In this document: positions 1 to 64,000 of the stretch, in pieces
Position numbering within the stretch: the first letter of the stretch is position 1
How the letters are laid out: every line of letters starts with the position of its first letter
Assembly (NCBI RefSeq): GCF_900116205.1
Contig: NZ_FOZS01000002.1
Span: forward strand, 496,001 to 560,000
Reading direction: 5' to 3'
DNA from: Halostagnicola kamekurae
GTDB taxonomy: Archaea > Halobacteriota > Halobacteria > Halobacteriales > Natrialbaceae
DNA: 64,000 nucleotides
Position numbers and translations under genes: made by a program
The notes under the pieces: model-generated
Told to the model about the DNA's origin: nothing
Databases searched by the model: none
What the model saw: the letters and a program-made list of their open reading frames with translations, nothing else

Positions 1-1002
1 CTGACGAAGGTGCCGCGACGGTGGGTGGTACTCGGAACCGGACTCGTCCTCGCGGGCGGTTCGGCGTTCGCGTCCACCGCGGACTCGCTCGGCGTCCTCT
101 ACGTCGGTGCGCTGTTGATGGGGATCGCCAGCGGCGTCTACTACGTTTCCGCGATGCCGCTGGTCAGCGAACTCTTTCCCGAGCGACCGGGTCGAGCGAT
201 CGGCGTCAACGGCATGGCGAGCCAGCTCGCGGCCGTCGCCGCTCCGCTGCTGGTCGCCGGCTTCTACGCCGTAACGGCGCTCCCGATCGAGCCCTGGCGA
301 CTGCTCTTTCGCCTGCTGTCAGGCGGGGCGGTCCTCTCTGCGGTCGCGTTCTACCTGACCGCTCGCCGGGTCGACCTTCCGGGCGGGGAGCGCGAGGACC
401 TGAACCTCACCGAGGCGCTGTCCGCCCAGTGGCGAGTCATACTCACGGGAATCGTCGTCGCCGGCCTCGCGGGACTGGTCTGGAACGGCGTGTTCAACAT
501 GTACGTCACCTATCTCAACGAATCGAAGGAGTTCTCCCAGGGACTCGCACAGATCATGCTCACGGTGGTCTTCGCGACCGGCGTTCCCGCGTTCTGGCTC
601 ACCGGCGTCATCGCCGACCGGGTTCCGTTCGTCCCCCTCATGCTCGCCGTGCTGGGCAGCTTCGTCGTCTGTCTCGTCGGGTTGATCCTCGCCGAGAGCG
701 TCGTCGCCGTCTTCCTCGTCTCGGCGGTGACGGGGTACGTCATGCACAGCCTGTTTCCCGCGACCGACACCTACATCCTGGCGTCGCTTCCCAACACCCA
801 TCGCGGGAGCGGCTACGCCATCTTCAGCAGCGCGATGATGCCGCTCCAGGCCATCGGCAGCGTCTTCGTCGGCGGCCTCGTCGATGTCGGCTTCAGCTTC
901 GATACGATCTTCGCCGGGCTCGCGGCCGGGCTCGTCGTCCTGCTCGTCGTCCTGCTCGCGCTCTGGTCGGCCGGGGTGCTCCCGGACAGTCAGGCGCGGT
1001 GA
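1..1002 (+). CDS. MFS transporter, C-terminal part (gene begins before the window)
   Basis: The reading frame is open from the first base, so this is the last 333 residues of a longer protein. It has about ten hydrophobic helices. The first visible residues (LTKVPRRWVVLG) look like the loop after TM2 of a major facilitator, so roughly 60-70 residues are missing. Facilitators of this type move small solutes or drugs using a cation gradient; the substrate cannot be read from the sequence. The next gene is a GpgS-like glycosyltransferase 145 bp downstream, but I see no proof of a functional link. Confidence 0.85.
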   Translation: MTKVPRRWVVLGTGLVLAGGSAFASTADSLGVLYVGALLMGIASGVYYVSAMPLVSELFPERPGRAIGVNGMASQLAAVAAPLLVAGFYAVTALPIEPWRLLFRLLSGGAVLSAVAFYLTARRVDLPGGEREDLNLTEALSAQWRVILTGIVVAGLAGLVWNGVFNMYVTYLNESKEFSQGLAQIMLTVVFATGVPAFWLTGVIADRVPFVPLMLAVLGSFVVCLVGLILAESVVAVFLVSAVTGYVMHSLFPATDTYILASLPNTHRGSGYAIFSSAMMPLQAIGSVFVGGLVDVGFSFDTIFAGLAAGLVVLLVVLLALWSAGVLPDSQAR

Positions 1003-1147
1003 GTTCTCTCACCGACCGGCGAGTCGGTTTCGACGACGACTCACCCACTCGCCGGTCGCCGACTCGAGCCGATCGACAGCCGGCTCCCGTTCGGCGCGAC
1101 TCGCCGGAGTCGTGGCCGTTTTGAGGGTTCGCTCGAAGTATCCATCG

Positions 1148-2272
1148 ATGGAATACGTCCAGGAGCGAATCGCCACGCTCCACGAGTTCGGCTCGACGCC
1201 GCAGGTCGAGGACGTCGAGGCCGCGCTCGCGGAGACGGCCGTCGTCGTTCCGATGACCGCTCGAGAACACGGTCGTCCCGCCGCCGAGCGCGTCTTCTCG
1301 GAACTCGAGGCCGTCGATCCGGCCGCCGTCTTCGTTCCGGTTCGTGCGCCGGCGGACCGGATTGGCTCCGTTCGAACCTGGCTCGAGTCGTTCGACCTCG
1401 AGCTGTCCGTTCTCTGGTGTAACGCCCCCGCCGTCGACGAGCTGTTGGCGACCGTCGGACTCGACGACGGCTTCGGCAAGGGGCGCGACGTCTGGCTGGC
1501 GCTCGGGCCGGCGGCCCAGGCCCACGAGTACGTCGTCGTCCACGACGCTGACGCCCGGAGTTACGAGGGAGAGCACGTCGCGCGCCTGCTGGCGCCGCTG
1601 ACCGACGGCTTCGAGTTCGCGAAGGGCTACTACGCTCGCGTCGAGGACGACACCCTCTACGGGCGGCTGTTCCGGCTGTTTTACGAACCGCTCGTTCGCG
1701 CGATAGCGCGCCGCCACGACGAGCCGATCGTCTCGTACCTCGAGTCGTTCCGGTACGCGCTAGCCGGCGAGTTCGCCGCGTCGGCCGACCTGATAAACCG
1801 CCTTCGACCCCCGCGGGCCTGGGGGCTCGAGGTCGGCACGCTGGGCGACGCGTTCGAGTACGCGGGCTTTACGGGGACCGCACAGGTCGACCTCGGCCGG
1901 CACGAACACGACCACCGGTCGGTCGCCGGCGACGACGGGCTCGAGGGGATGAGCCGGGAAGTGGCCGCCGAACTGCTGCGCGTGTTCGAAGAGCGCGGCG
2001 TCGATCCGACGTACCGAACGCTTCCCCGGCGGTACGTCGAAAGCGGTCAGCGGCTGATCGCCCAGTACGAGGCAGACGCGCGCTTCAACGGCTTTTCCTA
2101 CGATCCCGACGCCGAGCGCGACCAGCTCGAGCGCTACGCCGAGGCGATCGAGCGACCGGGGTCGGATCGGCGGCTCCCCCGGTGGGTCGACGCCTCGCTC
2201 GAGCGGTCGGCCGTGCTCGAGGCGGCCCGGCCGTCGCCCGCCCAGCGACTCGAGTCGGGGACGTCTGACTGA
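1148..2272 (+). CDS. GpgS-like family 2/81 glycosyltransferase (glucosyl-3-phosphoglycerate synthase type)
   Basis: This 374-residue cytoplasmic protein would transfer a sugar from a nucleotide sugar to an acceptor. It shows the order of motifs seen in glucosyl/mannosyl-3-phosphoglycerate synthases: a nucleotide-binding VVVPMTAREH start, a GKGRD segment, the metal-binding VVVHDADA, then FAKGYYAR, LYGRLFRLFYEPL, the GLEVGTLGD segment and QVDLGRHEHDH. I chose the ATG at 1148 because the longer open frame upstream is arginine/serine-rich shadow sequence. No phosphatase (GpgP) gene lies next to it, so the product could remain phosphorylated or be completed elsewhere. Family assignment is good; the acceptor is inferred. 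Confidence 0.8.
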   Translation: MEYVQERIATLHEFGSTPQVEDVEAALAETAVVVPMTAREHGRPAAERVFSELEAVDPAAVFVPVRAPADRIGSVRTWLESFDLELSVLWCNAPAVDELLATVGLDDGFGKGRDVWLALGPAAQAHEYVVVHDADARSYEGEHVARLLAPLTDGFEFAKGYYARVEDDTLYGRLFRLFYEPLVRAIARRHDEPIVSYLESFRYALAGEFAASADLINRLRPPRAWGLEVGTLGDAFEYAGFTGTAQVDLGRHEHDHRSVAGDDGLEGMSREVAAELLRVFEERGVDPTYRTLPRRYVESGQRLIAQYEADARFNGFSYDPDAERDQLERYAEAIERPGSDRRLPRWVDASLERSAVLEAARPSPAQRLESGTSD

Positions 2273-2363
2273 CGGCAACGTTCCGGATCGTCGCGGCGGG
2301 ACTGTCGGCGACCGAACGGATCGGCTCGAAAACCCTATCAGACGACCCGCCGTTAGCCCGGGT

Positions 2364-2867
2364 ATGGACGCGACGGCTGACGAACTCGCTGGCGTCGTCG
2401 ACCTCTTCGGCGGACTCTCGCGCGCGGAACTCGAGCGGGCGCTCTCGGAGGCCGCCTTCCGGGCGGACGGGGGTTCGATCGACGAGCGCGCGCTCGGCGA
2501 GGCGATCGACGAGGGCCTCGAGTCGTTCACGCTGCTCGAGTGCTCCACCGAGTGCCTGGCGACGGACGCGCCGACCCTCGACTCCGGGACCGACCTCTTC
2601 GTCTCCGGCCCGGCGGCATTTCCCACGGTCCCGGAGTACGCCGAGGACGTGCCCCACATTCTCGACATCGAGCGCCGGCGGTTCGATCGCGACGCACTCG
2701 GCGCGGCCGCTCGAGCGCGATTTAGCGACGCGATCGATGCGGCGCGAGACGGGGGACCCGACGGCGACCGGCTTCGGGACCTCCGCGAGGTGAGCTACGA
2801 CATCGAGGCGTGGGGACCGGTGGAACTGGACGACGAGCGCGCGCGGATCGAAGAGGGACTCGACTGA
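2364..2867 (+). CDS. Conserved haloarchaeal hypothetical protein
   Basis: This 167-residue acidic protein has no signal peptide or membrane segment. It has a Leu/Glu-rich helical N-terminus (SRAELERALSEAAF) and a central segment ending in PHILDIERRRFDR. I recognise it only as a conserved haloarchaeal family (possibly DUF7109) of unknown function. It ends 4 bp before the Nudix gene, so the two are very likely cotranscribed. A TATA-like AACCCTATCA lies about 30 bp ahead of the ATG, as expected for a leaderless mRNA. Confidence 0.75.
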   Translation: MDATADELAGVVDLFGGLSRAELERALSEAAFRADGGSIDERALGEAIDEGLESFTLLECSTECLATDAPTLDSGTDLFVSGPAAFPTVPEYAEDVPHILDIERRRFDRDALGAAARARFSDAIDAARDGGPDGDRLRDLREVSYDIEAWGPVELDDERARIEEGLD

Positions 2868-2871
2868 GCAG

Positions 2872-3459
2872 ATGGCGCGACTCCGTCTCGAGGCCGTCGC
2901 CGGTCACGAGCCAAGCCAGATCGACGATCAGCCCTACGACGCCGCCGTCCTCGCGCCGGTCATCGACCGCGACGGCGAGGACTACCTGCTGTTTACCAAA
3001 CGCGCCGACCACCTCGGCGAGCATCCCGGGCAGATGAGCTTCCCCGGGGGCGGGGCGGAACCGATCGACGATACGATCCTCGAGACCGGGCTCAGAGAGG
3101 CCGCAGAGGAGATCCGCCTCGAGGCCGACGAGGCCGACGTGATCGGGCAACTCGACGACATCCGGACGATCACGGAGTACGCCGTCACGCCGTTCGTCGT
3201 TCGCGTGCCCGACCGGGAGTACGACCCGGACGAGCGGGAGGTGGCCGAAATCGCGATCCTCCCGCTTTCGGGCTTGCTGGACCCCGACAACTACGAGTAC
3301 GAACGACGAAGCCACCCGGCCTACGGCGAGGCCGTCGTCCACTACTTCCACGTCGACGGCTACACCGTCTGGGGCGCGACGGGGAACATTCTGGTCCAGT
3401 TACTCGAGCTGGCAACCGATTTCGAACCCGGCGACCGACTGGAGCAGTCGACGTTCTGA
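2872..3459 (+). CDS. Nudix hydrolase, probable CoA pyrophosphatase
   Basis: This 195-residue protein carries a Nudix box at about residues 60-82 with the REAAEEI core (residues 75-81). The upstream FTKRADHLGEHPGQMSFPGG is characteristic of the NudL/YeaB CoA pyrophosphatase subgroup, which cleaves CoA to 4'-phosphopantetheine and 3',5'-ADP. It is a cytoplasmic housecleaning or CoA turnover enzyme. The gene starts 4 bp after the preceding ORF and is probably translated from the same transcript. The subgroup is assigned from motif similarity. Confidence 0.85.
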   Translation: MARLRLEAVAGHEPSQIDDQPYDAAVLAPVIDRDGEDYLLFTKRADHLGEHPGQMSFPGGGAEPIDDTILETGLREAAEEIRLEADEADVIGQLDDIRTITEYAVTPFVVRVPDREYDPDEREVAEIAILPLSGLLDPDNYEYERRSHPAYGEAVVHYFHVDGYTVWGATGNILVQLLELATDFEPGDRLEQSTF

Positions 3460-3570
3460 GGCCGACGGGGATTCGGCCCCTGCGCCGGGCGAGACTCGAA
3501 GCGGATTGCTCGAACGCGTATCGATCGTCCACCCAGTGGTAATAAGGAGTCTCGATCCCGATCCTTCGCC

Positions 3571-3699
3571 ATGACACGACGGGTCGCCCGTTCCCTCGCC
3601 GATCGTCGCGATCGCGGTTCCCTCCCGTTTTGGTCGAATCGTTCGCAACCCGCAGACTCGCGGCCACGCCTCGAACCGGCGGTGATCGCGCGTGCCTGA
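3571..3699 (+). CDS. Possible 42-residue upstream ORF
   Basis: An ATG at 3571 opens a short basic ORF (MTRRVARSLADRRDRG...) that ends inside the first codons of the FAD oxidoreductase gene, overlapping its GTG start at 3692 in another frame. A TATA-like GGTAATAAGG at about 3538-3547 is placed about 30 bp before this ATG, the spacing typical of leaderless haloarchaeal transcripts. It may be a leader peptide or coupling ORF, or only the 5' untranslated region. I do not recognise the peptide. Confidence 0.3.
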   Translation: MTRRVARSLADRRDRGSLPFWSNRSQPADSRPRLEPAVIARA

Positions 3700-4897
3700 G
3701 CCCGACCTCGAGACCGATCTCGCCGTCGGATCGGACGCGTTCGCCGACGCGGGGGCGGGCCTCGAGGTCGCGGTCGTCGGAGCCGGTGCGATCGGCGCGA
3801 CGACCGCTTACGACCTCGCCCGTCGCGGCGCGTCGGTGACCCTCTACGACAGCGGTTCGGTCGCCAGCGGTGCGAGCGGGCGAGCGGCCGGGCTGTGTTA
3901 CGACGCGTTCGCGTCGGCCCTCGACGCCGAAATCGCGGGGGAGGCGATCGAACGGTTCCGCGCCTTTTCGGGCGACGACACGTTCCCGTTCGTCGAGTGT
4001 CCGTACGTCTGGTTCGCGCGGGAGGGCGACGAGGAGCGCGCGGCCGCCATCCGCGAGCAGGTCGATCGAATGCAACGCAACGGGGTCGTCGCCCTCGAGA
4101 TGACCGGTTCGGAACTCGGCGAGCGGTTCCCCGCCCTGCGCGGCGACGACGTGGCGGTCGCCGCCGTCGCGGGCGCGGCTGGCTACACCGATCCAGCGCA
4201 GTACACGGCCTGTCTCGCGGCCGCGGCCGACGGGGCTGGGGCGGACCTCGAGCCAGAGACGCCGGTCGCCGTCTCCGTCGATCAGCCGCGAGTCGAACCG
4301 GTCGACGACGCCGGCGGAGTCGCAGGTGAGCGCGACGTCGACGCCGTCGTCGTCACCGCGGGCGCACACACCAAACGGCTGCTCGCCGAGGCCGGCGTGT
4401 CGATCGCCCTGAAGCCCTACCGCGTCCAGGCGCTGATCGCGGACGCCGAACTCGACGAACCGATGTGGTACGACGCGACCGACGGCCTGTACGCTCGCCC
4501 ACACCCGGAGGGAATCCTCGTCGGAAACGGCACCGAACCGGTCGAAGCGGATCCGGACGCCTACGACCGTGCGGCCTCCGACGCGTTCCTCGAGGGGATA
4601 CCGGGTCGCGTCGACGAACGACTCGAGGGGATCAGCCTCGAGATCGACCGCGCGTGGGCGGGGCTCTGCACTGCGACACCGGATCGAGACCCGCTCGTCG
4701 GCGAGGTCCGCCCGGGGCTGTTCGTCGCGACCGGGTTCCAGGGAGAGGGGGTCATGCGAGCGCCGGCGATCGGCGACCGACTCGCCGCGATGGTACTCGA
4801 CGACGACGGCGGCCTCGACAGGTTCGATCCGACCCGCTTCGCGGGCGACGAGTCGTTCGACATCGTCGAGGGAATGGGCGTCGATTCGGAGGGGTGA
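3692..4897 (+). CDS. FAD-dependent oxidoreductase, DAO family
   Basis: This 401-residue protein has the Rossmann FAD motif VAVVGAGAIGATTAYDLARRG at about residues 27-47, with a following acidic residue in TLYDSGS, and a C-terminal FAD/substrate segment RDPLVGEVRPGLFVATGFQGEGV. That pattern is typical of the D-amino acid/sarcosine/glycine oxidase (DAO) family, which oxidises amines to imines. The start codon is GTG. The neighbours do not reveal the substrate. No membrane segments are seen, so it should be cytosolic. Confidence 0.8.
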   Translation: MPEPDLETDLAVGSDAFADAGAGLEVAVVGAGAIGATTAYDLARRGASVTLYDSGSVASGASGRAAGLCYDAFASALDAEIAGEAIERFRAFSGDDTFPFVECPYVWFAREGDEERAAAIREQVDRMQRNGVVALEMTGSELGERFPALRGDDVAVAAVAGAAGYTDPAQYTACLAAAADGAGADLEPETPVAVSVDQPRVEPVDDAGGVAGERDVDAVVVTAGAHTKRLLAEAGVSIALKPYRVQALIADAELDEPMWYDATDGLYARPHPEGILVGNGTEPVEADPDAYDRAASDAFLEGIPGRVDERLEGISLEIDRAWAGLCTATPDRDPLVGEVRPGLFVATGFQGEGVMRAPAIGDRLAAMVLDDDGGLDRFDPTRFAGDESFDIVEGMGVDSEG

Positions 4898-5058
4898 CCG
4901 CTCCGCGCCGTTGTCGGAGCGCTATGCGGCCGCGGTTGCGTCGTCACTGGTAGTTGCGCCGTCGCTCGTTATCGTTGACAGTCACACCGTTGCTCACTGT
5001 TGCTACTCGAGCGCCTGCCGTCGACTACGCCAGTAGAAAATAACGTCCCTGAACTCGA

Positions 5059-5079
5059 GTGTCGGCTCGCTGCCGACAC
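5059..5079 (-). terminator. Hairpin just downstream of the Hsp20-like gene
   Basis: A perfect 8-bp inverted repeat (GTGTCGGC / GCCGACAC, loop 5 nt) lies 10 bp beyond the stop codon of the gene on the minus strand. Archaeal termination usually relies on T-runs, which are absent here, so a role as terminator or 3'-end stabiliser is tentative. Confidence 0.35.
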
Positions 5080-5089
5080 GGCCCCTCGG

Positions 5090-5602
5090 TCAGCCGTCGA
5101 TGGTGATCTCGTCGGCTTCCGCCGCGTCGATATCGCTCTCGTCCGCGTCGTCGATCGACCGATCGTCGTCGCTCGCTCCCTCGCCGATGGTGAGTCCGTC
5201 CGAGCGGTCGTCCGGGCCCGTCCCCGTTTCGTCCTTCGGAATCTCGACGTTGAGCGTGCCGACTTCGGTCAGCCTCGCCGTGCCGGCGTCCGGTTCGACG
5301 ACGGCGTCGTCGGGAAGTTCTGCTTCCCCCTCGAGGGACATCGAGCGGCCGGGAAACAACATGTCGAACCCGTCGTGGAACTCGCGAAAGCGGTCGACGT
5401 GGACGCCCACCGTTCCCTCGAGGTATCGAACCTGTAGCTCGTCGGCGTCGGCTCCGGGCGCGTCGAAGACGACGAGATAGGACGTGTCGTTCTCGAGAAC
5501 GTCCGACGGGAGGGATCGGGAGCGTTGGATGTAACTGCTCACGCGGCCGATCTGGCGATACAGCGCGTTTCCGACCGAACCGCCGATGTCTCTGAGCGTC
5601 AC
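5090..5602 (-). CDS. Hsp20/alpha-crystallin-like protein
   Basis: This 170-residue protein begins at a GTG (TLRDIGGSVGNALYRQIG...). The longer frame upstream lacks haloarchaeal character. Residues about 40-130 match a small heat-shock or GvpH-like beta-sandwich: SYLVVFDAPGADADELQVRYLEG, then GTLNVEIPK near the end of the domain. The C-terminus is an acidic tail (DDDRSIDDADESDID) typical of halophilic proteins. Small Hsp20 proteins bind unfolding proteins without ATP. No gas vesicle genes are nearby, so a general chaperone role is more likely than a GvpH role. Confidence 0.7.
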   Translation of the reverse strand: MTLRDIGGSVGNALYRQIGRVSSYIQRSRSLPSDVLENDTSYLVVFDAPGADADELQVRYLEGTVGVHVDRFREFHDGFDMLFPGRSMSLEGEAELPDDAVVEPDAGTARLTEVGTLNVEIPKDETGTGPDDRSDGLTIGEGASDDDRSIDDADESDIDAAEADEITIDG

Positions 5603-5791
5603 GGCACACCACCACGAGGGGAGGTTACACACGGGGACTCGTTTACGTACATACCCACGACGGGGACTACGAGTCGCTCGTTGATATTGGTTTTGCTGAA
5701 TGGAAAATAACGTCTGACGCGATCCCGGCGCAGTCGGGCCATACGGATCGGAAATCGCCAACAGCTGCGACCGTCTGGGCCGACGCCAGTG

Positions 5792-5950
5792 TTACAGTTC
5801 GACGCGCTCGAGGCAATCGGTCCCGCCACAGACCGGACACGACAGCTCCGAAACGGAATAGTCTTCGGGGACGTCGTAGGTGTAGTGGTTCTCGAACAGG
5901 TCGAGAAAGCAATCGTCGTCGGTGCACTTAATCTCCTCAGTCGGTGGCAT
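5792..5950 (-). CDS. Small zinc-finger protein (DUF7559-like)
   Basis: This 52-residue protein starts MPPTEEIKC. It has one Cys pair of the form CTDDDC near the N-terminus and a CPVCGGTDC zinc knuckle near the C-terminus, ending ERVEL. It resembles a widespread haloarchaeal zinc-finger miniprotein family (probably DUF7559) of unknown role. I chose the internal ATG at 5950 because homologues that I recall start with MP-x-T and the 27 residues upstream are not conserved in style. Confidence 0.75.
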   Translation of the reverse strand: MPPTEEIKCTDDDCFLDLFENHYTYDVPEDYSVSELSCPVCGGTDCLERVEL

Positions 5951-6101
5951 ACGCCCACCTAACGCGAGTGCGAGTAAGAACCATTGGGTTACGGAACCGG
6001 GAGTCCCCTCTCCGCACACGGGTGAGTGCATAATGCCGTCGCGACGCGAGCATCGGTCCGTGTAGTCACCGTTTTAGGCCTCGAGGCGCTACCACTGTGT
6101 C

Positions 6102-7850
6102 ATGACTGTCCCCGAAACGCTCTCGGTGACGATCGTCGACGGCTACGTCGACGAACCCGCCCACTTCGGGGTCCCCCCGTACATGTCGACGTATCCGCGA
6201 TACGCGGCCGGCGCGCTCGTCGACGCGGGCGTCCCGCGCGAGCGGATCACCTACCACACGATCGACGGTCTGCGCGACGAACCCGACCGCTGGCGCGACG
6301 TCGACGAGGCCGACCTCCTCGTCTACCTCGGCGGGATGACCGTTCCCGGAAAGTACGTCGGCGGAACCCCCGCGGAGCCCGACGAGGTCCGCAAACTCGC
6401 CTGGACGGCCGGCGGGACGACCCTGATGGGCGGGCCGGTCAAGTTCGGCGTCGGCGAGGAAAACGCCGGCGCGACCGAGACCGAACGCCGCGATCTCGAC
6501 TTCGACTTCGTCGCGAAAGGCGACGTCGAGGCGGCGGTCTACGACCTCGTCGAGAGTGGCCTCGAGGGATTCAACAACCGGATGCGAGACGTCGACGAGG
6601 TCTCCCGGTGGGCCCAGGAGGGCGCGTTCGTCGTCGAGCAACATCCGAACCATCCCGACCACCTGATCTGCGAACTCGAGACCTCCCGTGGCTGTGCCTA
6701 CCGGTGTTCGTTCTGTACGGAGCCGCTGTACGGGAATCCCACGTTCCGGCCGCCGCCGACCGTCGTCGGCGAGGTGGACGCGCTCTCGAACCACGGCGTG
6801 GCGCACTTCCGGATCGGTCGCCAGGCGGACATCCTCGCCTACGGCGGCGACGGCGAAGCGCCGAACCCCGAAGCGCTTCGCGAACTCTACGGCGGGATCC
6901 GCGAGGTCGCACCCGACCTCGAGACGCTCCACCTCGACAACATGAACCCCATCACGATCGTCAACTGGCCCGAGAAGAGCCGGGAGGGGATCCGGATCAT
7001 CGCCGAACACAACACGCCAGGGGATACGGCCGCGTTCGGCCTCGAATCGGCGGACCCGCTCGTACAGGAGGAGAACAACCTGAACGTCAGCGCCGAGGAG
7101 TGTTTCGAGGCGGTCAAAATCGTCAACGAGGAAGCGGGCTGGCGGCCCGACGGGAACTCGGAAGCGGTTCGGCCCGCAGAACACCCGCAGGCGGCAACAC
7201 CCGGCGGGTCACCGACTCGACTTCCGAAGCTGCTACCCGGAATCAACCTCTTACACGGGCTCAAAGGCGAGCGCGAGGAGACCTACGAACGGAACCTCGA
7301 GTTCCTCAGACGCGTCTACGACGAGGGGTACATGCTGCGTCGGATCAACATCCGGCAGGTCATGTCCTTCGACGGGACCGAGATGTCGGACACCGGCGCG
7401 ACCATCGCCAACGAGCACAAGGACTTGTTCAAACGCTACAAGAAACAGGTTCGCGAGGAGATCGACAACCCGATGCTGCGACGGGTCACGCCGGTGGGGA
7501 CCGTTCTGCCGGACGTCCACCTCGAGTACCACCAGGACGGAACGACGTTCGGTCGCCAGTTGGGAACCTACCCGCTGCTCGTCGGCATCCCCGGCGAACT
7601 CGAGTTGGGTCGGACCCTAGACGTCGCGGTGGTCGACCACGGCTACCGGTCCGTCTCCGGTGTGCCGTACCCGCTCGACATCAACAGCGCGTCGATGGAC
7701 GAACTCGAGGCGATCCCGGGTATCGGCTCGAGTCGCGCGGGCGACATCGTCGTCGACCGCCCGTACGATTCCGTCGCCGAAGCCGAAACCGGCCCCGACG
7801 CGGACCTGACCCGGTTCGCGACGGTGAACGGGCCGAATCAGGCTGACTAA
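6102..7850 (+). CDS. Radical SAM protein with C-terminal helix-hairpin-helix
   Basis: This 582-residue protein has a cobalamin-binding-like N-terminal region (residues about 1-180). The radical SAM motif is C198-x3-C202-x2-C205 within LETSRGCAYRCSFCTEP, which binds a 4Fe-4S cluster and SAM. The C-terminal about 50 residues (INSASMDELEAIPGIGSSRAG) form a helix-hairpin-helix, a non-specific nucleic-acid-binding fold. The combination is common in archaeal radical SAM proteins whose substrate is unknown. A DNA- or RNA-linked substrate is an inference from the HhH domain only. Confidence 0.85.
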   Translation: MTVPETLSVTIVDGYVDEPAHFGVPPYMSTYPRYAAGALVDAGVPRERITYHTIDGLRDEPDRWRDVDEADLLVYLGGMTVPGKYVGGTPAEPDEVRKLAWTAGGTTLMGGPVKFGVGEENAGATETERRDLDFDFVAKGDVEAAVYDLVESGLEGFNNRMRDVDEVSRWAQEGAFVVEQHPNHPDHLICELETSRGCAYRCSFCTEPLYGNPTFRPPPTVVGEVDALSNHGVAHFRIGRQADILAYGGDGEAPNPEALRELYGGIREVAPDLETLHLDNMNPITIVNWPEKSREGIRIIAEHNTPGDTAAFGLESADPLVQEENNLNVSAEECFEAVKIVNEEAGWRPDGNSEAVRPAEHPQAATPGGSPTRLPKLLPGINLLHGLKGEREETYERNLEFLRRVYDEGYMLRRINIRQVMSFDGTEMSDTGATIANEHKDLFKRYKKQVREEIDNPMLRRVTPVGTVLPDVHLEYHQDGTTFGRQLGTYPLLVGIPGELELGRTLDVAVVDHGYRSVSGVPYPLDINSASMDELEAIPGIGSSRAGDIVVDRPYDSVAEAETGPDADLTRFATVNGPNQAD

Positions 7851-8078
7851 GTAGTTCGACTCGCTCGAGTTTTCGCCGATGGTCGACTCGAGGGCGATCG
7901 ACCGTTCCGATCATGCGATTGGTGAACACTGACGCACTATCGCCCTCGCTGCTTGCGGTTTCGCGAAACGGACACGCCCGAACTCGCCGGAGTTGGCCGT
8001 CGACGGTCCAGAAAACGCGACCTGTGGTCGGTAGTTCTATTATGCATGCGATTCAGACAGAAACGTGAGGGTCTAACT

Positions 8079-8483
8079 GTGGAGATATCTGAAAAACTCC
8101 TGTGTCTGTTCAGTACAGCCGTTTCGGAAGAGGAGGATCGATACGTCATCGAAGTCCCGCGACAGGAAGTCGACACCGGCGGGGTCGAACCGGGGGAGAT
8201 CTACAAGGTCGCACTCATCTCTCGAGACGAGGCGGATACGGAGACGACGGTCGCGCCCGAGGAGTCGAGCGCGCCGTCCGAACCGCAGCCGCCGGTCGAC
8301 GTCGGTGAAACCCGGTACGTCGAAATCGAGGACATCGGCAAGCAAGGCGACGGCATCGCCCGCGTCGAGCGAGGGTACGTCATCATCGTGCCCGGCGCGG
8401 ACGTCGGCGAACGGGTGAAGGTCGAAGTCAGCGAGGTCAAGTCCAACTTCGCCGTCGGCGAAGTAATCGAAGAAACCTTCTAA
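8079..8483 (+). CDS. TRAM-domain RNA-binding protein
   Basis: This 134-residue protein begins at a GTG (V-EISEKLLCLFS), which matches the usual haloarchaeal start MEISEKLLCLFS and argues against the longer frame from 7953. Residues about 80-134 form a TRAM domain (RYVEIEDIGKQGDGIARVERG ... VGERVKVEVSEVKSNFAVGEVIE). TRAM domains are OB-like folds that bind RNA; small archaeal TRAM proteins have been linked to RNA chaperone or cold-shock functions. It appears to be monocistronic. Confidence 0.85.
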   Translation: MEISEKLLCLFSTAVSEEEDRYVIEVPRQEVDTGGVEPGEIYKVALISRDEADTETTVAPEESSAPSEPQPPVDVGETRYVEIEDIGKQGDGIARVERGYVIIVPGADVGERVKVEVSEVKSNFAVGEVIEETF

Positions 8484-8596
8484 CCGCTCGAGGCCGCCGA
8501 TCGCTGTCCTCGTCCGAGCGCGTCGACCGCCGTCCTCGCTCGAGACCGTCGATCGCGTTCGCTTCCGAGTCCCACACAGCGCCGGCTGGGTCGGGA

Positions 8597-9364
8597 CTAC
8601 TGTTCTGGGATCGTCTCGAGGTAGATCGCGGGATCGTCGTGAAAACTGTCGCCGACGACGACCGCGTCCGCGCCCGCCTCGAGGATTTCGGTCGTTTTCT
8701 CGTGGCTGTCGATTCCGCCGCCGTAGAGCAGCGTCGTCTCTGAGAGATGCGGCGACGCCGCTTCGACGTCTTCGGGACCGCCGTACGCGCCCGAGTACTC
8801 GACGTAGAAGATCGGAAACCCGTAGAACGCCTCGGTGGCGAGCGCCGCGCCGGCGACCTCCTCGGGCGTGTAGACGGCGTCGACGCCTGAGACGTCGGCA
8901 GCCGCAGACTCGAGGTGCTGGACGACGTACCCTTCGCCGACGAGGTTCGACGCGAGGTTCGAAATCGCGTCGAGCCCCCTCGATTCGATCACGTCCCCGA
9001 CGAGCGGCACGCTCGAGCCGAGCGTTTCGCTCGGCTTCCGGCCGAGCTCCGTAAAGAGGTCGACGTGTTTGCCGACGAAATGGTCCCAGTCGCCGTTGTA
9101 GACGGCCGGAACCGCGAGGAGATCGGCTCGATCGATCGTCTCTCTCGAGACCTGGCTCGCGTCGTAGGGTTCCTGCAAGACCGGGACGTCGGGTGCGGCG
9201 GCCGCGATCGCGCGAATCGTCTTGAGCGTGTTGTCTTCGGTGACGCCGTCCGAGCCGCCGACCATCACGAGGTCCGTCTCTTGAAGGATCTCGAGGTCAG
9301 CGGGCAGGGGCTTCGCCGGATCGACCTTCGTGATGTGGCTGCAGTCGTCCCAGTCGATATCCAT
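8597..9364 (-). CDS. Geranylgeranylglyceryl phosphate synthase (PcrB family)
   Basis: This 255-residue TIM-barrel enzyme makes the first ether bond of archaeal membrane lipids by joining sn-glycerol-1-phosphate and geranylgeranyl diphosphate. Recognisable features are HITKVDPAKPL near the N-terminus, LVMVGGSDGVTEDN, the FYVEYSGAYG segment, LLYGGGIDS and the terminal GADAVVVGDSFHDD phosphate-binding loops. Length and motifs fit the family across the whole protein. The start codon sits within a short GT run (ATGTGTGTGTGTGACG on the plus strand side). Confidence 0.9.
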   Translation of the reverse strand: MDIDWDDCSHITKVDPAKPLPADLEILQETDLVMVGGSDGVTEDNTLKTIRAIAAAAPDVPVLQEPYDASQVSRETIDRADLLAVPAVYNGDWDHFVGKHVDLFTELGRKPSETLGSSVPLVGDVIESRGLDAISNLASNLVGEGYVVQHLESAAADVSGVDAVYTPEEVAGAALATEAFYGFPIFYVEYSGAYGGPEDVEAASPHLSETTLLYGGGIDSHEKTTEILEAGADAVVVGDSFHDDPAIYLETIPEQ

Positions 9365-9416
9365 GTGTGTGTGTGTGACGGTTTGGTTACCTGCATATTA
9401 TCGTTGCTGGTTGCTC

Positions 9417-9469
9417 GCGTTCGCCACGCACTGTTGCTATTTGCTCGTGCTATCGCGTTCGCCACGCAC
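9417..9469. repeat. 15-bp direct repeat upstream of the GGGP synthase gene
   Basis: GCGTTCGCCACGCAC occurs at 9417-9431 and again exactly at 9455-9469, 38 bp apart. A degenerate third copy (GCGGTTCGCCACACGC) is at about 9474-9489. The interval also repeats TTGCTNNTTGCTCG. The repeats lie between the start of the lipid synthase gene and the 3' end of the YkgJ gene. Confidence 0.7.
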
Positions 9470-9513
9470 CATTGCGGTTCGCCACACGCGGTAGAAAACG
9501 CACCCAATCGCGG

Positions 9514-10269
9514 CTACTCCTCGACCGGCGTCCCGTCGGGCCGCTTCGCGCCTTCGGAGTCGTGAACCACTACCTCGCCGCGGTCGGGCGATGCGGGCTC
9601 GTAATTGTCTCGGACGCCGATGGCCTCCTCGAGTTCTCGCACCGCGCGTTCTTTCAGCGCGGCGGCGAGGTCCTCCGCGTCTGCTCGAGAGATGTCTCGG
9701 CCCAATCCTTCGCACTCGTGGGCCCGAACGAGACCCTCCTCGTCGACGGCCTCGCCCATCGGCTGGCTCGTCCCTGCGAGCGCGACGCTGAACGGGTAGG
9801 TCCGACAGATCAGGGGCCGATCCTCGTGAGCGACGCACCCTCCGACTCCCTGCTCGTCTTCCTCGTAGAACACGCAATCGCCGCAACCGGTCGTCTGCAG
9901 CGCCCACTCGAACGTCTCGCCCTCGAGGTCGCCGTCCTCGCCCTCGGCCAGCCCGTACGGCATCGGCCGAGCGACGTCTCGCCACTCGTCTGCGGTCGCG
10001 CCGTCGGCCGCCAGTTCCCGCGGCTCGTCGTCGGAGTCCTCTTCGCCTGCGCCCTCGAGCAGCGTCCTGACCTCGTCGGGAAACACCGTCGCGGTGTGGG
10101 CTTCGGTCGTCCCGGCGTCGGTGTTGGACCCCGCGCCGTCGTCGTTCGTTTCGGCGGTACAGCACGCGCCACAGCGCGTACACTCGAACCCGATCGATTC
10201 GATCGCGTCCGCCAGTTCGCTCACCGAGAGCCCGCGGGCCTGCTCAAGCTCCGCTTCGAGAGACTGCAC
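9514..10269 (-). CDS. YkgJ-family cysteine-cluster protein
   Basis: This 251-residue protein has a Cys cluster C30-TR-C33-GA-C36-C37 and a second set in GCGDCVFY ... GGCVAHEDRPLICRTYPF. This is the YkgJ/Fe-S or zinc cluster family (CxxCxxCC). The role is unknown in archaea; the clusters probably bind iron-sulfur or zinc. It is acidic and soluble. It is followed on the same strand by the GGGP synthase after the repeat-containing gap. Confidence 0.8.
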   Translation of the reverse strand: MQSLEAELEQARGLSVSELADAIESIGFECTRCGACCTAETNDDGAGSNTDAGTTEAHTATVFPDEVRTLLEGAGEEDSDDEPRELAADGATADEWRDVARPMPYGLAEGEDGDLEGETFEWALQTTGCGDCVFYEEDEQGVGGCVAHEDRPLICRTYPFSVALAGTSQPMGEAVDEEGLVRAHECEGLGRDISRADAEDLAAALKERAVRELEEAIGVRDNYEPASPDRGEVVVHDSEGAKRPDGTPVEE

Positions 10270-10353
10270 ACCTCACACTCGTCGCCGAGGCGGAAAAGTG
10301 AGTTGCTGTCGGTGACTGCCGGCGCGAGTAGATTGCGAAACGGCTCGGGGCGA

Positions 10354-11160
10354 TCAAGCCGAATTAGACGCCCGAGCTCGCTCGCCGTCCCACTCGAGTC
10401 GTCCTTCGACCGCGAGTTTCTCGAGGTGGGCACGCACCGTCGCTCGAGCCATCCCTCGAACCCCCGTCAGGTCTTTGTCGTAGGCGGTCTCGAGGATCCC
10501 CGGAAGCGTTTCGGCCCCGGAATCGACCGCCGCGAGCACGCTTCGCTCCCGGCGGTTTCGGTGTTCGAGCAGCCGCTCGAGCGTCGCTCGAGGCTGCTGG
10601 ATGACCGGGCCGTGGCCGGGGAGTAGCTCGGGCGGATCGGTCGCTCGAAACCGTCTGAGCGTGGTCATGTACGCTCGCATGTCGCCGTCCGGCGCACCCA
10701 CGACGACGCTGCCCTCGGCCATCGCGCAATCGCCGCAGACGATCGGGCCGCCGTCGCCGACGACCAGCGCGACGTGGTCGCTCGAGTGACCGGGCGCGTC
10801 GAGGACGGTAACCACGTCGGTCGCTCCCGACCCGTCGCCGATCGAAATCGTCGTTCTGGGCCACAGCAGCCGGTCCGGATCGCGCCCGACCGACCGGCGG
10901 AACCGATCGACGTGAGCGCGGTGGGCCCAGAGCGCGGCGTCGGTTCGATCGGCGTACGCGGCCGCTGCTCCGACGTGGTCCGGATGCGTGTGAGTGACGA
11001 CGACGTGTTCGACGTTACGCGCCCCGACGAGTTCGTCGAGGTCGTCAGTTCGGGCCGCGGGATCGACGAGCACCGCAGGATCGGTGCCGAGAAGGTACGC
11101 GTTCGTCGTTCCGCCCGGCGCGGCTGTCTCGACCGCGACTGGGCAGCGGCGACTGTCCAT
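10354..11160 (-). CDS. MBL-fold metallo-hydrolase with C-terminal winged helix
   Basis: This 268-residue protein contains the metallo-beta-lactamase motif H57-x-H59-x-D61-H62 (VTHTHPDHVG), followed by H125 in DAPGHSSDH, D144 in CGDCAMAE and the GHG of LLPGHGPV. The last about 65 residues form a winged-helix-like domain, as in LACTB2-type nucleases or thioesterases. I chose the ATG at 11160 because conserved sequence starts with MDSRRCPV. The exact substrate (thioester, glyoxalase-like or RNA) cannot be told. Confidence 0.8.
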   Translation of the reverse strand: MDSRRCPVAVETAAPGGTTNAYLLGTDPAVLVDPAARTDDLDELVGARNVEHVVVTHTHPDHVGAAAAYADRTDAALWAHRAHVDRFRRSVGRDPDRLLWPRTTISIGDGSGATDVVTVLDAPGHSSDHVALVVGDGGPIVCGDCAMAEGSVVVGAPDGDMRAYMTTLRRFRATDPPELLPGHGPVIQQPRATLERLLEHRNRRERSVLAAVDSGAETLPGILETAYDKDLTGVRGMARATVRAHLEKLAVEGRLEWDGERARASNSA

Positions 11161-11312
11161 AGGAGACGGTTCGCCCGAGGGAGAAAATGCGTATCGAAAG
11201 CCGGCGGCGTCCCGGGGAGCGATCAGCGAAAGAAGACTGCGAGGATTCGACGGGTCGCCCGATCCGCGGTCGTTCACGTCGCTCCAGTGGTTGGAATAGT
11301 ACGGACGCCGGT

Positions 11313-11594
11313 TCAGTGGTTGAGAGAGTACACTTGCTTTCGCGCGTCGCGGAAGCTGTAACGCGATTCGACGAGGTCGACGTCCTCGAGGCGGTTGAGG
11401 GCGTAGCGAACGGTCCGGTCGGGAAGCAGCGATTCTTCGGCGAGTTGCCCCTGCGAGAGCGGCGAATCGGTCTCGAGGACTTTCGCGACGAGTTTCGCAC
11501 TCGGGGGGAGCTCGCGCAGCCGTTCTCTGTACTCGGTTTCGGTCAGTGGCTCTTCGGCGGCAGTCGCCTGCTCGTCGGCCGTGCTCGTGCTCAT
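11313..11594 (-). CDS. Winged helix-turn-helix transcriptional regulator
   Basis: This 93-residue protein is a single MarR/TrmB-like winged helix. SAKLVAKVLETDSPLSQGQLAEESLLPDRTVRYALNRLEDVDLV gives helices 1-3 and the recognition helix, and RYSFRDARKQVYSLN the wing. It has no ligand domain. It is divergent from the PPOX gene, sharing an AT-rich 136-bp promoter region, and may regulate that gene or itself; this is inferred from position. Confidence 0.8.
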   Translation of the reverse strand: MSTSTADEQATAAEEPLTETEYRERLRELPPSAKLVAKVLETDSPLSQGQLAEESLLPDRTVRYALNRLEDVDLVESRYSFRDARKQVYSLNH

Positions 11595-11628
11595 ACGATA
11601 TCGACCGAATGAGCGATGGTAAAGCTTC

Positions 11629-11685
11629 CCTATATGTGGATACGAATAATCCAGTTTATAATAGGTGTATTAGTGGCATATATAT
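11629..11685. promoter_or_regulatory. Divergent promoter region between regulator and PPOX gene
   Basis: CTATATGT at 11629-11636 lies about 35 bp ahead of the regulator ATG on the minus strand, and TATATAT at 11679-11685 lies about 46-52 bp ahead of the PPOX ATG on the plus strand. Both stand out as AT-rich blocks in GC-rich DNA and are plausible TATA boxes. Confidence 0.55.
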
Positions 11686-11730
11686 TCTCTTTGCAAACCG
11701 TTCTTCCCGCTCGCAACCGTTCGGTTCCGT

Positions 11731-12132
11731 ATGGAGTCCATCCCAGCGGCGTACGAGGATCTGTTCGATAAAGAGAGCATCGCCCACGTTTCGACGCTCA
11801 TGCCCGACGGCACCCCGCAGGTCACGCCGGTCTGGGTCGACGTCGACGACGAGGGTTACGTCTGCATCAATACCGTTCGCGATCGACAGAAGGCCAAGAA
11901 CCTCTCGGAGAACCCCAAGGTGGGGCTGTCGATCACCGATCCCGACGACCCGTATCGGTACCTCTCGATTCGCGGCGCCGTCGAGGAGATGACGACCGAA
12001 GGCGCGGTCGACCACATCGATCGACTCGCGCAGCGGTACATGGACGTCGAGGAGTACCCCTATCACGACGACGAGGAGAGCGACCGGGTGATCGTCCGCA
12101 TCCGTCCCGACCGAGTCATCGCGGGGCAGTGA
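11731..12132 (+). CDS. PPOX-class (F420-type) flavin/F420-binding protein
   Basis: This 133-residue protein is a single split beta-barrel of the pyridoxamine 5'-phosphate oxidase-like fold. It shows IAHVSTLMPDGTPQVTPVWVD, the RQKAKNLSENPKVGLSITDPDDP segment and the terminal IVRIRPDRV strand, which match the PPOX class F420-dependent group. Haloarchaea do make coenzyme F420. It probably reduces a small unsaturated substrate, which is not identified. Confidence 0.82.
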   Translation: MESIPAAYEDLFDKESIAHVSTLMPDGTPQVTPVWVDVDDEGYVCINTVRDRQKAKNLSENPKVGLSITDPDDPYRYLSIRGAVEEMTTEGAVDHIDRLAQRYMDVEEYPYHDDEESDRVIVRIRPDRVIAGQ

Positions 12133-12369
12133 CGGCGGACAGATGTAGTCGAAGGAGTTCGTCGCCGTCTCCGTTCCATCTCATCCTCTCCCATCCCGAG
12201 CGAGTCTACGCACCGAGTCCGCGCCGTCGACTGACAGTGAAGTGTCATTCGTCCGGTAGCGACGCTCTCTCAGGAGTATTAACCGTTCGAACGCGACGTT
12301 GCCGCCCGCGTTCGGTTCCGACGCCTTCCAGTACCGTTTTATCCTCCCACTACTGTAGTTTCGCCCAGC

Positions 12370-13077
12370 GTGAAAGGACAGGAGTGGTACCAGGCCGACG
12401 ATGTCGCCGAGGAGTACGACGACAAACGGTTCTCTCAGGGCGGTGAACTTATCGATCAGCGTGAAAAGGAGGCCGTACTCGAGGCGATTGCCCCCCTCGA
12501 GGACAAAGACGTACTCGAGATCGCCTGTGGTACCGGGCGATTTACCGTGATGCTCGCGGCACACGGTGCGAACGTCGTGGGACTCGATATTTCGGCTGCG
12601 ATGTTACAGCACGGACGGCAGAAAGCAAAGCGCGCGGACGTCGCCGGCGAACTCGATTTCCTCCGCGGCGACGCGGGACGGCTCCCGTTTCCCGACGACC
12701 ACTTCGATACGGTCGTCGCGATGCGGTTTTTCCACCTCGCCGACGACCCCGAAGGGTTCTTACAGGAGATGCGACGCGTCTCGCGCGATCAGATCGTCTT
12801 CGATACGTTCAACAGGTTCTCCTCGCGGAGCATCTACAACTGGGCGCTCCCGATGGGCTCGCGGCTGTACTCGAAGAGCGAAGTGAGCGTTCTGTTGGCA
12901 AAGGCGGGGCTCACGCTCGAGGGGGTCGAAGACGATTTCATCGTTCCCTACGGCTTCTATCGATCGATGCCCAACGCCCTCGCCGCGCCGATCCGACGAC
13001 TCGACTCGCTCGTCGGCGAGCTTCCGGTCACCGATCACCTCTCGTCGGTCTCCTACTGGAACACGCGAATTCGATAG
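12370..13077 (+). CDS. Class I SAM-dependent methyltransferase
   Basis: This 235-residue protein starts at a GTG. It has methyltransferase motif I at about residues 47-62 (DVLEIACGTGRFT), motif II around GLDISAAML, and LPFPDDHFDTVVAMRFFHL as the motif III/IV region typical of UbiE/Methyltransf_11 enzymes. The substrate is unknown. The co-directional glycosyltransferase 92 bp downstream suggests a possible role in glycan or glycolipid methylation, which is inference. Confidence 0.8.
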   Translation: MKGQEWYQADDVAEEYDDKRFSQGGELIDQREKEAVLEAIAPLEDKDVLEIACGTGRFTVMLAAHGANVVGLDISAAMLQHGRQKAKRADVAGELDFLRGDAGRLPFPDDHFDTVVAMRFFHLADDPEGFLQEMRRVSRDQIVFDTFNRFSSRSIYNWALPMGSRLYSKSEVSVLLAKAGLTLEGVEDDFIVPYGFYRSMPNALAAPIRRLDSLVGELPVTDHLSSVSYWNTRIR

Positions 13078-13169
13078 TCGACGATCGACGCCTGACCTGT
13101 CACTTTCTCTGACCTGCGGCGAGAAGAACCCCATTCTATTTTTAGTATCGGGTGACTCTACGTATTCGT

Positions 13170-14072
13170 ATGGAGCTCTCGGTAGTCGTCTCGACGCTCA
13201 ACGACCGGGAGCAACTGCTCTCCAGTCTGGACGCCCTCGGCGATCGAACGCCGGAGACGACCGAGATCGTCGTCGTCAACGGCCCGTCATCGGACGGAAC
13301 GACCGGAGCCGTCCGCGAACGCGCAGACGTCGACGTGCTGGTCGAGATCTCGGAACGAAACACGAACGTCTCCCGAAACGCCGGCCTCGAGGTCGCCTCG
13401 AGCGACGCCGTCGCGTTTCTGGACGGGAAGTACGTCGTCGGGGACGACTGGTACGACGCGATCCAACGCGCGATCGGGGCCGGCGACGACGTCGTCGCCG
13501 GCCCGGTGGCGGGCCGCCCGGACGGGAAATTGAAACCGTCGCAAACGATCGACGGACGCGCGGTGACGCCGTTTGACTGCGACAACGTCGCGTTCGATTC
13601 GACCGTGCTCGAAGCGCTCGACGGGTTCGACGAGTACCTCTCCCTCGACGGCTCTCGAGACTGCGCCCATCGCGTCGACGCGCTCGGATTCGACGTGAGC
13701 TGGGACGACGAGATGGCGACGCGCTGTGACGTCGAAACCGACGGCGGCCGCCGCGAGTGGGGGGCGACCTACCGGTCGCTCGCCTACCGGCTGTCGAAGA
13801 ACTACGGGCCGCGGCCGTCGGTCGCGGGACGGGTCGGTTGCAGCGCGATTCGAGACGGCGTCGCGGCCGTTCGAGCCATCGTGGCCGGCGAGACGACCCC
13901 GACCGGCTGGTTCGACGACGGACTCGCGGTGACGAAGAACCTGCTTCGTGGCTTCGCGGACGGCGTCCGCGCTCGGTTCGCCGACCGATCGCCCCGCCGG
14001 AACCCACACGGGATTTCGGTGCGACACGATCGCGCGGTGCAGGTCTACGACAGACGCGGTTCGTCGGAGTAG
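13170..14072 (+). CDS. Family 2 glycosyltransferase (AglE/AglG-like)
   Basis: This 300-residue protein starts MELSVVVSTLNDREQLLSSLDAL, a typical GT2 N-terminus, followed by VVNGPSSDGTTGAVRERADVDVLVEI and the SRNAGLEVAS motif. Length and motifs resemble the haloarchaeal GT2 enzymes that assemble N-linked glycans on dolichol phosphate. The position normally holding a DxD-type metal motif reads FLDGKYVVGDDW, so the metal site is unusual. The ATG at 13170 is favoured over the one at 13152. There is no clear membrane helix. Confidence 0.75.
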   Translation: MELSVVVSTLNDREQLLSSLDALGDRTPETTEIVVVNGPSSDGTTGAVRERADVDVLVEISERNTNVSRNAGLEVASSDAVAFLDGKYVVGDDWYDAIQRAIGAGDDVVAGPVAGRPDGKLKPSQTIDGRAVTPFDCDNVAFDSTVLEALDGFDEYLSLDGSRDCAHRVDALGFDVSWDDEMATRCDVETDGGRREWGATYRSLAYRLSKNYGPRPSVAGRVGCSAIRDGVAAVRAIVAGETTPTGWFDDGLAVTKNLLRGFADGVRARFADRSPRRNPHGISVRHDRAVQVYDRRGSSE

Positions 14073-14102
14073 CACTTCGACACAGATGAGACGGGCCGAT
14101 TC

Positions 14103-14924
14103 TCAGTCGTGATCCGGCGCGAGCGCCTCGATCACGCGACACGTGTTCTTCGAGAAGGCGCGCCAGAGTTTGTCCTCGGAGACGTCGAGCGTCAGAATCT
14201 CCATGACGGCGACGTCGGGGTGACAGTCCGGTGCGCCGCTGCCGAACAGGACCCGATCGGGGTGTTCGAGCAGCGCGCGCTCGAGGACGTCACGATACCT
14301 AACGAAACTCGTCTCGAGATAGCACTCGTCGTACGTTTCGAGGAGGTCGATCATCTCGTTCATCAGGTCGCGGTCGAGCGGGTGGCCGCCGAAGTGCGAA
14401 ACGATGACGGGGATCGAGCGCTCGAGGAACGTTTCCGCGATCCGGGCCGGCGGGGCGTTCTGCCCGCCCGAGACGATGATTGGATGGCCGACGTCCTCGA
14501 GCACGTCGAGGACGGCCGCATCCGGATATCCGTCGGTGGCCGGATCGAGGACGAACCCGTGAAAGCGGTCGTCGTAGGCGTACTGCTCGACGTCTTCCGG
14601 CGTCGTGTGGAACGACTTGCGACTGGAGACGGCGTTTCGGAGTCGACTCGTGGCCGTCGACCCGTCCCCTTCGGAGCCGTTGATTCGGGCGAACGCGACG
14701 AAGGGCCTGTCGACGCTCCGACGGGCGACGCCGTTGTTCGCGGCGACGTAACTCGTCTCCGGCGTCGCGCGCGGGAAGACGACTGCTCGCGTGATCCCGG
14801 CCTGGTGCATCTCCCGCTCGAGGCGATCCGGCGAAATCGTCTGTGGTCCCCCACTCGGTTCGCCACCGGGTGTCAGTCGTGTATAGACGTCCACGATGCG
14901 AAACCCGTGTTCCAACTCCAGCAT
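14103..14924 (-). CDS. Amidohydrolase-2-type TIM-barrel protein with degenerate metal site
   Basis: This 273-residue protein resembles the ACMSD/amidohydrolase-2 superfamily: [17 protein letters not shown] near the middle and [18 protein letters not shown] near the C-terminus supply the usual His and Asp. The canonical N-terminal metal motif D-x-H-x-H is replaced by VDVYTRL, so the first two metal ligands are missing. It may be a non-catalytic or altered hydrolase. The ATG at 14924 is preferred because the 27 residues upstream are basic and non-conserved in style. Confidence 0.7.
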
Positions 14925-15038
14925 CCCTGCCCGTAGTTGTCGACCGTCCCATATTTTCCTATCGAAAGAACGTTTCCGGTGCGTGACTCCCCCTCGCACG
15001 ACCAATCGCCAGAGGGGAGCGACGTTCGAGGGAAAAGG

Positions 15039-15046
15039 TTATATAG
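15039..15046 (+). promoter_or_regulatory. Thermosome gene TATA box
   Basis: TTATATAG at 15039-15046, preceded by a purine-rich GAGGGAAAAGG that could serve as the BRE, lies 35-42 bp ahead of the thermosome ATG. It is the strongest TATA match in this part of the window and fits a highly expressed, heat-inducible gene. Confidence 0.65.
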
Positions 15047-15080
15047 AAGTGCTGATGACATAGTTAGTGAGGATTCAACT

Positions 15081-16658
15081 ATGGCACAACAGCGACGCAT
15101 GGGCGGACAGCCGATGTTTGTTTTGAGCGAGGATAGCCAGCGAACGCAGGGCCGCGATGCCCAGTCGTCGAACATCATGGCCGGCAAAGCGGTTGCCGAG
15201 TCGGTACGGACGACACTCGGTCCCCGCGGCATGGACAAGATGCTCGTCGGCTCGAGCGGCGACGTCGTCATCACGAACGACGGCGCGACCATCTTGAACG
15301 AGATGGACATCGAACACCCGGCGGCACAGATGATCGTCGAAGTCGCCGAGTCCCAGGAGGACGAGGTCGGCGACGGCACCACGACGGCGTCGGTGCTCGC
15401 CGGGAACCTCCTCGGCGAGGCGGAGGACCTCATCGAACAGGACGTCCACGCGACGACCATCGTCGAAGGGTATCACGAGGCCGCCCGCATCGCCCTCGAG
15501 GCGATCGACGAGCAGGTGAGCGAGGTCGCCGTCGACGACGACATTCTCGGTCAGGTCGCCGAATCGAGCATGACCGGCAAGGGAACCGGCGGACTGACCG
15601 CCGCGGAACTCGGCGAAACGGTCGTCGAAACGATTCGACACGTCGAAACCGACGACGGCGTCGCTCGCGAGAACGTCTCCGTCCACACGCAGGTCGGTGC
15701 CTCCTCGAACGCGACGGAACTCGTCCCCGGCATCGTCATCGACGAAGAGCCCGCCCACGACGCGATGCCGACGGATGTCGAAGACGCGTCGATCGCGCTC
15801 TTAGACGTCGAACTCGAGCTTCAGACCGGCGAGGTCGACGCCGAGTACGCGATCGACTCGATCGATCAGCTCAACGCCGCGATCGACGCGGAGGAGGGTG
15901 AACTCGACAATTACGCCGACGCGATCGTCGACAGCGGCGTCGACGTCGTGTTCACGACCGACGGCGTCGACGACCGCGTCGCCGCCAAACTCGCGAACGA
16001 AGGCGTCCTCGTCTTCGAGAACATCGGCAGCTCGGACGCGAAAAACGTCGCATCCGCGACGGGCGTCAGCCGCGTCGGCGCTCTCGAGGACCTCGAGGAA
16101 GCCGACTTCGGCCACGCAGAGCACGTCCGAACCGAGAGCTACAACGACGACGAGCTCGCCTTCATCGAGGGCGGTTCGGCCGCCGAATCGGTCACCGTCT
16201 TCGTCCGCGGGGGCACCAAACACGTCGTCGACGAACTCGAGCGCACCATCGGCGACGCGCTCGACGTCGTCGCGACCGCACTCGAGTCCGGCGAGGTCGT
16301 CCCCGGTGCGGGCGCGACCGAAATCGCCATCGCGGACAAGATCCGCTCGGAGGCCGCCGGCATCGAAGGCCGAAAACAGCTCGCGATCACGTCGTTCGCC
16401 GACGCGGTCGACATCGTGCCGCGCACGCTCGCCGCGAACACCGGCCAGGACCCGATCGATTCGCTCGTCGATCTGCGGGCCGCCCACGAATCCGACGGCC
16501 GCGCTGGCCTGATCACCGACAACGAGGAGGTCACGATCGGCGATCCGCTCGAGCACGGCGTCGTCGACCCGGCCGACGTCAAGCGCGAAGCCATCGAGAG
16601 CGCGACCGAAGCGGCGACGATGATCGCGCGAATTGACGACGTCATCTCCGCGGAGTAA
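15081..16658 (+). CDS. Thermosome subunit (group II chaperonin)
   Basis: This 525-residue protein folds other proteins with ATP in a two-ring complex. It carries the hallmark segments [16 protein letters not shown] (residues 41-56), ITNDGATIL (64-72) and GDGTTT (97-102), with the C-terminal [13 protein letters not shown] segment. It ends [10 protein letters not shown] and lacks the GGM-rich tail usual in the main subunits. In length and lack of tail it resembles the third Haloferax subunit (Cct3). I chose the ATG at 15081, at the conserved [11 protein letters not shown], over the longer frame. Confidence 0.92.
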
Positions 16659-16800
16659 CGACGTCGAACCGTCGCGATCGAGACCGAATTCGACTATTTC
16701 GTTTCCGACCGAATTAGCTCGGTATCGGTACTTCTCCCGGGAGAGTGACACTCGAATTGGCCACTATTGTTAAGTCTTACCAATCGAAAACGTTTTATCT

Positions 16801-17172
16801 ATGCCGGGGAGCCCGCCGTCGGACCGATTGCGAGAGGTCGGTGAGGCGACTGGACAGGTCGTTTACTACGACGAAAACGAGGGGACCTATCACACGTGGT
16901 GTGACAATGACGAATCCGAACCGGTGAGCACGGCGCTTCTCGTGACGGTGTCGTCGGTTTTCGGCGTCGAGCCCGAGGATCTCGATGCGCTCGGCGAGTG
17001 TATCGACCCTGACGCGTTGAACGCTATTTTCGTCCACTGGCGCGGCGACGAACCGCGGATCGGAGACGGCTCCGTGTCCTTTTCGTTCTCTCGCTGTGAC
17101 GTGACGGTCCACGCGGACGGCGAGATAATCATCGACCCACATCCTCGTGCCCGAGACGTGCTCGAGCAGTAG
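16801..17172 (+). CDS. HalOD1 output-domain protein
   Basis: This 123-residue protein resembles HalOD1, a haloarchaeal domain often found after response-regulator receivers: STALLVTVSSVFGVEPEDLDAL and the terminal VSFSFSRCDVTVHADGEIII are typical. Stand-alone copies are common and have no assigned function. A TTGTTAAG element lies about 30 bp upstream of the ATG, suggesting a leaderless mRNA. Confidence 0.75.
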   Translation: MPGSPPSDRLREVGEATGQVVYYDENEGTYHTWCDNDESEPVSTALLVTVSSVFGVEPEDLDALGECIDPDALNAIFVHWRGDEPRIGDGSVSFSFSRCDVTVHADGEIIIDPHPRARDVLEQ

Positions 17173-17211
17173 CGCCCGTTCCGGCTCTGATACGAGTTCC
17201 GAACCGATTTC

Positions 17212-18048
17212 TCAGGGCTCGAGCACCACGTCGTCGCCCCGCTCGAGCGAGAACGCCTCGTCGCCGCGCCCGTCGTTGACGTCGAGTTCGACGTAGCCGT
17301 GTTCCCCGACGGTCGCGAGTCGGTCGCCGGGGGGAACGGACGCGAACGCGGCTTCGACGGGGATCCGGCGGCCGTTCGCCTCGATCGACTCGCGATCGGC
17401 CAGAAACGCGCCGGGAACGTTGGTGATGACGTTGCCGAAGTCGTCGACGACGAGCACCTCCCCGCGCGCTCGGTCGGGGTCGGTTTCGACGCTGGCCGTC
17501 GGAATCGTCTCTTTTACCAGCGACTCCATGTCGACGTGCGAGAGCCCCGCGATCGAGTCCAGTCGGTCAGGCGGCGTTTCGTGAACCGTCGCGGCGGCCG
17601 GCGCGAACACGTCTCGGGCGTGAAACGTCACGCTTCGATCGTTCGTCCGATTCCCGTCCGTCGTCGCCGGACCGCGTGGGATCTCGAGCAGGTCGGTTTC
17701 GGTCGCCGACTCGTCGATTTCGAACGATTCGAGGTCACCGTCGGTACTGACGGCGAGGGCTCGAGCGGGCGGGTACAAGACGCCGTTGTCCGGGCCGACG
17801 AGCGCGTGCTCGCCCGCGCGAACGACGATCGCGCGGCGGTCGGTTCCGACGCCGGGGTCGATGGCTGCGAGGTGGGTCGCCGGCGGATAGTAGGGGAGGA
17901 TCTCTCGGAGCCAGAAGGCGGCAGCTCCGACGTCGCCGCGCGGAAAGTCGTGGCCGATATCGACGACTCGAGCGGTCGTCTTCTGCGAGAGGACGCCTTT
18001 CACTGCCGCCGGATATGGCGAGCCGAAATCGGAACTGAGCGTCAGCAT
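17212..18048 (-). CDS. S-adenosylmethionine hydroxide adenosyltransferase (DUF62 family)
   Basis: This 278-residue protein belongs to the fluorinase/chlorinase/DUF62 family, whose archaeal members hydrolyse SAM to adenosine and methionine. Features are LTLSSDFGSPY at the N-terminus, AIDPGVGTDRRAIVV, the LVGPDNGVLYPPA segment and VLVVDDFGNVITNV in the C-terminal barrel. It is translated right after nadM, 4 bp apart, so the pair shares a transcript. Confidence 0.88.
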   Translation of the reverse strand: MLTLSSDFGSPYPAAVKGVLSQKTTARVVDIGHDFPRGDVGAAAFWLREILPYYPPATHLAAIDPGVGTDRRAIVVRAGEHALVGPDNGVLYPPARALAVSTDGDLESFEIDESATETDLLEIPRGPATTDGNRTNDRSVTFHARDVFAPAAATVHETPPDRLDSIAGLSHVDMESLVKETIPTASVETDPDRARGEVLVVDDFGNVITNVPGAFLADRESIEANGRRIPVEAAFASVPPGDRLATVGEHGYVELDVNDGRGDEAFSLERGDDVVLEP

Positions 18049-18052
18049 CCGT

Positions 18053-18577
18053 CTACTGGCCGTTCGAATCGGAGTCGTTTACCATCTGAAGCCGTTCGAT
18101 CCCGTTGGCCTCCTCGACGACGTCGACGACGGGGTCGGGAACCAGTCGCTCCCAGTTCTCGTCTGCGATCATCCGCTCGCGCAGTTCGGTCCCCTCGAGG
18201 ACGTCCCGGTTGAACATCGGCGACTGGCGGACGTCGACGCCCGCCTCGCGAAAGAGCTGGATTACGAGCGGGTTGTTCGAGTAGGCGATGTCGAAGTCCG
18301 GACTCATGCTCTGGACGTGGCTCACCCAGACGGAGTTGCGCTCTAGGTCCTCGATCGGCACCGCGTAGGTCACGAGGTCGAACTCGACGAGGGACTTCGT
18401 GATCATCATGATGCGCTCGCCCGCGGTGAACGGGTTCCGCGTCGAGTGCGAGTCGCCGGCGCTTCCGATCCCGAGAACGAGTTCGTCGACGTCCTCCGCG
18501 ATCCGTTCGACCATATTGTAGTGGCCGTTGTGAAACGGCTGGAACCGGCCGATGTAGAACCCCCGAGTCATACCCAT
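18053..18577 (-). CDS. nadM: Nicotinamide-nucleotide adenylyltransferase, archaeal type
   Basis: This 174-residue enzyme forms NAD from nicotinamide mononucleotide and ATP. It has the nucleotidyltransferase motif GFYIGRFQPFHNGHY at the N-terminus, with the HxGH signature, and the later STRNPFTAGERIMMI segment with the ribose/phosphate-binding region. Translation may begin at 18577 or at the second ATG (18571), which gives the usual MTRGFYIGR start. It leads a two-gene unit with the SAM hydrolase and is divergent from lonB. Confidence 0.9.
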   Translation of the reverse strand: MGMTRGFYIGRFQPFHNGHYNMVERIAEDVDELVLGIGSAGDSHSTRNPFTAGERIMMITKSLVEFDLVTYAVPIEDLERNSVWVSHVQSMSPDFDIAYSNNPLVIQLFREAGVDVRQSPMFNRDVLEGTELRERMIADENWERLVPDPVVDVVEEANGIERLQMVNDSDSNGQ

Positions 18578-18881
18578 AGTGCCAGACCGCCGTGCTTAAG
18601 CGTGGCGAGTTTCGACGATTTCCCCTCGAGTGTGGGTCGTCGGGAGAGTTTGAGTCGCCGTCGGGAGAGTGAGTCGTCGCCGACGACGCGCGCCCATCGT
18701 CGAGTTCGCACGGTGGGTGAGGACGGATCTGACAGCGCCACCTCTCGAGACCGCTTTCTGGGGTGGACTCTTCTCGAGAAAACGGCGGGGAGAGCGCGTC
18801 TCGGTACCGACTGTGCCAGCTACCGTATGGAGAAAGTATATCAGTGCCAATCCCTTCGAAACAGGTACTGAATAGCATTCT
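18578..18881. other. Divergent intergenic region nadM/lonB with 12-bp direct repeat
   Basis: This 304-bp gap holds no convincing gene. CGTCGGGAGAGT occurs at 18638-18649 and 18659-18670, exactly 21 bp apart (two helical turns). An AGTATATC element at about 18835-18842 is a plausible lonB TATA box, about 40 bp ahead of its ATG. Confidence 0.55.
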
Positions 18882-21119
18882 ATGAGTAACGACACGAATG
18901 TTGACGACCCTCCCGAAGAACCCCTGCAACCGCCGACGGCGGACGATCAGGGAGCGGGCGAGTCGCTCGAGGGGAGCGGCGACGATCCCGACGGGGACCC
19001 CGCGGACGTTCGCGACACCAGCGATTCGACGGGTGGGGGAATCAACACAAACGACGAAAACCGAGGCGATCGCTCCGATCAGAGCGGGCCCGGCGACGGG
19101 AGCGGCGGCTTCGGCGAGGATGGCGACGGGACACAGACCGACGAGGAAGACGACATCGAGACCGTCGAAGACCTCGGGAGCTCGGTCGACGTCGACCCCG
19201 GCGTCGAGATCGACGAATCGATCGCGGAGGACGACCTGCTCGGCGGGCTCCAGATCGAGTCGACCGCCGACATCGAGGTTCCCGATCGACTGGTCGATCA
19301 GGTGATCGGGCAGGACGAAGCGCGGGACATCATCATCAAGGCGGCCAAACAGCGCCGGCACGTGATGATGATCGGCTCGCCCGGGACCGGCAAGTCCATG
19401 CTGGCGAAGGCGATGAGTCAGTTGCTGCCTCGAGAGGATCTCCAGGACGTTCTCGTCTATCACAACCCCGACGACGGCAACGAGCCGAAGGTCCGGACGG
19501 TGCCGGCCGGAAAGGGCGAACAGATCATCGACGCGCACAAGGAAGAAGCCCGAAAGCGCAACCAGATGCGGTCGATCCTGATGTGGATCATCATCGCGAT
19601 CGTCATCGGGTACACGATCCTCTCCGGCGCGAGTCCCCTGCTCGGGATCATCGCGGCCGTGGTCATCTGGCTGTTCTTCAGGTACACCTCCCGCGGCACG
19701 GACGCGATGGTGCCGAACATGATCGTCGACAACAGCGACCAGCGAACCGCTCCGTTCGAGGACGCGACGGGCGCTCACGCCGGCGCGCTGCTGGGCGACG
19801 TTCGCCACGACCCGTTCCAGTCCGGCGGCATGGAGACCCCGAGCCACGACCGCGTGGAACCCGGCGGGATCCACAAGTCGAACAAGGGCGTGCTGTTCGT
19901 CGACGAGATCAACACCCTCGACGTCCGGACCCAGCAGAAGCTGATGACGGCGATCCAGGAGGGCGAGTTCGCGATCACCGGCCAGTCCGAGCGCTCCTCG
20001 GGCGCGATGGTCCAGACCGAACCCGTCCCCTGTGACTTCGTCATGGTCGCCGCAGGGAACATGGACGCGATGGAGAACATGCACCCAGCGCTCCGGTCCC
20101 GTATCAAGGGGTACGGATACGAGGTCTACATGGACGACACCATCGAGGAGACGCCCGAAATGCGTCGCAAGTACGTCCGATTCATCGCCCAGGAGATCGA
20201 ACGCGACGGCCGGCTTCCGCACTTCAACCGTGAAGCCGCAAAAGAGGTCATCCTCGAGGCCAAACGCCGCGCGGGTCGCAAGGACCACCTCTCCTTGCTC
20301 ATGCGAGAACTCGGCGGCCTCGTCCGCGTCGCGGGTGACATCGCCCGTGCGGACGACCGCGAGTTCACCAACCGCGAGGACGTCCTGCAGGCCAAAGACC
20401 GCTCGCGCTCGATCGAACAGCAACTCGCCGACGACTACATCGAACGGCGCAAGGACTACGAACTGCAGGTCACCGAAGACGGCGTCGAAGGCCGCGTCAA
20501 CGGCCTCGCGGTTATGGGCCAGGATTCGGGTATCATGCTCCCCGTCATGGCCGAAATCGCGCCGGCCCAGGGGCCGGGACAGGTCATCGCGACCGGCCAG
20601 TTGAAGGAGATGGCCGAGGAATCGGTCCAGAACGTCTCGGCGATCATCAAGAAGTTCTCCGACGTCAACCTCTCGGAGAAGGACGTTCACATCCAGTTCG
20701 TCCAGGCCGGCCAGCAGGGCGTCGACGGCGACTCCGCCTCCATCACGGTGGCGACGGCCGTCATCTCCGCTCTGGAGGACATCCCGGTCGACCAGACCGT
20801 TGCGATGACCGGGTCGCTCTCGGTCCGCGGTGACGTCCTCCCGGTCGGGGGCGTGACCCACAAGATCGAGGCCGCCGCGAAAGCCGGCTGTGACAAGGTC
20901 ATCATCCCCGAGACGAACGAACAGGACGTGATGATTGAAGACGAGTACGAGGACATGATCGAGATCATCCCGTGCTCGAACATCAGCGAAGTGCTCGAGG
21001 TCGCGTTGATCGGCCAGCCCGAGAAGGACTCGCTGCTCAACCGCCTCAAGCAGATCACCGAATCGGCGTTCGATCCGCAGGTCTCCCAGACCGGCAGCTC
21101 GAACCCGAATCCCCAATAG
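18882..21119 (+). CDS. lonB: Membrane-bound ATP-dependent protease LonB
   Basis: This 745-residue protein is the archaeal Lon. After an acidic, disordered N-terminus (about 110 residues) comes an AAA+ domain with Walker A GSPGTGKS (165-172), two membrane helices inserted at about 232-270, Walker B LFVDEIN (about 337), and a C-terminal protease domain with the Ser618/Lys661 dyad (DGDSAS and GGVTHK). It degrades misfolded and regulatory proteins at the membrane; in haloarchaea LonB is known to control carotenoid levels and to be essential. The next gene starts at the base after its stop codon. Confidence 0.95.
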   Translation: MSNDTNVDDPPEEPLQPPTADDQGAGESLEGSGDDPDGDPADVRDTSDSTGGGINTNDENRGDRSDQSGPGDGSGGFGEDGDGTQTDEEDDIETVEDLGSSVDVDPGVEIDESIAEDDLLGGLQIESTADIEVPDRLVDQVIGQDEARDIIIKAAKQRRHVMMIGSPGTGKSMLAKAMSQLLPREDLQDVLVYHNPDDGNEPKVRTVPAGKGEQIIDAHKEEARKRNQMRSILMWIIIAIVIGYTILSGASPLLGIIAAVVIWLFFRYTSRGTDAMVPNMIVDNSDQRTAPFEDATGAHAGALLGDVRHDPFQSGGMETPSHDRVEPGGIHKSNKGVLFVDEINTLDVRTQQKLMTAIQEGEFAITGQSERSSGAMVQTEPVPCDFVMVAAGNMDAMENMHPALRSRIKGYGYEVYMDDTIEETPEMRRKYVRFIAQEIERDGRLPHFNREAAKEVILEAKRRAGRKDHLSLLMRELGGLVRVAGDIARADDREFTNREDVLQAKDRSRSIEQQLADDYIERRKDYELQVTEDGVEGRVNGLAVMGQDSGIMLPVMAEIAPAQGPGQVIATGQLKEMAEESVQNVSAIIKKFSDVNLSEKDVHIQFVQAGQQGVDGDSASITVATAVISALEDIPVDQTVAMTGSLSVRGDVLPVGGVTHKIEAAAKAGCDKVIIPETNEQDVMIEDEYEDMIEIIPCSNISEVLEVALIGQPEKDSLLNRLKQITESAFDPQVSQTGSSNPNPQ

Positions 21120-22202
21120 ATGCCCAATTGGACGGCGTTCGCCGGCGGAACGATCGCCGTCCTCGTCGTGTTGCTGATTCTTTCGCACCTCACGCAGTCC
21201 GCCTTCGAGGAGACGACGGATTCCGCGGAAGCGACCGATCGATCGGACTTTTCGACCGACTCGAGCGACGACGGCGAGGAGTTCGTCGGCGAACCGATCG
21301 AACGCGAGACGCCCTCGAGCGGCGTCCACGACGATCGCACCGCCGCCGACCGGCTGACCGATACCGGCGAAGATCGCACGAGGCCGAACGCCCTCGGGAC
21401 CGAGGACGGGTCGTCCTCGAGCGCTGACGACCGGCCCACCGCCGGACGACGCTCGGAGGCATCTCGAGGAGATGCGGAGTCGTCGCGGGGAAGCGCTGAA
21501 TCATCTCGGGAACGCGCTGAACCGTCGCAAGCGGAGTCACCGAGAGGCGAGCCGCCCGCGACGGAGTCGACGCCGTCCGATCCGTCGGAGCTGTCGACGG
21601 GAATGCTCCTGGCCAACGTCGCGCTCTCGCAGGGGCTCTTCGCGGTCGTGCTGGTCGGAGCCGCTATCTACACCGACATTCCGCTCGAGGCGCTCGGGCT
21701 CGAGATTTCTCGCTCGTGGCTGTTTGCCGGGCTCGCCCTCGGTACGGGCTTTGGAATCGCACTCTACGTCGGAAACGAGATCGCCGCGGCGGTCTCGACG
21801 TGGGTCGGCTTCGAGCACGACGAGGACCTCCGGGACATGCTGGGGCCGGATTCGATCGCCGACTGGATCGCCCTCCTGGCGTTCGTCCTGCCGATCATCG
21901 CCGTCTTCGAGGAGTTGCTCTTCCGGGCAGCGCTGATCGGCGTCTTCGAGGCGGGATTCGATATCTCGCCGTGGCTGCTCGCCGTCGTCTCTTCGATCGC
22001 CTTCGGCCTCGGTCACGGCATGCAGGGGTCGGTCGGCATCCTCGTGACCGGCGCGCTGGGGTTCGCGCTCGCGGCGGCGTTCGTCCTCACCGGAAACCTG
22101 CTTGTCGTCGTCGTCGCCCACTACCTGATCAACGCACTCGAGTTCGTCGTCCACGAGGGGCTCGACTTCGAGTGGGCCGCGGTGCTCGAGCGCGGCGGCT
22201 GA
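21120..22202 (+). CDS. CPBP-family intramembrane protease
   Basis: This 360-residue protein has an N-terminal membrane helix (residues about 5-25), then about 135 residues of acidic low-complexity sequence with repeated SSRGSAESSRERAE-like blocks, then a bundle of about seven helices. The CPBP motif EELLFR starts at E264-E265, followed by FGLGHG and the YLINALEF helix that carries further active-site residues. CPBP enzymes are Rce1-like glutamic proteases. The ATG directly abuts the lonB stop, so the two are almost certainly cotranscribed and translationally coupled. Confidence 0.88.
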   Translation: MPNWTAFAGGTIAVLVVLLILSHLTQSAFEETTDSAEATDRSDFSTDSSDDGEEFVGEPIERETPSSGVHDDRTAADRLTDTGEDRTRPNALGTEDGSSSSADDRPTAGRRSEASRGDAESSRGSAESSRERAEPSQAESPRGEPPATESTPSDPSELSTGMLLANVALSQGLFAVVLVGAAIYTDIPLEALGLEISRSWLFAGLALGTGFGIALYVGNEIAAAVSTWVGFEHDEDLRDMLGPDSIADWIALLAFVLPIIAVFEELLFRAALIGVFEAGFDISPWLLAVVSSIAFGLGHGMQGSVGILVTGALGFALAAAFVLTGNLLVVVVAHYLINALEFVVHEGLDFEWAAVLERGG

Positions 22203-22274
22203 CGGCTCCGCGCCCGCGGCGATAGCCCCACGAAACCCTCGAAAGCTAAGGCGGCGGCGTCCCTCGAGTGAGCC

Positions 22275-22622
22275 ATGGTGGAACTCGAGGGCGCGTCCCG
22301 GCCGGTCGCGGTCGGCGTCGGGCTCTACTTTCTGTTGCTCGTGGTCGGATCGGTCGGGAACGTTGCGCTGGCGCTCGTCGCCGCACAGGTGGTGTTCGGC
22401 GCGATCGCGATCGGGATCGGCGCGCTTCTGGCGCGACAGGCGAGCCACTCGCGGCTGATTGCGGGTGCCGCGGGGGCGCTGATCGCCGGCGGCCTCGCGC
22501 AGTTCGGCTGGTTGCTCTCGGGAGAACAGCTACTCAACCTGCTCGCGTCGCTGCTGGTGACGATCGGCATCGGACTCTACCTGTTTCTGGTGTGGAATGC
22601 GCCGCAGGCGAGCCCGGAATAA
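22275..22622 (+). CDS. Small four-TM membrane protein
   Basis: This 115-residue protein has four hydrophobic segments (about residues 12-30, 32-50, 60-80 and 85-105) and no obvious catalytic motif. It lies 72 bp downstream of the CPBP gene on the same strand and might belong to the same transcript. I do not recognise a family. Confidence 0.65.
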   Translation: MVELEGASRPVAVGVGLYFLLLVVGSVGNVALALVAAQVVFGAIAIGIGALLARQASHSRLIAGAAGALIAGGLAQFGWLLSGEQLLNLLASLLVTIGIGLYLFLVWNAPQASPE

Positions 22623-22653
22623 GTTCGGCTCGGTTCGGTTCGTCCCCTCTCGC

Positions 22654-23124
22654 TTACAGGTTCTCGAGTGACCGAAGCTTCTGTTCGACGTCCGGCGGCG
22701 CGGCGCTCGGACCGTCCCTGATCCGGTGGTCGGGGATGAGAATCGGAGCCGGGTTCTCCGCCAGCGCGGTTCGAACGAGGGTCAGATCTTCCTGTTCTTC
22801 CGGATCGAGGTCGGGAGTCATTCGAGCGAGTCCAGCCACGTCGATGCTCTCCCCGTAGGGGATCGTCTCGACCTGTTCTAACACCGTGCGCTGGTCGGTC
22901 GGAACGGTGAGCGCGACGGTCACGTCCGAGAAGTCCGGTTCCTCGAGCCCGTCGAGGTACGCGTCGATCTCCTCGAGTATCGGGTGGTCCGATTCGGCGT
23001 CCTCGTCGGGCGTCGACGGAAACGTGACCCGCAACACGCGCCCGCTCGCGACCCCAATCTGGACGAATCGCTCGAGATACGGCGACTCGCGCGCGTAGAT
23101 CCCCGCGTCAGTGACGTCCTTCAT
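22654..23124 (-). CDS. MGMT/alkyltransferase-like protein lacking the active-site cysteine
   Basis: This 156-residue protein aligns in layout with O6-alkylguanine-DNA alkyltransferases: [15 protein letters not shown] (helix-turn-helix entry), then [12 protein letters not shown]. In true MGMT this reads PCHRV, and the Cys accepts the alkyl group. Here residue 132 is Asp, so it cannot repair by self-alkylation. Alkyltransferase-like (ATL) proteins with a replaced Cys bind alkylated bases and pass them to excision repair, a likely role. The start at 23124 is taken because the longer frame is rich in Arg/Ser shadow residues. Confidence 0.75.
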
Positions 23125-23185
23125 ACGTTCCCTTCGTAGCGGGGTGGACTTGAATATTCGCCAGCCACGGCGCAATGGCGCAAGC

Positions 23186-23215
23186 CTTATGTACACATCA
23201 GTACGTCGGTGTACA
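23186..23215 (+). promoter_or_regulatory. trpCBA promoter with two TGTACA boxes
   Basis: TGTACA occurs at 23190-23195 and again at 23210-23215, exactly 20 bp apart, with a further GTAC between them. The flanks make the dyad GTACAC-N12-GTGTAC. The TATA-like CTTATGTA (23186-23193) overlaps the first box and lies about 26-33 bp ahead of the trpC ATG. The arrangement looks like an operator that would block the promoter. TGTACA is the known TRP box of the methanogen regulator TrpY; binding by a TrpY homologue here is inference. Confidence 0.6.
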
Positions 23216-23218
23216 ATA

Positions 23219-24033
23219 ATGAACTCCGAAAGCGACGTCGCACCCGCGGTCCAGTCCATCCTCGAGGCCGCCCGGGAGCGAGGCCGGGGCGAGGGCGACG
23301 ACGGGACGCGGTCATCCGGCGGGCAACCGTCCGCCAGCGACGGTCGAATCTCCGTCGAGGCGCGTTCGCTGCCCGACGCGATAGAGCGGGCCGAACGCGA
23401 CGGTCGAGTGCCGGTGATCGCCGAGGTCAAGCCGACGAGTCCGACCAGCGACGGGACACGAGCGGAAGACCCCGTCGAACTGGCCGAAGCGATGGTCGAG
23501 GGCGGCGCGAGCGCGATTTCGGTGTTGACCGAACCGACTCATTTCGAGGGGTCGCCGGAGTCGCTACGGCGGGTCCGCGAGGCCGTCGACGTCCCCGTGC
23601 TTCGGAAGGATTTCGTCCTTCGAGAAGAACAGATGGACGTGGTCGAAGCCGACCTCGTCCTGTTGATCGCGCGGTTCGTCGACGACCTGTCGGCGCTGGT
23701 CAAAGCGGCCCGCGACCGCGGCTTTCAGCCGCTTGTCGAGGTCCACGACGCCGCGGAACTCGAGGCGGCCCTCGAGGCCGACGCATCGATCGTCGGCGTG
23801 AACAACCGCGACCTGACGAAACTCGAGGTCGATCTCGGCACGTTCGAAGAAGTTGCGCCCGCGGTTCCGGAGGACGTGACGCTGATCGCAGAAAGCGGCG
23901 TCTCGGACCCGGCGGACGTCCGCCGGATGCGCGAGGCGGGTGCCGACGCGCTGTTGATCGGCAGCGCGATCATGGATCACGCGAACGCGGGCGAGGTCGA
24001 CATCGCGGAGAACACCCGGAGACTGACACGAAC

Positions 24034-24037
<4 letters not shown>
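23219..24037 (+). CDS. trpC: Indole-3-glycerol phosphate synthase
   Basis: This 272-residue TIM-barrel enzyme converts CdRP to indole-3-glycerol phosphate in tryptophan synthesis. [15 protein letters not shown] and [26 protein letters not shown] are the substrate-binding loops. VPVLRKDFV carries the catalytic lysine and [13 protein letters not shown] follows. The ATG at 23219 is chosen because the conserved MNSESDVAP start directly follows the promoter dyad. Its stop overlaps the trpB ATG (ATGA). Confidence 0.95.
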
Positions 24038-25331
<1,294 letters not shown>

Positions 25332-25332
<1 letters not shown>

Positions 25333-26225
25333 TGGGAGACGATTCCGCGGACGCGACCGGCGAGTCCGGCAGCGGCGATTCTCGAACCGGAGCGGACGCC
25401 ATCGCGACGGCGTTCGACGGCGGTAGGGCGTTCGTCCCGTACCTCGCCGTCGGCGACCCGAGCTACGAGGCCTCCCTCGAGTACGTCGAGGCGCTGGCCC
25501 GGGGCGGCGCGGACCTGATCGAACTCGGGCTGCCGTTCTCGGAGCCGATGGCCGAAGGGCCGACGATTCAGGGAGCGGTGACGCGCGCGCTCGAGGCCGG
25601 GATGACGCCCGACCGCTTCTTCGAGTTCGTCTCCGAGCTCGACGTCGACGTGCCGCTGGTCTGTATGACCTACTACAACCTGATCTATCAGTACGGCTCC
25701 TCCGACGGCCCGCGCTCGTTCGTCGAACGCGCCGCCGAGGTCGGCCTCGAGGGATTCGTCGTTCCCGACCTGCCCGCCGAGGAGGCCGGGCCGCTCCGGG
25801 AGGCCTGCGACGAGTTCGGACTCGACCTGATCTTCATCGTCGCGCCGACGACCCGCGGCGACCGTCTCGAGCGGATGATGGAACGCGTCTCGGGATACGT
25901 CTACGTGCAGGCCCGACTCGGCGCGACCGGCGCGCGCGACGACGTCTCCGACCAGACCGGCGAGAGCCTCGAGCGACTCGCAGACTGGGAGATCCCGAAG
26001 GCGGTCGGGTTCGGGATCAAGACCGGCGAGCACGCAGAACGCATCGCCGCGGCCGGTGCCGACGGGATCATCGTCGGGAGCGCGCTCGTCGACATCGTCG
26101 CCGAGGGCCACGAAGACGACCGCCCCGTCGAGGAGACCGCGGCTCGACTCGAGGAGAAAGCTCGAGAACTCAAGGCGGGCGCGCGCCGCGGCGCGGAAAG
26201 CCTGCCAGAACCAGAACATCCATAA
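25332..26225 (+). CDS. trpA: Tryptophan synthase alpha subunit
   Basis: This 297-residue TIM barrel cleaves indole-3-glycerol phosphate and channels indole to Trp[22 protein letters not shown] holds one catalytic Glu, [12 protein letters not shown] the catalytic Asp region, and [12 protein letters not shown] the phosphate site. A short Gly/Ser/Asp-rich N-terminal extension precedes the fold. It is the third gene of the overlapping trpCBA unit; the ADH synthase gene starts 24 bp later and may be read through. Confidence 0.95.
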
Positions 26226-26249
26226 CTCGAAGCTTGCTACAGAACCACA

Positions 26250-27044
26250 ATGACTACCGGAACTGACGCGCGACTCGACAGGATCGGGACGGACGGCAAC
26301 TACGTCATCGTCCCGATGGACCACGGCATCACACTGGGTCCGGTGACGGGCCTCAAAGACATCGAATCGACCATCGACGCGGTGACACGCGGCGGCGCGG
26401 ACGCCGTCCTGACACAGAAGGGAATCGCCCCCCGCGTCCACGAGAACAAAAACGAGAAGGGATACATCGTCCATCTCAACGCCTCTACTTCTATCGGCCC
26501 GGATTCGAACGACAAACGCCTCACCGGCACCGTCGAAGACGCGATTCGGGTCGGCGCGGACGCCGTCTCCTTTCACATCAACGTCGGATCGAACCACGAG
26601 CCCGACCAGATAACGCAACTCTCGGAGGTAACTTCCGAGGCCGCACGCTACGGAATTCCCGTCCTCGCGATGGCCTACGCGCGCGGCCCGGACGTCGACG
26701 GCGCGGATCCCGAGGCCCTCGGCCACGCGGTTCGACTCGCCGAAGAGGTCGGTGCGGACGTCGTCAAGACCGGCTACAGCGGCGACGCCGACAGCTTCGA
26801 ACACGTCTGTGAGTCGACCCGGCTCCCGGTCGTCATCGCCGGCGGATCGAAGGGAACAGACCGAGAGACGATCGGCATGGTCCGGGGCGCGATGGACGCG
26901 GGCGGTGCGGGCATCTCGATGGGGCGCTCGATCTTCCAGCACGAGGACCCCGAGGCCATCGCGACGGCCGTCGCGGGGGTCGTTCACGACGATCTCTCGG
27001 TCGACGAGGCCTTAGAAACCGCCGGGCTCGCGCTCGAGGCCTGA
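26250..27044 (+). CDS. 2-amino-3,7-dideoxy-D-threo-hept-6-ulosonate synthase
   Basis: This 264-residue class I aldolase-like enzyme performs the first step of the archaeal DKFP route to dehydroquinate, replacing DAHP synthase. NYVIVPMDHGITLGPVTGL is the family start, and VVKTGYSGD carries the Schiff-base lysine. VIAGGSKGTDRETI and GAGISMGRSIFQHEDP form the phosphate site. It follows trpA by 24 bp, so aromatic precursor supply is tied to tryptophan synthesis. Confidence 0.9.
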   Translation: MTTGTDARLDRIGTDGNYVIVPMDHGITLGPVTGLKDIESTIDAVTRGGADAVLTQKGIAPRVHENKNEKGYIVHLNASTSIGPDSNDKRLTGTVEDAIRVGADAVSFHINVGSNHEPDQITQLSEVTSEAARYGIPVLAMAYARGPDVDGADPEALGHAVRLAEEVGADVVKTGYSGDADSFEHVCESTRLPVVIAGGSKGTDRETIGMVRGAMDAGGAGISMGRSIFQHEDPEAIATAVAGVVHDDLSVDEALETAGLALEA

Positions 27045-27150
27045 GTCTCGAATCCGTTTTGGCCGTCTCTCCGCTCGAGCAGCGGCGCGTTCGCCGGGCG
27101 AACGGGCGGGACCGAAATCACTACGGTACCCCCGTTCGTTTGCCCCGGCC

Positions 27151-27711
27151 GTGACCGACGGCGAGGCGTTGACGATCGACGACGAGTTGCTCGCTCGAGC
27201 GCGGATCCACGCGAGAGATGTCGATATCGCCGTCGACTTGGGACGCGTCGAGTGGGAGGTCTCGACGCGAGCGCGCCGCCGCGCGGGGGCCTGTCGCTGG
27301 GACCGCGAGCGCGAGGTTGCGACGATCGCCCTCACCCGGCGAGCCTACGAGCGCTACGACTGGGAGGAGTTCGCCGCCGTCGTGCGCCACGAACTCGTCC
27401 ACGCCTGGGAGTTCCAGCAGTTCGGCGAATCGGGCCACGGTCAGCGGTTTCGAGCCCGCGCCGCCGAACTCGACGCGCCGCGACACTGCGAAACGTTCGC
27501 CGAACCGCGGTACGTGATCCGCTGTCTCGCTCCGGACTGCGACTGGGAGGCCCATCGCCACCGCGCGTCCAGCCCCGTGAAAGCGCCGGACAACTACCGC
27601 TGTGGTGACTGCGGGGGCGACTACGAGGTTGAACACGTCGCGAGCGGGCGCACCTGGGACTCCGCGGGCGGGTATGGCGGCGCGAAGGCCGCACTCGAGG
27701 AGGAGTGGTGA
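27151..27711 (+). CDS. SprT-like zinc metalloprotease domain protein
   Basis: This 186-residue protein starts at a GTG. It has the metalloprotease signature HELVH at residues 80-84, a following GHG at about 95-97, and a C-terminal zinc ribbon with C125, C130, C151 and C154. SprT/Spartan-like domains cut proteins cross-linked to DNA; the archaeal members are little studied. It sits inside the aromatic cluster without an evident functional link. Confidence 0.85.
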   Translation: MTDGEALTIDDELLARARIHARDVDIAVDLGRVEWEVSTRARRRAGACRWDREREVATIALTRRAYERYDWEEFAAVVRHELVHAWEFQQFGESGHGQRFRARAAELDAPRHCETFAEPRYVIRCLAPDCDWEAHRHRASSPVKAPDNYRCGDCGGDYEVEHVASGRTWDSAGGYGGAKAALEEEW

Positions 27712-27778
27712 CTGGTCAGACGAGGAACGCGACGACCGTTCTCACAAGACTTTATTTGCTCGTTCGTCTCCTTCCGGT

Positions 27779-28459
27779 ATGAGAGTCCTCGATCTGATGC
27801 TCGGCCGGGACGGCGACGACGCCGACGGCGATCCGGCGCGCTTTACGAGCGATCGCTACGACGTGACCTACACCGTCTCAGCGGACAGTCACGAGATCGC
27901 CTACGCTGTTCCGGTCCGTCGGGCCGAACTCGAGGCATTCGCCGATCTGGTCGACCTAGAGCGCGAGACGCCCTACGCGGACGATGACGAGGAATCGCCC
28001 GCGGCGTCGCTCGAGTCCGTCCTCGAGGGCGAGGCGATCGATGCGGACGCGTGGATCGAACGGATGCAAGCGCCCCGACAGACGGTCGAACCGGTGCTCG
28101 AGCGCTGGCTGGAACTCGTCGACGAGGCCGACCCCGCTGGCGACGGAGCGGGCTCGAGCGAGGCCACCGAGGCGGCCGACTCAGATGCGGGGGACGACGC
28201 GACCGGAACGGACGCCAGTGCGTCGGATCGCGAGGGCGCCTCGCCGGTCGAGATCGTCTACCTCCCCGTCGAAACCGAGTCGGCGTTCGCGGCGTTCTTT
28301 CAGACGTGTCGCAAACGGGCCGAGCAAGAGCACGATCCGTTCGAACTCCCAGACGACATCGAGACCGCCGCGAGCGTGCTCACGAAGATCAGGCGGGCGA
28401 GCGACCGGCCGGAAAACCGCGTCGTCGTCAACAGGGACTACGTTCCGGACCTGAGCTGA
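27779..28459 (+). CDS. Haloarchaeal conserved hypothetical protein
   Basis: This 226-residue acidic protein has an N-terminal domain (MRVLDLMLGRDGDDAD ... YTVSADSHEIAYAVPV), a low-complexity Asp/Ala/Ser linker at about 125-155, and a second part (VEIVYLPVETESAFAAFFQTCRKRAEQEHDPFELPDDIE). It has no membrane helix or known motif. I do not recognise a function. A TATA-like TTTATTTG lies about 30 bp ahead of the ATG at 27779. Confidence 0.65.
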   Translation: MRVLDLMLGRDGDDADGDPARFTSDRYDVTYTVSADSHEIAYAVPVRRAELEAFADLVDLERETPYADDDEESPAASLESVLEGEAIDADAWIERMQAPRQTVEPVLERWLELVDEADPAGDGAGSSEATEAADSDAGDDATGTDASASDREGASPVEIVYLPVETESAFAAFFQTCRKRAEQEHDPFELPDDIETAASVLTKIRRASDRPENRVVVNRDYVPDLS

Positions 28460-28591
28460 CGGTCGCAAAGCGGGTTCCAGACCGCTCGCCGACGGCCGCC
28501 AAGCAGATCCAAGACCTGTCGCTGCCGACCAATTTTCACACGCGCACGTGCCTTTCCCGGATCCGTCGGTATGGTCTCCGAACGACCGCGT

Positions 28592-29260
28592 TCAGACGAT
28601 CGAGTCGAACTCCTCGAGCGACGTCAGCCGGTAGGTCGGCTGGTGCTCGAGTTCGGTGCCGTGGCCGAGATCGATCCACGCCGAATCCATGCCCATCGCG
28701 TTCGCGCCGGCGACGTCGGCGTGGAGGTTGTCGCCGATGTGTATGGTTTCCGTGGGATCGACCTCGAGCGCCGACAGCGCCAGTTCGAACGGCGTCGAGT
28801 CCGGTTTCGGCGGGACGCCGTTCGTCGGGTCGACGAACACCTCGGCGTCGAACGCATCGAGAAGTCCGAGCGCCTCGAGCTTTTTCGTCTGCGTCTGCTC
28901 GCCCCCGTTCGTGATCAGTCCGACGGGCCCGCGCTCGGCCGCGCGCTCGAGTGCAGTCTCAGCGCCGTCGCGAAAGCGAACCCGCGCGGGATCGACCGTC
29001 TCGATGGAGGCCTCGGCGAGATCCGGGGCGACCGCTGGATCCACTCCCGCCCGCTCGGCGGCTCTCGAGAAGAGGTGTTCGAAGAACTCGCGGTCGGTGT
29101 CTGCGGTCGGGAGGTCCCGCGAGGCGTGGCGTAGCTGGGCCGGGGTACAGAACTGCTCGACGCCGGCCCGTTCGAAGGTGGCCTCGAGCAGCGCCGCTCG
29201 ATCCTCGATGGGCTCACAGAGGGTGCTATCGAGGTCGAAACAGATGGCCTCGTACGACAT
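28592..29260 (-). CDS. HAD-superfamily hydrolase
   Basis: This 222-residue protein has motif I CFDLDSTLCEP at residues 7-17, motif II GLITNGG, motif III around VPPKPDSTPFELAL and motif IV IHIGDNLHADVAGANAMG. It is a typical phosphatase-like HAD with a helical cap (phosphoglycolate phosphatase type). The substrate is not predictable. It is convergent with the preceding gene and lies just upstream of, and divergent from, the dehydroquinate synthase gene. Confidence 0.85.
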   Translation of the reverse strand: MSYEAICFDLDSTLCEPIEDRAALLEATFERAGVEQFCTPAQLRHASRDLPTADTDREFFEHLFSRAAERAGVDPAVAPDLAEASIETVDPARVRFRDGAETALERAAERGPVGLITNGGEQTQTKKLEALGLLDAFDAEVFVDPTNGVPPKPDSTPFELALSALEVDPTETIHIGDNLHADVAGANAMGMDSAWIDLGHGTELEHQPTYRLTSLEEFDSIV

Positions 29261-29369
29261 CTATCTCGTCTAGCGGCGTCGACACCCTGAACCTTTCGCC
29301 GGAATCGATACTCCGGCGACGACTGTCGAATCCGCCACGTTCAAGCCACTTCCCTTCGAGGGTCGAGTT

Positions 29370-30548
29370 ATGACGAGAGCTGTCTGGATCAAAGCCGACG
29401 ACACGGTCGGCGACTGGGACGACCGCCGCGAGCGGATCACCACCGCGCTCGAGGCGGGCGCCGACTGGGTACTGGTCGACGAAGACGACGTCGAACGCGT
29501 CCGCGAACTCGGCGACATCAACGTCGCGGCGTTTCGCACCGACGGCGACGTGACGCTCATCGACGACGCCGAGGACGAGACGTCGACCGCAAAGCCCGAC
29601 ACCGTCGTGGTCGGCAAGGAAGGCGAGGGCGACGGCACCGTCGACCTCCCCAACGACTTCTCGGGATCGGCAGACCTCTCGACGCTCCGGCGGAACGGAA
29701 ACGTCGACTGGGGATCGTACGTGCGCATTCTCGGCAAGGACTACGAGGAGTTCGCAGAGACGGCTGCGACCGAGGCCGAGTACACCATCGTCGCCGGTGA
29801 GGACTGGACGATCATCCCGCTCGAGAACCTGATCGCCAGGATCGGCGAGGAGACGACGCTCGTCGCGGGCGTCACGAGCGCCGACGAAGCCAAGACCGCC
29901 TTCGAGACGCTCGAGATCGGCGCGGACGCCGTCTTGCTTGACTCGGACGACCCCGACGAGATCCGCCGCACCGTCGAAGTCCGCGACGAGGCGGAGCGGG
30001 AGAACCTCGATCTGGAGTACGCCGAGGTCGTCGACATCGAACAGATCGGCAGCGCGGATCGCGTCTGCGTCGATACCGGCAGCCTACTCGAGCACGACGA
30101 GGGGATGCTCGTCGGCTCGATGAGCCGCGGGCTGGTGTTCGTCCACGCCGAAACCGCCGAATCGCCGTACGTCGCCTCGCGGCCGTTCCGGGTCAACGCC
30201 GGCGCGGTCCACGCCTACGTCAGGACGCCGGACGGCGGGACGAAGTACCTCTCGGAACTCCAGAGCGGCGACGAGGTCCAACTGGTCGACCTCGAGGGCA
30301 ACACCCGCGAAGCGATCGTCGGCCGCGTCAAGATCGAAAAGCGACCGATGTTCCGGGTCGCCCTCGAAACCGACGACGGCGACCACATCGAGACGCTACT
30401 CCAGAACGCGGAGACGATCAAAGTGCCGACCGCGGAGGGCCGAACGGCGGTGACGGATCTCGAGGCCGGCGATCACCTCTTGCTGTACTACGAGGATACG
30501 GCCCGGCACTTCGGCGAAGCCGTCGAGGAGAGCATCATCGAGAAGTAG
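29370..30548 (+). CDS. 3-dehydroquinate synthase II
   Basis: This 392-residue enzyme performs the second DKFP step, oxidative deamination and cyclisation to dehydroquinate. RAVWIKADDTVGDWDDRRE at the N-terminus, GADAVLLDSDDPDEIRRTV, RVCVDTGSLLEHDEGMLVGS and RPFRVNAGAVHAYVRTPDG are family segments. Its partner ADH synthase lies about 2.3 kb upstream on the same strand; three unrelated genes separate the two. Confidence 0.92.
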   Translation: MTRAVWIKADDTVGDWDDRRERITTALEAGADWVLVDEDDVERVRELGDINVAAFRTDGDVTLIDDAEDETSTAKPDTVVVGKEGEGDGTVDLPNDFSGSADLSTLRRNGNVDWGSYVRILGKDYEEFAETAATEAEYTIVAGEDWTIIPLENLIARIGEETTLVAGVTSADEAKTAFETLEIGADAVLLDSDDPDEIRRTVEVRDEAERENLDLEYAEVVDIEQIGSADRVCVDTGSLLEHDEGMLVGSMSRGLVFVHAETAESPYVASRPFRVNAGAVHAYVRTPDGGTKYLSELQSGDEVQLVDLEGNTREAIVGRVKIEKRPMFRVALETDDGDHIETLLQNAETIKVPTAEGRTAVTDLEAGDHLLLYYEDTARHFGEAVEESIIEK

Positions 30549-30589
30549 CGGGTCAGCGCGGTGCGTACCTGTCGACATCGAAATCGCCT

Positions 30590-31003
30590 TCAGAGCATGT
30601 CAGAGTCTTCTTCGGGCCGCTCGAGTCGCGTCGTACACCAGTGACAAAACGAGAGGTCCTCGTCGAGTTCCTTCCCACACGCCGGACAGGTCGGCTCGTC
30701 GCTCTGTCCGGAACCGGTCGGCGGGAGTCCGAGCGCGCGAAACGTCGAATCGACCGTCGCGAACAACACGATGAACATCAGGAAGAACTGATCGACCATG
30801 CTCGTCTCCGCTTCCATCGTCTCCATCATGGCGGCCATCGACTCGGCCGACATGAGCAGTTCCATCGGGACGAAGAAGTAGACGCCAAGCGTGAATAACC
30901 CGCCGAACAGGAGGGCGCGAGCCCAATCACGGAGTAAAACGTGTCCCGCGCCGGGAAGAATAATCGAGAGGATCGCAGCGGATATCGCACGGATCCAGGT
31001 CAT
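30590..31003 (-). CDS. Membrane protein with C-terminal zinc ribbon
   Basis: This 137-residue protein has membrane segments at about 8-24, 28-47 and 70-90, then a C-terminal CPACGKEL ... FCHWCTTRL zinc ribbon. It is a common haloarchaeal architecture of unknown role. The stop codon is 41 bp from that of the convergent dehydroquinate synthase. Confidence 0.75.
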   Translation of the reverse strand: MTWIRAISAAILSIILPGAGHVLLRDWARALLFGGLFTLGVYFFVPMELLMSAESMAAMMETMEAETSMVDQFFLMFIVLFATVDSTFRALGLPPTGSGQSDEPTCPACGKELDEDLSFCHWCTTRLERPEEDSDML

Positions 31004-31060
31004 AGCTGTGGGTTGTTCTCGGTGGGACGGCCACTTAACGTACCGGATTCCCTACAACCA

Positions 31061-31078
31061 GACGGTCCCTGGACCGTC
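31061..31078. repeat. 18-bp dyad between the zinc-ribbon gene and the TFB 3' end
   Basis: GACGGTCC-CT-GGACCGTC is a perfect 8-bp inverted repeat with a 2-bp centre. It lies 58-75 bp upstream of the zinc-ribbon gene start and 55-72 bp downstream of the TFB stop. The tight centre suits a protein-binding operator better than an RNA hairpin. Confidence 0.5.
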
Positions 31079-31132
31079 CGCGGAGTGTCGACGATCCGAT
31101 CGAGAAAGAGCGACGCTGCCTCGGACCGTCTC

Positions 31133-32113
31133 TCAGGCCGTTCCGAGCGTTTCCTCGGCCTCGAGCAGTTCGTGATACCGGTTTCGGATCGTCACTTCGG
31201 AGATGTCGGCGACGTCGCTGACGGCCGCCTGGGTCGTCTTCTCGTTTGTCAACAGCGCGGCGGCGTAGACGGCGGCGGCGGCGAGACCGACCGGCGACTT
31301 GCCCGAGTGGACGCCCTTCTCCTTGGCGTTCTGGAGCAGACTCCGCGCGCGGTGTTCGGCTTCGTCCGAGAGCTCGAGGCCCGAGGCGAACCGCGGCACG
31401 TAGCTTTCGGGATCGGCCGGCTGAACCTCGAGGCCGAGTTCGCGGACGACGTAGCGGTAGGTGCGTGCGATCTCGTTTTTCTCGACGCGGCTGACGTCCG
31501 CGATCTCGTCGAGACTCCGGGGGACGCCCGCCTGTCGCGCGGCAGCGTAGACACACGCCGTCGAGACGCCCTCGATCGAGCGACCGGGGAGCAGGTCCTC
31601 GTTGAGCGCGCGCCGGTAGATGACTGAGGCCGTCTCGCGGACGTTCGTCGGCAGGCCGAGCGCCGAGGCCATTCGGTCGATCTCGCCGAGCGCCTGCTTC
31701 AGGTTGCGTTCTTTGGAGTCGCGGGTCCGGAACCGTTCGTTCCACTTGCGAAGCCGTTGCATCTTCTCTCGCTGTCGGGAGCCCAGCGAGTTGCCGTAGG
31801 CGTCTTTGTTGCGCCAGTCGATGTTCGTCGACAGCCCCTTGTCGTGCATGGTGTTGGTCGTCGGCGCACCGACGCGGGACTTCTTGTTCTTCTCGGCGGC
31901 GTCGAACGCGCGCCACTCGGGGCCGCGGTCGACCGAGTCCTCCTCGACGACGAGGCCACAGTCCTCACAGACCGTCTCGCCGTGCTCGTCGTCGACGACG
32001 AGGTTGCCCGTACACTCCGGACAGTCGAGCGTGCTCTGCTCGGCTTCGTCCGTCTCCTCGGTTGTTTCTTGTTCGCTACGACGTACTCTCGTGTTTGAGG
32101 TTGCGTTGGTCAT
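31133..32113 (-). CDS. tfb: Transcription initiation factor IIB (TFB)
   Basis: This 326-residue basal factor recruits RNA polymerase to the TBP-TATA complex. It has an N-terminal zinc ribbon (C31, C34, C49, C52), the conserved B-reader/linker region around GPEWRAFDAAEKNKKSR, and two cyclin-like repeats (about 130-220 and 225-315). The last contains the BRE-binding helix-turn-helix TQAAVSDVADISEVTIRNRY. Haloarchaea carry several tfb paralogues, so the specific number cannot be given. The ATG at 32113 gives the usual length. Confidence 0.95.
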   Translation of the reverse strand: MTNATSNTRVRRSEQETTEETDEAEQSTLDCPECTGNLVVDDEHGETVCEDCGLVVEEDSVDRGPEWRAFDAAEKNKKSRVGAPTTNTMHDKGLSTNIDWRNKDAYGNSLGSRQREKMQRLRKWNERFRTRDSKERNLKQALGEIDRMASALGLPTNVRETASVIYRRALNEDLLPGRSIEGVSTACVYAAARQAGVPRSLDEIADVSRVEKNEIARTYRYVVRELGLEVQPADPESYVPRFASGLELSDEAEHRARSLLQNAKEKGVHSGKSPVGLAAAAVYAAALLTNEKTTQAAVSDVADISEVTIRNRYHELLEAEETLGTA

Positions 32114-32371
32114 ACGATGGCGGATACGGCCCGGCGAAACGACACGGAAAAGCCGGACGGATTCGTTACCTTTCTCGTTCTGAGACTCGAGAGATAAGAG
32201 TTTCGGAATCCGTAGCTCACAACGCTCGAAAACAGGTAATTCGTCGGAAGTGGTATGAATTATCAAAACATTCAAATTAGGATCGGCCGTCGCGTCGACG
32301 ACGTCTCGACGATCCGCTCGGTTCGCCCCGCGGAGAGTAAAGTACACAACGATCACGCGCCCTTCTCGAGT

Positions 32372-32908
32372 ATGCACGTCGCCGTCGGGAGTACGAACCC
32401 TGTCAAGCAACGCGCCGTCGAACGAACGCTCGCGGAGTTCGACGCGGACGTCGTTCCCGTCGCCGTCGACTCCGGCGTGAGCGAACAGCCCTCGTCCGTC
32501 GAGGAGACCATCACCGGCGCGAAAAACCGCGCTCGAGGCGCGCTCGAGGAGACCGACGCGGACTACGGCGTGGGCCTCGAGGGCGGCGCGACACGATTCG
32601 AGTACGCGCCCGGCGCGCGACTCGTCATGTGGGCCTGCGTCACCGACGGGGAGCGCCTCGAGGTCGCCGGCGGCCCGTCGCTTCGGCTTCCGGACTCCGT
32701 CGGCGCTCGTCTCGACGCCGGGGAGGAACTCGGTCCGATCATGGACGATCGACTCGGGACGGAAAACGTCGCCGAAGCCGAGGGCGCCGCCGGCGCGCTC
32801 ACCGGCGGTCTGACGTCTCGAGCGCGGGCGCTTTCCGAAGCGGTCGCGTGTGCGTTCGGTCCGTTCGTCACGACACACTACGAAGGCGGTCGAGTCGGTC
32901 GCCGGTAG
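32372..32908 (+). CDS. Inosine/xanthosine triphosphatase (DUF84 family)
   Basis: This 178-residue protein removes non-canonical ITP/XTP. It starts MHVAVGSTNPVKQRAVERTL, contains VDSGVSEQPSSVEETITGAKNRA and GVGLEGGATRFE, and ends with the ARALSEAVACAFGPF helix, all typical of the YjjX/DUF84 family. The start at 32372 is 30 bp after a TAAAGTA TATA-like element. It is divergent from tfb. Confidence 0.9.
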   Translation: MHVAVGSTNPVKQRAVERTLAEFDADVVPVAVDSGVSEQPSSVEETITGAKNRARGALEETDADYGVGLEGGATRFEYAPGARLVMWACVTDGERLEVAGGPSLRLPDSVGARLDAGEELGPIMDDRLGTENVAEAEGAAGALTGGLTSRARALSEAVACAFGPFVTTHYEGGRVGRR

Positions 32909-32963
32909 TCGCGGTTTTCCTCGACAACCGGTCGCGTTTTCTGAGTGTCGTCCGCTTGGATGT

Positions 32964-33061
32964 ATTAACCGGCCGTACCAACGAGCCCTTTCCACTGGAG
33001 TATCGATCCATTACCGGCCCCGAAAACCGCCCGACTGCGGCTCATTAACCGCACGTACCAA
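32964..33061. repeat. 18-bp direct repeat upstream of the DUF7123-like gene
   Basis: ATTAACCGGCCGTACCAA at 32964-32981 and ATTAACCGCACGTACCAA at 33044-33061 match at 16 of 18 positions and are spaced exactly 80 bp. The second copy ends 34 bp ahead of the gene start, where core promoter elements are expected. The pair may be a duplicated promoter or regulator site. Confidence 0.65.
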
Positions 33062-33095
33062 ACCCCCTAAGGTCGATGCGGCCGTTCGCACGGGT

Positions 33096-33329
33096 ATGAG
33101 CACTGCAATGGCCTCCGACCTCACGAGCAAACAGCGCCAGATCCTGCAGTACCTCCGCGAGAACGCCGCAACGAAGACGTACTTCAAGTCGCGACTAATC
33201 GGCAAGGAACTCGGGATGACGGCCAAGGAGGTCGGCTCGAACATCACCGCGCTCCAGAACAGCGAGTACGACGTCGACATCGAGAAGTGGGGCTACTCCT
33301 CGAGTACGACCTGGAAAGTGAACGTTTGA
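33096..33329 (+). CDS. Small winged-helix-like protein (DUF7123 family)
   Basis: This 77-residue protein reads LTSKQRQILQYLRENAATKTYFKSRLIGKELGMTAKEVGSNITAL, a helix-turn-helix pattern, and ends with a strand SSSTTWKVNV. It resembles the haloarchaeal family I know as DUF7123, probably a compact DNA- or RNA-binding protein. I chose the ATG at 33096; a shorter start at 33108 is possible. The tandem 18-bp repeats lie directly upstream. Confidence 0.75.
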   Translation: MSTAMASDLTSKQRQILQYLRENAATKTYFKSRLIGKELGMTAKEVGSNITALQNSEYDVDIEKWGYSSSTTWKVNV

Positions 33330-33560
33330 ACGGTCGACGTCACCGCGTTCGCGACTCGAGTTCTTCGCGCCGATCGACGGGTATCCCAATCGTAGCCGCT
33401 TCGATCGGGTGCTGTCGCTTCGCTCGAGCGCTCTGTCGTCTCCCGGTCGCTTCCGGTCACCGAACGTGAATATTACTTCGCGAAACTGCTGCTTACGGCG
33501 CGAAACTTTCGGTTTCCGACTCCGAATGGCACTTCACTCGCCGGCCCGATAGCGGAGACG

Positions 33561-34226
33561 ATGCAGGCGATCCTCTTCGACATGGACGGCGTCATTCTCG
33601 AGGGGCCGCGGACCGACCCGCAGGTCTACGCGGACGCGACCGACTACGCCCTCTCCGAACTCGGAATTGAACCGACGGACGACGAGCGCGAGGCGTTTCG
33701 AGAATTCGACCCCGACGGCATCAGGGAGCGTGCGGCCGCACACGGGTTCGACGCCGACGAATTCTGGAAACTGCGAGACGACCGCGCGTCCGAACTCACA
33801 CACGAACGGGTTCGGTCCGGCGACCGAGCGGTCTACGACGACGCCGAGACGCTGTCCGAACTCGCCGAGCGGACGACGACCGCCCTTGTGACGAACAACC
33901 GCCACAGGACGGCGGAGTTCGTCGACAATTACTTCGAATTCGGGTTCGAGACCGTCCGCGGGCGCGACCCGTCGATGGCCGGCTACCAGCGACGGAAACC
34001 GAATCCCGCCTACCTCGAGGAAACGCTCGACCGACTCGGCGTCGACGGCGGCCTCTACGTCGGCGACTCCGGCGTCGACGTCGTCGCCGGGCAGAAGGCG
34101 TCGCTCGAGACCGCGTTCGTTCGACGCCCGCACAACCGCTCGGTCGACCTCCCCGCCGAGCCCGAGTACGAACTCGAATCACTTACCGAACTGCTCGAGT
34201 TACTCGAGACTGTCGACTCGCACTGA
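33561..34226 (+). CDS. HAD-superfamily hydrolase
   Basis: This 221-residue protein has motif I LFDMDGVILEG at residues 5-15, motif II ALVTNNR, a lysine in RRKPNPAYLEETL and motif IV LYVGDSGVDVVAGQKASLE. It is a second HAD phosphatase in this window, not closely similar to that at 28.6-29.3 kb. The substrate is unknown. The stop faces the convergent regulator. Confidence 0.82.
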   Translation: MQAILFDMDGVILEGPRTDPQVYADATDYALSELGIEPTDDEREAFREFDPDGIRERAAAHGFDADEFWKLRDDRASELTHERVRSGDRAVYDDAETLSELAERTTTALVTNNRHRTAEFVDNYFEFGFETVRGRDPSMAGYQRRKPNPAYLEETLDRLGVDGGLYVGDSGVDVVAGQKASLETAFVRRPHNRSVDLPAEPEYELESLTELLELLETVDSH

Positions 34227-34290
34227 TCTCGGTAGTCGGTCCAGCCCTTCCCGAGGCGGCCCGCCGGTGTGGACAAACTCGGTCGGACGA

Positions 34291-34908
34291 TCAACCGTCG
34301 TAGGTGAGCAGTTCGTCGGACTCGCGCGCGAGCGCCGTCGCCCGGTCGCCGAAGGAATCGGCGTGTCGGATCAACAACAACAGGACCGTCGTAGGGCGTT
34401 CGACGCTGTAGCCGTCCTCGCGCGATAGGAGCCCCGCCGACTCGAGTTTACCCGCGTACTTGCTCACAGTGGGCGCTGAAACCTCGAGGGAGTCGGCGAG
34501 ATCGCCCGCGCCGGCGTCCGGGTCGCGAAGCAGTTCGATCAACATCCCGCGGGGGGTCGTCCGGCGCAGGTAGCCGAGGGCGTTCTTCTCGAACTCGTCG
34601 AACCGACCCGCGAGCACGAATCGCTTGTAGTCGCCGTCGCTGTAGCGTTCGACGGCGTCGCGTTCCTCGAGCCGTCTGAGGTGGTGTTGGGTCTCGCCGG
34701 TCCCGAGCTGGAGGTCGTCGCGGATCTTCGAAAAGTGCGCCCCGGGGGTCGTCGAGAGGTAGCCAGCGATCGCGTCGCGGGTTTTGCTTTCGCCGGTGTC
34801 GGCGTCCGCGGAGTCCGAGAATCCGGCCAGCGGCGAGGCGGCGCCGACGGCGGCGAATCGACGCAGGGTCGATCGCTTCTCCTCGTCGACACCCTCGGGT
34901 GCTGTCAT
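34291..34908 (-). CDS. Tandem winged-helix regulator with Tat-like N-terminus
   Basis: This 205-residue protein has two winged helices: the first at about 45-110 (SKIRDDLQLGTGETQHHLRRLEERDAV) and the second at about 120-175 (LIELLRDPDAGAGDLADSLEVSAPTVSKYAGKLESAG). Ahead of them is TLRRFAAVGAASPLAGFSD, which looks like a short twin-arginine leader. It is the last gene of the five-gene minus-strand run after the SPFH gene. A membrane-linked regulator is possible but unproven. Confidence 0.75.
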   Translation of the reverse strand: MTAPEGVDEEKRSTLRRFAAVGAASPLAGFSDSADADTGESKTRDAIAGYLSTTPGAHFSKIRDDLQLGTGETQHHLRRLEERDAVERYSDGDYKRFVLAGRFDEFEKNALGYLRRTTPRGMLIELLRDPDAGAGDLADSLEVSAPTVSKYAGKLESAGLLSREDGYSVERPTTVLLLLIRHADSFGDRATALARESDELLTYDG

Positions 34909-34974
34909 AACAATCTACAGTTCGAAACGGGCCGAACGGTAAAACGCGTTTCGCTCCGCGTCGTTCACTGCGGG

Positions 34975-36159
34975 CTAGGAGTCGGTCTCCGTCTTGGTCT
35001 CGGACTCGGTCTCCGTCTGAGTCTGGGTCTGTCCCTCCCCGCCCTCGAACGACTGATCCATCTCCTCGATGACGTCGTCCGGGTCGCTGATCGTTCCGGC
35101 GTCTTTCCCTTCCTTGATCGCCTGTGCCTGTTTTTCCATCTCTTCTAGGTCCATCTCGGCTTCCTGATCTATCTCGCCGATGATCTCGGCGATGTCGTCG
35201 AGGCCGATCAGTTCGCGGGTCTCCTCGTCGAACTCGAGGCTGTCGAGTTCGGTGCCGTCGGATTCGACGTCGCTTCCCGAGAGGTGTTTACCGTACCGAC
35301 CGACCATCGAGGTGAGTTCCTGGGGTAACACGAACGTCGTCGACTCGCTTTGGCCGATCTCGGTCAGGGTGTCCATCCCCTTGTCGATGACGGCGCGTTC
35401 GCCCATCGATTCGGCCGAGCGAGCACGGAGCACGGTCGAGATCGAGTCACCCTGTGCTTCGAGGATCTGGCTCTGTTTCTCACCCTGCGCGCGGATGATC
35501 TCGGATTGCTTGTCACCTTCCGCTTTCTCGACTGCGCTGCGGCGTTCGCCCTGCGCCTCGAGGATCATGGCGCGGCGTTTCCGCTCGGCGGAGGTCTGCT
35601 GTTCCATCGCGCGCTGGACGTCTTTGGACGGGTTGACCTCGCGGACTTCGACGCTCTCGACGCGGATCCCCCACTCGTCGGTTGGCTCGTCGAGTTCCTT
35701 GCGGATCTTCGCGTTGATCTCCTGGCGCTTGTTCAACGTATCGTCGAGTTCCATGTCACCCAGGACGGCCCGAAGGGTGGTCTGGGCGAGGTTCGAGACG
35801 GCCTTTTTGTAGTCGTCGACCTCGAGGAAGGCCTTCTTCGCGTCCATGACCTTGATGTAGACGACGGCGTCGGCGGTCACCGGCGAGTTGTCCCGCGTGA
35901 TCGCCTCCTGTCGCGGGACGTCGAGCGTCTGGGTCCGCATATCGAACCGGTAGGTCCGCGAGACGAACGGGGGGATGATGTTGATACCCGGCTCGAGGAG
36001 TTTGCGGTACTCGCCGAAGACAGTCAGCGCGCGTTTTTCGTACGCGTCGACGATCTCGACTGCACTCAGAAGCGAGGCGATTACGACCACGAGAACGAGG
36101 GCACCGATTACCAATCCGACGGTGGCTGCTCCCTGCAGCGGGATAAGTTCCGGAAGCAT
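34975..36159 (-). CDS. SPFH/Band 7 (stomatin-like) membrane protein
   Basis: This 394-residue protein has one N-terminal membrane helix (about 12-34), then a Band 7 domain (about 35-200; ALTVFGEYRKLLEPGINIIPPF, LDVPRQEAITRDN). A long coiled coil rich in EKAEGDKQSEIIRAQGEKQ follows, and the tail is a Thr/Glu low-complexity stretch. Stomatins form ring-like membrane scaffolds and pair with NfeD proteins, here encoded 68 bp upstream. A role in membrane stress or protein quality control is likely. Confidence 0.88.
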   Translation of the reverse strand: MLPELIPLQGAATVGLVIGALVLVVVIASLLSAVEIVDAYEKRALTVFGEYRKLLEPGINIIPPFVSRTYRFDMRTQTLDVPRQEAITRDNSPVTADAVVYIKVMDAKKAFLEVDDYKKAVSNLAQTTLRAVLGDMELDDTLNKRQEINAKIRKELDEPTDEWGIRVESVEVREVNPSKDVQRAMEQQTSAERKRRAMILEAQGERRSAVEKAEGDKQSEIIRAQGEKQSQILEAQGDSISTVLRARSAESMGERAVIDKGMDTLTEIGQSESTTFVLPQELTSMVGRYGKHLSGSDVESDGTELDSLEFDEETRELIGLDDIAEIIGEIDQEAEMDLEEMEKQAQAIKEGKDAGTISDPDDVIEEMDQSFEGGEGQTQTQTETESETKTETDS

Positions 36160-36227
36160 AACATGGGCTTTTGTCGGTGAGATAAAAAGCGTTCCCTTGT
36201 CCGATCGACATTTCTCCGGTCGCGGCG

Positions 36228-36896
36228 TCAGTTCGATTCGGTTTCGGTTATCGAGTCGTCGGTATCGTCGTCGCCCGTCGTATCGTCGGTCGTCTCGTCG
36301 ACCGGCTCCCTCCCAGCTATTTCGGTGTCGTCGGCTTCGATAGCGGTCGAATCGGTGTCAGTGCCAGTGTCGTCCGAGCCATCGGCGTCCGATTCGCGGG
36401 CGAGCGCGCGATCGATCTCGTCCGCTTCGATCGAACCGATGGCCTCGACCGTCAGCACGTTCCCGCCGCCGGGATCGAGCACGATGATCTCCTCGCCCTC
36501 CTCGATGGTGCCGCTGGTCGTCCGAGCGCTGTAAAACGGCGTGAACCCGCCGCCCTCGAGTTTGACCTCGCCGCCGCGGGTCGTGATCGTCTCGGTCGCG
36601 TATCCGGTCGATCCGGCGAGCGACGAGGAGTCTTTCGTCTGTGCGGTGCCTTTGCCCCCGTAGAAGTCGAACTCCCGGTAGACGTAGGCCGCCAACGCGC
36701 CGATCGCGAGCGTGAGTCCCGCGAGAACGAGAACGTCGAGCCCGCCGGGAACGAGCAACCCGATGAGTCCGGCACCGGCCAGCGCGACGCCGATGACGAC
36801 GAGGTGCGCGCCGGGAGAGAGCGCCTCGAGGACCATCAACACGAGGCCCGCCGTGAACAACAACAGCGGAATATTACTGAGGAGGGGTTCCACCAT
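36228..36896 (-). CDS. NfeD-like membrane protein
   Basis: This 222-residue protein has four hydrophobic segments in the first 85 residues (NIPLLLFTAGLVLMVLEALSPG ... VLAGLTLAIGALAAYVY). An OB-fold domain follows at about 95-150 (TGYATETITTRGGEVKLEGG, GEEIIVLDPGGGNVLTVEAI), then an acidic disordered tail. NfeD proteins are partners of stomatin-like SPFH proteins, and the SPFH gene follows directly. Confidence 0.85.
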   Translation of the reverse strand: MVEPLLSNIPLLLFTAGLVLMVLEALSPGAHLVVIGVALAGAGLIGLLVPGGLDVLVLAGLTLAIGALAAYVYREFDFYGGKGTAQTKDSSSLAGSTGYATETITTRGGEVKLEGGGFTPFYSARTTSGTIEEGEEIIVLDPGGGNVLTVEAIGSIEADEIDRALARESDADGSDDTGTDTDSTAIEADDTEIAGREPVDETTDDTTGDDDTDDSITETESN

Positions 36897-36939
36897 GCGT
36901 CCTGCTAAGGTCTCGCTCCGATTAAATGTTTACCGCCGC

Positions 36940-37455
36940 TCACGCGAACAGCATCGAACCGAGACGGAACATCACCAGAATCGTCGCGATCGCGCCCAAT
37001 GCGACGAACACCGCCCCCTCGAGGGACGGGCTCTCAGAGACGATCGGCGTCGAACTCGGCTCCGGAACCGCTTCGTCGTCCTCGGTATCCTCGGCGCCAG
37101 CAGTCGATTCGACGCTCGCGCCGTCGTCATCGTCAGTGAGATCGATCGGGATGCGTCCCCACTCGTCGTGCCCGCCATCGTCCTGCTGTGTGTCGTCATA
37201 CCGACTGCCGATCCGTTGGCCCTCGTCGCGTCCATCGTCGCTTCGGTCGTCGTCCCCCGGACCGCTCGAGCGGTCGGACGGTTCGGAAGCGTCATCGTCG
37301 CTGTCGGACGGGTCGACCGCTTTCGTCTCCTTGACGACGAACGTGTCCTCGAACGGGTCGGCGTCGGTGGTGGATCCGTCGCCGTCCGGCGTCCGGTCGT
37401 CACGGGACTGGTCGGGGCGGTCGTCCGGATCGGTGTCGGACGGCTCCTCGGTCAT
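36940..37455 (-). CDS. Acidic protein with C-terminal membrane anchor
   Basis: This 171-residue protein begins MTEEPSDTDPDD and is an extended Asp/Ser-rich acidic chain with a single C-terminal hydrophobic helix (SLEGAVFVALGAIATILVMFRLG). The only moderately ordered part is ADPFEDTFVVKE and DEWGRIPIDLTD. I do not know a function. It lies 43 bp from each neighbour (pyruvate kinase and nfeD), so it is part of the same co-directional run. The ATG at 37455 is chosen over the basic upstream extension. Confidence 0.7.
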   Translation of the reverse strand: MTEEPSDTDPDDRPDQSRDDRTPDGDGSTTDADPFEDTFVVKETKAVDPSDSDDDASEPSDRSSGPGDDDRSDDGRDEGQRIGSRYDDTQQDDGGHDEWGRIPIDLTDDDDGASVESTAGAEDTEDDEAVPEPSSTPIVSESPSLEGAVFVALGAIATILVMFRLGSMLFA

Positions 37456-37498
37456 ACTCCCCTCTAGACGCCGCGTCGTCAAAAAGCCGCGGTCGAGG

Positions 37499-39259
37499 TT
37501 AGGCCGGTCGGTCGGTCCGTCCCCGGACGGTCCCCTGGAAGACGACGCCGCGCTCGGCGTCGATCGTCACCGTGGTCCCTCGCTCGAGGTCCGTCAGATC
37601 TGCGCCGCTCACCATCGGGATGTCGAGCTCGCGAGCGACGAGCGAGGGGTAGCCGGTCATGCCCGGGCTCGCGTCGATGATCCCGCCAATCTTCTCGAGG
37701 TCGCCGGAGAGTTCGTCGTCGAACTCCGGATGAATCGCGAGGATGGCCCCGTCGGGTATCGTCGAGAGATCGCCGTCTGTAATCGGCTCGATCGGGCCGG
37801 AAACGCGCCCGTCGACGACGACCCGTCCGGTCGCAAGCGACTCGGCGGCCACGTGGACTTTCAGCATGTTGGTCGTGTTCGCCCCCTCGAGTTCGGTCAT
37901 CATGCCACAGAGGACGACGACGGTATCGCCGCTGTCGGCGACGCCCGCATCGAGCGCCGCCTGCACCGCCCGCTCGACGACCGCGTCGGCACCCTGGTCG
38001 GAGACGCTGGCATAAAGCGGGGTGACGCCCCACGAGAGCGCGAGTTTCCGACGCACGTCGTGACTCGGCGTCGACGCGACGACCGGCACGCCGGGCCGAT
38101 ACTTCGCCGTCTTGAGCGCGGTGTAGCCGGACTCGGTCGCCGCGACGATGGCGTCCGCGCCGATGTCTCGTGCGAGGAACCTGGCCGAGCGAGCCAGCGC
38201 GTCGGTGCGAGCCTCACCAGCGGCCGGGACGCGCTGTTCTAGGACCTCCGCGTACTCCGCGGAGTTCTCGACTTCCCTGATGATGCTGCTCATCGTCTCG
38301 ACGACTTCGACCGGGAAATCGCCGACGGCGGTCTCGGCCGACAGCATGACCGCGTCGGTGCCGTCGAGGACGGCGTTCGCGACGTCCGAGGCCTCCGCTC
38401 GAGTGGGTCGGCGCGCGTGGACCATCGAATCGAGCATCTCCGTGGCCGTGATGACCGGACAGCCGGCTTCCCGACACGTCCGGATGATCCGTTTCTGGAT
38501 CATCGGCACGTCTTCCATCGGGCACTCGACGCCGAGGTCGCCGCGGGCGACCATCACGCCGTAGGACGCCTCGATGATCTCGTCCAAGTTCTCGACCGCG
38601 CCCACGCGTTCGATCTTGGAGACGATCGGAATGTCGGCACCCGCCTCCTCAAGCACTTCGTTCACCTCGTAGACGTCATCCGCGTCGCGAACGAAACTCG
38701 CCGCGACGAAGTCGACGTCTTTCTCCGCCGCGAGTTCGAGATCGGCGCGGTCGCCACCGGTGACCATGTCGAGTCCGAGATCGACGCCGGGGATGTTGAC
38801 GCCCTTCCGACCGCCGAGTTCGCCGCCCGTTTCGACTCGCGCCCGAATGCCGTCGTCGTCACGCTCGAGGACGGTCGTCTCGATCAGGCCGTCGTCGAGC
38901 AGGATTCGGTCGCCCGCTTCGACGGTATCGATCGAAAGCGACAGTCCGACCTCCTCGCTCGTCGCGTCGTCGCCCTCGACGAACCGGATCTCGGTGCCGG
39001 CCTCGAGCGTGACGCTCTCGCCGTCCGGCAACGGCGCGGTTCGGATCTCCGGGCCCTTCATGTCGAGCATGACGCTCACCGGTCGGTCTTTCTCCTCGTC
39101 GACGGCCCGCACGCGATCGATCAGTTCGGCTCGGTCCTCGAGCGTTCCGTGGCTGGCGTTGAGCCGCGCCACCGACATCCCCGCGTCCGCGAGCGTGGCG
39201 ATCGTCGCCCGGTCGTCCGTCGCGGGACCGAGCGTGCAGACGATCTTTGCGTTTCTCAT
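37499..39259 (-). CDS. pyk: Pyruvate kinase with C-terminal swivelling domain
   Basis: This 586-residue enzyme makes pyruvate and ATP from PEP in glycolysis. MRNAKIVCTLGPATDD opens the barrel, IPIVSKIERVGAVENLDEII holds the catalytic lysine, GVMVARGDLGVECP and TATEMLDSMVHARRPTRAE follow. An extra C-terminal domain (about residues 490-586) resembles the phospho-His domain of PEP synthase, but the key TSHA is replaced by TGYP (PGMTGYPSLVARELDIP), so it cannot carry phosphate. The ATG at 39259 gives the family start. Confidence 0.95.
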   Translation of the reverse strand: MRNAKIVCTLGPATDDRATIATLADAGMSVARLNASHGTLEDRAELIDRVRAVDEEKDRPVSVMLDMKGPEIRTAPLPDGESVTLEAGTEIRFVEGDDATSEEVGLSLSIDTVEAGDRILLDDGLIETTVLERDDDGIRARVETGGELGGRKGVNIPGVDLGLDMVTGGDRADLELAAEKDVDFVAASFVRDADDVYEVNEVLEEAGADIPIVSKIERVGAVENLDEIIEASYGVMVARGDLGVECPMEDVPMIQKRIIRTCREAGCPVITATEMLDSMVHARRPTRAEASDVANAVLDGTDAVMLSAETAVGDFPVEVVETMSSIIREVENSAEYAEVLEQRVPAAGEARTDALARSARFLARDIGADAIVAATESGYTALKTAKYRPGVPVVASTPSHDVRRKLALSWGVTPLYASVSDQGADAVVERAVQAALDAGVADSGDTVVVLCGMMTELEGANTTNMLKVHVAAESLATGRVVVDGRVSGPIEPITDGDLSTIPDGAILAIHPEFDDELSGDLEKIGGIIDASPGMTGYPSLVARELDIPMVSGADLTDLERGTTVTIDAERGVVFQGTVRGRTDRPA

Positions 39260-39682
39260 GCCCGGAGGTAGCGCGAGCACCGCAAAAAAGCTGTGGTGAC
39301 TTACTCGAACTCGAGTCTATTTTCGACCCACCCATTCCACCCGATTTGTTTGCGTTTTTCAGATAAGGCTGAAGGATGAGGCGTCGCGTTTTCTGAGTGT
39401 TCATGCCCGAAAACGCTAGCTTCAATAGGTGCCTATACAGATTGACTTGGAGTTTGTGGAGCGAGAAGTGACATTAAGCCCTCTGATGAAGACATCGCAG
39501 GATGAAACTTACGGACTCAAACAAATATCAATACATCTGAAGGTGATTCAGACTGTTTTTACCCTCGAACAGATCGAACTTTTCGTAAGGTGTATCTGTA
39601 CTGATGGGAAGTGTATTTACGTTCACACACCTACAAACGATTATAGTACGTACCATCTTACAAAGGTCTCCCTAAGCATATC
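39260..39682. other. AT-rich intergenic region: pyk promoter and hairpin
   Basis: This 423-bp gap contains the pyk upstream region and an inverted repeat GCGTTTTC (39386-39393) / GAAAACGC (39409-39416). An open frame of 93 codons at 39429-39710 has no recognisable protein features. The composition becomes AT-rich from about 39.3 kb, marking the edge of an accessory island. Confidence 0.6.
39302..39317 (-). promoter_or_regulatory. TrmB-like site upstream of pyk
   Basis: TACT-N7-GAGTC lies 43-58 bp upstream of the pyk ATG. The Halobacterium glycolysis/gluconeogenesis regulator TrmB recognises TACT-N7/8-GAGTA. This copy differs by the last base, and its centre contains CTCGAG, a word that is very common in this genome, so it is only a candidate. 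Confidence 0.4.
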
Positions 39683-40087
39683 ATGCTACGACGCCAATAT
39701 CTCAAAATAAGCGGGATAAGCGTTGCTGGATCTCTTAGTGGCTGTTTAGACATTAGCCAAAATAGTGATAATGTCGTCAACATAACTACCATTAATAGAA
39801 CAAACTCTAAGCAAGATGTAGAGATTATAGTAAGATCTGAAGGTGAATCTGTATTTAGGCAGAACTTTGAACTATCTGCACCTCAAGAAGGGTCTGTAAC
39901 GTCAGTCACTGAGGAGAACGCTCTTAACCCAGGAGAATACTCTGTGACGGCTTCAAATGAGGCGATAGAACAAGAATATCATTACAAGAGTACTTGCAGT
40001 TCGGTCTCAAAAATGGAGGACGAGATATATGTTACTATATCAGATAGCAATATGGTTGAAATTAGCAGCACTTATTGCGGAAAGTGA
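39683..40087 (+). CDS. Tat-exported lipoprotein, unknown function
   Basis: This 134-residue protein begins MLRRQYLKISGISVAGSLSGCLD: a twin-arginine motif, a short hydrophobic core and a lipobox cysteine (SGC at about residue 21). It should be exported folded and lipid-anchored. The mature part is a probable beta-sandwich (NITTINRTNSKQDVEIIVRSEGESVF ... PGEYSVTASNEAIEQEYHY). Its base composition is far lower in GC than the neighbours and it sits next to transposase debris, so it is probably acquired. Confidence 0.75.
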   Translation: MLRRQYLKISGISVAGSLSGCLDISQNSDNVVNITTINRTNSKQDVEIIVRSEGESVFRQNFELSAPQEGSVTSVTEENALNPGEYSVTASNEAIEQEYHYKSTCSSVSKMEDEIYVTISDSNMVEISSTYCGK

Positions 40088-40103
40088 GTTTTTAGCTCGT
40101 TTA

Positions 40104-40187
40104 CTAAGATCGCGTGCCAATCTCAGACAAAACCTCGTGGGGATGAATCTCGATGTACCGAACCAACGCGGCGAGGTCGTTGAATTT
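40104..40187 (-). other. Orphan coding fragment of unknown family
   Basis: Read on the minus strand, these bases give KFNDLAALVRYIEIHPHE and continue to a stop at 40104. The GC-rich codon choice and helical pattern look like the C-terminus of a real haloarchaeal protein cut off at its upstream side by the transposase remnant. I do not recognise the family. Confidence 0.3.
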
Positions 40188-40190
40188 TAG

Positions 40191-40438
40191 TGGACGAACT
40201 TCGAGGTTGGGCCGGGCGAGGCTGAAGCGTTCTGCCGGCGTTACAGCTGGCGCTGGCAAATAGAGAACGAGTATACGAGTATCAGGGATGACTTCCTGCC
40301 AGAGACCTCTTCTAAGGATTACCGTGTGCGGCTGTTCTACTTCGTGCTCGCGGTGCTGTTCCACAACATCTAGCGACTACTCAATTTCCTGTTGAAGGCT
40401 AATGCCGGTGATGAGATTGACTATGTGCCAGTGTTTGT
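40191..40438 (+). pseudogene. ISH3-type transposase C-terminal remnant
   Basis: The frame from 40191 reads WTNFEVGPGEAEAFCRRYSW, then RWQIENEYTSIRDDFLPETS, then KDYRVRLFYFVLAVLFHNI, a TAG stop at 40371-40373 where Trp is expected, then RLLNFLLKANAGDEIDYVPV. This is the C-terminal DDE region of an ISH3-family transposase; the Y-x3-W-x-IE segment carries the last catalytic acid. The N-terminal two thirds and both IS ends are missing, so the element is dead. Confidence 0.75.
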
Positions 40439-40480
40439 TTCGGCCAAAGCGTTTTCTACCGGCCGCCAGTAGCGCCAACG

Positions 40481-40768
40481 ATGCCCAGCTACACCGCGTT
40501 CGTCAACGTCGCCGATCGAGACGTACAGAACGTTCAGGAATTGGCCTCGATCTGGGGCGAAGTACGCGGCGAGTTCGCCGAACACGAGGCCGAGCTCGTC
40601 GACTCCTACGCGATGCTCGGGAGCCACGACTTTCTGGTCATCTTCGAGGCGCCCGACCGCGAGAGCGCGTTCAAGTCCGCGCTGACGCTTCGCAGACACG
40701 GCCTCGAGGCCGAGACGATGGAAATCGTCGACACCGACGAGTTCGCACAGCTCGTCGACGAGGTCTGA
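40481..40768 (+). CDS. GYD-domain protein
   Basis: This 95-residue protein is a single ferredoxin-like fold: SYTAFVNVADRDVQNVQELAS at the start, the central ELVDSYAMLGSHDFLVIFEAPD, then FKSALTLRRHGLEAETMEIVD. These match the GYD family of small dimeric alpha/beta proteins of unknown role. The gene begins right after the transposase relic and returns to normal GC content. Confidence 0.8.
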   Translation: MPSYTAFVNVADRDVQNVQELASIWGEVRGEFAEHEAELVDSYAMLGSHDFLVIFEAPDRESAFKSALTLRRHGLEAETMEIVDTDEFAQLVDEV

Positions 40769-40859
40769 GCGAAAACGCCCTCGTTCGGGACGGGTAGTCC
40801 GCGTCTCTCGCTCACATCGGCGAGCGCAGACGTTACATCGGCGAACTCGACCGTCACGT

Positions 40860-41792
40860 CTACAAGTTCGAACGCTTCGTGTCGACGACGCGTGCGTCAT
40901 CGTCGAGTATGACGGCGAGCGTATCGCCGTCGAGTTCGAGGTCGATCCGCAACTCGAGTGGCTCCTCGTCGAGAACGGTAACGGCCTCGTCGCCGATGAA
41001 CGGAACCTCCCAGAATCGGCGGTTCCGCAGGTCGATGTCGTGGTCCCAATAGAACGAAACGACCGCGGGATGTGTGAGGAGCGCAGTTCCGGCATGTGAT
41101 CCTCCTATCGGGCCGCATTGGGGGCACTCCACCGCGAACGAGTACTCCCACGGCCCCTCAGATCCGATCGTAAGCGACCGCTCGACTGTCGTATGACAGT
41201 AGGGACAGATCCCCTCGAGTATCTGTTCAATCGTGTGTCGCCACAGTGTCGAGGCGACGTCGAGGAGATCGGACATGTTACGATCCGCCGCGCCGACCGG
41301 TCGAACGGCGTGTGCGAACAGGGTGGTCTCACCTCGCTCGATTTTGACGATACTGTCCTCGTAAACTGCTTTCATGGGCGCGTCGGGGGTTTCACCAGAT
41401 GCCTCAGTATCGGCAGGGGGAGCGCCCGTGTCTCCGGCAGCGTTCCCCTCGCTCGCGTCGCCGACTGGAACCGGTCCGCGTTTCTCGTGAGACCGCCAAG
41501 CGTCGATATCGATCACTTTCGCGATCTCAAACCCGGCGAAGGTCAGGCGATACCCCTCAGCGGCTTCCTCGACGAACTGCTCGCGAAGCTGTCTGAGATG
41601 GTAGTTGAAGTTTCCCTTATCCTCCACGCCGACCCGCTCTCGGAGCGTCGAATACGGAAGTTGCTCACCCGTGGCGGAGGCGGTTTGGCGGTGCTCGTAG
41701 AGCGCCCGTAGAATCTCGAGACGGGTTTCGTTTCCCAGAGATTTGAACGGATCGACGGGCCGTTCGTCCCGTTTTCGGTGCTGGCTGGTCAT
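40860..41792 (-). CDS. ArsR-like winged-helix regulator with C-terminal zinc domain
   Basis: This 310-residue protein has an ArsR/SmtB-type winged helix at about 12-90 (FKSLGNETRLEILRALYE ... FNYHLRQLREQFVEE), a low-complexity linker (SEGNAAGDTGAPPADTEAS), then a domain with CPYCHTT and VECPQCGPIGG. The second part resembles the haloarchaeal DUF7351 domain. It is divergent from the exported serine hydrolase and may regulate it; that is inferred from position. Confidence 0.8.
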   Translation of the reverse strand: MTSQHRKRDERPVDPFKSLGNETRLEILRALYEHRQTASATGEQLPYSTLRERVGVEDKGNFNYHLRQLREQFVEEAAEGYRLTFAGFEIAKVIDIDAWRSHEKRGPVPVGDASEGNAAGDTGAPPADTEASGETPDAPMKAVYEDSIVKIERGETTLFAHAVRPVGAADRNMSDLLDVASTLWRHTIEQILEGICPYCHTTVERSLTIGSEGPWEYSFAVECPQCGPIGGSHAGTALLTHPAVVSFYWDHDIDLRNRRFWEVPFIGDEAVTVLDEEPLELRIDLELDGDTLAVILDDDARVVDTKRSNL

Positions 41793-41895
41793 GGTTTTCG
41801 GTCGGCGAAGCCGTCCACGGATCGGACGTCGCTCGGGAGAAAATCATTGCTCCAAATACATATGCCACCGGGGTCACAACGAATCGACTCACTCA

Positions 41896-44193
41896 ATGTC
41901 GAACCCGCGTTCTCGGCGGCGCGTGCTCGCAGGATCCGCCCTTCTCGGCGCAGCGTCGATCACGGGCGGCGTTCCGCGGAACGGCCGCGCAGAGTCCGAT
42001 ACGAGCGCACCGAATCAACCGGACGAACCAGACTCGACCTCGCCGTCGTCGGGCCGGAGTCGTTCGCTCGAGTTACAGGATCTCGATGATCTCGAGTCCT
42101 TCGTCGACGAAACCATGCGACGGACCCTCGAGGAACACGACGTCGTCGGCGCGTCCGTCGCCGTCGTTCACGACGACGAAATCGTGCTCGCAGAGGGGTA
42201 CGGAGACGCGTCGATCGACGGCCCGGCCGTCGACGCCGCCGAAACGCGGTTTCGGGTCGGCTCCGTCTCGAAACCGATCGTCTGGACCGCGGTGATGCAA
42301 CTGATCGAAGCCGGCCAGATCGACCCGGACGAAGACGTCAGAACGTACCTCGAGTCAGTACCGCTCCCCGAGACGGAGTGGGAGCCGATCACGATGGCCC
42401 ACCTCGCCACGCACACGGCCGGCTTCGAGCAGCGATACGCCGGAACGTGGGTTCGAGACCCCGACGACGTGCGATCGCTTCCGACGGTCCTGAGCGAAGA
42501 ACAGCCCGACCGCGTTCGACCGCCCGGATCGATCGTCTCGTACTCGAACTACGGTGCCGCGCTCGCGGCTCAGGTCGTCGCCGACGTGACCGGGACCCCG
42601 TTCGAACGGTACGTTCGAGAAAACGTCTTCGACCCGCTCGAGATGGATACCGCAACGTTCGAGCAGCCAGTCCCCGACGAATCCGGAACCACCGTCGCGA
42701 CCGGATACACAACTCTCACCGGAACGCCGACGGAATCACCGGGACTCAACTTCGAACTCGCCCCCGCGGGGTCGATGTCCGCGACGACGACGGAGATGGC
42801 ACAGTTCGTCCGCGCTCATCTCAACGGTGGCGTCGTCGACGGCGATCGGATTCTCGAGGACGAAACCGTCGCGGAGATGCACGAGCGGTGGTTCACCCAC
42901 CACGAGCGACTCGACGGCCTCTCGTTCGGACTTCTCGAGCGATCTCGAGGTATCGGCGGAAACGCCAGTGACGATGGCGAATCCACCACCGGCGAAAGCG
43001 CTGATGATGACGATTCCACCGGCGGCAGAAGTGCCGGTAACGCATCCACTGGCGGCGAAAGCCGGCTCCTCGAGCACGACGGCCAGATACCGGGATCGTT
43101 CCACAGCCGACTCCTGCTCGCACCCGAACACGATCTGGGTCTGTTTCTCTCGTACAACACCGACAGCGCCGCCAACGCGAGCACCACCTTCATCGACGCC
43201 TTCCTGGAGGAATACCTCCCGCTCGAGGAGTCGGCGGACGCTGCAGTTCCGGGTCCCGACGGTCGCCCCGAACGCGCCGACGAACTCGAGGGCAGCTATC
43301 GCGGCGTCTCGACTTCGGAGTCCGAGCCCGCGAAGCTCTGGTCGGTCGCACAGGCCGGATCGATCGACGTTTCCATTGCCGACGACGGCGCGCTCGTAAC
43401 CGAACTCGGGGGCGAGACGCGATGGATCGAACGCGAACCGCTCCTCTTTCGGGCGGAAGACGGCGACGACTTCCTGGCGTTCGGCGAAGACGGCGGCGAG
43501 ATCAGATACCTCTTTCTCGGCTTTCAGGCGTTCGAGCGGCGCTCGTGGCACGAGTCGATGTCCGTCCATGCCGGGGTTGCTGGCGCGACGACGCTCGGGA
43601 TGGTCTCCGGGGCCGTTGGCTGGCCGCTCGCTCGAGGGTGGCGGTGGCTTCGAAGCGACGGTGAATCGGGAGCGACTAGTCACGCGGACCCGGATGCCGC
43701 GATAGAAACGGACTCGGACGATCCCCGACCGTCGAACGCCGACTCGAGTTCGGTCGCCGAGTCCGTCGGACGAACGGAGGCAAGCGGAGCGTCCGGTGGG
43801 AAAACGCGACAGGCGAGACAGGAGGCTGGCTCCTCGAGGGGGTCCGAACGGACCACACAGAGTAGTTCGCTGACGGATCCACGCCGATGGGGGCGCTGGA
43901 CCGCCGGCGGGGCGATCGCGTGTCTGTTCGGGTTCGTGTTCGGCGTCGTCGGCCTGTTGCTCGTATACCCGTACACGCTTTTGAGCGATCCGCCGCTTGC
44001 GTTCGAGGCGTTGTTCGCGCTCCCACTGCTCGGGATCGCCGGAACGGCAGTTTCGGCGTTTTACGCGATCACCGCCTGGCGCGAGGGATACTGGAGTCGG
44101 CGGTCTCGGATCCACTACACGCTCGTCGTCTGTGCGATGGCCGGCTTCTGCTGGCTATTGTACTACTGGAACTTCGTCCGACTCCCGGTCTAA
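41896..44193 (+). CDS. Tat-exported serine hydrolase (beta-lactamase/PBP-like) with C-terminal membrane domain
   Basis: This 765-residue protein starts SNPRSRRRVLAGSALLGAA, a Tat leader. The class C beta-lactamase-like domain has the S123-x-x-K126 active site (VGSVSKP), a YSN motif in IVSYSNYGAALA, and AHLATHTAG. An insert at about residues 353-391 is low-complexity (Gly/Asp/Ser/Thr). After about residue 550 come one weak and three strong membrane helices separated by another Ser/Arg-rich linker. Haloarchaea lack peptidoglycan, so an esterase or D-peptidase-like activity outside the cell is more likely than resistance. Confidence 0.85.
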   Translation: MSNPRSRRRVLAGSALLGAASITGGVPRNGRAESDTSAPNQPDEPDSTSPSSGRSRSLELQDLDDLESFVDETMRRTLEEHDVVGASVAVVHDDEIVLAEGYGDASIDGPAVDAAETRFRVGSVSKPIVWTAVMQLIEAGQIDPDEDVRTYLESVPLPETEWEPITMAHLATHTAGFEQRYAGTWVRDPDDVRSLPTVLSEEQPDRVRPPGSIVSYSNYGAALAAQVVADVTGTPFERYVRENVFDPLEMDTATFEQPVPDESGTTVATGYTTLTGTPTESPGLNFELAPAGSMSATTTEMAQFVRAHLNGGVVDGDRILEDETVAEMHERWFTHHERLDGLSFGLLERSRGIGGNASDDGESTTGESADDDDSTGGRSAGNASTGGESRLLEHDGQIPGSFHSRLLLAPEHDLGLFLSYNTDSAANASTTFIDAFLEEYLPLEESADAAVPGPDGRPERADELEGSYRGVSTSESEPAKLWSVAQAGSIDVSIADDGALVTELGGETRWIEREPLLFRAEDGDDFLAFGEDGGEIRYLFLGFQAFERRSWHESMSVHAGVAGATTLGMVSGAVGWPLARGWRWLRSDGESGATSHADPDAAIETDSDDPRPSNADSSSVAESVGRTEASGASGGKTRQARQEAGSSRGSERTTQSSSLTDPRRWGRWTAGGAIACLFGFVFGVVGLLLVYPYTLLSDPPLAFEALFALPLLGIAGTAVSAFYAITAWREGYWSRRSRIHYTLVVCAMAGFCWLLYYWNFVRLPV

Positions 44194-44259
44194 CGCGGCG
44201 GGTGGCTTCGGGGCGGGACGTCTCGAAAAACTGTCCGTAAAAGATCGCCCACCGAGCCG

Positions 44260-46368
44260 TTACTGGATCTTCTCGCCGATCTCGGCGTCGCCGTGGGTCG
44301 TCAGCAGGTCCGCCTCGTCGCCCGCCGCGAGGATCATCCCGTTAGACTCGACGCCGAACAACTCGGCCGGCTCCATGTTCGCCAGCAAGATGATCTTCTC
44401 GCCGGGAAGCTCATCCAAGTCGTGCAGTTGCTTGATCCCCGCGACGACCTGTCTGGTTTCGAAGCCGATGTCGACCTCGAGTCGCGCGAGGTCGTCCGCC
44501 CCCTCGATTCCCTCCGCGACCTCGATCCGTCCGACGCGGATGTCCAGATCTTGGAACTCGCCGAAGCCGATTCGGTCCTCGAGCAGGGGCTCGAGATCGT
44601 CTGCGGCATTGGTCGCGTCGTCGTCCGCCTCGTCGGCGGACTCGTCGTCGCCAACCGCGTCGTCTGCGGCCTCGTCATCCGAATCGTCTCCCGCGGCGTC
44701 GACGCGCGCCTCGAGCTTCTCGTTCAGTTCCGCGACCCGCTCGTCTTCGATCTTCTCGAAGAGTTCGCCGGGTTCCTCGAAGCGCCGCGGCGGTGCCTCG
44801 AGCGCGTCCTCGATGCTCGCGTCTTCGACGGCTCCGTCCTCGCCGAGTTGTTCCCAGAGCGCCTGGGCCTTGTCCGGGGTGATCGGCGCGACGAGGACCC
44901 CGACGGCTTTCGCGATCTGGACGCAGTCGCGGATGACCTGTGCGGCCCGCTCGGGGTCGTCGTCCGTGAGCTTCCAGGGCTCGTTGCGCTGGATGTACTC
45001 GTTGCCGAACTGGGCCAGCCGCGTCGCGGCCTGGCCGATCCCGCGGATCGAGTAGTCGTTGACCGCTTCGCGAACCTCGCCGATGGCCCCCTCGATTCGA
45101 TCCTCGACGTCCGGGGAGACCTCGGCTTCGGGCGTTCCCTCGTAGTTTCTGTAGGCGAACAGGAGGCTGCGATACCAGAAGTTGCCGACCGTGCCGACGA
45201 GTTCGCCGTTTACCTTCTCCTGGAAGGCGTCCCACGAGAAGTCGACGTCCTGCTGGAGGCCGCCGGTCGTCATCAGGTAGTATCGCAGTAGGTCCGGGTG
45301 GAACCCTTCCTCGAGGTACTCCTTCGCCCAGATCGCGCGGTTCCGACTCGTCGAGAGGCCCTTACCATTGATGGTGATGAAGCCGGTCGCGGCGACCCCG
45401 CGGGGCGCGTTGTAGTTCGCCCCCTCGAGCATCGCCGGCCAGAAGATTGTGTGGTGCTGGATGATGTCCCGCCCGATGACGTGGACGATCTCGCCGTCGT
45501 CCTTCCAGACGCGCTCCCAGTCGTACCCCTCGCCTTCGGCGCTCTCGGCGTACTGCTTTGTGCTCGAGATGTACTCGATCGGCGCGTCGACCCAGACGTA
45601 GAGGACGATGTCCTCGTCCGCTTTGCCCGGGTAGTCGATCCCCCAGTCCATGTCGCGGGTGAGACACCAGTCCTGCAGGCCCTCTTCGATCCACTGGCGA
45701 GGCTGATTCCGGGCGTTCGAGGTGCCCTCGAGACCGTCGAGGAATTCGGTGAGGTACTCGGAGAACTCCGAAACGCGGAAGAACCTGTGGGTTCGCTCGC
45801 GGTACTCGGCCGGATTGCCCGTGATCGTGCTCTTGGGATCCTCGACTTCGCCCGGCTCGAGGTGGCGCTGACAGCCCTCGTCGCACTCGTCGCCGCGGGC
45901 TTTCGCGCCGCAGTACGGACAGGTCCCCTCGACGTAGCGGTCGGGGAGGTGATCGTCGGCGACGGGGTCGTAGGCCACCCGAATCTCCTTCTCGTAGACG
46001 TAGCCCTCCTCCTCGAGCGTGCGGACGATCTCCTGGGTCAGTTCCGTGTTCGTCTCGTCGTGGGTGTGGCCGTAGTTGTCGAACTCGACGTTGAACTTCG
46101 GAAAGGTCTCGGCGTACTGTTCGTGCCACTCGAGGGCGAAGTCCTCGGGGTCGACGCCCTGTTGCTCGGCGTTGACGGCGACCGGCGTCCCGTGCATGTC
46201 CGATCCCGAGACGTAGGCCGTCTCCTGGCCGAGCGTCTCGAGGGCGCGGGCGAACGAATCGCCGCCCACGTACGTTCGCAGGTGGCCGACGTGCAGGTCG
46301 CCGTTCGCGTAGGGCAACCCGCAGGTCACCACCGCCGGCTGCTCCGTCGGAAACTCGTCGTGGCTCAT
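44260..46368 (-). CDS. metG: Methionyl-tRNA synthetase
   Basis: This 702-residue enzyme charges tRNA-Met. The HIGH motif appears as HVGHLRTY near residue 22-29, the zinc knuckle as CPYCGAKARGDECDEGC, and the KMSKS loop as the divergent KGLSTSRN. The anticodon-binding helical domain follows, then an acidic linker (DDEAADDAVGDDESAD) and a C-terminal EMAP/tRNA-binding OB domain (IGFGEFQDLDIRVGRIE). The ATG at 46368 is chosen at MSHDEFPTEQPAVVTCGLPYA. Confidence 0.95.
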   Translation of the reverse strand: MSHDEFPTEQPAVVTCGLPYANGDLHVGHLRTYVGGDSFARALETLGQETAYVSGSDMHGTPVAVNAEQQGVDPEDFALEWHEQYAETFPKFNVEFDNYGHTHDETNTELTQEIVRTLEEEGYVYEKEIRVAYDPVADDHLPDRYVEGTCPYCGAKARGDECDEGCQRHLEPGEVEDPKSTITGNPAEYRERTHRFFRVSEFSEYLTEFLDGLEGTSNARNQPRQWIEEGLQDWCLTRDMDWGIDYPGKADEDIVLYVWVDAPIEYISSTKQYAESAEGEGYDWERVWKDDGEIVHVIGRDIIQHHTIFWPAMLEGANYNAPRGVAATGFITINGKGLSTSRNRAIWAKEYLEEGFHPDLLRYYLMTTGGLQQDVDFSWDAFQEKVNGELVGTVGNFWYRSLLFAYRNYEGTPEAEVSPDVEDRIEGAIGEVREAVNDYSIRGIGQAATRLAQFGNEYIQRNEPWKLTDDDPERAAQVIRDCVQIAKAVGVLVAPITPDKAQALWEQLGEDGAVEDASIEDALEAPPRRFEEPGELFEKIEDERVAELNEKLEARVDAAGDDSDDEAADDAVGDDESADEADDDATNAADDLEPLLEDRIGFGEFQDLDIRVGRIEVAEGIEGADDLARLEVDIGFETRQVVAGIKQLHDLDELPGEKIILLANMEPAELFGVESNGMILAAGDEADLLTTHGDAEIGEKIQ

Positions 46369-46457
46369 ACGTGTGCTGAGTCGGCCGAGGGCGTAAAACC
46401 CGCCGGTTTCCGCTCGCGGGTGTGGCAATCGTTTCCGGTTTCGCTCGCCACAGCGGG

Positions 46458-46784
46458 CTACTCCGGCATCCGGTCGTCGACGGTCCAGACGTTCGGGAGC
46501 CACTCGAGGCGACCGGCGAAGAGTAACCCGACGCCGACGGCCATCGGCCCGAAGAAGCCGGCGACGAAGGCGACGCCCCCCGGCTCTACGACGAGCGTGA
46601 GCGCAGAGCCGACCAGAAACAGCCAGCCGAGCGCCTCCCACGGTCGGCCGTCGTAGAGCCGTCTCGAGGCGAGCGAGAGCAAAAAGCCGCCGAAGGCGGC
46701 CGCGACGATGATCGCATCGATCGCGAGCGAACTCGCTGTCAACAGCGCGAATCCGCCGACCGCGATCCAGTCGAAGTGGTCCAT
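46458..46784 (-). CDS. Small four-TM membrane protein
   Basis: This 108-residue protein has four hydrophobic helices (about 6-22, 24-42, 50-68 and 70-92) and ends with a short polar tail VWTVDDRMPE. It has no known motif. It lies upstream of metG on the same strand with an 89-bp gap and may share its transcript. Confidence 0.6.
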   Translation of the reverse strand: MDHFDWIAVGGFALLTASSLAIDAIIVAAAFGGFLLSLASRRLYDGRPWEALGWLFLVGSALTLVVEPGGVAFVAGFFGPMAVGVGLLFAGRLEWLPNVWTVDDRMPE

Positions 46785-46877
46785 CGCTCTCTGTTGGATA
46801 CCTTTCTCGAGCGGATCGAAAAACGTGTATCGATCCGTTAGTACGGTGGCGCATTCGTCACTGCCGATCAGCTCCGC

Positions 46878-47999
46878 TCAGTCGTCGCTTATGACCGGCA
46901 CGCTCGCGCGACACTGGAGCCGATCCAGATCCGCGATGAACGCCTCGAGCATCGACCGCGTGACGTGGGGCATACAGACGATCCGCATCTCGTCGGTCGC
47001 CGTCCGAGAGATTCGCCACCCCTCGCGTCGAAGCGAGTCGAACGTCGAGACCGGCACGTCGGCGGCGACCAGCGGCAGCGTCGGTTCGACGACCTCGAAG
47101 CCGCGCGCGACGAGCGCGTCGGCGAGCCAGTCGGCGTTGCGCTGGGACCGGGCGTACTGGCGCCGGTAGCCGCCGGGCCACAGCGCCTCCATCGCGGCGA
47201 CCGCGCTCGCGACGCCGGCGCCCGATCTGGTCCCAGTCAGCGTCGCTTGCGACGTCGACTCGAGGTACGGCGTGTCGATCGCGAGTTCGTCGAGCAGCGT
47301 CTCGTCGCGTGCGAGCAATCCGCCGGCGGGGACCGCGGCCTGTCCCATCTTGTGGGGATCGATCGCCATCGTATCGATCGGCGCGTGCGAGAAGTTCCAC
47401 TCGTAGTCGGTAAACGGGAGGACGAATCCGCCCCAGGCCGCGTCGACGTGAAAGAGCGCGTCGACCGACCGGGCGATCTCGCCCAGTTCCGGAATCGGGT
47501 CGACGCGACCGTACTCGGTCGTTCCCGCGACGCCGACGACGAGCGCCGTCCGCTCGTCGACGCTGTGGCGAACTGCCTCGAGGTCGGCCCGGTGGTCCTC
47601 GTCGGTGGGGACGATCCGCAACTTGACGCCGAGGACGTTCGCGGCCTTTTGAAAACTGAAGTGTCCGGATTCGGGCATCACGACGTTCGGCATCTCCGTT
47701 TCCGATCGGTTCGATAGACGACCCGCGTCTCGGCTCTCGAACCGATCGCGGGCGATTCGAACTGCCTGAATGTTCGCTTCGGTCCCGCCGCTCGCGACGT
47801 AGCCCGCGGGCGAGTCGAGACCCGCTATCTCGCCGAGCGTCGACACCGCTTCCTCCTCGAGTTCGGTGATGGCCGGGTACGTTCCCGGGTCGCCGGGGTT
47901 CGTCGCGAGAAAGCGTTCGGCCGCCGTACGCGCGTCCGGGTGCGGTTCGGTGCACATCGAGGACAGCACCCGGTCAAACGTCTGCGGCTCGACCTGCAT
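46878..47999 (-). CDS. mfnA: Tyrosine/aspartate decarboxylase, MfnA family
   Basis: This 373-residue group II PLP decarboxylase has [31 protein letters not shown] and the PLP lysine in IDPHKMGQA. In archaea MfnA makes tyramine (for methanofuran) or beta-alanine from aspartate for CoA; in haloarchaea, which lack methanofuran, beta-alanine for CoA is the likely product. I prefer the ATG at 47999 ([15 protein letters not shown]), as the upstream frame opens with GTG only two codons earlier. Confidence 0.88.
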
Positions 48000-48107
48000 A
48001 TACACTGTAACTGTTTCTCAGCGATTTATTCGTTGCGTTTCCACGCAGAAACGTGTGGTCGGCCACCGTGCGAGCGGTTTCGAGTCGATCACGAGCGGAG
48101 TACCAGC

Positions 48108-48128
48108 GGCCGCGACCAGGTCGCGGCC
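48108..48128 (-). terminator. Palindrome downstream of ppsA
   Basis: GGCCGCGACC-A-GGTCGCGGCC is a perfect 10-bp inverted repeat with one central base, lying 12 bp after the ppsA stop codon. As RNA it would fold a strong GC stem. There is no T-run, so it may stabilise the 3' end rather than terminate. Confidence 0.4.
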
Positions 48129-48140
48129 AATTCGCTCGAG

Positions 48141-50498
48141 TCAGCGGACCGAATCCAGCAGGAGCTTCTGTTCGACGCGTTTGACCTCGTGTTGGACGTC
48201 GCGGACGGCGTCGATGTTCGCGGAGATCGAGCTGATTCCCTGGTTGACGAGGAACTGGACCATATCCGGCTTCGAGCCGGCCTGGCCGCAGATGCTCGTT
48301 TCGATATCGTGTTCGCGGCAGGTCTCGATAACGTCCTCAAGCAGGCGCAAGATCGCGGGATGGAGTTCGTCGAAGCGATCCGCGACGTGCTCGTTGTTGC
48401 GGTCGACCGCCAGCGTGTACTGAGTGAGGTCGTTCGTGCCGAACGAAGCGAAGTCGATACCCGCTTCGGCCAGTTCCTCGACGCTCAGTGCTGCGGCGGG
48501 CGTCTCGATCATCGCGCCCCACTTGCGCTTTTCGGGGTCGATGCCGGCGGCTTTCAGCTGCTCTTTCGCGCGGTAGACGTCTTCGGCGTCGTTGACCAGC
48601 GGGAGCATGATCTCGACGTTGTCGTAGCCCATCTCGTAGAGCCGGGCGAACGCCTCGAGTTCGTGGCCGAAGACGTCGGTTCGATCGAGCGAGCGACGGA
48701 TGCCCCGGTAGCCCAGCATCGGGTTGTGCTCGACCGGCTCGTCGTCGCCGCCCTCGAGTTGGCGGAACTCGTCGCTGGGCGCGTCGAGCGTGCGCACGCG
48801 GACGGGCCGCGGGTAGAACTCGTCGGCGACGGTTCGGATCCCCTGAATCAATTCCTTAATGTAGGCGTCGGTACCGTTTTCCTCGATGAATTTCTCGGGG
48901 GTCTGATTCAGCGAGAGGATCATGTGCTCGGTGCGCAGCAGGCCGACGCCGTCGGCGCCCGTCGCGGCCGCGCGTTCGGCGGCTTCGGGGATGGAGACGT
49001 TGACCTTGACTTCCGTCGCCGTCATCGGTTTGACCGGCGACTGCGGGCGAACCTCTTCGACCGGTTCGGTCTCCTCTTCGGGGTCGACCGTCTCGCCCTC
49101 GAGGACCGCGCCCTTGTCACCGTCGAGGGTGACGAGTTGGCCGTCTTCGAGCACGGTCGTGGCGTTGGTGGTGCCGACGATGGCGGGGACGCCGAGTTCG
49201 CGTGAGACGATGGCGGCGTGGCTGGTCATGCCGCCCTCGTCGGTGACGATACCCGCGGCGCGTTTCATCGCCGGGACCATGTCGGGCATGGTCATCTCGG
49301 TGACGATTATGTCGCCCTCGCCGACCTTCGCGAGGTCGTCGAGTTTCGTGACGACCTGTGCGGCCCCGCTGACGGTGCCCGGACTCGAGCCCAGCCCGTC
49401 GACGATGATTTCGCCGGTGGCCTCCGACGCCTCGCCTGCGTCACTTCCCCTCTCGGAGCCGCTCTCGGCGGTCTGGACGCTCCCGCTTCCGTCGGTGACG
49501 CCTTGGGCTGCGTTGACGGCTCCGGAATCGGCCGCCTCGACTTTGGCGTTTTCAGGTTCCTCGATCGTGGTGATCGGACGGGACTGAAGCATGAAGTCCT
49601 CGTCGTCGGTCATCGCCCACTCGACGTCCTGGGGCGTGTCGTAGTGATCCTCGACGTGCTCGCCGAGGTCGACGAGCCGAGAGAGTTCGTCGTCCGAGAG
49701 CACCCGCTCGGTGCGTTTGTCTTCGGGAACCTCGCGTTCGACGGTTTCTCCGGTCTCCTCGTCTTTGACGTGCATGACCTTCTTCTCTGCGACGGTGACG
49801 TCGACGTCGTCCTCGGTTCGCGAGACGACGTAATTATCGGGTGAGACCGCGCCGGAGACGACGGCTTCGCCGAGTCCCCAGGCGGCCTCGATGATCATCG
49901 TCGGATCGCCTGTCGAGGGGTGGCTGGTGAACATGACGCCCGATTTCTCGGCGTCGACCATCTGCTGGACGACGACCGCGATGTTGACCGCGGAGTGGTC
50001 GAAGCCCTGCTCCTGGCGGTAGTAGATCGCCCGCTGGGTGAACAGTGAGGCCCAACACTCCCGCACGCGATCGAGCAACTCGTCTTCGGTGACGTTCAGG
50101 TAAGTGTCCTGTTGGCCGGCGAAGGAGGCGTCCGGCAGGTCCTCGGCCGTCGCCGAGGAGCGGACGGCAACGAAGGCCTCGCCGTCGCCGACCCCGCGGT
50201 AGGCCTCGAGGATCTCCTCGCGGAGGGCCTCGGGGAACGGCGTCTCGAGAATGAGCTCTTGGGCGCGGTCGGCCGCGTCCGCGAGCGCGCTCGAGTCGTC
50301 GGTGTCGACATCGACGACGTCGAAGAGCTCGTTGTCGATATCGGCGTTTTCGATAAACGATCTGTAGGTACCTGCCGTGACGACGAATCCCGGTGGGACC
50401 GGCAAGCCCGCCCCCGTGAGTTCACCGAGAGAAGCACCTTTGCCGCCGACCGTCTCGAGGTCGTCGGCGCTGATCTCGTCCAGCCAGAGTACAGCCAT
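48141..50498 (-). CDS. ppsA: Phosphoenolpyruvate synthase
   Basis: This 785-residue enzyme makes PEP from pyruvate and ATP for gluconeogenesis. It has the ATP-grasp-like N-terminal domain (VGGKGASLGELTGAGLPVPPGF), the swivelling domain with phospho-His427 in GGMTSHAAIVSRELG, and a C-terminal TIM barrel (VGLLRTEHMIL ... SFGTNDLTQYTL ... SICGQAG). An Ala/Gly/Ser-rich linker at about 325-375 is longer than usual. It opposes pyruvate kinase encoded about 9 kb away. A TATA-like CTTTATC lies about 25-32 bp ahead of the ATG. Confidence 0.95.
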   Translation of the reverse strand: MAVLWLDEISADDLETVGGKGASLGELTGAGLPVPPGFVVTAGTYRSFIENADIDNELFDVVDVDTDDSSALADAADRAQELILETPFPEALREEILEAYRGVGDGEAFVAVRSSATAEDLPDASFAGQQDTYLNVTEDELLDRVRECWASLFTQRAIYYRQEQGFDHSAVNIAVVVQQMVDAEKSGVMFTSHPSTGDPTMIIEAAWGLGEAVVSGAVSPDNYVVSRTEDDVDVTVAEKKVMHVKDEETGETVEREVPEDKRTERVLSDDELSRLVDLGEHVEDHYDTPQDVEWAMTDDEDFMLQSRPITTIEEPENAKVEAADSGAVNAAQGVTDGSGSVQTAESGSERGSDAGEASEATGEIIVDGLGSSPGTVSGAAQVVTKLDDLAKVGEGDIIVTEMTMPDMVPAMKRAAGIVTDEGGMTSHAAIVSRELGVPAIVGTTNATTVLEDGQLVTLDGDKGAVLEGETVDPEEETEPVEEVRPQSPVKPMTATEVKVNVSIPEAAERAAATGADGVGLLRTEHMILSLNQTPEKFIEENGTDAYIKELIQGIRTVADEFYPRPVRVRTLDAPSDEFRQLEGGDDEPVEHNPMLGYRGIRRSLDRTDVFGHELEAFARLYEMGYDNVEIMLPLVNDAEDVYRAKEQLKAAGIDPEKRKWGAMIETPAAALSVEELAEAGIDFASFGTNDLTQYTLAVDRNNEHVADRFDELHPAILRLLEDVIETCREHDIETSICGQAGSKPDMVQFLVNQGISSISANIDAVRDVQHEVKRVEQKLLLDSVR

Positions 50499-50557
50499 CT
50501 CTATTTGCGTGGACAGCAGGTCCGATAAAGAAGGTTGCGAACATACTTCACAGAGAC

Positions 50558-50577
50558 TACTCGGGACCGAATGAGTA
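50558..50577 (-). promoter_or_regulatory. TACTC-N10-GAGTA dyad upstream of ppsA
   Basis: This perfect 5-bp dyad lies 60-79 bp upstream of the ppsA ATG, just outside the TATA box. It resembles the TrmB site (TACT-N7/8-GAGTA) but with a spacer about 3 bp longer. In Halobacterium, TrmB activates ppsA from a site upstream of the promoter, so the placement fits while the spacing does not fully. Confidence 0.45.
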
Positions 50578-50695
50578 TCTCCGCGGCCCGCTGATTTCGC
50601 CGCTTCAACAATGGTCGATCTGTCCCTGACGGTATTGGTTCGACCGTTGAACAGTATCCCACAGCGATTATAGAACTCGAGTTACTGGTCAGACC

Positions 50696-51523
50696 ATGGA
50701 ACTCTCCAACGCTGCGAAGTGGACGCTATTCAATCGGGCGCTCACGGCGGGCGCAATGGTTCTCGGAACTGGATTGGCCCTCCTCGGCTTCGTCCTCGGG
50801 TTCTGGGGATCGATCGAAACGCTGGTCGTCGATAGGAACGTCCAGACCGCGGTCGAGAACGCGAATCCGATACTCACGCTCGCGCTCGCAGCGGTCGGCT
50901 TCATCGTCTGGCAGATAGGCAAGACCTACGCGCTGTTCTGGTCGCTCCCTCGAGCGTCCGGGCGAGCCGCCGCGAAGCGCTTCGACCACGGGCGACTCAA
51001 GAGCGAGGTCGTCGAGGCGCTCGACGAGCGACTGGCTGAGATGGAAGAGGACGTCGCAGAGACCCGCCGAAGCGTCCAGGAACTGAAACGGACCGAGCAC
51101 GCGGCCGCCTTCGACGAGGAGGACGCCCTCGAGTCGACGCCCGTCCAACGATCGGAGTCGACCGCCCGTTCAGCGACGACTGCCCAGCAACCGGGAGCGA
51201 CTGCCAGTTCAGCGGCGACCGGTCAGCAGTCGGCGACGGATCGGTCCGAAACGACCGGTCAGTCACAGTCCAACCCGGCCGAGCGCTCCGCATCCGAATC
51301 CGGTAAGCCGGCCGAATCCGGGTTCGAGTTTTCGTCACCTGACGGTTCGAACTCGGAACGGCCCGGCGAACGGGCTCCGAGCGAATCACACCCACAGGAT
51401 CCACAGACGACGACCGAGACCGAGAACGAAGCGCCGTCGTCATCCACCGAGACGGATCGACCGGATGCGACCGACGCGGACGACCAGGACGCGCCGTCGG
51501 AGTCGGACGAGCCCCGAAACTGA
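50696..51523 (+). CDS. Two-TM membrane protein with coiled coil and disordered tail
   Basis: This 275-residue protein has two membrane helices (about 15-38 and 62-85) and a helical, probably coiled-coil region at about 100-135 (LKSEVVEALDERLAEMEEDVAETRRSVQEL). The rest is a Ser/Thr/Glu/Gln-rich low-complexity tail of about 130 residues. No family is recognised. It is divergent from ppsA. Confidence 0.65.
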   Translation: MELSNAAKWTLFNRALTAGAMVLGTGLALLGFVLGFWGSIETLVVDRNVQTAVENANPILTLALAAVGFIVWQIGKTYALFWSLPRASGRAAAKRFDHGRLKSEVVEALDERLAEMEEDVAETRRSVQELKRTEHAAAFDEEDALESTPVQRSESTARSATTAQQPGATASSAATGQQSATDRSETTGQSQSNPAERSASESGKPAESGFEFSSPDGSNSERPGERAPSESHPQDPQTTTETENEAPSSSTETDRPDATDADDQDAPSESDEPRN

Positions 51524-51606
51524 TCGCGGTTCTATCACCGACGACGCCACCGCCCGCCGTCGTCTCCGCTCCGAAACTCACCGATCATTTCTCGCCGCCG
51601 TAATAC

Positions 51607-52512
51607 TCAGGCCTCGAGGATGTCGTCTTCCTCGATGTCGGGAACGGTGATCGTTCCGTCCAGCGCGGTAACGCCTCGTCCGCCGACACGCACGCCGTCC
51701 TCGAGGCGGACCCGGACCAGCCCCGGCCGGTCGACGTAGTGGCCCTGCTCGAGGTGCAGTTCCTCGGGGAGGTCGTCGTCGAACGCGCTGAACCGATCGA
51801 GGTAGGCCGCGACGGCGCCGCTCGCGGTGCCCGTAACGGGGTCCTCGGGGACGCCCGCGCCGGGCGCGAACATCCGGCCGTGCAGCGTCGAGTCGCGGTC
51901 GAGCGCGTCGAAGGTAAAGCAGTAGACGCCCGCTGCGTCGACCGAATCGGCGAGTTCCTCGACGGCGTTCATGTCCGGGTCGGCGTCGCCGAGGTCCGAG
52001 AGGTAGGTGATCGGCACGATCAAGAACGGCAGGCCGGTCGAGGAAACCGCGAGCGGAATATCGTCGCTGGCCCCCTCGAGCGCGGCCTGGCTTACCCCCA
52101 GCGCGTCGGCAACGCGGTCGTAACCGACATCGGCCTCGCGAATTTGGGGCTCGTCCTGCGTCATCCAGACTGTGCCGTCCTCCCCGACCTCGATCTCGAG
52201 GACGCCGACGTTCGTCTCGAGGGCGGTCGTTCCGGGCTCAAGTCCGTCGTCGTGGAGGTGTGCGAAGGAGCCGATCGTCGCGTGCCCGCAGAGATCTACC
52301 TCCTGCGTTGGGGTGAAATACCGCACGCGGCGGTCGGCGTCCGGATCGTTGCTCGAGTGCAGGAAGGCCGTCTCGCTGACGGCCATCTCGGCGGCGATAG
52401 ACTGCATCTGCGCGGCCGAGAGGCCGTCTGCGTCCGGCACGACGCCGGCGGGATTGCCGGAAAGCGGTTCGTCGGTGAAGGCGTCGACCTGGACGATCCG
52501 AATCGTCTCCAT
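51607..52512 (-). CDS. PhzF-family isomerase/epimerase-like protein
   Basis: This 301-residue protein begins IRIVQVDAFTDEPLSGNPAGVV, the PhzF signature, with the catalytic-type Glu in AVSETAFL and RYFTPTQEVDLCGHATIG. The second half repeats the fold with EDPVTGTASGAVAAYLD. PhzF-like proteins isomerise or epimerise small acids; the archaeal substrate is unknown. The ATG at 52512 is clear from the conserved METIRIVQVD. Confidence 0.88.
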   Translation of the reverse strand: METIRIVQVDAFTDEPLSGNPAGVVPDADGLSAAQMQSIAAEMAVSETAFLHSSNDPDADRRVRYFTPTQEVDLCGHATIGSFAHLHDDGLEPGTTALETNVGVLEIEVGEDGTVWMTQDEPQIREADVGYDRVADALGVSQAALEGASDDIPLAVSSTGLPFLIVPITYLSDLGDADPDMNAVEELADSVDAAGVYCFTFDALDRDSTLHGRMFAPGAGVPEDPVTGTASGAVAAYLDRFSAFDDDLPEELHLEQGHYVDRPGLVRVRLEDGVRVGGRGVTALDGTITVPDIEEDDILEA

Positions 52513-52967
52513 ACGAAGTCGGTAGGGCAGGCGGCGTATCAATCCACCGCCGTCGCCACGATACCGGCACTCGACCACGCAGGTCGACGCTATCTACTCA
52601 CCTACAGGCCGTCGATACCATTGCGAGTACGGTTCCTCGTCGAGTAGTCATCGATAGCGGACCAATCATGTTTCGTTAGATGGGTTTACTGCGAGTTTTT
52701 CGTGACTGTGACCAATATAGTATCCATTGGACCAATTCCAACCGGTCACGAATTTGTGACTGTCCTGGCGCACTGGTTTCCCTCAGGGGAGTCTATATCT
52801 AATACCGTTCTTGATCGATAAACTGCCTCGTGACACTCTCATTATGCGACCACATATAAACTAAACCATATTTTAAAAATTTAAACTATATAGATACCAA
52901 TCCTAGTTACAATATATATTTTGTAGTAATATCAAAATTTAATAATTGGGTTATGTGACTGGTTCCT
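52513..52967. other. AT-rich intergenic region with repeated ACCAAT and GTGAC words
   Basis: This 455-bp gap has no gene I can support. GACCAAT occurs at about 52660-52666, 52710-52716 and 52730-52736, the last inside the palindrome ATTGG-A-CCAAT. GTGAC occurs twice near 52702-52712 and again in the dyad GTCAC-N6-GTGAC (52745-52760). From about 52.85 kb the sequence is almost pure AT; AAATTTAATAATT near 52934-52946 may be the promoter of the Tat protein gene. Confidence 0.55.
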
Positions 52968-54044
52968 ATGCCGATAGGAAATAGAAGTCGCCGTAACGCA
53001 CTGAAACTGTTCGGAACTGTTGCGATGGGAGGCCTACTGTCTCTCGGAGCAACACCAGTCCAGGGAACAAAGGCTGTGAGTCTCCCTGTTCGGGCCAGAG
53101 GGGTGCGTACCATTCGTCGGATTCCCCAAGCGGATGGATACATTCGAGAAGTCAAATTCGAGATTGAAGAAACTGATCCGATATCAGTGGATTCGGAAAG
53201 TAAATCAACTACGATGAGTACCGAATCCGGTAGTTATAATCCCGAAGTCAGGCCAGGCAATACAGTTGACTTCGGGAGGGACGAGATGAGGATTGACGGA
53301 GAGATGTTCAAAGATACTGAACAAGCAGCCAAATCTCAGCTTTCAGAAACGGACGATCCGGACGTGGTTGAATATGAAGATACAGCAATTCTGGGGACTG
53401 TCGAGCAACACTATGCCCAGGAGATGCGGATGCGGGACGCACTTTTAGCCGACGACTCTCTCTCCTCGCAGGCAGAATCGAATCCGCTACTTGCTGCAGA
53501 TTGTTCGAAGTATACGTACAATGGAAACAACCCGTCTGATCGGGACGACCTTGCCGAACGAACAGCACCGATTAATCTTGCATGGGATAATGGAAAAGAT
53601 GCGTCGGACATACAGGATGATATGCAGGATGAAGGGTGGGGAGCGCCATGGCCATCCAGTGACAAATACGTCTTCGAGGATGAAGACACGGTCAAGGCAC
53701 AGGACGAACACATAAAAAGGAATATTCCTCCTAGTTCGGTACCGACCCAGTATCACGTTCGAGCCTATGATCTCTCCGGCGTTGCCAATCTAGAGGTTAT
53801 CGGTGCAGGCCACAGAGACCCGCCGGATCACAACCAGGGCTGCGAATGGGTCGGTATCGGCTGTGGTGTCAACTGGAGAGCGTCGGAGACACGCGAGGAG
53901 GTGTCGGACGAGTGGACAGACGTGAAAACAAAATACGCAGGAAACGCAAATATCGACTCCGCCTCCGGCAATTACGATTATATCGAGGGCGATATCAAAG
54001 ACGATGGTGGCAGTATTGGATGTCCTCCTTTCTGTCCGGTATAA
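52968..54044 (+). CDS. Tat-exported protein of unknown function
   Basis: This 358-residue protein begins with NRSRRNALKLFGTVAMGGLL, a twin-arginine leader with cleavage likely near GATPVQG. The mature chain is hydrophilic and has five cysteines confined to its second half: one in LAADCSKY, two in NQGCEWVGIGCGVN and two in the last eight residues (GCPPFCPV). No enzyme motif is seen. Its GC content is well below that of the window, and the next gene is a five-TM protein. A secreted peptide precursor with a membrane partner is possible; nothing proves it. Confidence 0.7.
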   Translation: MPIGNRSRRNALKLFGTVAMGGLLSLGATPVQGTKAVSLPVRARGVRTIRRIPQADGYIREVKFEIEETDPISVDSESKSTTMSTESGSYNPEVRPGNTVDFGRDEMRIDGEMFKDTEQAAKSQLSETDDPDVVEYEDTAILGTVEQHYAQEMRMRDALLADDSLSSQAESNPLLAADCSKYTYNGNNPSDRDDLAERTAPINLAWDNGKDASDIQDDMQDEGWGAPWPSSDKYVFEDEDTVKAQDEHIKRNIPPSSVPTQYHVRAYDLSGVANLEVIGAGHRDPPDHNQGCEWVGIGCGVNWRASETREEVSDEWTDVKTKYAGNANIDSASGNYDYIEGDIKDDGGSIGCPPFCPV

Positions 54045-54082
54045 CGTAGTAATTATCTGCACGCCAACAGTACTGAAATAGT

Positions 54083-54589
54083 ATGCAGGGAAGTATTGAC
54101 CCGGTCTTTGGAAGCAGGCCGGTCAATGCGGCCGTCTCGATCGTGCTCGCATCCGTTGCCCTCTTAGGACTGTATTTCCTTCAGAAACGAGCCGACACTC
54201 CGGAAGGCGGCGCTGCAGCCGGCAGTGTCTGGTACGTCGTGATCTGTTCTGTGGTTTATCTTAGCCCGCGATACGTACATGATACGTTCGCATCCGGTGT
54301 CTTCGGATTCCAGTATCTCCTCTGGGTCTTCGTGATCGTCGTTCCGCTGGTGGCGCTTCAGGCCGGAGTCCCGGTGTACATTTTTGCAACCCGTGGAAAT
54401 GTGGGCGCGTTAGTCGGGTTGTTCGCTGTGACTGCCCTCACGTTTTGGGGACTACTGGGAACAGGTGGCGAGTCGGATATCTTAGTTGGATATCCCTACG
54501 TAATGTTTCCGGCCGCCGTCCTCATCGTTTCGTTTACTACTGGCGTGGATGTCGCTACCCGTAAAGTATCGAACCGGGTTGGTACGTGA
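54083..54589 (+). CDS. Five-TM membrane protein
   Basis: This 168-residue protein has about five hydrophobic helices (residues 14-34, 46-66, 72-98, 104-125 and 133-153) and a short polar C-terminus. It starts 39 bp after the Tat protein gene and shares its low GC, so the two were probably acquired together and may be cotranscribed. It could be an immunity, transport or sensor partner; there is no motif to decide. Confidence 0.65.
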   Translation: MQGSIDPVFGSRPVNAAVSIVLASVALLGLYFLQKRADTPEGGAAAGSVWYVVICSVVYLSPRYVHDTFASGVFGFQYLLWVFVIVVPLVALQAGVPVYIFATRGNVGALVGLFAVTALTFWGLLGTGGESDILVGYPYVMFPAAVLIVSFTTGVDVATRKVSNRVGT

Positions 54590-54641
54590 ACCCTGCCGAG
54601 GAACTTATCCGTTCGCTACTTTTCTGGCGTTTGTTGGTGCT

Positions 54642-54723
54642 ATAGTAGCCACTGAGACGATTTACACACCGATCGCGAAGCAATCTTGCGATCGGACGTA
54701 CAATGACTTTCAGTGGCGACTAT
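54642..54723. repeat. 82-bp imperfect palindrome (MITE-like or bidirectional hairpin)
   Basis: The outer arms ATAGTAGCCACTGA (54642-54655) and TCAGTGGCGACTAT (54710-54723) pair at 13 of 14 positions. The inner arms CCGATCGC (54669-54676) and GCGATCGG (54688-54695) pair perfectly, and AAG/CTT extends the stem to a CAAT loop. The element lies between two convergent genes. It could be a small non-autonomous mobile element or a two-way terminator. Confidence 0.7.
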
Positions 54724-54808
54724 CGTCGATACCTGCGTTAGTTCACGGTTCGAGGGAGGTCCCGCGATCTTCGAACGCCGGACGATAGAGAACGAACTGA
54801 CGGCGCAG

Positions 54809-56251
54809 TCAGTCGTTTTCGGCGTGTTCAACCGACGACTCCTCGCCGACTTCGACCTCCGATAATACGTCCGAGTCGAATCGGTGCGTCCCGGTCGGCG
54901 GCAAGTTCACGTCTGCTGCCGCCGATGCCTCGAGATCCGTGTTTCGCTCGAGATCTTTCATGTCGCCGTCCTCCCTGGCATCCTGGTCGATCCGCATCGA
55001 ACAGAAGTCGACCCCGCACATCGAGCAGAAGCGGGCCTCCTTGTAGTTGTCTTCGGGCAAAGTCTGGTCGTGGGCCGATTGGGCTCGTTCGGGATCAAGC
55101 GCGAGCGAGAACTGCTCGCGCCAGTCGAAGGCGTATCGCGCTTCCGAGAGGGCGTCGTCCCAGTCTCGAGCGCCCGGTCGGTCGTTTCCGACGTCGCCGG
55201 CGTGGGCGGCGATCCGGTAGGCCGCGAGTCCGTCGCGGACGTCGGCTTCGTCGGGTAATCCGAGGTGTTCTTTCGGGGTGACATAACAGAGCATCGCCGC
55301 GCCCTCCTTGGCGGCCATCGCCGCCCCGATCGCGCTCGTGATGTGGTCGTAGCCCGGCGCGATGTCGGTCACCAGCGGTCCGAGGACGTAAAACGGCGCG
55401 CCGTCGCAGACCTCCTGCTGGCGCTCGACGTTCTCCGCGATCTTGTCCATCGGGACGTGTCCCGGTCCTTCGACCATCACCTGCACGCCGCGGTCCCAGG
55501 CGCGTCGGGTCAACTCACCAAGCGTATCGAGTTCGGCGTACTGGGCCTCGTCGCATGCGTCCGCGATGCTTCCCGGCCGAAGGCTGTCGCCGAGACTGAA
55601 GGTCACGTTGTGCTCGAGGAAGACCTCGCAAATCTCGTCATAGACCTGAAAGAGCGGGTTCTGCTCGCCGTGGGTTTCCATCCACTTCGCCATGATCGAC
55701 CCGCCGCGGGAGACGATACCCGTTTTTCGTCCCTCCGTCAGCGGCAGGTGCTCGGCGAGGATACCGGCGTGAATCGTCATGTAGTCGACGCCCTGTGCAG
55801 CCTGCTTTTCGATCACCTCGAGTAGCAGGTCCGTCGTCAGCTCCTCGGGACTACCGGCGCGTTTGACCGCCTCGTACAGCGGCACCGTCCCGATCGGTAC
55901 CGGCGAGTGTTCGACGTTCGCCTCGCGGATGCGATCGAGGTCGGAACCGGTGCCGAGATCCATCACCGTATCCGCGCCGTGGTGGACCGCCGTGTGAAGC
56001 TTCTCGAGTTCCTCCTCGAGATCGCTCGTCGTCTCGCTGTTGCCGATGTTCGCGTTGACCTTCGTCGAGAACTCGCGTCCGATGATCATCGGATCGAGCG
56101 TTTCGTGGTTCGTGTTCGCCGGGATCACCGCCTGTCCCTCGGCGACCTGCTCGCGAACGAACTCCGGGTCGCGGTTCTCTCGCTCGGCGATGCGTCTCAT
56201 TTCGGGCGTTATCGTTCCATCGCGGGCTCTCTGAAGCTGGGTCGTCGGCAT
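54809..56251 (-). CDS. thiC: Phosphomethylpyrimidine synthase
   Basis: This 480-residue radical SAM enzyme converts AIR to HMP phosphate for thiamine. It has the C-terminal cluster motif CSMCGVDFC (C-x2-C-x4-C), preceded by [20 protein letters not shown], and the conserved [15 protein letters not shown] and [13 protein letters not shown] segments. It appears to be a stand-alone gene. An AT-rich dyad sits directly in front of the ATG. Confidence 0.95.
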
Positions 56252-56254
56252 CGA

Positions 56255-56278
56255 TAACTAGATTATATTACTAGGTTA
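56255..56278 (-). promoter_or_regulatory. AT-rich dyad at the thiC start
   Basis: TAACTAG (56255-56261) and CTAGGTTA (56271-56278) form an inverted repeat with one extra base, around ATTATATTA, which could serve as the TATA box. It lies 4-27 bp ahead of the thiC ATG. Haloarchaeal thiC is controlled by the regulator ThiR, so this is a candidate ThiR site; I have no confirmed ThiR motif to compare. A GA microsatellite follows at about 56301-56321. Confidence 0.45.
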
Positions 56279-56481
56279 TAAAATTGCTGTGGTGATGCTC
56301 GAGAGAGAGAGAGAGAGACGCAAATCAGTCGACTAATACCTGTTTGCCCATTCTCGCTGTCCTGAGACTGCTTGGTGGATATATCACTCCGATAGCGTTC
56401 ACTCTCGAGAAACCAATCAGAACGCGAGCGCCTCCGAGGCCACCTCACTTTCGGACAACCCTGAATTGCGGCCCTGACGCT

Positions 56482-57831
56482 TCACGAACGACGGATGAGT
56501 CCGCCTTGCAATCGAACGTCGAGGCTCATGTCCTTCTCGGAGGGAACCGCCACGGTCGTCGTTACCTCCCCTCGAATGGCCTCGTTCGTGACTTCTTCTC
56601 GGTCCTCGAGCGAGAACGTCTGCCGTTCGTCGTTCACCTCGAGCCAGTACTCGCCACTCTCGGCCGCGAGGACGGTGACCGTGACTTCGACGGGCTCGCC
56701 GGCGCGCGGTTTTTCGTCGAACGTGATCGCGGTGGGCTCGAGGCCGCCGTCGACGAACTCGAACTCGAGGGTTCGATCGAACGTGGTCGTGTAAATCGGG
56801 ATCTCTTCGTCCACGAGGTCGGCTTCGTCGTCGCCGCGGCCGCTCTCGCCGCCCGATGCCGGCTCCTCGGTAAGCACCTCGACGCCGAGTTCGGCCTCGA
56901 CGTTTGCGATCTTGTTCAGGATCGTCCGCTCCGCGGAGCCGCCGAAGAGCAACCCGACGAGTTCGCCGCTATCGTCGGCGAAGACCGGCGATCCGCTGTC
57001 GCCACCTTCGGACATGTACCCCGCGACGAGCTGATCTCGGAACAGGACCGGGCCGTGCTCGGGGCCGAAGTTCACCCGAACGCTCGCGCTCGTCGCCTCG
57101 AGGTCGGCGCTCGTCACGCCCGTCGTCCGGCCGCTCTTGATCACCGTCTCGCCCCGGAGTTCGTCGTAGTTCTCGCGCCGGATATCGGTGGGCCACGACT
57201 CCTCGAGCCCGAACGCGGTCCTCGATTCGTCCTCGGGGCGAACGGACCGCGCGGCCACGTCGACGAGAGCGCCGTCGCCGATTTCGACGTAGCCGAGCAG
57301 TTCGCCGACCTCGTCTTCACCGGACTGGCCGCCGTCCTGGGGCGAGGGCTGGAGGATCGGTTCGCCCAGTTGCGCGGCGTTCGAGCGTGCGTAGACGTGA
57401 TTGTTCGACAGCCGGACGAGGTCGCCGGGTTCGGCGCGGTCGCTCCAGATCGCCGCCGACGGGTCCTCGAGACGCGCCGGATACGGACCGGCCGTGGCCG
57501 CCGACGATTCGGCGTTGATCTCGCTGACGCCGGCATGTACCGGTCGATGTCTGTCCTGTCTGTTCTCGGCGGCCTCGGGCTTTGGCTCGAGAACCGACAG
57601 CGCGTCGAAGCCGGTCCTGGTCTCACCGTATCCGCAGTCGACGATTTCGATGTCGATGTCGACCCCGTCGGAATCGCGCACGCGGGTTTTTACGTCGTCT
57701 TTCGGGTCGAGGTCCTCGGGCGGAACCTTCTGTGACACGAAAACTGTTACGCTGTCCGCCTGCTCGTCGTACTCGACGCCGATCACGTTCTCGCACTCGA
57801 GGAGGTACTCGTAGTCCTGGGTCGTTGTCAT
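56482..57831 (-). CDS. Trypsin-like serine protease without a signal peptide
   Basis: This 449-residue protein has a chymotrypsin-fold core: His145 in LVRLSNNHVYAR, Asp191 in DGALVDVAARSV and Ser279 in SEGGDSGSPVFADDSGELVGLLFGG. The N-terminal about 90 residues (ECENVIGVEYDEQADSVTVFV) form a separate alpha/beta region. After about residue 350 a beta-rich CARDB-like domain follows (ITFDEKPRAGEPVEVTVTVLA). No Sec or Tat leader is seen, so it may act in the cytosol. The H/D/S spacing resembles NAL1-type proteases. Confidence 0.8.
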   Translation of the reverse strand: MTTTQDYEYLLECENVIGVEYDEQADSVTVFVSQKVPPEDLDPKDDVKTRVRDSDGVDIDIEIVDCGYGETRTGFDALSVLEPKPEAAENRQDRHRPVHAGVSEINAESSAATAGPYPARLEDPSAAIWSDRAEPGDLVRLSNNHVYARSNAAQLGEPILQPSPQDGGQSGEDEVGELLGYVEIGDGALVDVAARSVRPEDESRTAFGLEESWPTDIRRENYDELRGETVIKSGRTTGVTSADLEATSASVRVNFGPEHGPVLFRDQLVAGYMSEGGDSGSPVFADDSGELVGLLFGGSAERTILNKIANVEAELGVEVLTEEPASGGESGRGDDEADLVDEEIPIYTTTFDRTLEFEFVDGGLEPTAITFDEKPRAGEPVEVTVTVLAAESGEYWLEVNDERQTFSLEDREEVTNEAIRGEVTTTVAVPSEKDMSLDVRLQGGLIRRS

Positions 57832-58019
57832 GGTATGGAGTCACGCTCTGCAATAACCAATGGCTAGTTCCGAGAGAATATAGTTGTTTGGTGACTTTAA
57901 ATGGGTTCAATCAACGACGGGAGCTCGAGTGGGAATCTGCCGGTTCGATCGGCACGCCAGCCATTTCACCTCACTTAAGGGGGCGCGCTTCGTCTCACCG
58001 GCCAGGAGGAGTCAAGAGA

Positions 58020-58721
58020 ATGTCCGACTTGCCGGACGACTTCAAGTGTACAGTGACGAACTGGGACTACATCTACAGTCTGTGTCGAGACGTCAGCGAG
58101 GACGTTCGAAACGACGAGTTCGAACCCGACGTCATCGTCGCGCTCGCCCGGGGCGGCTGGTTCGCCGGCCGATGTGTCTGTGACTTTTTGGGACTGGACG
58201 ACCTGACGAGCCTGAAGATGGAACACTACGTCGGCACCGCCGAGAAAAGCGGCGAGCCGACGGTCCGATATCCGATGCCCGAAGGCAGCGTCGAAGGCAA
58301 GGACGTTCTCATCATCGACGACATCGCCGACACCGGCGGCTCGATCAAGCGAGCCCAGGAGTACGTCACCGACCGCGACGCGGATACCGTCCGGACCGCG
58401 ACCCTCCAGTTGCTCGGCACCAGCGAGTTCGACCCCGACTACGTCGGCGAGCGACTCGAGGAGTGGACCTGGGTCGTCTACCCGTGGAACTTCATCGAGG
58501 ACATGATCGATCTGATCACGAGCGCGATGGAGAAAGGCGAGCAGGAGTCCTACGACAAAGCGGACATTCGACACTACCTCAACCACGTTCACGACGTCGA
58601 ACGCATCGAGATGGAGATCGCCCAGCCCAACCGCCTGACCGAGGTCCTGACCGAGATGGAGCGTCGGGACCTCCTCGAGATGACCGCGTCGGGCGAGTGG
58701 CAGGTACGTCCTGACAACTAA
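58020..58721 (+). CDS. Phosphoribosyltransferase
   Basis: This 233-residue protein contains the PRPP-binding motif KDVLIIDDIADTGGS at about residues 94-108 and the phosphate loop VIVALARGGWFAGR. It resembles haloarchaeal purine-type (Gpt/Hpt-like) phosphoribosyltransferases, with a helical C-terminal extension of about 80 residues. Unusually for this genome, a strong Shine-Dalgarno AGGAGG (58004-58009) precedes the ATG. The base is not determined. Confidence 0.85.
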   Translation: MSDLPDDFKCTVTNWDYIYSLCRDVSEDVRNDEFEPDVIVALARGGWFAGRCVCDFLGLDDLTSLKMEHYVGTAEKSGEPTVRYPMPEGSVEGKDVLIIDDIADTGGSIKRAQEYVTDRDADTVRTATLQLLGTSEFDPDYVGERLEEWTWVVYPWNFIEDMIDLITSAMEKGEQESYDKADIRHYLNHVHDVERIEMEIAQPNRLTEVLTEMERRDLLEMTASGEWQVRPDN

Positions 58722-59135
58722 ACGGTTGACATCCTCCTCGCGCTAAATCGCGAGGATTCCCAAGCGTTGGGATATAAACCGTATCCAGCGCGTTTTGTCA
58801 GTGCCGAAACGAGAAATCAGTTAGAACCACGATTCGTATCAGCAAAGGCCGATGACGGGTGGAAAAATCTATCCTTGATTCGGCCACTAAGTCGGCCTGT
58901 TCTGCTTGGTCAACATCTCCAAGAAGCGGTAAAGTGCAATGAAATCGAACACTCTAATCTTTACCGTATTTGCACCACGAACTAGGGTCCCTCTCTCGTT
59001 ACTACCGAGCGAAACAGGAAGTCGACCAGGAAGGGAGAGTCCGTAAACAAACGTGTTGTATTCTACTGATCCCGACCATCTATTTACCTCTTTGGAGAAG
59101 GACTTTTATTGTATAATATTAATGTATAGTTAGTA
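58722..59135. other. Intergenic region with IS200/IS605-like end remnant
   Basis: This 414-bp gap begins with a two-hairpin element (58735-58771) and then turns AT-rich. A 72-codon open frame at 58767-58985 has no protein features. TTGTATAATATT at 59109-59120 is a good TATA candidate for the next gene. Beyond these I see nothing. Confidence 0.55.
58735..58771. mobile_element. IS200/IS605 (tnpB-type) terminal hairpin remnant
   Basis: GTTGACATCCTCC leads into a perfect 8-bp stem TCCTCGCG (58735-58742) / CGCGAGGA (58749-58756) with loop CTAAAT, then a second stem CCCAA-GCG-TTGGG (58759-58771). This pair of hairpins with the flanking GTTGAC...TTCCC words resembles the ends of haloarchaeal IS1341-type elements. 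No transposase or TnpB gene is present, so it is a solo end. Confidence 0.5.
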
Positions 59136-59495
59136 ATATCTGATAGAAAGAAACTTAGCAAAAGAAGAATATTAAAAATAACTGGAGTGTCCATCGGTGC
59201 CCTGGTCGGTGGAAGTGGTGTAGCTGCCGCCAATACATCCGCTTCACAAGACAGGCAACTCTGGGTAGAAAACGGTCAGTTTGAGACTGATCTCGACAAC
59301 GATGCCCTCGATAAAAACAAGTATAATGCATTGATTGCTACTGTTGAAGAATTCAATCAAGCAATCGAAAACGGTCATGTCAGTCTCGAGGGGAACGCGT
59401 CTGAAGGGATAAGTACAGCATCTAACGATCAGACAGAATCAAAAGTCGTTGACATACAAGCGAGTCCGTCTAAGATTGCTGGAGGTGATGAATAA
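59136..59495 (+). CDS. Small Tat-leader protein, apparent ATA start
   Basis: In frame upstream of a GTG at 59187 the sequence reads SDRKKLSKRRILKITGVSIG, a clear twin-arginine leader continuing into ALVGGSGVAAA. The only codon in the place where ATG is expected (59136-59138) is ATA; the nearest stop is at 59127. Starting at ATA gives 119 residues, cleaved after about AAA. The mature part is short, acidic and helical (LWVENGQFETDLDNDALDKN). A TATA box at 59110-59119 is placed for a leaderless mRNA beginning at this codon. The next gene overlaps its stop. Confidence 0.6.
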   Translation: MSDRKKLSKRRILKITGVSIGALVGGSGVAAANTSASQDRQLWVENGQFETDLDNDALDKNKYNALIATVEEFNQAIENGHVSLEGNASEGISTASNDQTESKVVDIQASPSKIAGGDE

Positions 59496-59827
59496 TGCCA
59501 TGTAATAAGAACGACTATGACATCGATAACGAGGTATCCGGAGTTAATAAAGAGGTGAAATTATGGATCTCTGATGGTGTTATAAAAGATGTGAGAGGAC
59601 TGATCGAAATCGGCGGTTCTGGTGCAGCGGTTTATGGCCTTCTCGTCGAGAAGGGAGTCATTTCCGCAGGAGTTCTCGCAGGTCCTGTCGCTGCGATCGT
59701 GGGTGCGATAATTATCGCGTACATGGGTTGGATTGGGATCGAAAACGACGGTTGCGGTGTAGTCATCGAAATGAACGTCAATCCAATAGCTCCCGTAACG
59801 ACAACGCCGATCGTCTCTTCACAATAA
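59495..59827 (+). CDS. Small Gly/Ala-rich hydrophobic protein, possible pore-forming peptide
   Basis: This 110-residue protein has a polar N-terminus (MPCNKNDYDIDNEVSGVNKE), then IGGSGAAVYGLLVEKGVISA and GVLAGPVAAIVGAIIIAYMG, a Gly/Ala-rich amphipathic to hydrophobic stretch, then IENDGCGVVIEM and a Pro/Thr-rich tail. It has no leader of its own. It overlaps the preceding stop by one base (TAATG). The layout recalls small bacteriocin- or halocin-like peptides, but I know of no matching family. Confidence 0.65.
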   Translation: MPCNKNDYDIDNEVSGVNKEVKLWISDGVIKDVRGLIEIGGSGAAVYGLLVEKGVISAGVLAGPVAAIVGAIIIAYMGWIGIENDGCGVVIEMNVNPIAPVTTTPIVSSQ

Positions 59828-59967
59828 TTCTCGCTCCTTTTTGGCAGTACTAAATAAAAGTTTATATAAATAAATATATTTTATATTCATATATTTCTGT
59901 TTTGGAAATGGAGGGTAACTATTACATATTATACCTGCAATTGTTTTCATAATATCAGATCGTATCT

Positions 59968-60381
59968 ATGGAAGATGAAATCAGACACTCTCTATATCGA
60001 CGAAAGAACGTCATTTGGGGAATTCTCCTCATAGCGACGGCTGGGATAGTAATGCAGCCAGGGATAGAGAGCGCTCTACAGGGCGACCCCACCGGAAACT
60101 GGATTGTAGATGTCGTCCTTGGCATGTTATTATTGACGTTCTATTTCGGAACGAGACTCGCTAACTGGATGGATCAATCGTCAACGGATGTCTTTGGTTT
60201 GTCTGATTGGACTATGCTGTTTTTGTCGGCAGTCTGGATTGCAGCCTGCGCGTTACTCCTCTCTCAGGGGTTTTCTTCCATTGGAATTCTCGGATTTTTG
60301 CTCTTCGGAAGCGTTGGCGTCATCGGTATGCTCTATAAATTATATTCGATCCGTATTTCGGGATCTACAACAGAAATTTAG
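59968..60381 (+). CDS. Four-TM membrane protein
   Basis: This 137-residue protein has four hydrophobic helices (about 13-31, 45-66, 82-102 and 106-126) and short charged ends. It lies 140 bp downstream of the hydrophobic small protein, on the same strand and with the same low GC. It could be an immunity or transport partner of the two small proteins. No motif supports a specific role. Confidence 0.6.
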   Translation: MEDEIRHSLYRRKNVIWGILLIATAGIVMQPGIESALQGDPTGNWIVDVVLGMLLLTFYFGTRLANWMDQSSTDVFGLSDWTMLFLSAVWIAACALLLSQGFSSIGILGFLLFGSVGVIGMLYKLYSIRISGSTTEI

Positions 60382-60410
60382 CTAGTGTGAACCCGATCAT
60401 GTTCGCCTTG

Positions 60411-61859
60411 CTATTCGACGATCGGTTCCACATCGCTCGAGTCCGTCTGTTCTGCTCCGTCGTCGCTACTGTCGATCAGCGACCGCTTCCACGTGCCTCG
60501 AGTGAACCACACACCCGCCGCTATCGCGCCGACCACGTCGCCGACGAGGACGCCGACCCAGATGCCGGTCGTCCCCCAGTCGGCGACGAACAGCAGGAAG
60601 ACGGTGACGAGCACGCGGCCGAACCACAGCGCGATCACCGAAAACGCCAGCGCCGTCTTCGTGTTACCCGCACCGCGGAACGCGCCCAGGAACACCTGCA
60701 TGACGCCCATGAAGACGAACATCAGCGCGGCGACCTGCAGGTAGGTCGTCCCGTAGTCGACGGTCGCCGCCCGCCCCTCGACGTCCGCGGTGAGGAACAC
60801 GGACACGATCGGTTCCGGGACGAGGAACGCGATCGCGCCGCCGACGGCCATGACCGCGGCGATGACGCCCGCGGCGAGCCACGTCGCTCGCGCCGCGCGT
60901 TCGGGCTTGCCCGCACCCAAATTCTGGCCGACGATGGTGTCCGTCGCCTGGCTCATCCCCAGCGCCGGGAGAAACGCGAGCGAGATCAGGCGGTTACCCA
61001 GGCCGTAGGCCGTCACGACCGCCGGCGGAAACATCGAGACCATCGCCGTCATCGCGATCATCGCCAGCGAACTCATCGACTGCTCGAGGGCCGTCGGAAC
61101 GCCGAGTCGCGTGATTTCGGAGATATATTCGGCTCGCGGAAGCAAGTGACTCGCTTCGATCTCGGGTCCGACGTCGGTGTATAACAGGACGTAGAACCCG
61201 ATTACAGTGGCGATGGCCCTCGAGAGGACGGTCGCCACCGCCGCGCCCGCCATCTCGAGTCGCGGGACGGGGCCGACGCCGAAGATAAACACGGGGTCGA
61301 CCGCGAGGTTGAAGACGACGCTGACGAACATCACGACCATCGGCGCGCGGGTGTTGCCGTACCCGCGCATGAGCGAGACGAAGATGAAAAAGCCGAACAG
61401 GAAGGGCATGCCGAGGAAGAACACGCGCATGTACTCGCTGGCCAGCGGGATGATCGCGGCCTCGGTTTCGGGGTCGGCCAGCAACAGCGCCAGCATCGAG
61501 TCGGTCGCGAGAAAGCCGATCACGGCGATGGCGATCGCGATTAGCGTGATAAACGAGATCGTCTGTCCCGCGATCAAGCCGCCCTCGTCGCTTTCCGCGC
61601 CGGAGTGCTGGGCGATGAGGATCGCGCCCGCGGCGGTGAACCCGCCGCCGATCGAGATCAGAAAGAAGATCAGCGGGAAGGCGAGACTCAGCGCGCCGAC
61701 CGCGTCCGGAGAGAGTGCACCCAGCCAGAACGTGTCGCCGACGTTGTAGGCGACCTGCAACAGCTGGATAACCACGAGCGGCCACGCTAGGTGGAACATC
61801 GGACGAACGAGCGACCCGTCGGTGAGATCGCTCTCGCTCGAGGAGCGGTCGGAGAGCAT
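60411..61859 (-). CDS. MATE-family efflux transporter
   Basis: This 482-residue protein has about twelve membrane helices in two homologous halves, each opening with a segment such as LAWPLVVIQLLQVAYNVGDTFWLG. It exports cationic drugs or metabolites with Na+ or H+. The second half begins near LGVPTALEQSMSSLAMIAM. I chose the ATG at 61859 (MLSDRSSSESDLTDGSL); longer starts up to 61913 are possible. An acidic tail ends the protein. Confidence 0.88.
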   Translation of the reverse strand: MLSDRSSSESDLTDGSLVRPMFHLAWPLVVIQLLQVAYNVGDTFWLGALSPDAVGALSLAFPLIFFLISIGGGFTAAGAILIAQHSGAESDEGGLIAGQTISFITLIAIAIAVIGFLATDSMLALLLADPETEAAIIPLASEYMRVFFLGMPFLFGFFIFVSLMRGYGNTRAPMVVMFVSVVFNLAVDPVFIFGVGPVPRLEMAGAAVATVLSRAIATVIGFYVLLYTDVGPEIEASHLLPRAEYISEITRLGVPTALEQSMSSLAMIAMTAMVSMFPPAVVTAYGLGNRLISLAFLPALGMSQATDTIVGQNLGAGKPERAARATWLAAGVIAAVMAVGGAIAFLVPEPIVSVFLTADVEGRAATVDYGTTYLQVAALMFVFMGVMQVFLGAFRGAGNTKTALAFSVIALWFGRVLVTVFLLFVADWGTTGIWVGVLVGDVVGAIAAGVWFTRGTWKRSLIDSSDDGAEQTDSSDVEPIVE

Positions 61860-62033
61860 TACGACCTGAAATCGCATGCCACCTATATGAGTGCTCGTAG
61901 CCATTGGCAACAACCCGCATCACAACTGTGCTGTTTTCCTCTGAGCGCGGAGATTCTCGCCTCGAGGCGGGCCTGTGCAATCGCAGCCCAATGAACCCGT
62001 ATCGTTTAGTTGACTCCCGCCGCAGGCTGTGCC

Positions 62034-62891
62034 ATGACAATCGGCGTCATCGGCGGCAGCGGAATCTACGAGGCATTGCCTCTCGAGAACACGCGAACCG
62101 AATCGATCTCGACCCCCTACGGCGAACCGACCGACGACGTCACGCTGGGCGAACTCGGCGGGCGTGAGGTCGCCTTCCTGCCGCGACACGGGAGCGACCA
62201 CCAGCACACGCCGACCGACGTGTCCTACCGGGCGAACATCTACGCGCTCAAGGCGGCCGGCGTCGATCGAGTCATCGCCACCAACGCCGTCGGCAGCCTC
62301 CGCGAGGACCTGCCGCCCCAGACGCTGGTCGTCCCCGACCAGATTTTCGATCGCACCAAACACCGTTCGCCGACGTTCTTCGGGGACGGCATGGTCGTCC
62401 ACATGGGTTTCGCCAAGCCCTATTGCCCCGAAATGGTCGCCCACCTCGCCGAGTCCGCGCGGGAGGCGACGGATGCCCAGGTCGCCGAGAACGGCACGTA
62501 CGTCTGTATCGAGGGCCCGCAGTTTTCGACGAAAGCCGAGAGCGAGTTCTACCGCGAGCAGGGCTGGGACGTCGTCGGGATGACGGCGATCCCCGAAGCC
62601 AAACTCGCTCGAGAAGCTGAACTGAGCTACGCCACCGTCGCCGGCGTCACCGACTACGACGTCTGGAAGGAAGACAGCGAGGTCACCCTCGAGGAAGTCC
62701 TCGAGAACGCCGAGGCCAATCAGGAGTCAATCAACGCGGTCATCGAGCGCGCGATCCGAACGATGCCCGACGACTTCGAGAGTCACGCCTGGTCGGCGCT
62801 CGAGGGCACGATCAACACGCCGCCGGAAGCGATTCCAGCAGAGACTCGCGAACGCGTCGAGCTGTTAGCCGGTGAGTACCTCGAGGAATAA
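62034..62891 (+). CDS. mtnP: S-methyl-5'-thioadenosine phosphorylase
   Basis: This 285-residue enzyme splits methylthioadenosine into adenine and methylthioribose-1-phosphate for methionine salvage. It opens MTIGVIGGSGIYEALPLEN, has VAFLPRHGSDHQHTPTDVSYRAN for phosphate and ribose binding, VIATNAVGSLREDLPPQTLVVPD, and YVCIEGPQFSTKAESEFYRE with GMTAIPEAKLAREAELSYA. All are typical of PNP/MTAP. The ATG at 62034 fits the family start. Confidence 0.93.
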   Translation: MTIGVIGGSGIYEALPLENTRTESISTPYGEPTDDVTLGELGGREVAFLPRHGSDHQHTPTDVSYRANIYALKAAGVDRVIATNAVGSLREDLPPQTLVVPDQIFDRTKHRSPTFFGDGMVVHMGFAKPYCPEMVAHLAESAREATDAQVAENGTYVCIEGPQFSTKAESEFYREQGWDVVGMTAIPEAKLAREAELSYATVAGVTDYDVWKEDSEVTLEEVLENAEANQESINAVIERAIRTMPDDFESHAWSALEGTINTPPEAIPAETRERVELLAGEYLEE

Positions 62892-62934
62892 GTCCGGTTG
62901 ATCTGCGTCGGTCTCCAACGGCCGGCCGCCCGTT

Positions 62935-63318
62935 CTATCTCGGTTCGAACGTCAGCACTCGCTCACCGGTCGTCTCGGAGACGGCGACCGAAATCTCGAC
63001 CTTGAGGCCGTTTTCGATCGACTCGAGATCGATCCCGGCGACCTGCCCGGTTAGTCGAACCGGGCCGAAATCCGCGATCGCGGTCGCGTAGGGAGCGTCG
63101 TCCTCGAACGACGGCGTCGGGACGTGGGTGACGGTGAACGTCTCAATCGTCCCCGTTTGGGGCAACTGCTGGCGCGCGAGTTCAGTCGACCCACACTCCG
63201 GACACACTTGCCGCGGCGGAAGCGATCCGTGTCCGGTGGCACACTCGAGGAAGTACGCTTCGCCCTCCTCGGCGGCGTCGAGCCAGTCGTCGAATCCGGC
63301 GTCTCTAATCTCGCTCAT
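62935..63318 (-). CDS. DUF35 zinc-ribbon/OB-fold protein, thiolase partner
   Basis: This 127-residue protein has an N-terminal helix, a rubredoxin-like zinc finger (CATGHGSLPPRQVCPECGS) and an OB fold (TGTIETFTVTHVPTP ... VRLTGQVAGID). In archaea such DUF35 proteins bridge acetoacetyl-CoA thiolase and HMG-CoA synthase. Its ATG overlaps the thiolase stop by 4 bp, so the two act together here as well. Confidence 0.87.
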   Translation of the reverse strand: MSEIRDAGFDDWLDAAEEGEAYFLECATGHGSLPPRQVCPECGSTELARQQLPQTGTIETFTVTHVPTPSFEDDAPYATAIADFGPVRLTGQVAGIDLESIENGLKVEISVAVSETTGERVLTFEPR

Positions 63319-64000
63319 TCGACCACCTCCAGTACGTGAACCGTCGCAGACGCCACGGTTCCGCCCGCGTTGTGCGCGAGCGCGGTCGTCGCGTCGGGGA
63401 CGGCGTCGCTGTTTGCGTGTTCGTCCGCGAGCAGCGACGTGACTTCGGCGATCTGGGACGCCCCGGTCGCGCCGACGGGGTGGCCCTTCGCCTTCAGACC
63501 GCCCGAGAGGTTGATCGGCGTCTCGCCGTCCGCGGTCGTGCGTCCGTCTCGAGCGGCGGTGATCCCCTCGCCGATCGACTCTATGTCGAGGGCTTCGATG
63601 GCGAGCACCTCCGCGATCGTAAAGCAGTCGTGGACCTCGGCGAAGTCGATGTCGTTCGCGTCGATTCCGGCGTCTGAGTACGCCTCTTCGCCCGCCTCGC
63701 GAGCGGCGGGCGAGCGCGCGAGGTAGTCCCGATCGTGCAGGGCCATCCGATCGCCGCCCTGTCCGGTGCCCGTGATCGCGACCGGAGCGTCTATGTCGTG
63801 TTCCTCGGCGTATGATTCGCTGGTGAGCACGAGCGCCGCCGCGCCGTCGGAGATCGGACAGGAGTCGTACAACCCCAGCGGCGAGGAGACCTGCGGGGCC
63901 TCGAGTACGTCCTCGACCTCGATCGCGCGCTGGTACTGGGCCTTCTCGTTCTCGAGGGCGTTGTCGTGGTTCTTCACGGCGATGTGTGCGAGGTCCGCGT
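63315..64000 (-). CDS. Thiolase-family enzyme, C-terminal part (cut by window end)
   Basis: The frame runs off the end of the window; 227 residues of the C-terminal half are visible (ADLAHIAVKNHDN...). It has the late thiolase motifs VHDCFTIAEV, NLSGGLKAKGHPVGATGASQIAEV and a terminal HNAGGTV in place of the biosynthetic CxGGG, the SCP2-type pattern seen in archaeal acetyl-CoA acetyltransferases. The nucleophilic Cys lies beyond the edge. With the DUF35 protein it may feed the mevalonate pathway or fatty-acyl breakdown. Confidence 0.88.
   Translation of the reverse strand, partial: ADLAHIAVKNHDNALENEKAQYQRAIEVEDVLEAPQVSSPLGLYDSCPISDGAAALVLTSESYAEEHDIDAPVAITGTGQGGDRMALHDRDYLARSPAAREAGEEAYSDAGIDANDIDFAEVHDCFTIAEVLAIEALDIESIGEGITAARDGRTTADGETPINLSGGLKAKGHPVGATGASQIAEVTSLLADEHANSDAVPDATTALAHNAGGTVASATVHVLEVVE

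What the first reader, a model, noticed from the sequence alone, without database searches (positions are those of the whole stretch)
59136..60381. AT-rich three-gene cassette: Tat small protein, overlapping Gly/Ala-rich hydrophobic protein, 4-TM protein
Seen: three tightly spaced small genes of low GC, bounded upstream by an IS-like end and unlike the flanking chromosome. The first has a Tat leader, the second overlaps it by one base and has a 40-residue Gly/Ala-rich hydrophobic core with a polar head and tail, the third is a 4-TM protein. Known: halocins are small exported peptides often made with membrane immunity proteins. Inference: this is a candidate undescribed secreted or pore-forming peptide system.
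Basis: partly seen in the sequence, partly recalled or inferred. Interest (0 to 1): 0.62.

Follow-up and report, generated by a model that had tools for sequence, protein, structure and literature searches.

The report
Split halocin-like toxin and immunity cassette
A salt-loving archaeon carries a three-gene unit that looks like an undescribed family of exported killing proteins with matching membrane protection proteins; here the usual single toxin precursor is cut into two overlapping genes, but the copy has lost its normal start codon and may be silent.

Summary
The trio is real, and it belongs to a patchy family confined, in this search, to haloarchaea (about 30 of 390 genomes, 20 genera) that Pfam, NCBIfam and PADLOC do not model. 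Most relatives encode one 200-285 aa precursor: Tat leader, small pro-domain, linker, and a C-terminal Gly/Ala-rich core with a conserved Cys pair and a near-terminal Gln. In the window and a few relatives the precursor is split: ORF1 is leader plus pro-domain; ORF2 is the core with no signal of its own, started from a strong Shine-Dalgarno at a TAATG overlap. A small multi-TM gene lies beside 33 of 35 loci (about 31% at random), and its type follows the core tree (0 of 200 shuffles as good). AlphaFold gives the core a confident fold (pLDDT 88) without a PDB match. Profile comparison with real halocin C8 finds only the Tat motif in common, so this is halocin-like, not halocin C8. Best reading: a secreted, membrane-acting archaeocin-type toxin with cognate membrane immunity, the core riding out on ORF1 through Tat. 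Toxicity, export and immunity are inferred. The window copy starts with ATA, where its sister genome has ATG, and may be non-producing.

The parts
58726..58775 (.). Hairpin end of an IS200/IS605-like element, left border of the AT-rich stretch
   Evidence: Five other partial copies in the genome; strong hairpin, z -3.0; sub-threshold Rfam matches to sot0042 and HgcC
59104..59109 (+). TATA-like box (TTTTAT), about 27-32 nt before ORF1's first codon; fits a leaderless transcript
   Evidence: Read from sequence; kept at the same spacing before the ATG in A56. Inference
59136..59495 (+). ORF1: Tat leader plus pro-domain half of the split precursor; first codon ATA
   Evidence: aligned with the N-terminal halves of fused precursors; dN/dS 0.15 against A56
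59481..59489 (+). Shine-Dalgarno GGAGGTGAT for ORF2, inside the 3' end of ORF1
   Evidence: GGAGG(T/G)GAT and the TAATG overlap conserved in A56 and L086/L087; GGAGGATC + TAATG in L080
59495..59827 (+). ORF2: core domain (candidate toxin), no signal peptide; Cys3, Cys87, NDGCGV motif, C-terminal SSQ
   Evidence: Family alignments A1/A2; structure model pLDDT 87.8; dN/dS 0.13
59609..59743 (+). Gly/Ala-rich hydrophobic stretch of ORF2, residues 39-83
   Evidence: Hydropathy and composition
59968..60381 (+). ORF3: 4-TM candidate immunity protein
   Evidence: Homologues follow the core in L075, L013, L080, L082, L083; adjacency test; own AT-rich upstream region

Best explanation
The cassette is a member of a so far unmodelled haloarchaeal family of archaeocin-type toxin/immunity units. 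In most relatives one precursor carries a Tat leader, a small pro-domain, a flexible linker and a C-terminal hydrophobic core. It would be exported folded and the core released outside by a protease, as reported for halocins H4 and C8. The core acts on membranes, and the adjacent small multi-TM protein protects the producer. In Halostagnicola and a few relatives the precursor is cut at the pro-domain/core junction into two overlapping genes. The core then has no signal and most likely leaves the cell bound to the ORF1 pro-domain (Tat hitchhiking), which would make a maturation protease unnecessary. Shown here: family, architecture, split with conserved coupling signal, pairing with membrane genes, purifying selection. 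Inferred: toxicity, membrane target, immunity, hitchhiking, protease release. The window copy may now be a non-producer because ORF1 begins with ATA.
For: Core family in 29 of 392 order genomes and 30 of 391 class genomes, about 20 genera, none seen outside Halobacteria in the phylum draw. Fused Tat-pro-core precursors. A small multi-TM ORF beside 33 of 35 loci against 31% of random intervals (55-170 aa: 28/35 against 17%). Membrane-gene type clusters on the core tree: 10 changes, shuffled mean 18.1, 0 of 200 as low. The two Cys come and go together (23 both, 4 neither, 3 first only; Fisher p 0.0013). SD plus TAATG junction conserved. By hand scoring, 14 loci have a damaged precursor beside an intact membrane gene, 2 the reverse. 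dN/dS 0.12-0.15 for ORF1 and ORF2. Tat exports partners lacking a signal on a signal-bearing subunit (PMC4273604, PMC10924467).
Against: No activity data. The predicted core is a compact alpha/beta domain with helices of 7-13 residues, not an obvious channel. The random-interval control used only the window. The 14:2 asymmetry is p 0.004 by sign test but only 0.06 if damage scales with gene length, and draft-assembly errors can mimic damage. Hitchhiking has no direct support: ORF1-ORF2 binding was not modelled. Two loci (L093, L129) lack a recognised partner.
Confidence: 0.68

Rival explanations
1. Peptide signalling: the exported core is a pheromone and the adjacent membrane protein its receptor or transporter.
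For: Export plus a co-varying membrane partner would look the same in genomes.
Against: The partners are 2-TM (60 aa), 3-TM, 4-TM and 6-7-TM proteins of different sizes and kinds; the secreted half is a folded 100-aa domain; precursors decay while partners stay.
Confidence: 0.12
2. Cell-surface or envelope complex: pro-domain, core and membrane protein assemble at the producer's own membrane for a structural or transport role.
For: Hydrophobic core and membrane neighbour; purifying selection.
Against: Very patchy occurrence (about 7% of genomes), frequent damage, several kinds of partner.
Confidence: 0.1
3. Decayed remnant (compatible with the best explanation for the family): the window cassette is a former toxin locus that no longer makes the exported product, its start ATG having become ATA, and is kept for ORF3 immunity or simply fading.
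For: ATA start, three ATG-to-ATA differences from A56 within 15 codons; a remnant of the cassette at the same hpt-MATE site in G062; many damaged relatives.
Against: ORF1 and ORF2 otherwise intact with dN/dS 0.12-0.15; promoter spacing and SD kept; ATA is a possible, rare start.
Confidence: 0.5
4. Part of the halocin C8 family.
For: Same layout: Tat leader, N-terminal domain, C-terminal hydrophobic peptide; some C8-like loci also have a 4-TM gene downstream.
Against: Profile comparison finds only the Tat motif; the C8 models TIGR04449 and PF22862 hit real C8 proteins but none of this family.
Confidence: 0.03

Closest known systems
Halocin C8 (ProC8: Tat leader, HalI immunity part, 76-aa Cys-rich halocin)
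   Same: Tat-exported precursor whose hydrophobic C-terminal part is the candidate effector; found in haloarchaea, patchy
   Different: No sequence similarity beyond the Tat motif; 2 conserved Cys instead of 10; separate membrane partner; here the precursor is split
Halocin H4 with halolysin HlyR4 (described in PMC12893001)
   Same: Secreted precursor that yields an active C-terminal fragment
   Different: H4 needs an extracellular serine protease; the split form here would not. Sequence relation to H4 was not tested (record not held)
HmHapP / HFX_0892 precursor (PMC12893001)
   Same: Latent secreted haloarchaeal precursor
   Different: Its active part is N-terminal and released by a partner strain's protease
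Pore-forming colicins with membrane immunity proteins (from general knowledge)
   Same: Multi-TM immunity protein next to a toxin with a hydrophobic segment
   Different: No homology found; Tat export and archaeal setting
Tat hitchhiker complexes such as PaoABC (PMC4273604)
   Same: A signal-less partner carried out by a signal-bearing one
   Different: Those are redox enzymes, not a toxin and its own pro-domain

Membership tests
Halocin C8 family | C-terminal halocin C8 domain (TIGR04449), ten Cys | tested here: not met
   No hit in any of 10 precursors or the window; positive controls hit at 1.9e-15; hhalign of cores Prob 0.3%
Halocin C8 family | N-terminal domain PF22862 (Hac8_like_N, HalI) | tested here: not met
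   control hit 1.7e-48; hhalign of precursors aligns only 14 columns at the Tat motif
Archaeocins in general | Secreted through a recognised export signal | tested here: met
   Tat motif in intact relatives; the window copy encodes it but lacks an ordinary start codon. Motif seen in sequence; export itself not tested
Archaeocins in general | Growth inhibition of other archaea | not testable with these tools
   Needs an experiment
Archaeocins in general | Dedicated self-protection | tested here: inconclusive
   Membrane gene beside 33/35 loci and co-varying with the core; function untested
Halocin H4 family | Sequence similarity to HalH4 | not tested
   pHM300 record not held
Known anti-phage defence systems | Match to PADLOC models | tested here: not met
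   No match for the window proteins or four relatives, except one weak mad3 match (E 4e-4) for L097
Tat hitchhiker complexes | Signal-less partner co-exported with a signal-bearing one | not testable with these tools
   Architecture fits; binding and export not shown

The most novel reading that the evidence does not exclude
A pre-cut archaeocin: a toxin precursor evolutionarily split at its maturation site into a Tat-carrying pro-protein and a signal-less toxin that are coupled in translation and exported as a folded pair, replacing the extracellular protease step.
Probability: 0.4. Interest if true: 0.75.

Novelty: new variant of a known kind. Interest (0 to 1): 0.6.

Why it matters
Few archaeal toxins are known at gene level. 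If right, this adds a family of precursor/immunity pairs that current profile libraries miss, with a core that matched no solved fold here and several alternative immunity types, and gives a natural test of whether Tat can export a toxin as a complex with its own pro-domain. It would also explain a class of 'hypothetical' genes in haloarchaeal genomes. I could not check one likely overlap: Makarova et al. 2019 (mBio, known to me, not held) listed candidate archaeocin-like families and may already include this one.

Tried and rejected
Known families: Pfam, NCBIfam, PHROGs and PADLOC gave nothing convincing; one PHROG of unknown function matches ORF1 weakly (E 8e-5, residues 9-87). PDB by sequence: no significant match. 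Fold search of the core in PDB and BFVD: nothing (best VIA Z 4.5); of the precursor model: nothing; absence of a match does not prove a new fold. Viral contigs, phages and plasmids: no useful relative, so no sign of viral carriage. Alignment A2 was too divergent for a viral-contig scan. A rearranged cassette in A56 was first taken as real breakage; the pieces overlap by exactly 155 and 73 identical bases, so misassembly is likelier and it is not counted. Programmed frameshift between ORF1 and ORF2: rejected in favour of SD-driven coupling. HalH4 comparison could not be made. The paper most likely to list the family was not held.

Full report
Observation. The three ORFs are at the stated places. 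GC is 0.43, 0.47 and 0.46 against 0.61-0.66 in the neighbouring phosphoribosyltransferase-like (hpt) and MATE-like genes (gene names by my reading of the translations). ORF1 and ORF2 overlap by one base (TAATG). The left border carries a repeated hairpin end of an IS200/605-like element. One point changes the picture: ORF1's first codon, 59136, is ATA; upstream there is a stop and no ATG, GTG or TTG, and the next ordinary start (GTG 59187) lies after the twin arginines. The nearest relative, Halostagnicola sp. A56, has ATG there; between the two, ORF1 differs by three ATG/ATA changes in its first 15 codons. A TATA-like box sits at the same distance in both. So the Tat leader is encoded, but whether it is made in this strain is open.

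What the genes are. Protein and profile searches in whole genomes found ORF2-like cores in 29 of 392 genomes of the order and 30 of 391 of the class, in about 20 genera; a draw of 393 genomes of the phylum gave no match outside the haloarchaea. In most relatives the core is the C-terminal part of one precursor of 200-285 aa that begins with a Tat leader, followed by a small pro-domain and a linker. ORF1 aligns with that N-terminal half. The window's genome has a second, fused member on a 7.7-kb contig (L072). Conserved in the core are a Cys near its start, a GxG[VI] motif usually with a second Cys (NDGCGV), and a Gln at or near the C-terminus. The two Cys co-vary (23 both, 4 neither, 3 first only), which suggests a disulfide.

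The split. In the window, A56, G061 and G065 (one near-identical locus) and G137 (L080) the precursor is two genes cut just before the core Cys. The junction carries a Shine-Dalgarno inside the end of ORF1 and the same TAATG overlap in all. This is translational coupling rather than a recent frameshift. L080 has a stop in its core, so it is probably dead. ORF1 and ORF2 are under purifying selection against A56 (dN/dS 0.15 and 0.13); for ORF3 there are too few changes to say.

The membrane partner. A small ORF with at least two hydrophobic segments lies within 650 bp of 33 of 35 loci; random intervals of the window have one in 31% of cases (28/35 against 17% for 55-170 aa). Usually it is downstream on the same strand, sometimes divergent. 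There are several kinds (2, 3, 4 and 6-7 TM), and the kind follows the core tree (10 changes, shuffled mean 18.1, 0 of 200). ORF3 belongs to the 4-TM kind; relatives of ORF3 occur in only 7 of 125 genomes of the family, mostly beside a core or its remnant. Hand scoring of translations gives about 17 damaged precursors; 14 of these keep an intact membrane gene, while 2 intact precursors lack one. That is what loss of a toxin with retention of immunity would give, but the numbers are modest, the scoring was manual and draft genomes contain errors.

Structure. AlphaFold with 33 relatives gives ORF2 a mean pLDDT of 87.8 and pTM 0.81: two strands, four short helices, two strands. No solved or viral structure matched. 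The precursor L083 is modelled with a confident beta-beta-alpha-beta pro-domain (about residues 44-92), a disordered linker and the core (overall pLDDT 64). No two-chain model was made.

Mechanism. The best reading is an archaeocin-type unit: exported precursor, release of a membrane-acting core, and a membrane immunity protein. Precedent for C-terminal release exists for halocins H4 and C8 (PMC12893001; PMC11509114). Membrane immunity points to a membrane target; this is inference. For the split form, the core lacks any signal, and the Tat system can carry a signal-less partner on a signal-bearing one (PMC4273604, PMC10924467); the pro-domain is the obvious carrier. This step is a hypothesis.

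Known or new. I fetched real halocin C8 precursors from genomes, starting from the published peptide recalled from memory, which matched 100% in one genome. The libraries recognise them but not this family; profile comparison shows only the Tat motif shared. So it works like a halocin precursor but is not halocin C8. HalH4 was not compared. A 2019 survey of archaeal toxins known to me was not available and may already list the family.

State of the window copy. With an ATA start, the exported product may be absent. The site between hpt and MATE also holds a decayed cassette in G062, so loss does occur there.

Noticed in passing
L072 (G000:C14:5039-5689): A second, fused member of the family in the window's own genome, on a 7.7-kb contig with an Orc1/Cdc6-like gene, both core Cys replaced (Ala/Ser), and a divergent 66-aa 2-TM gene.
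   Followed up: partly
window 59136-59180 against L016: All three ATG codons in the first 15 codons of the A56 gene are ATA in the window; other differences are scattered.
   Followed up: partly
L002, L016, L136, L140 (Halostagnicola sp. A56): Cassette pieces lie at separate places with exact 155-, 73- and 504-bp overlaps; the draft looks scrambled and should not be read as biology.
   Followed up: partly
L156, L157, L158: Divergent halocin C8-like precursors are followed 78-98 bp downstream by a 125-aa 4-TM protein, a possible second immunity gene for C8 relatives.
   Followed up: no
L096: A Tat leader joined almost directly to a core without a pro-domain.
   Followed up: no
L138 (G062): Remnant of core and 4-TM gene at the same hpt-MATE site in another genus.
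   Followed up: partly
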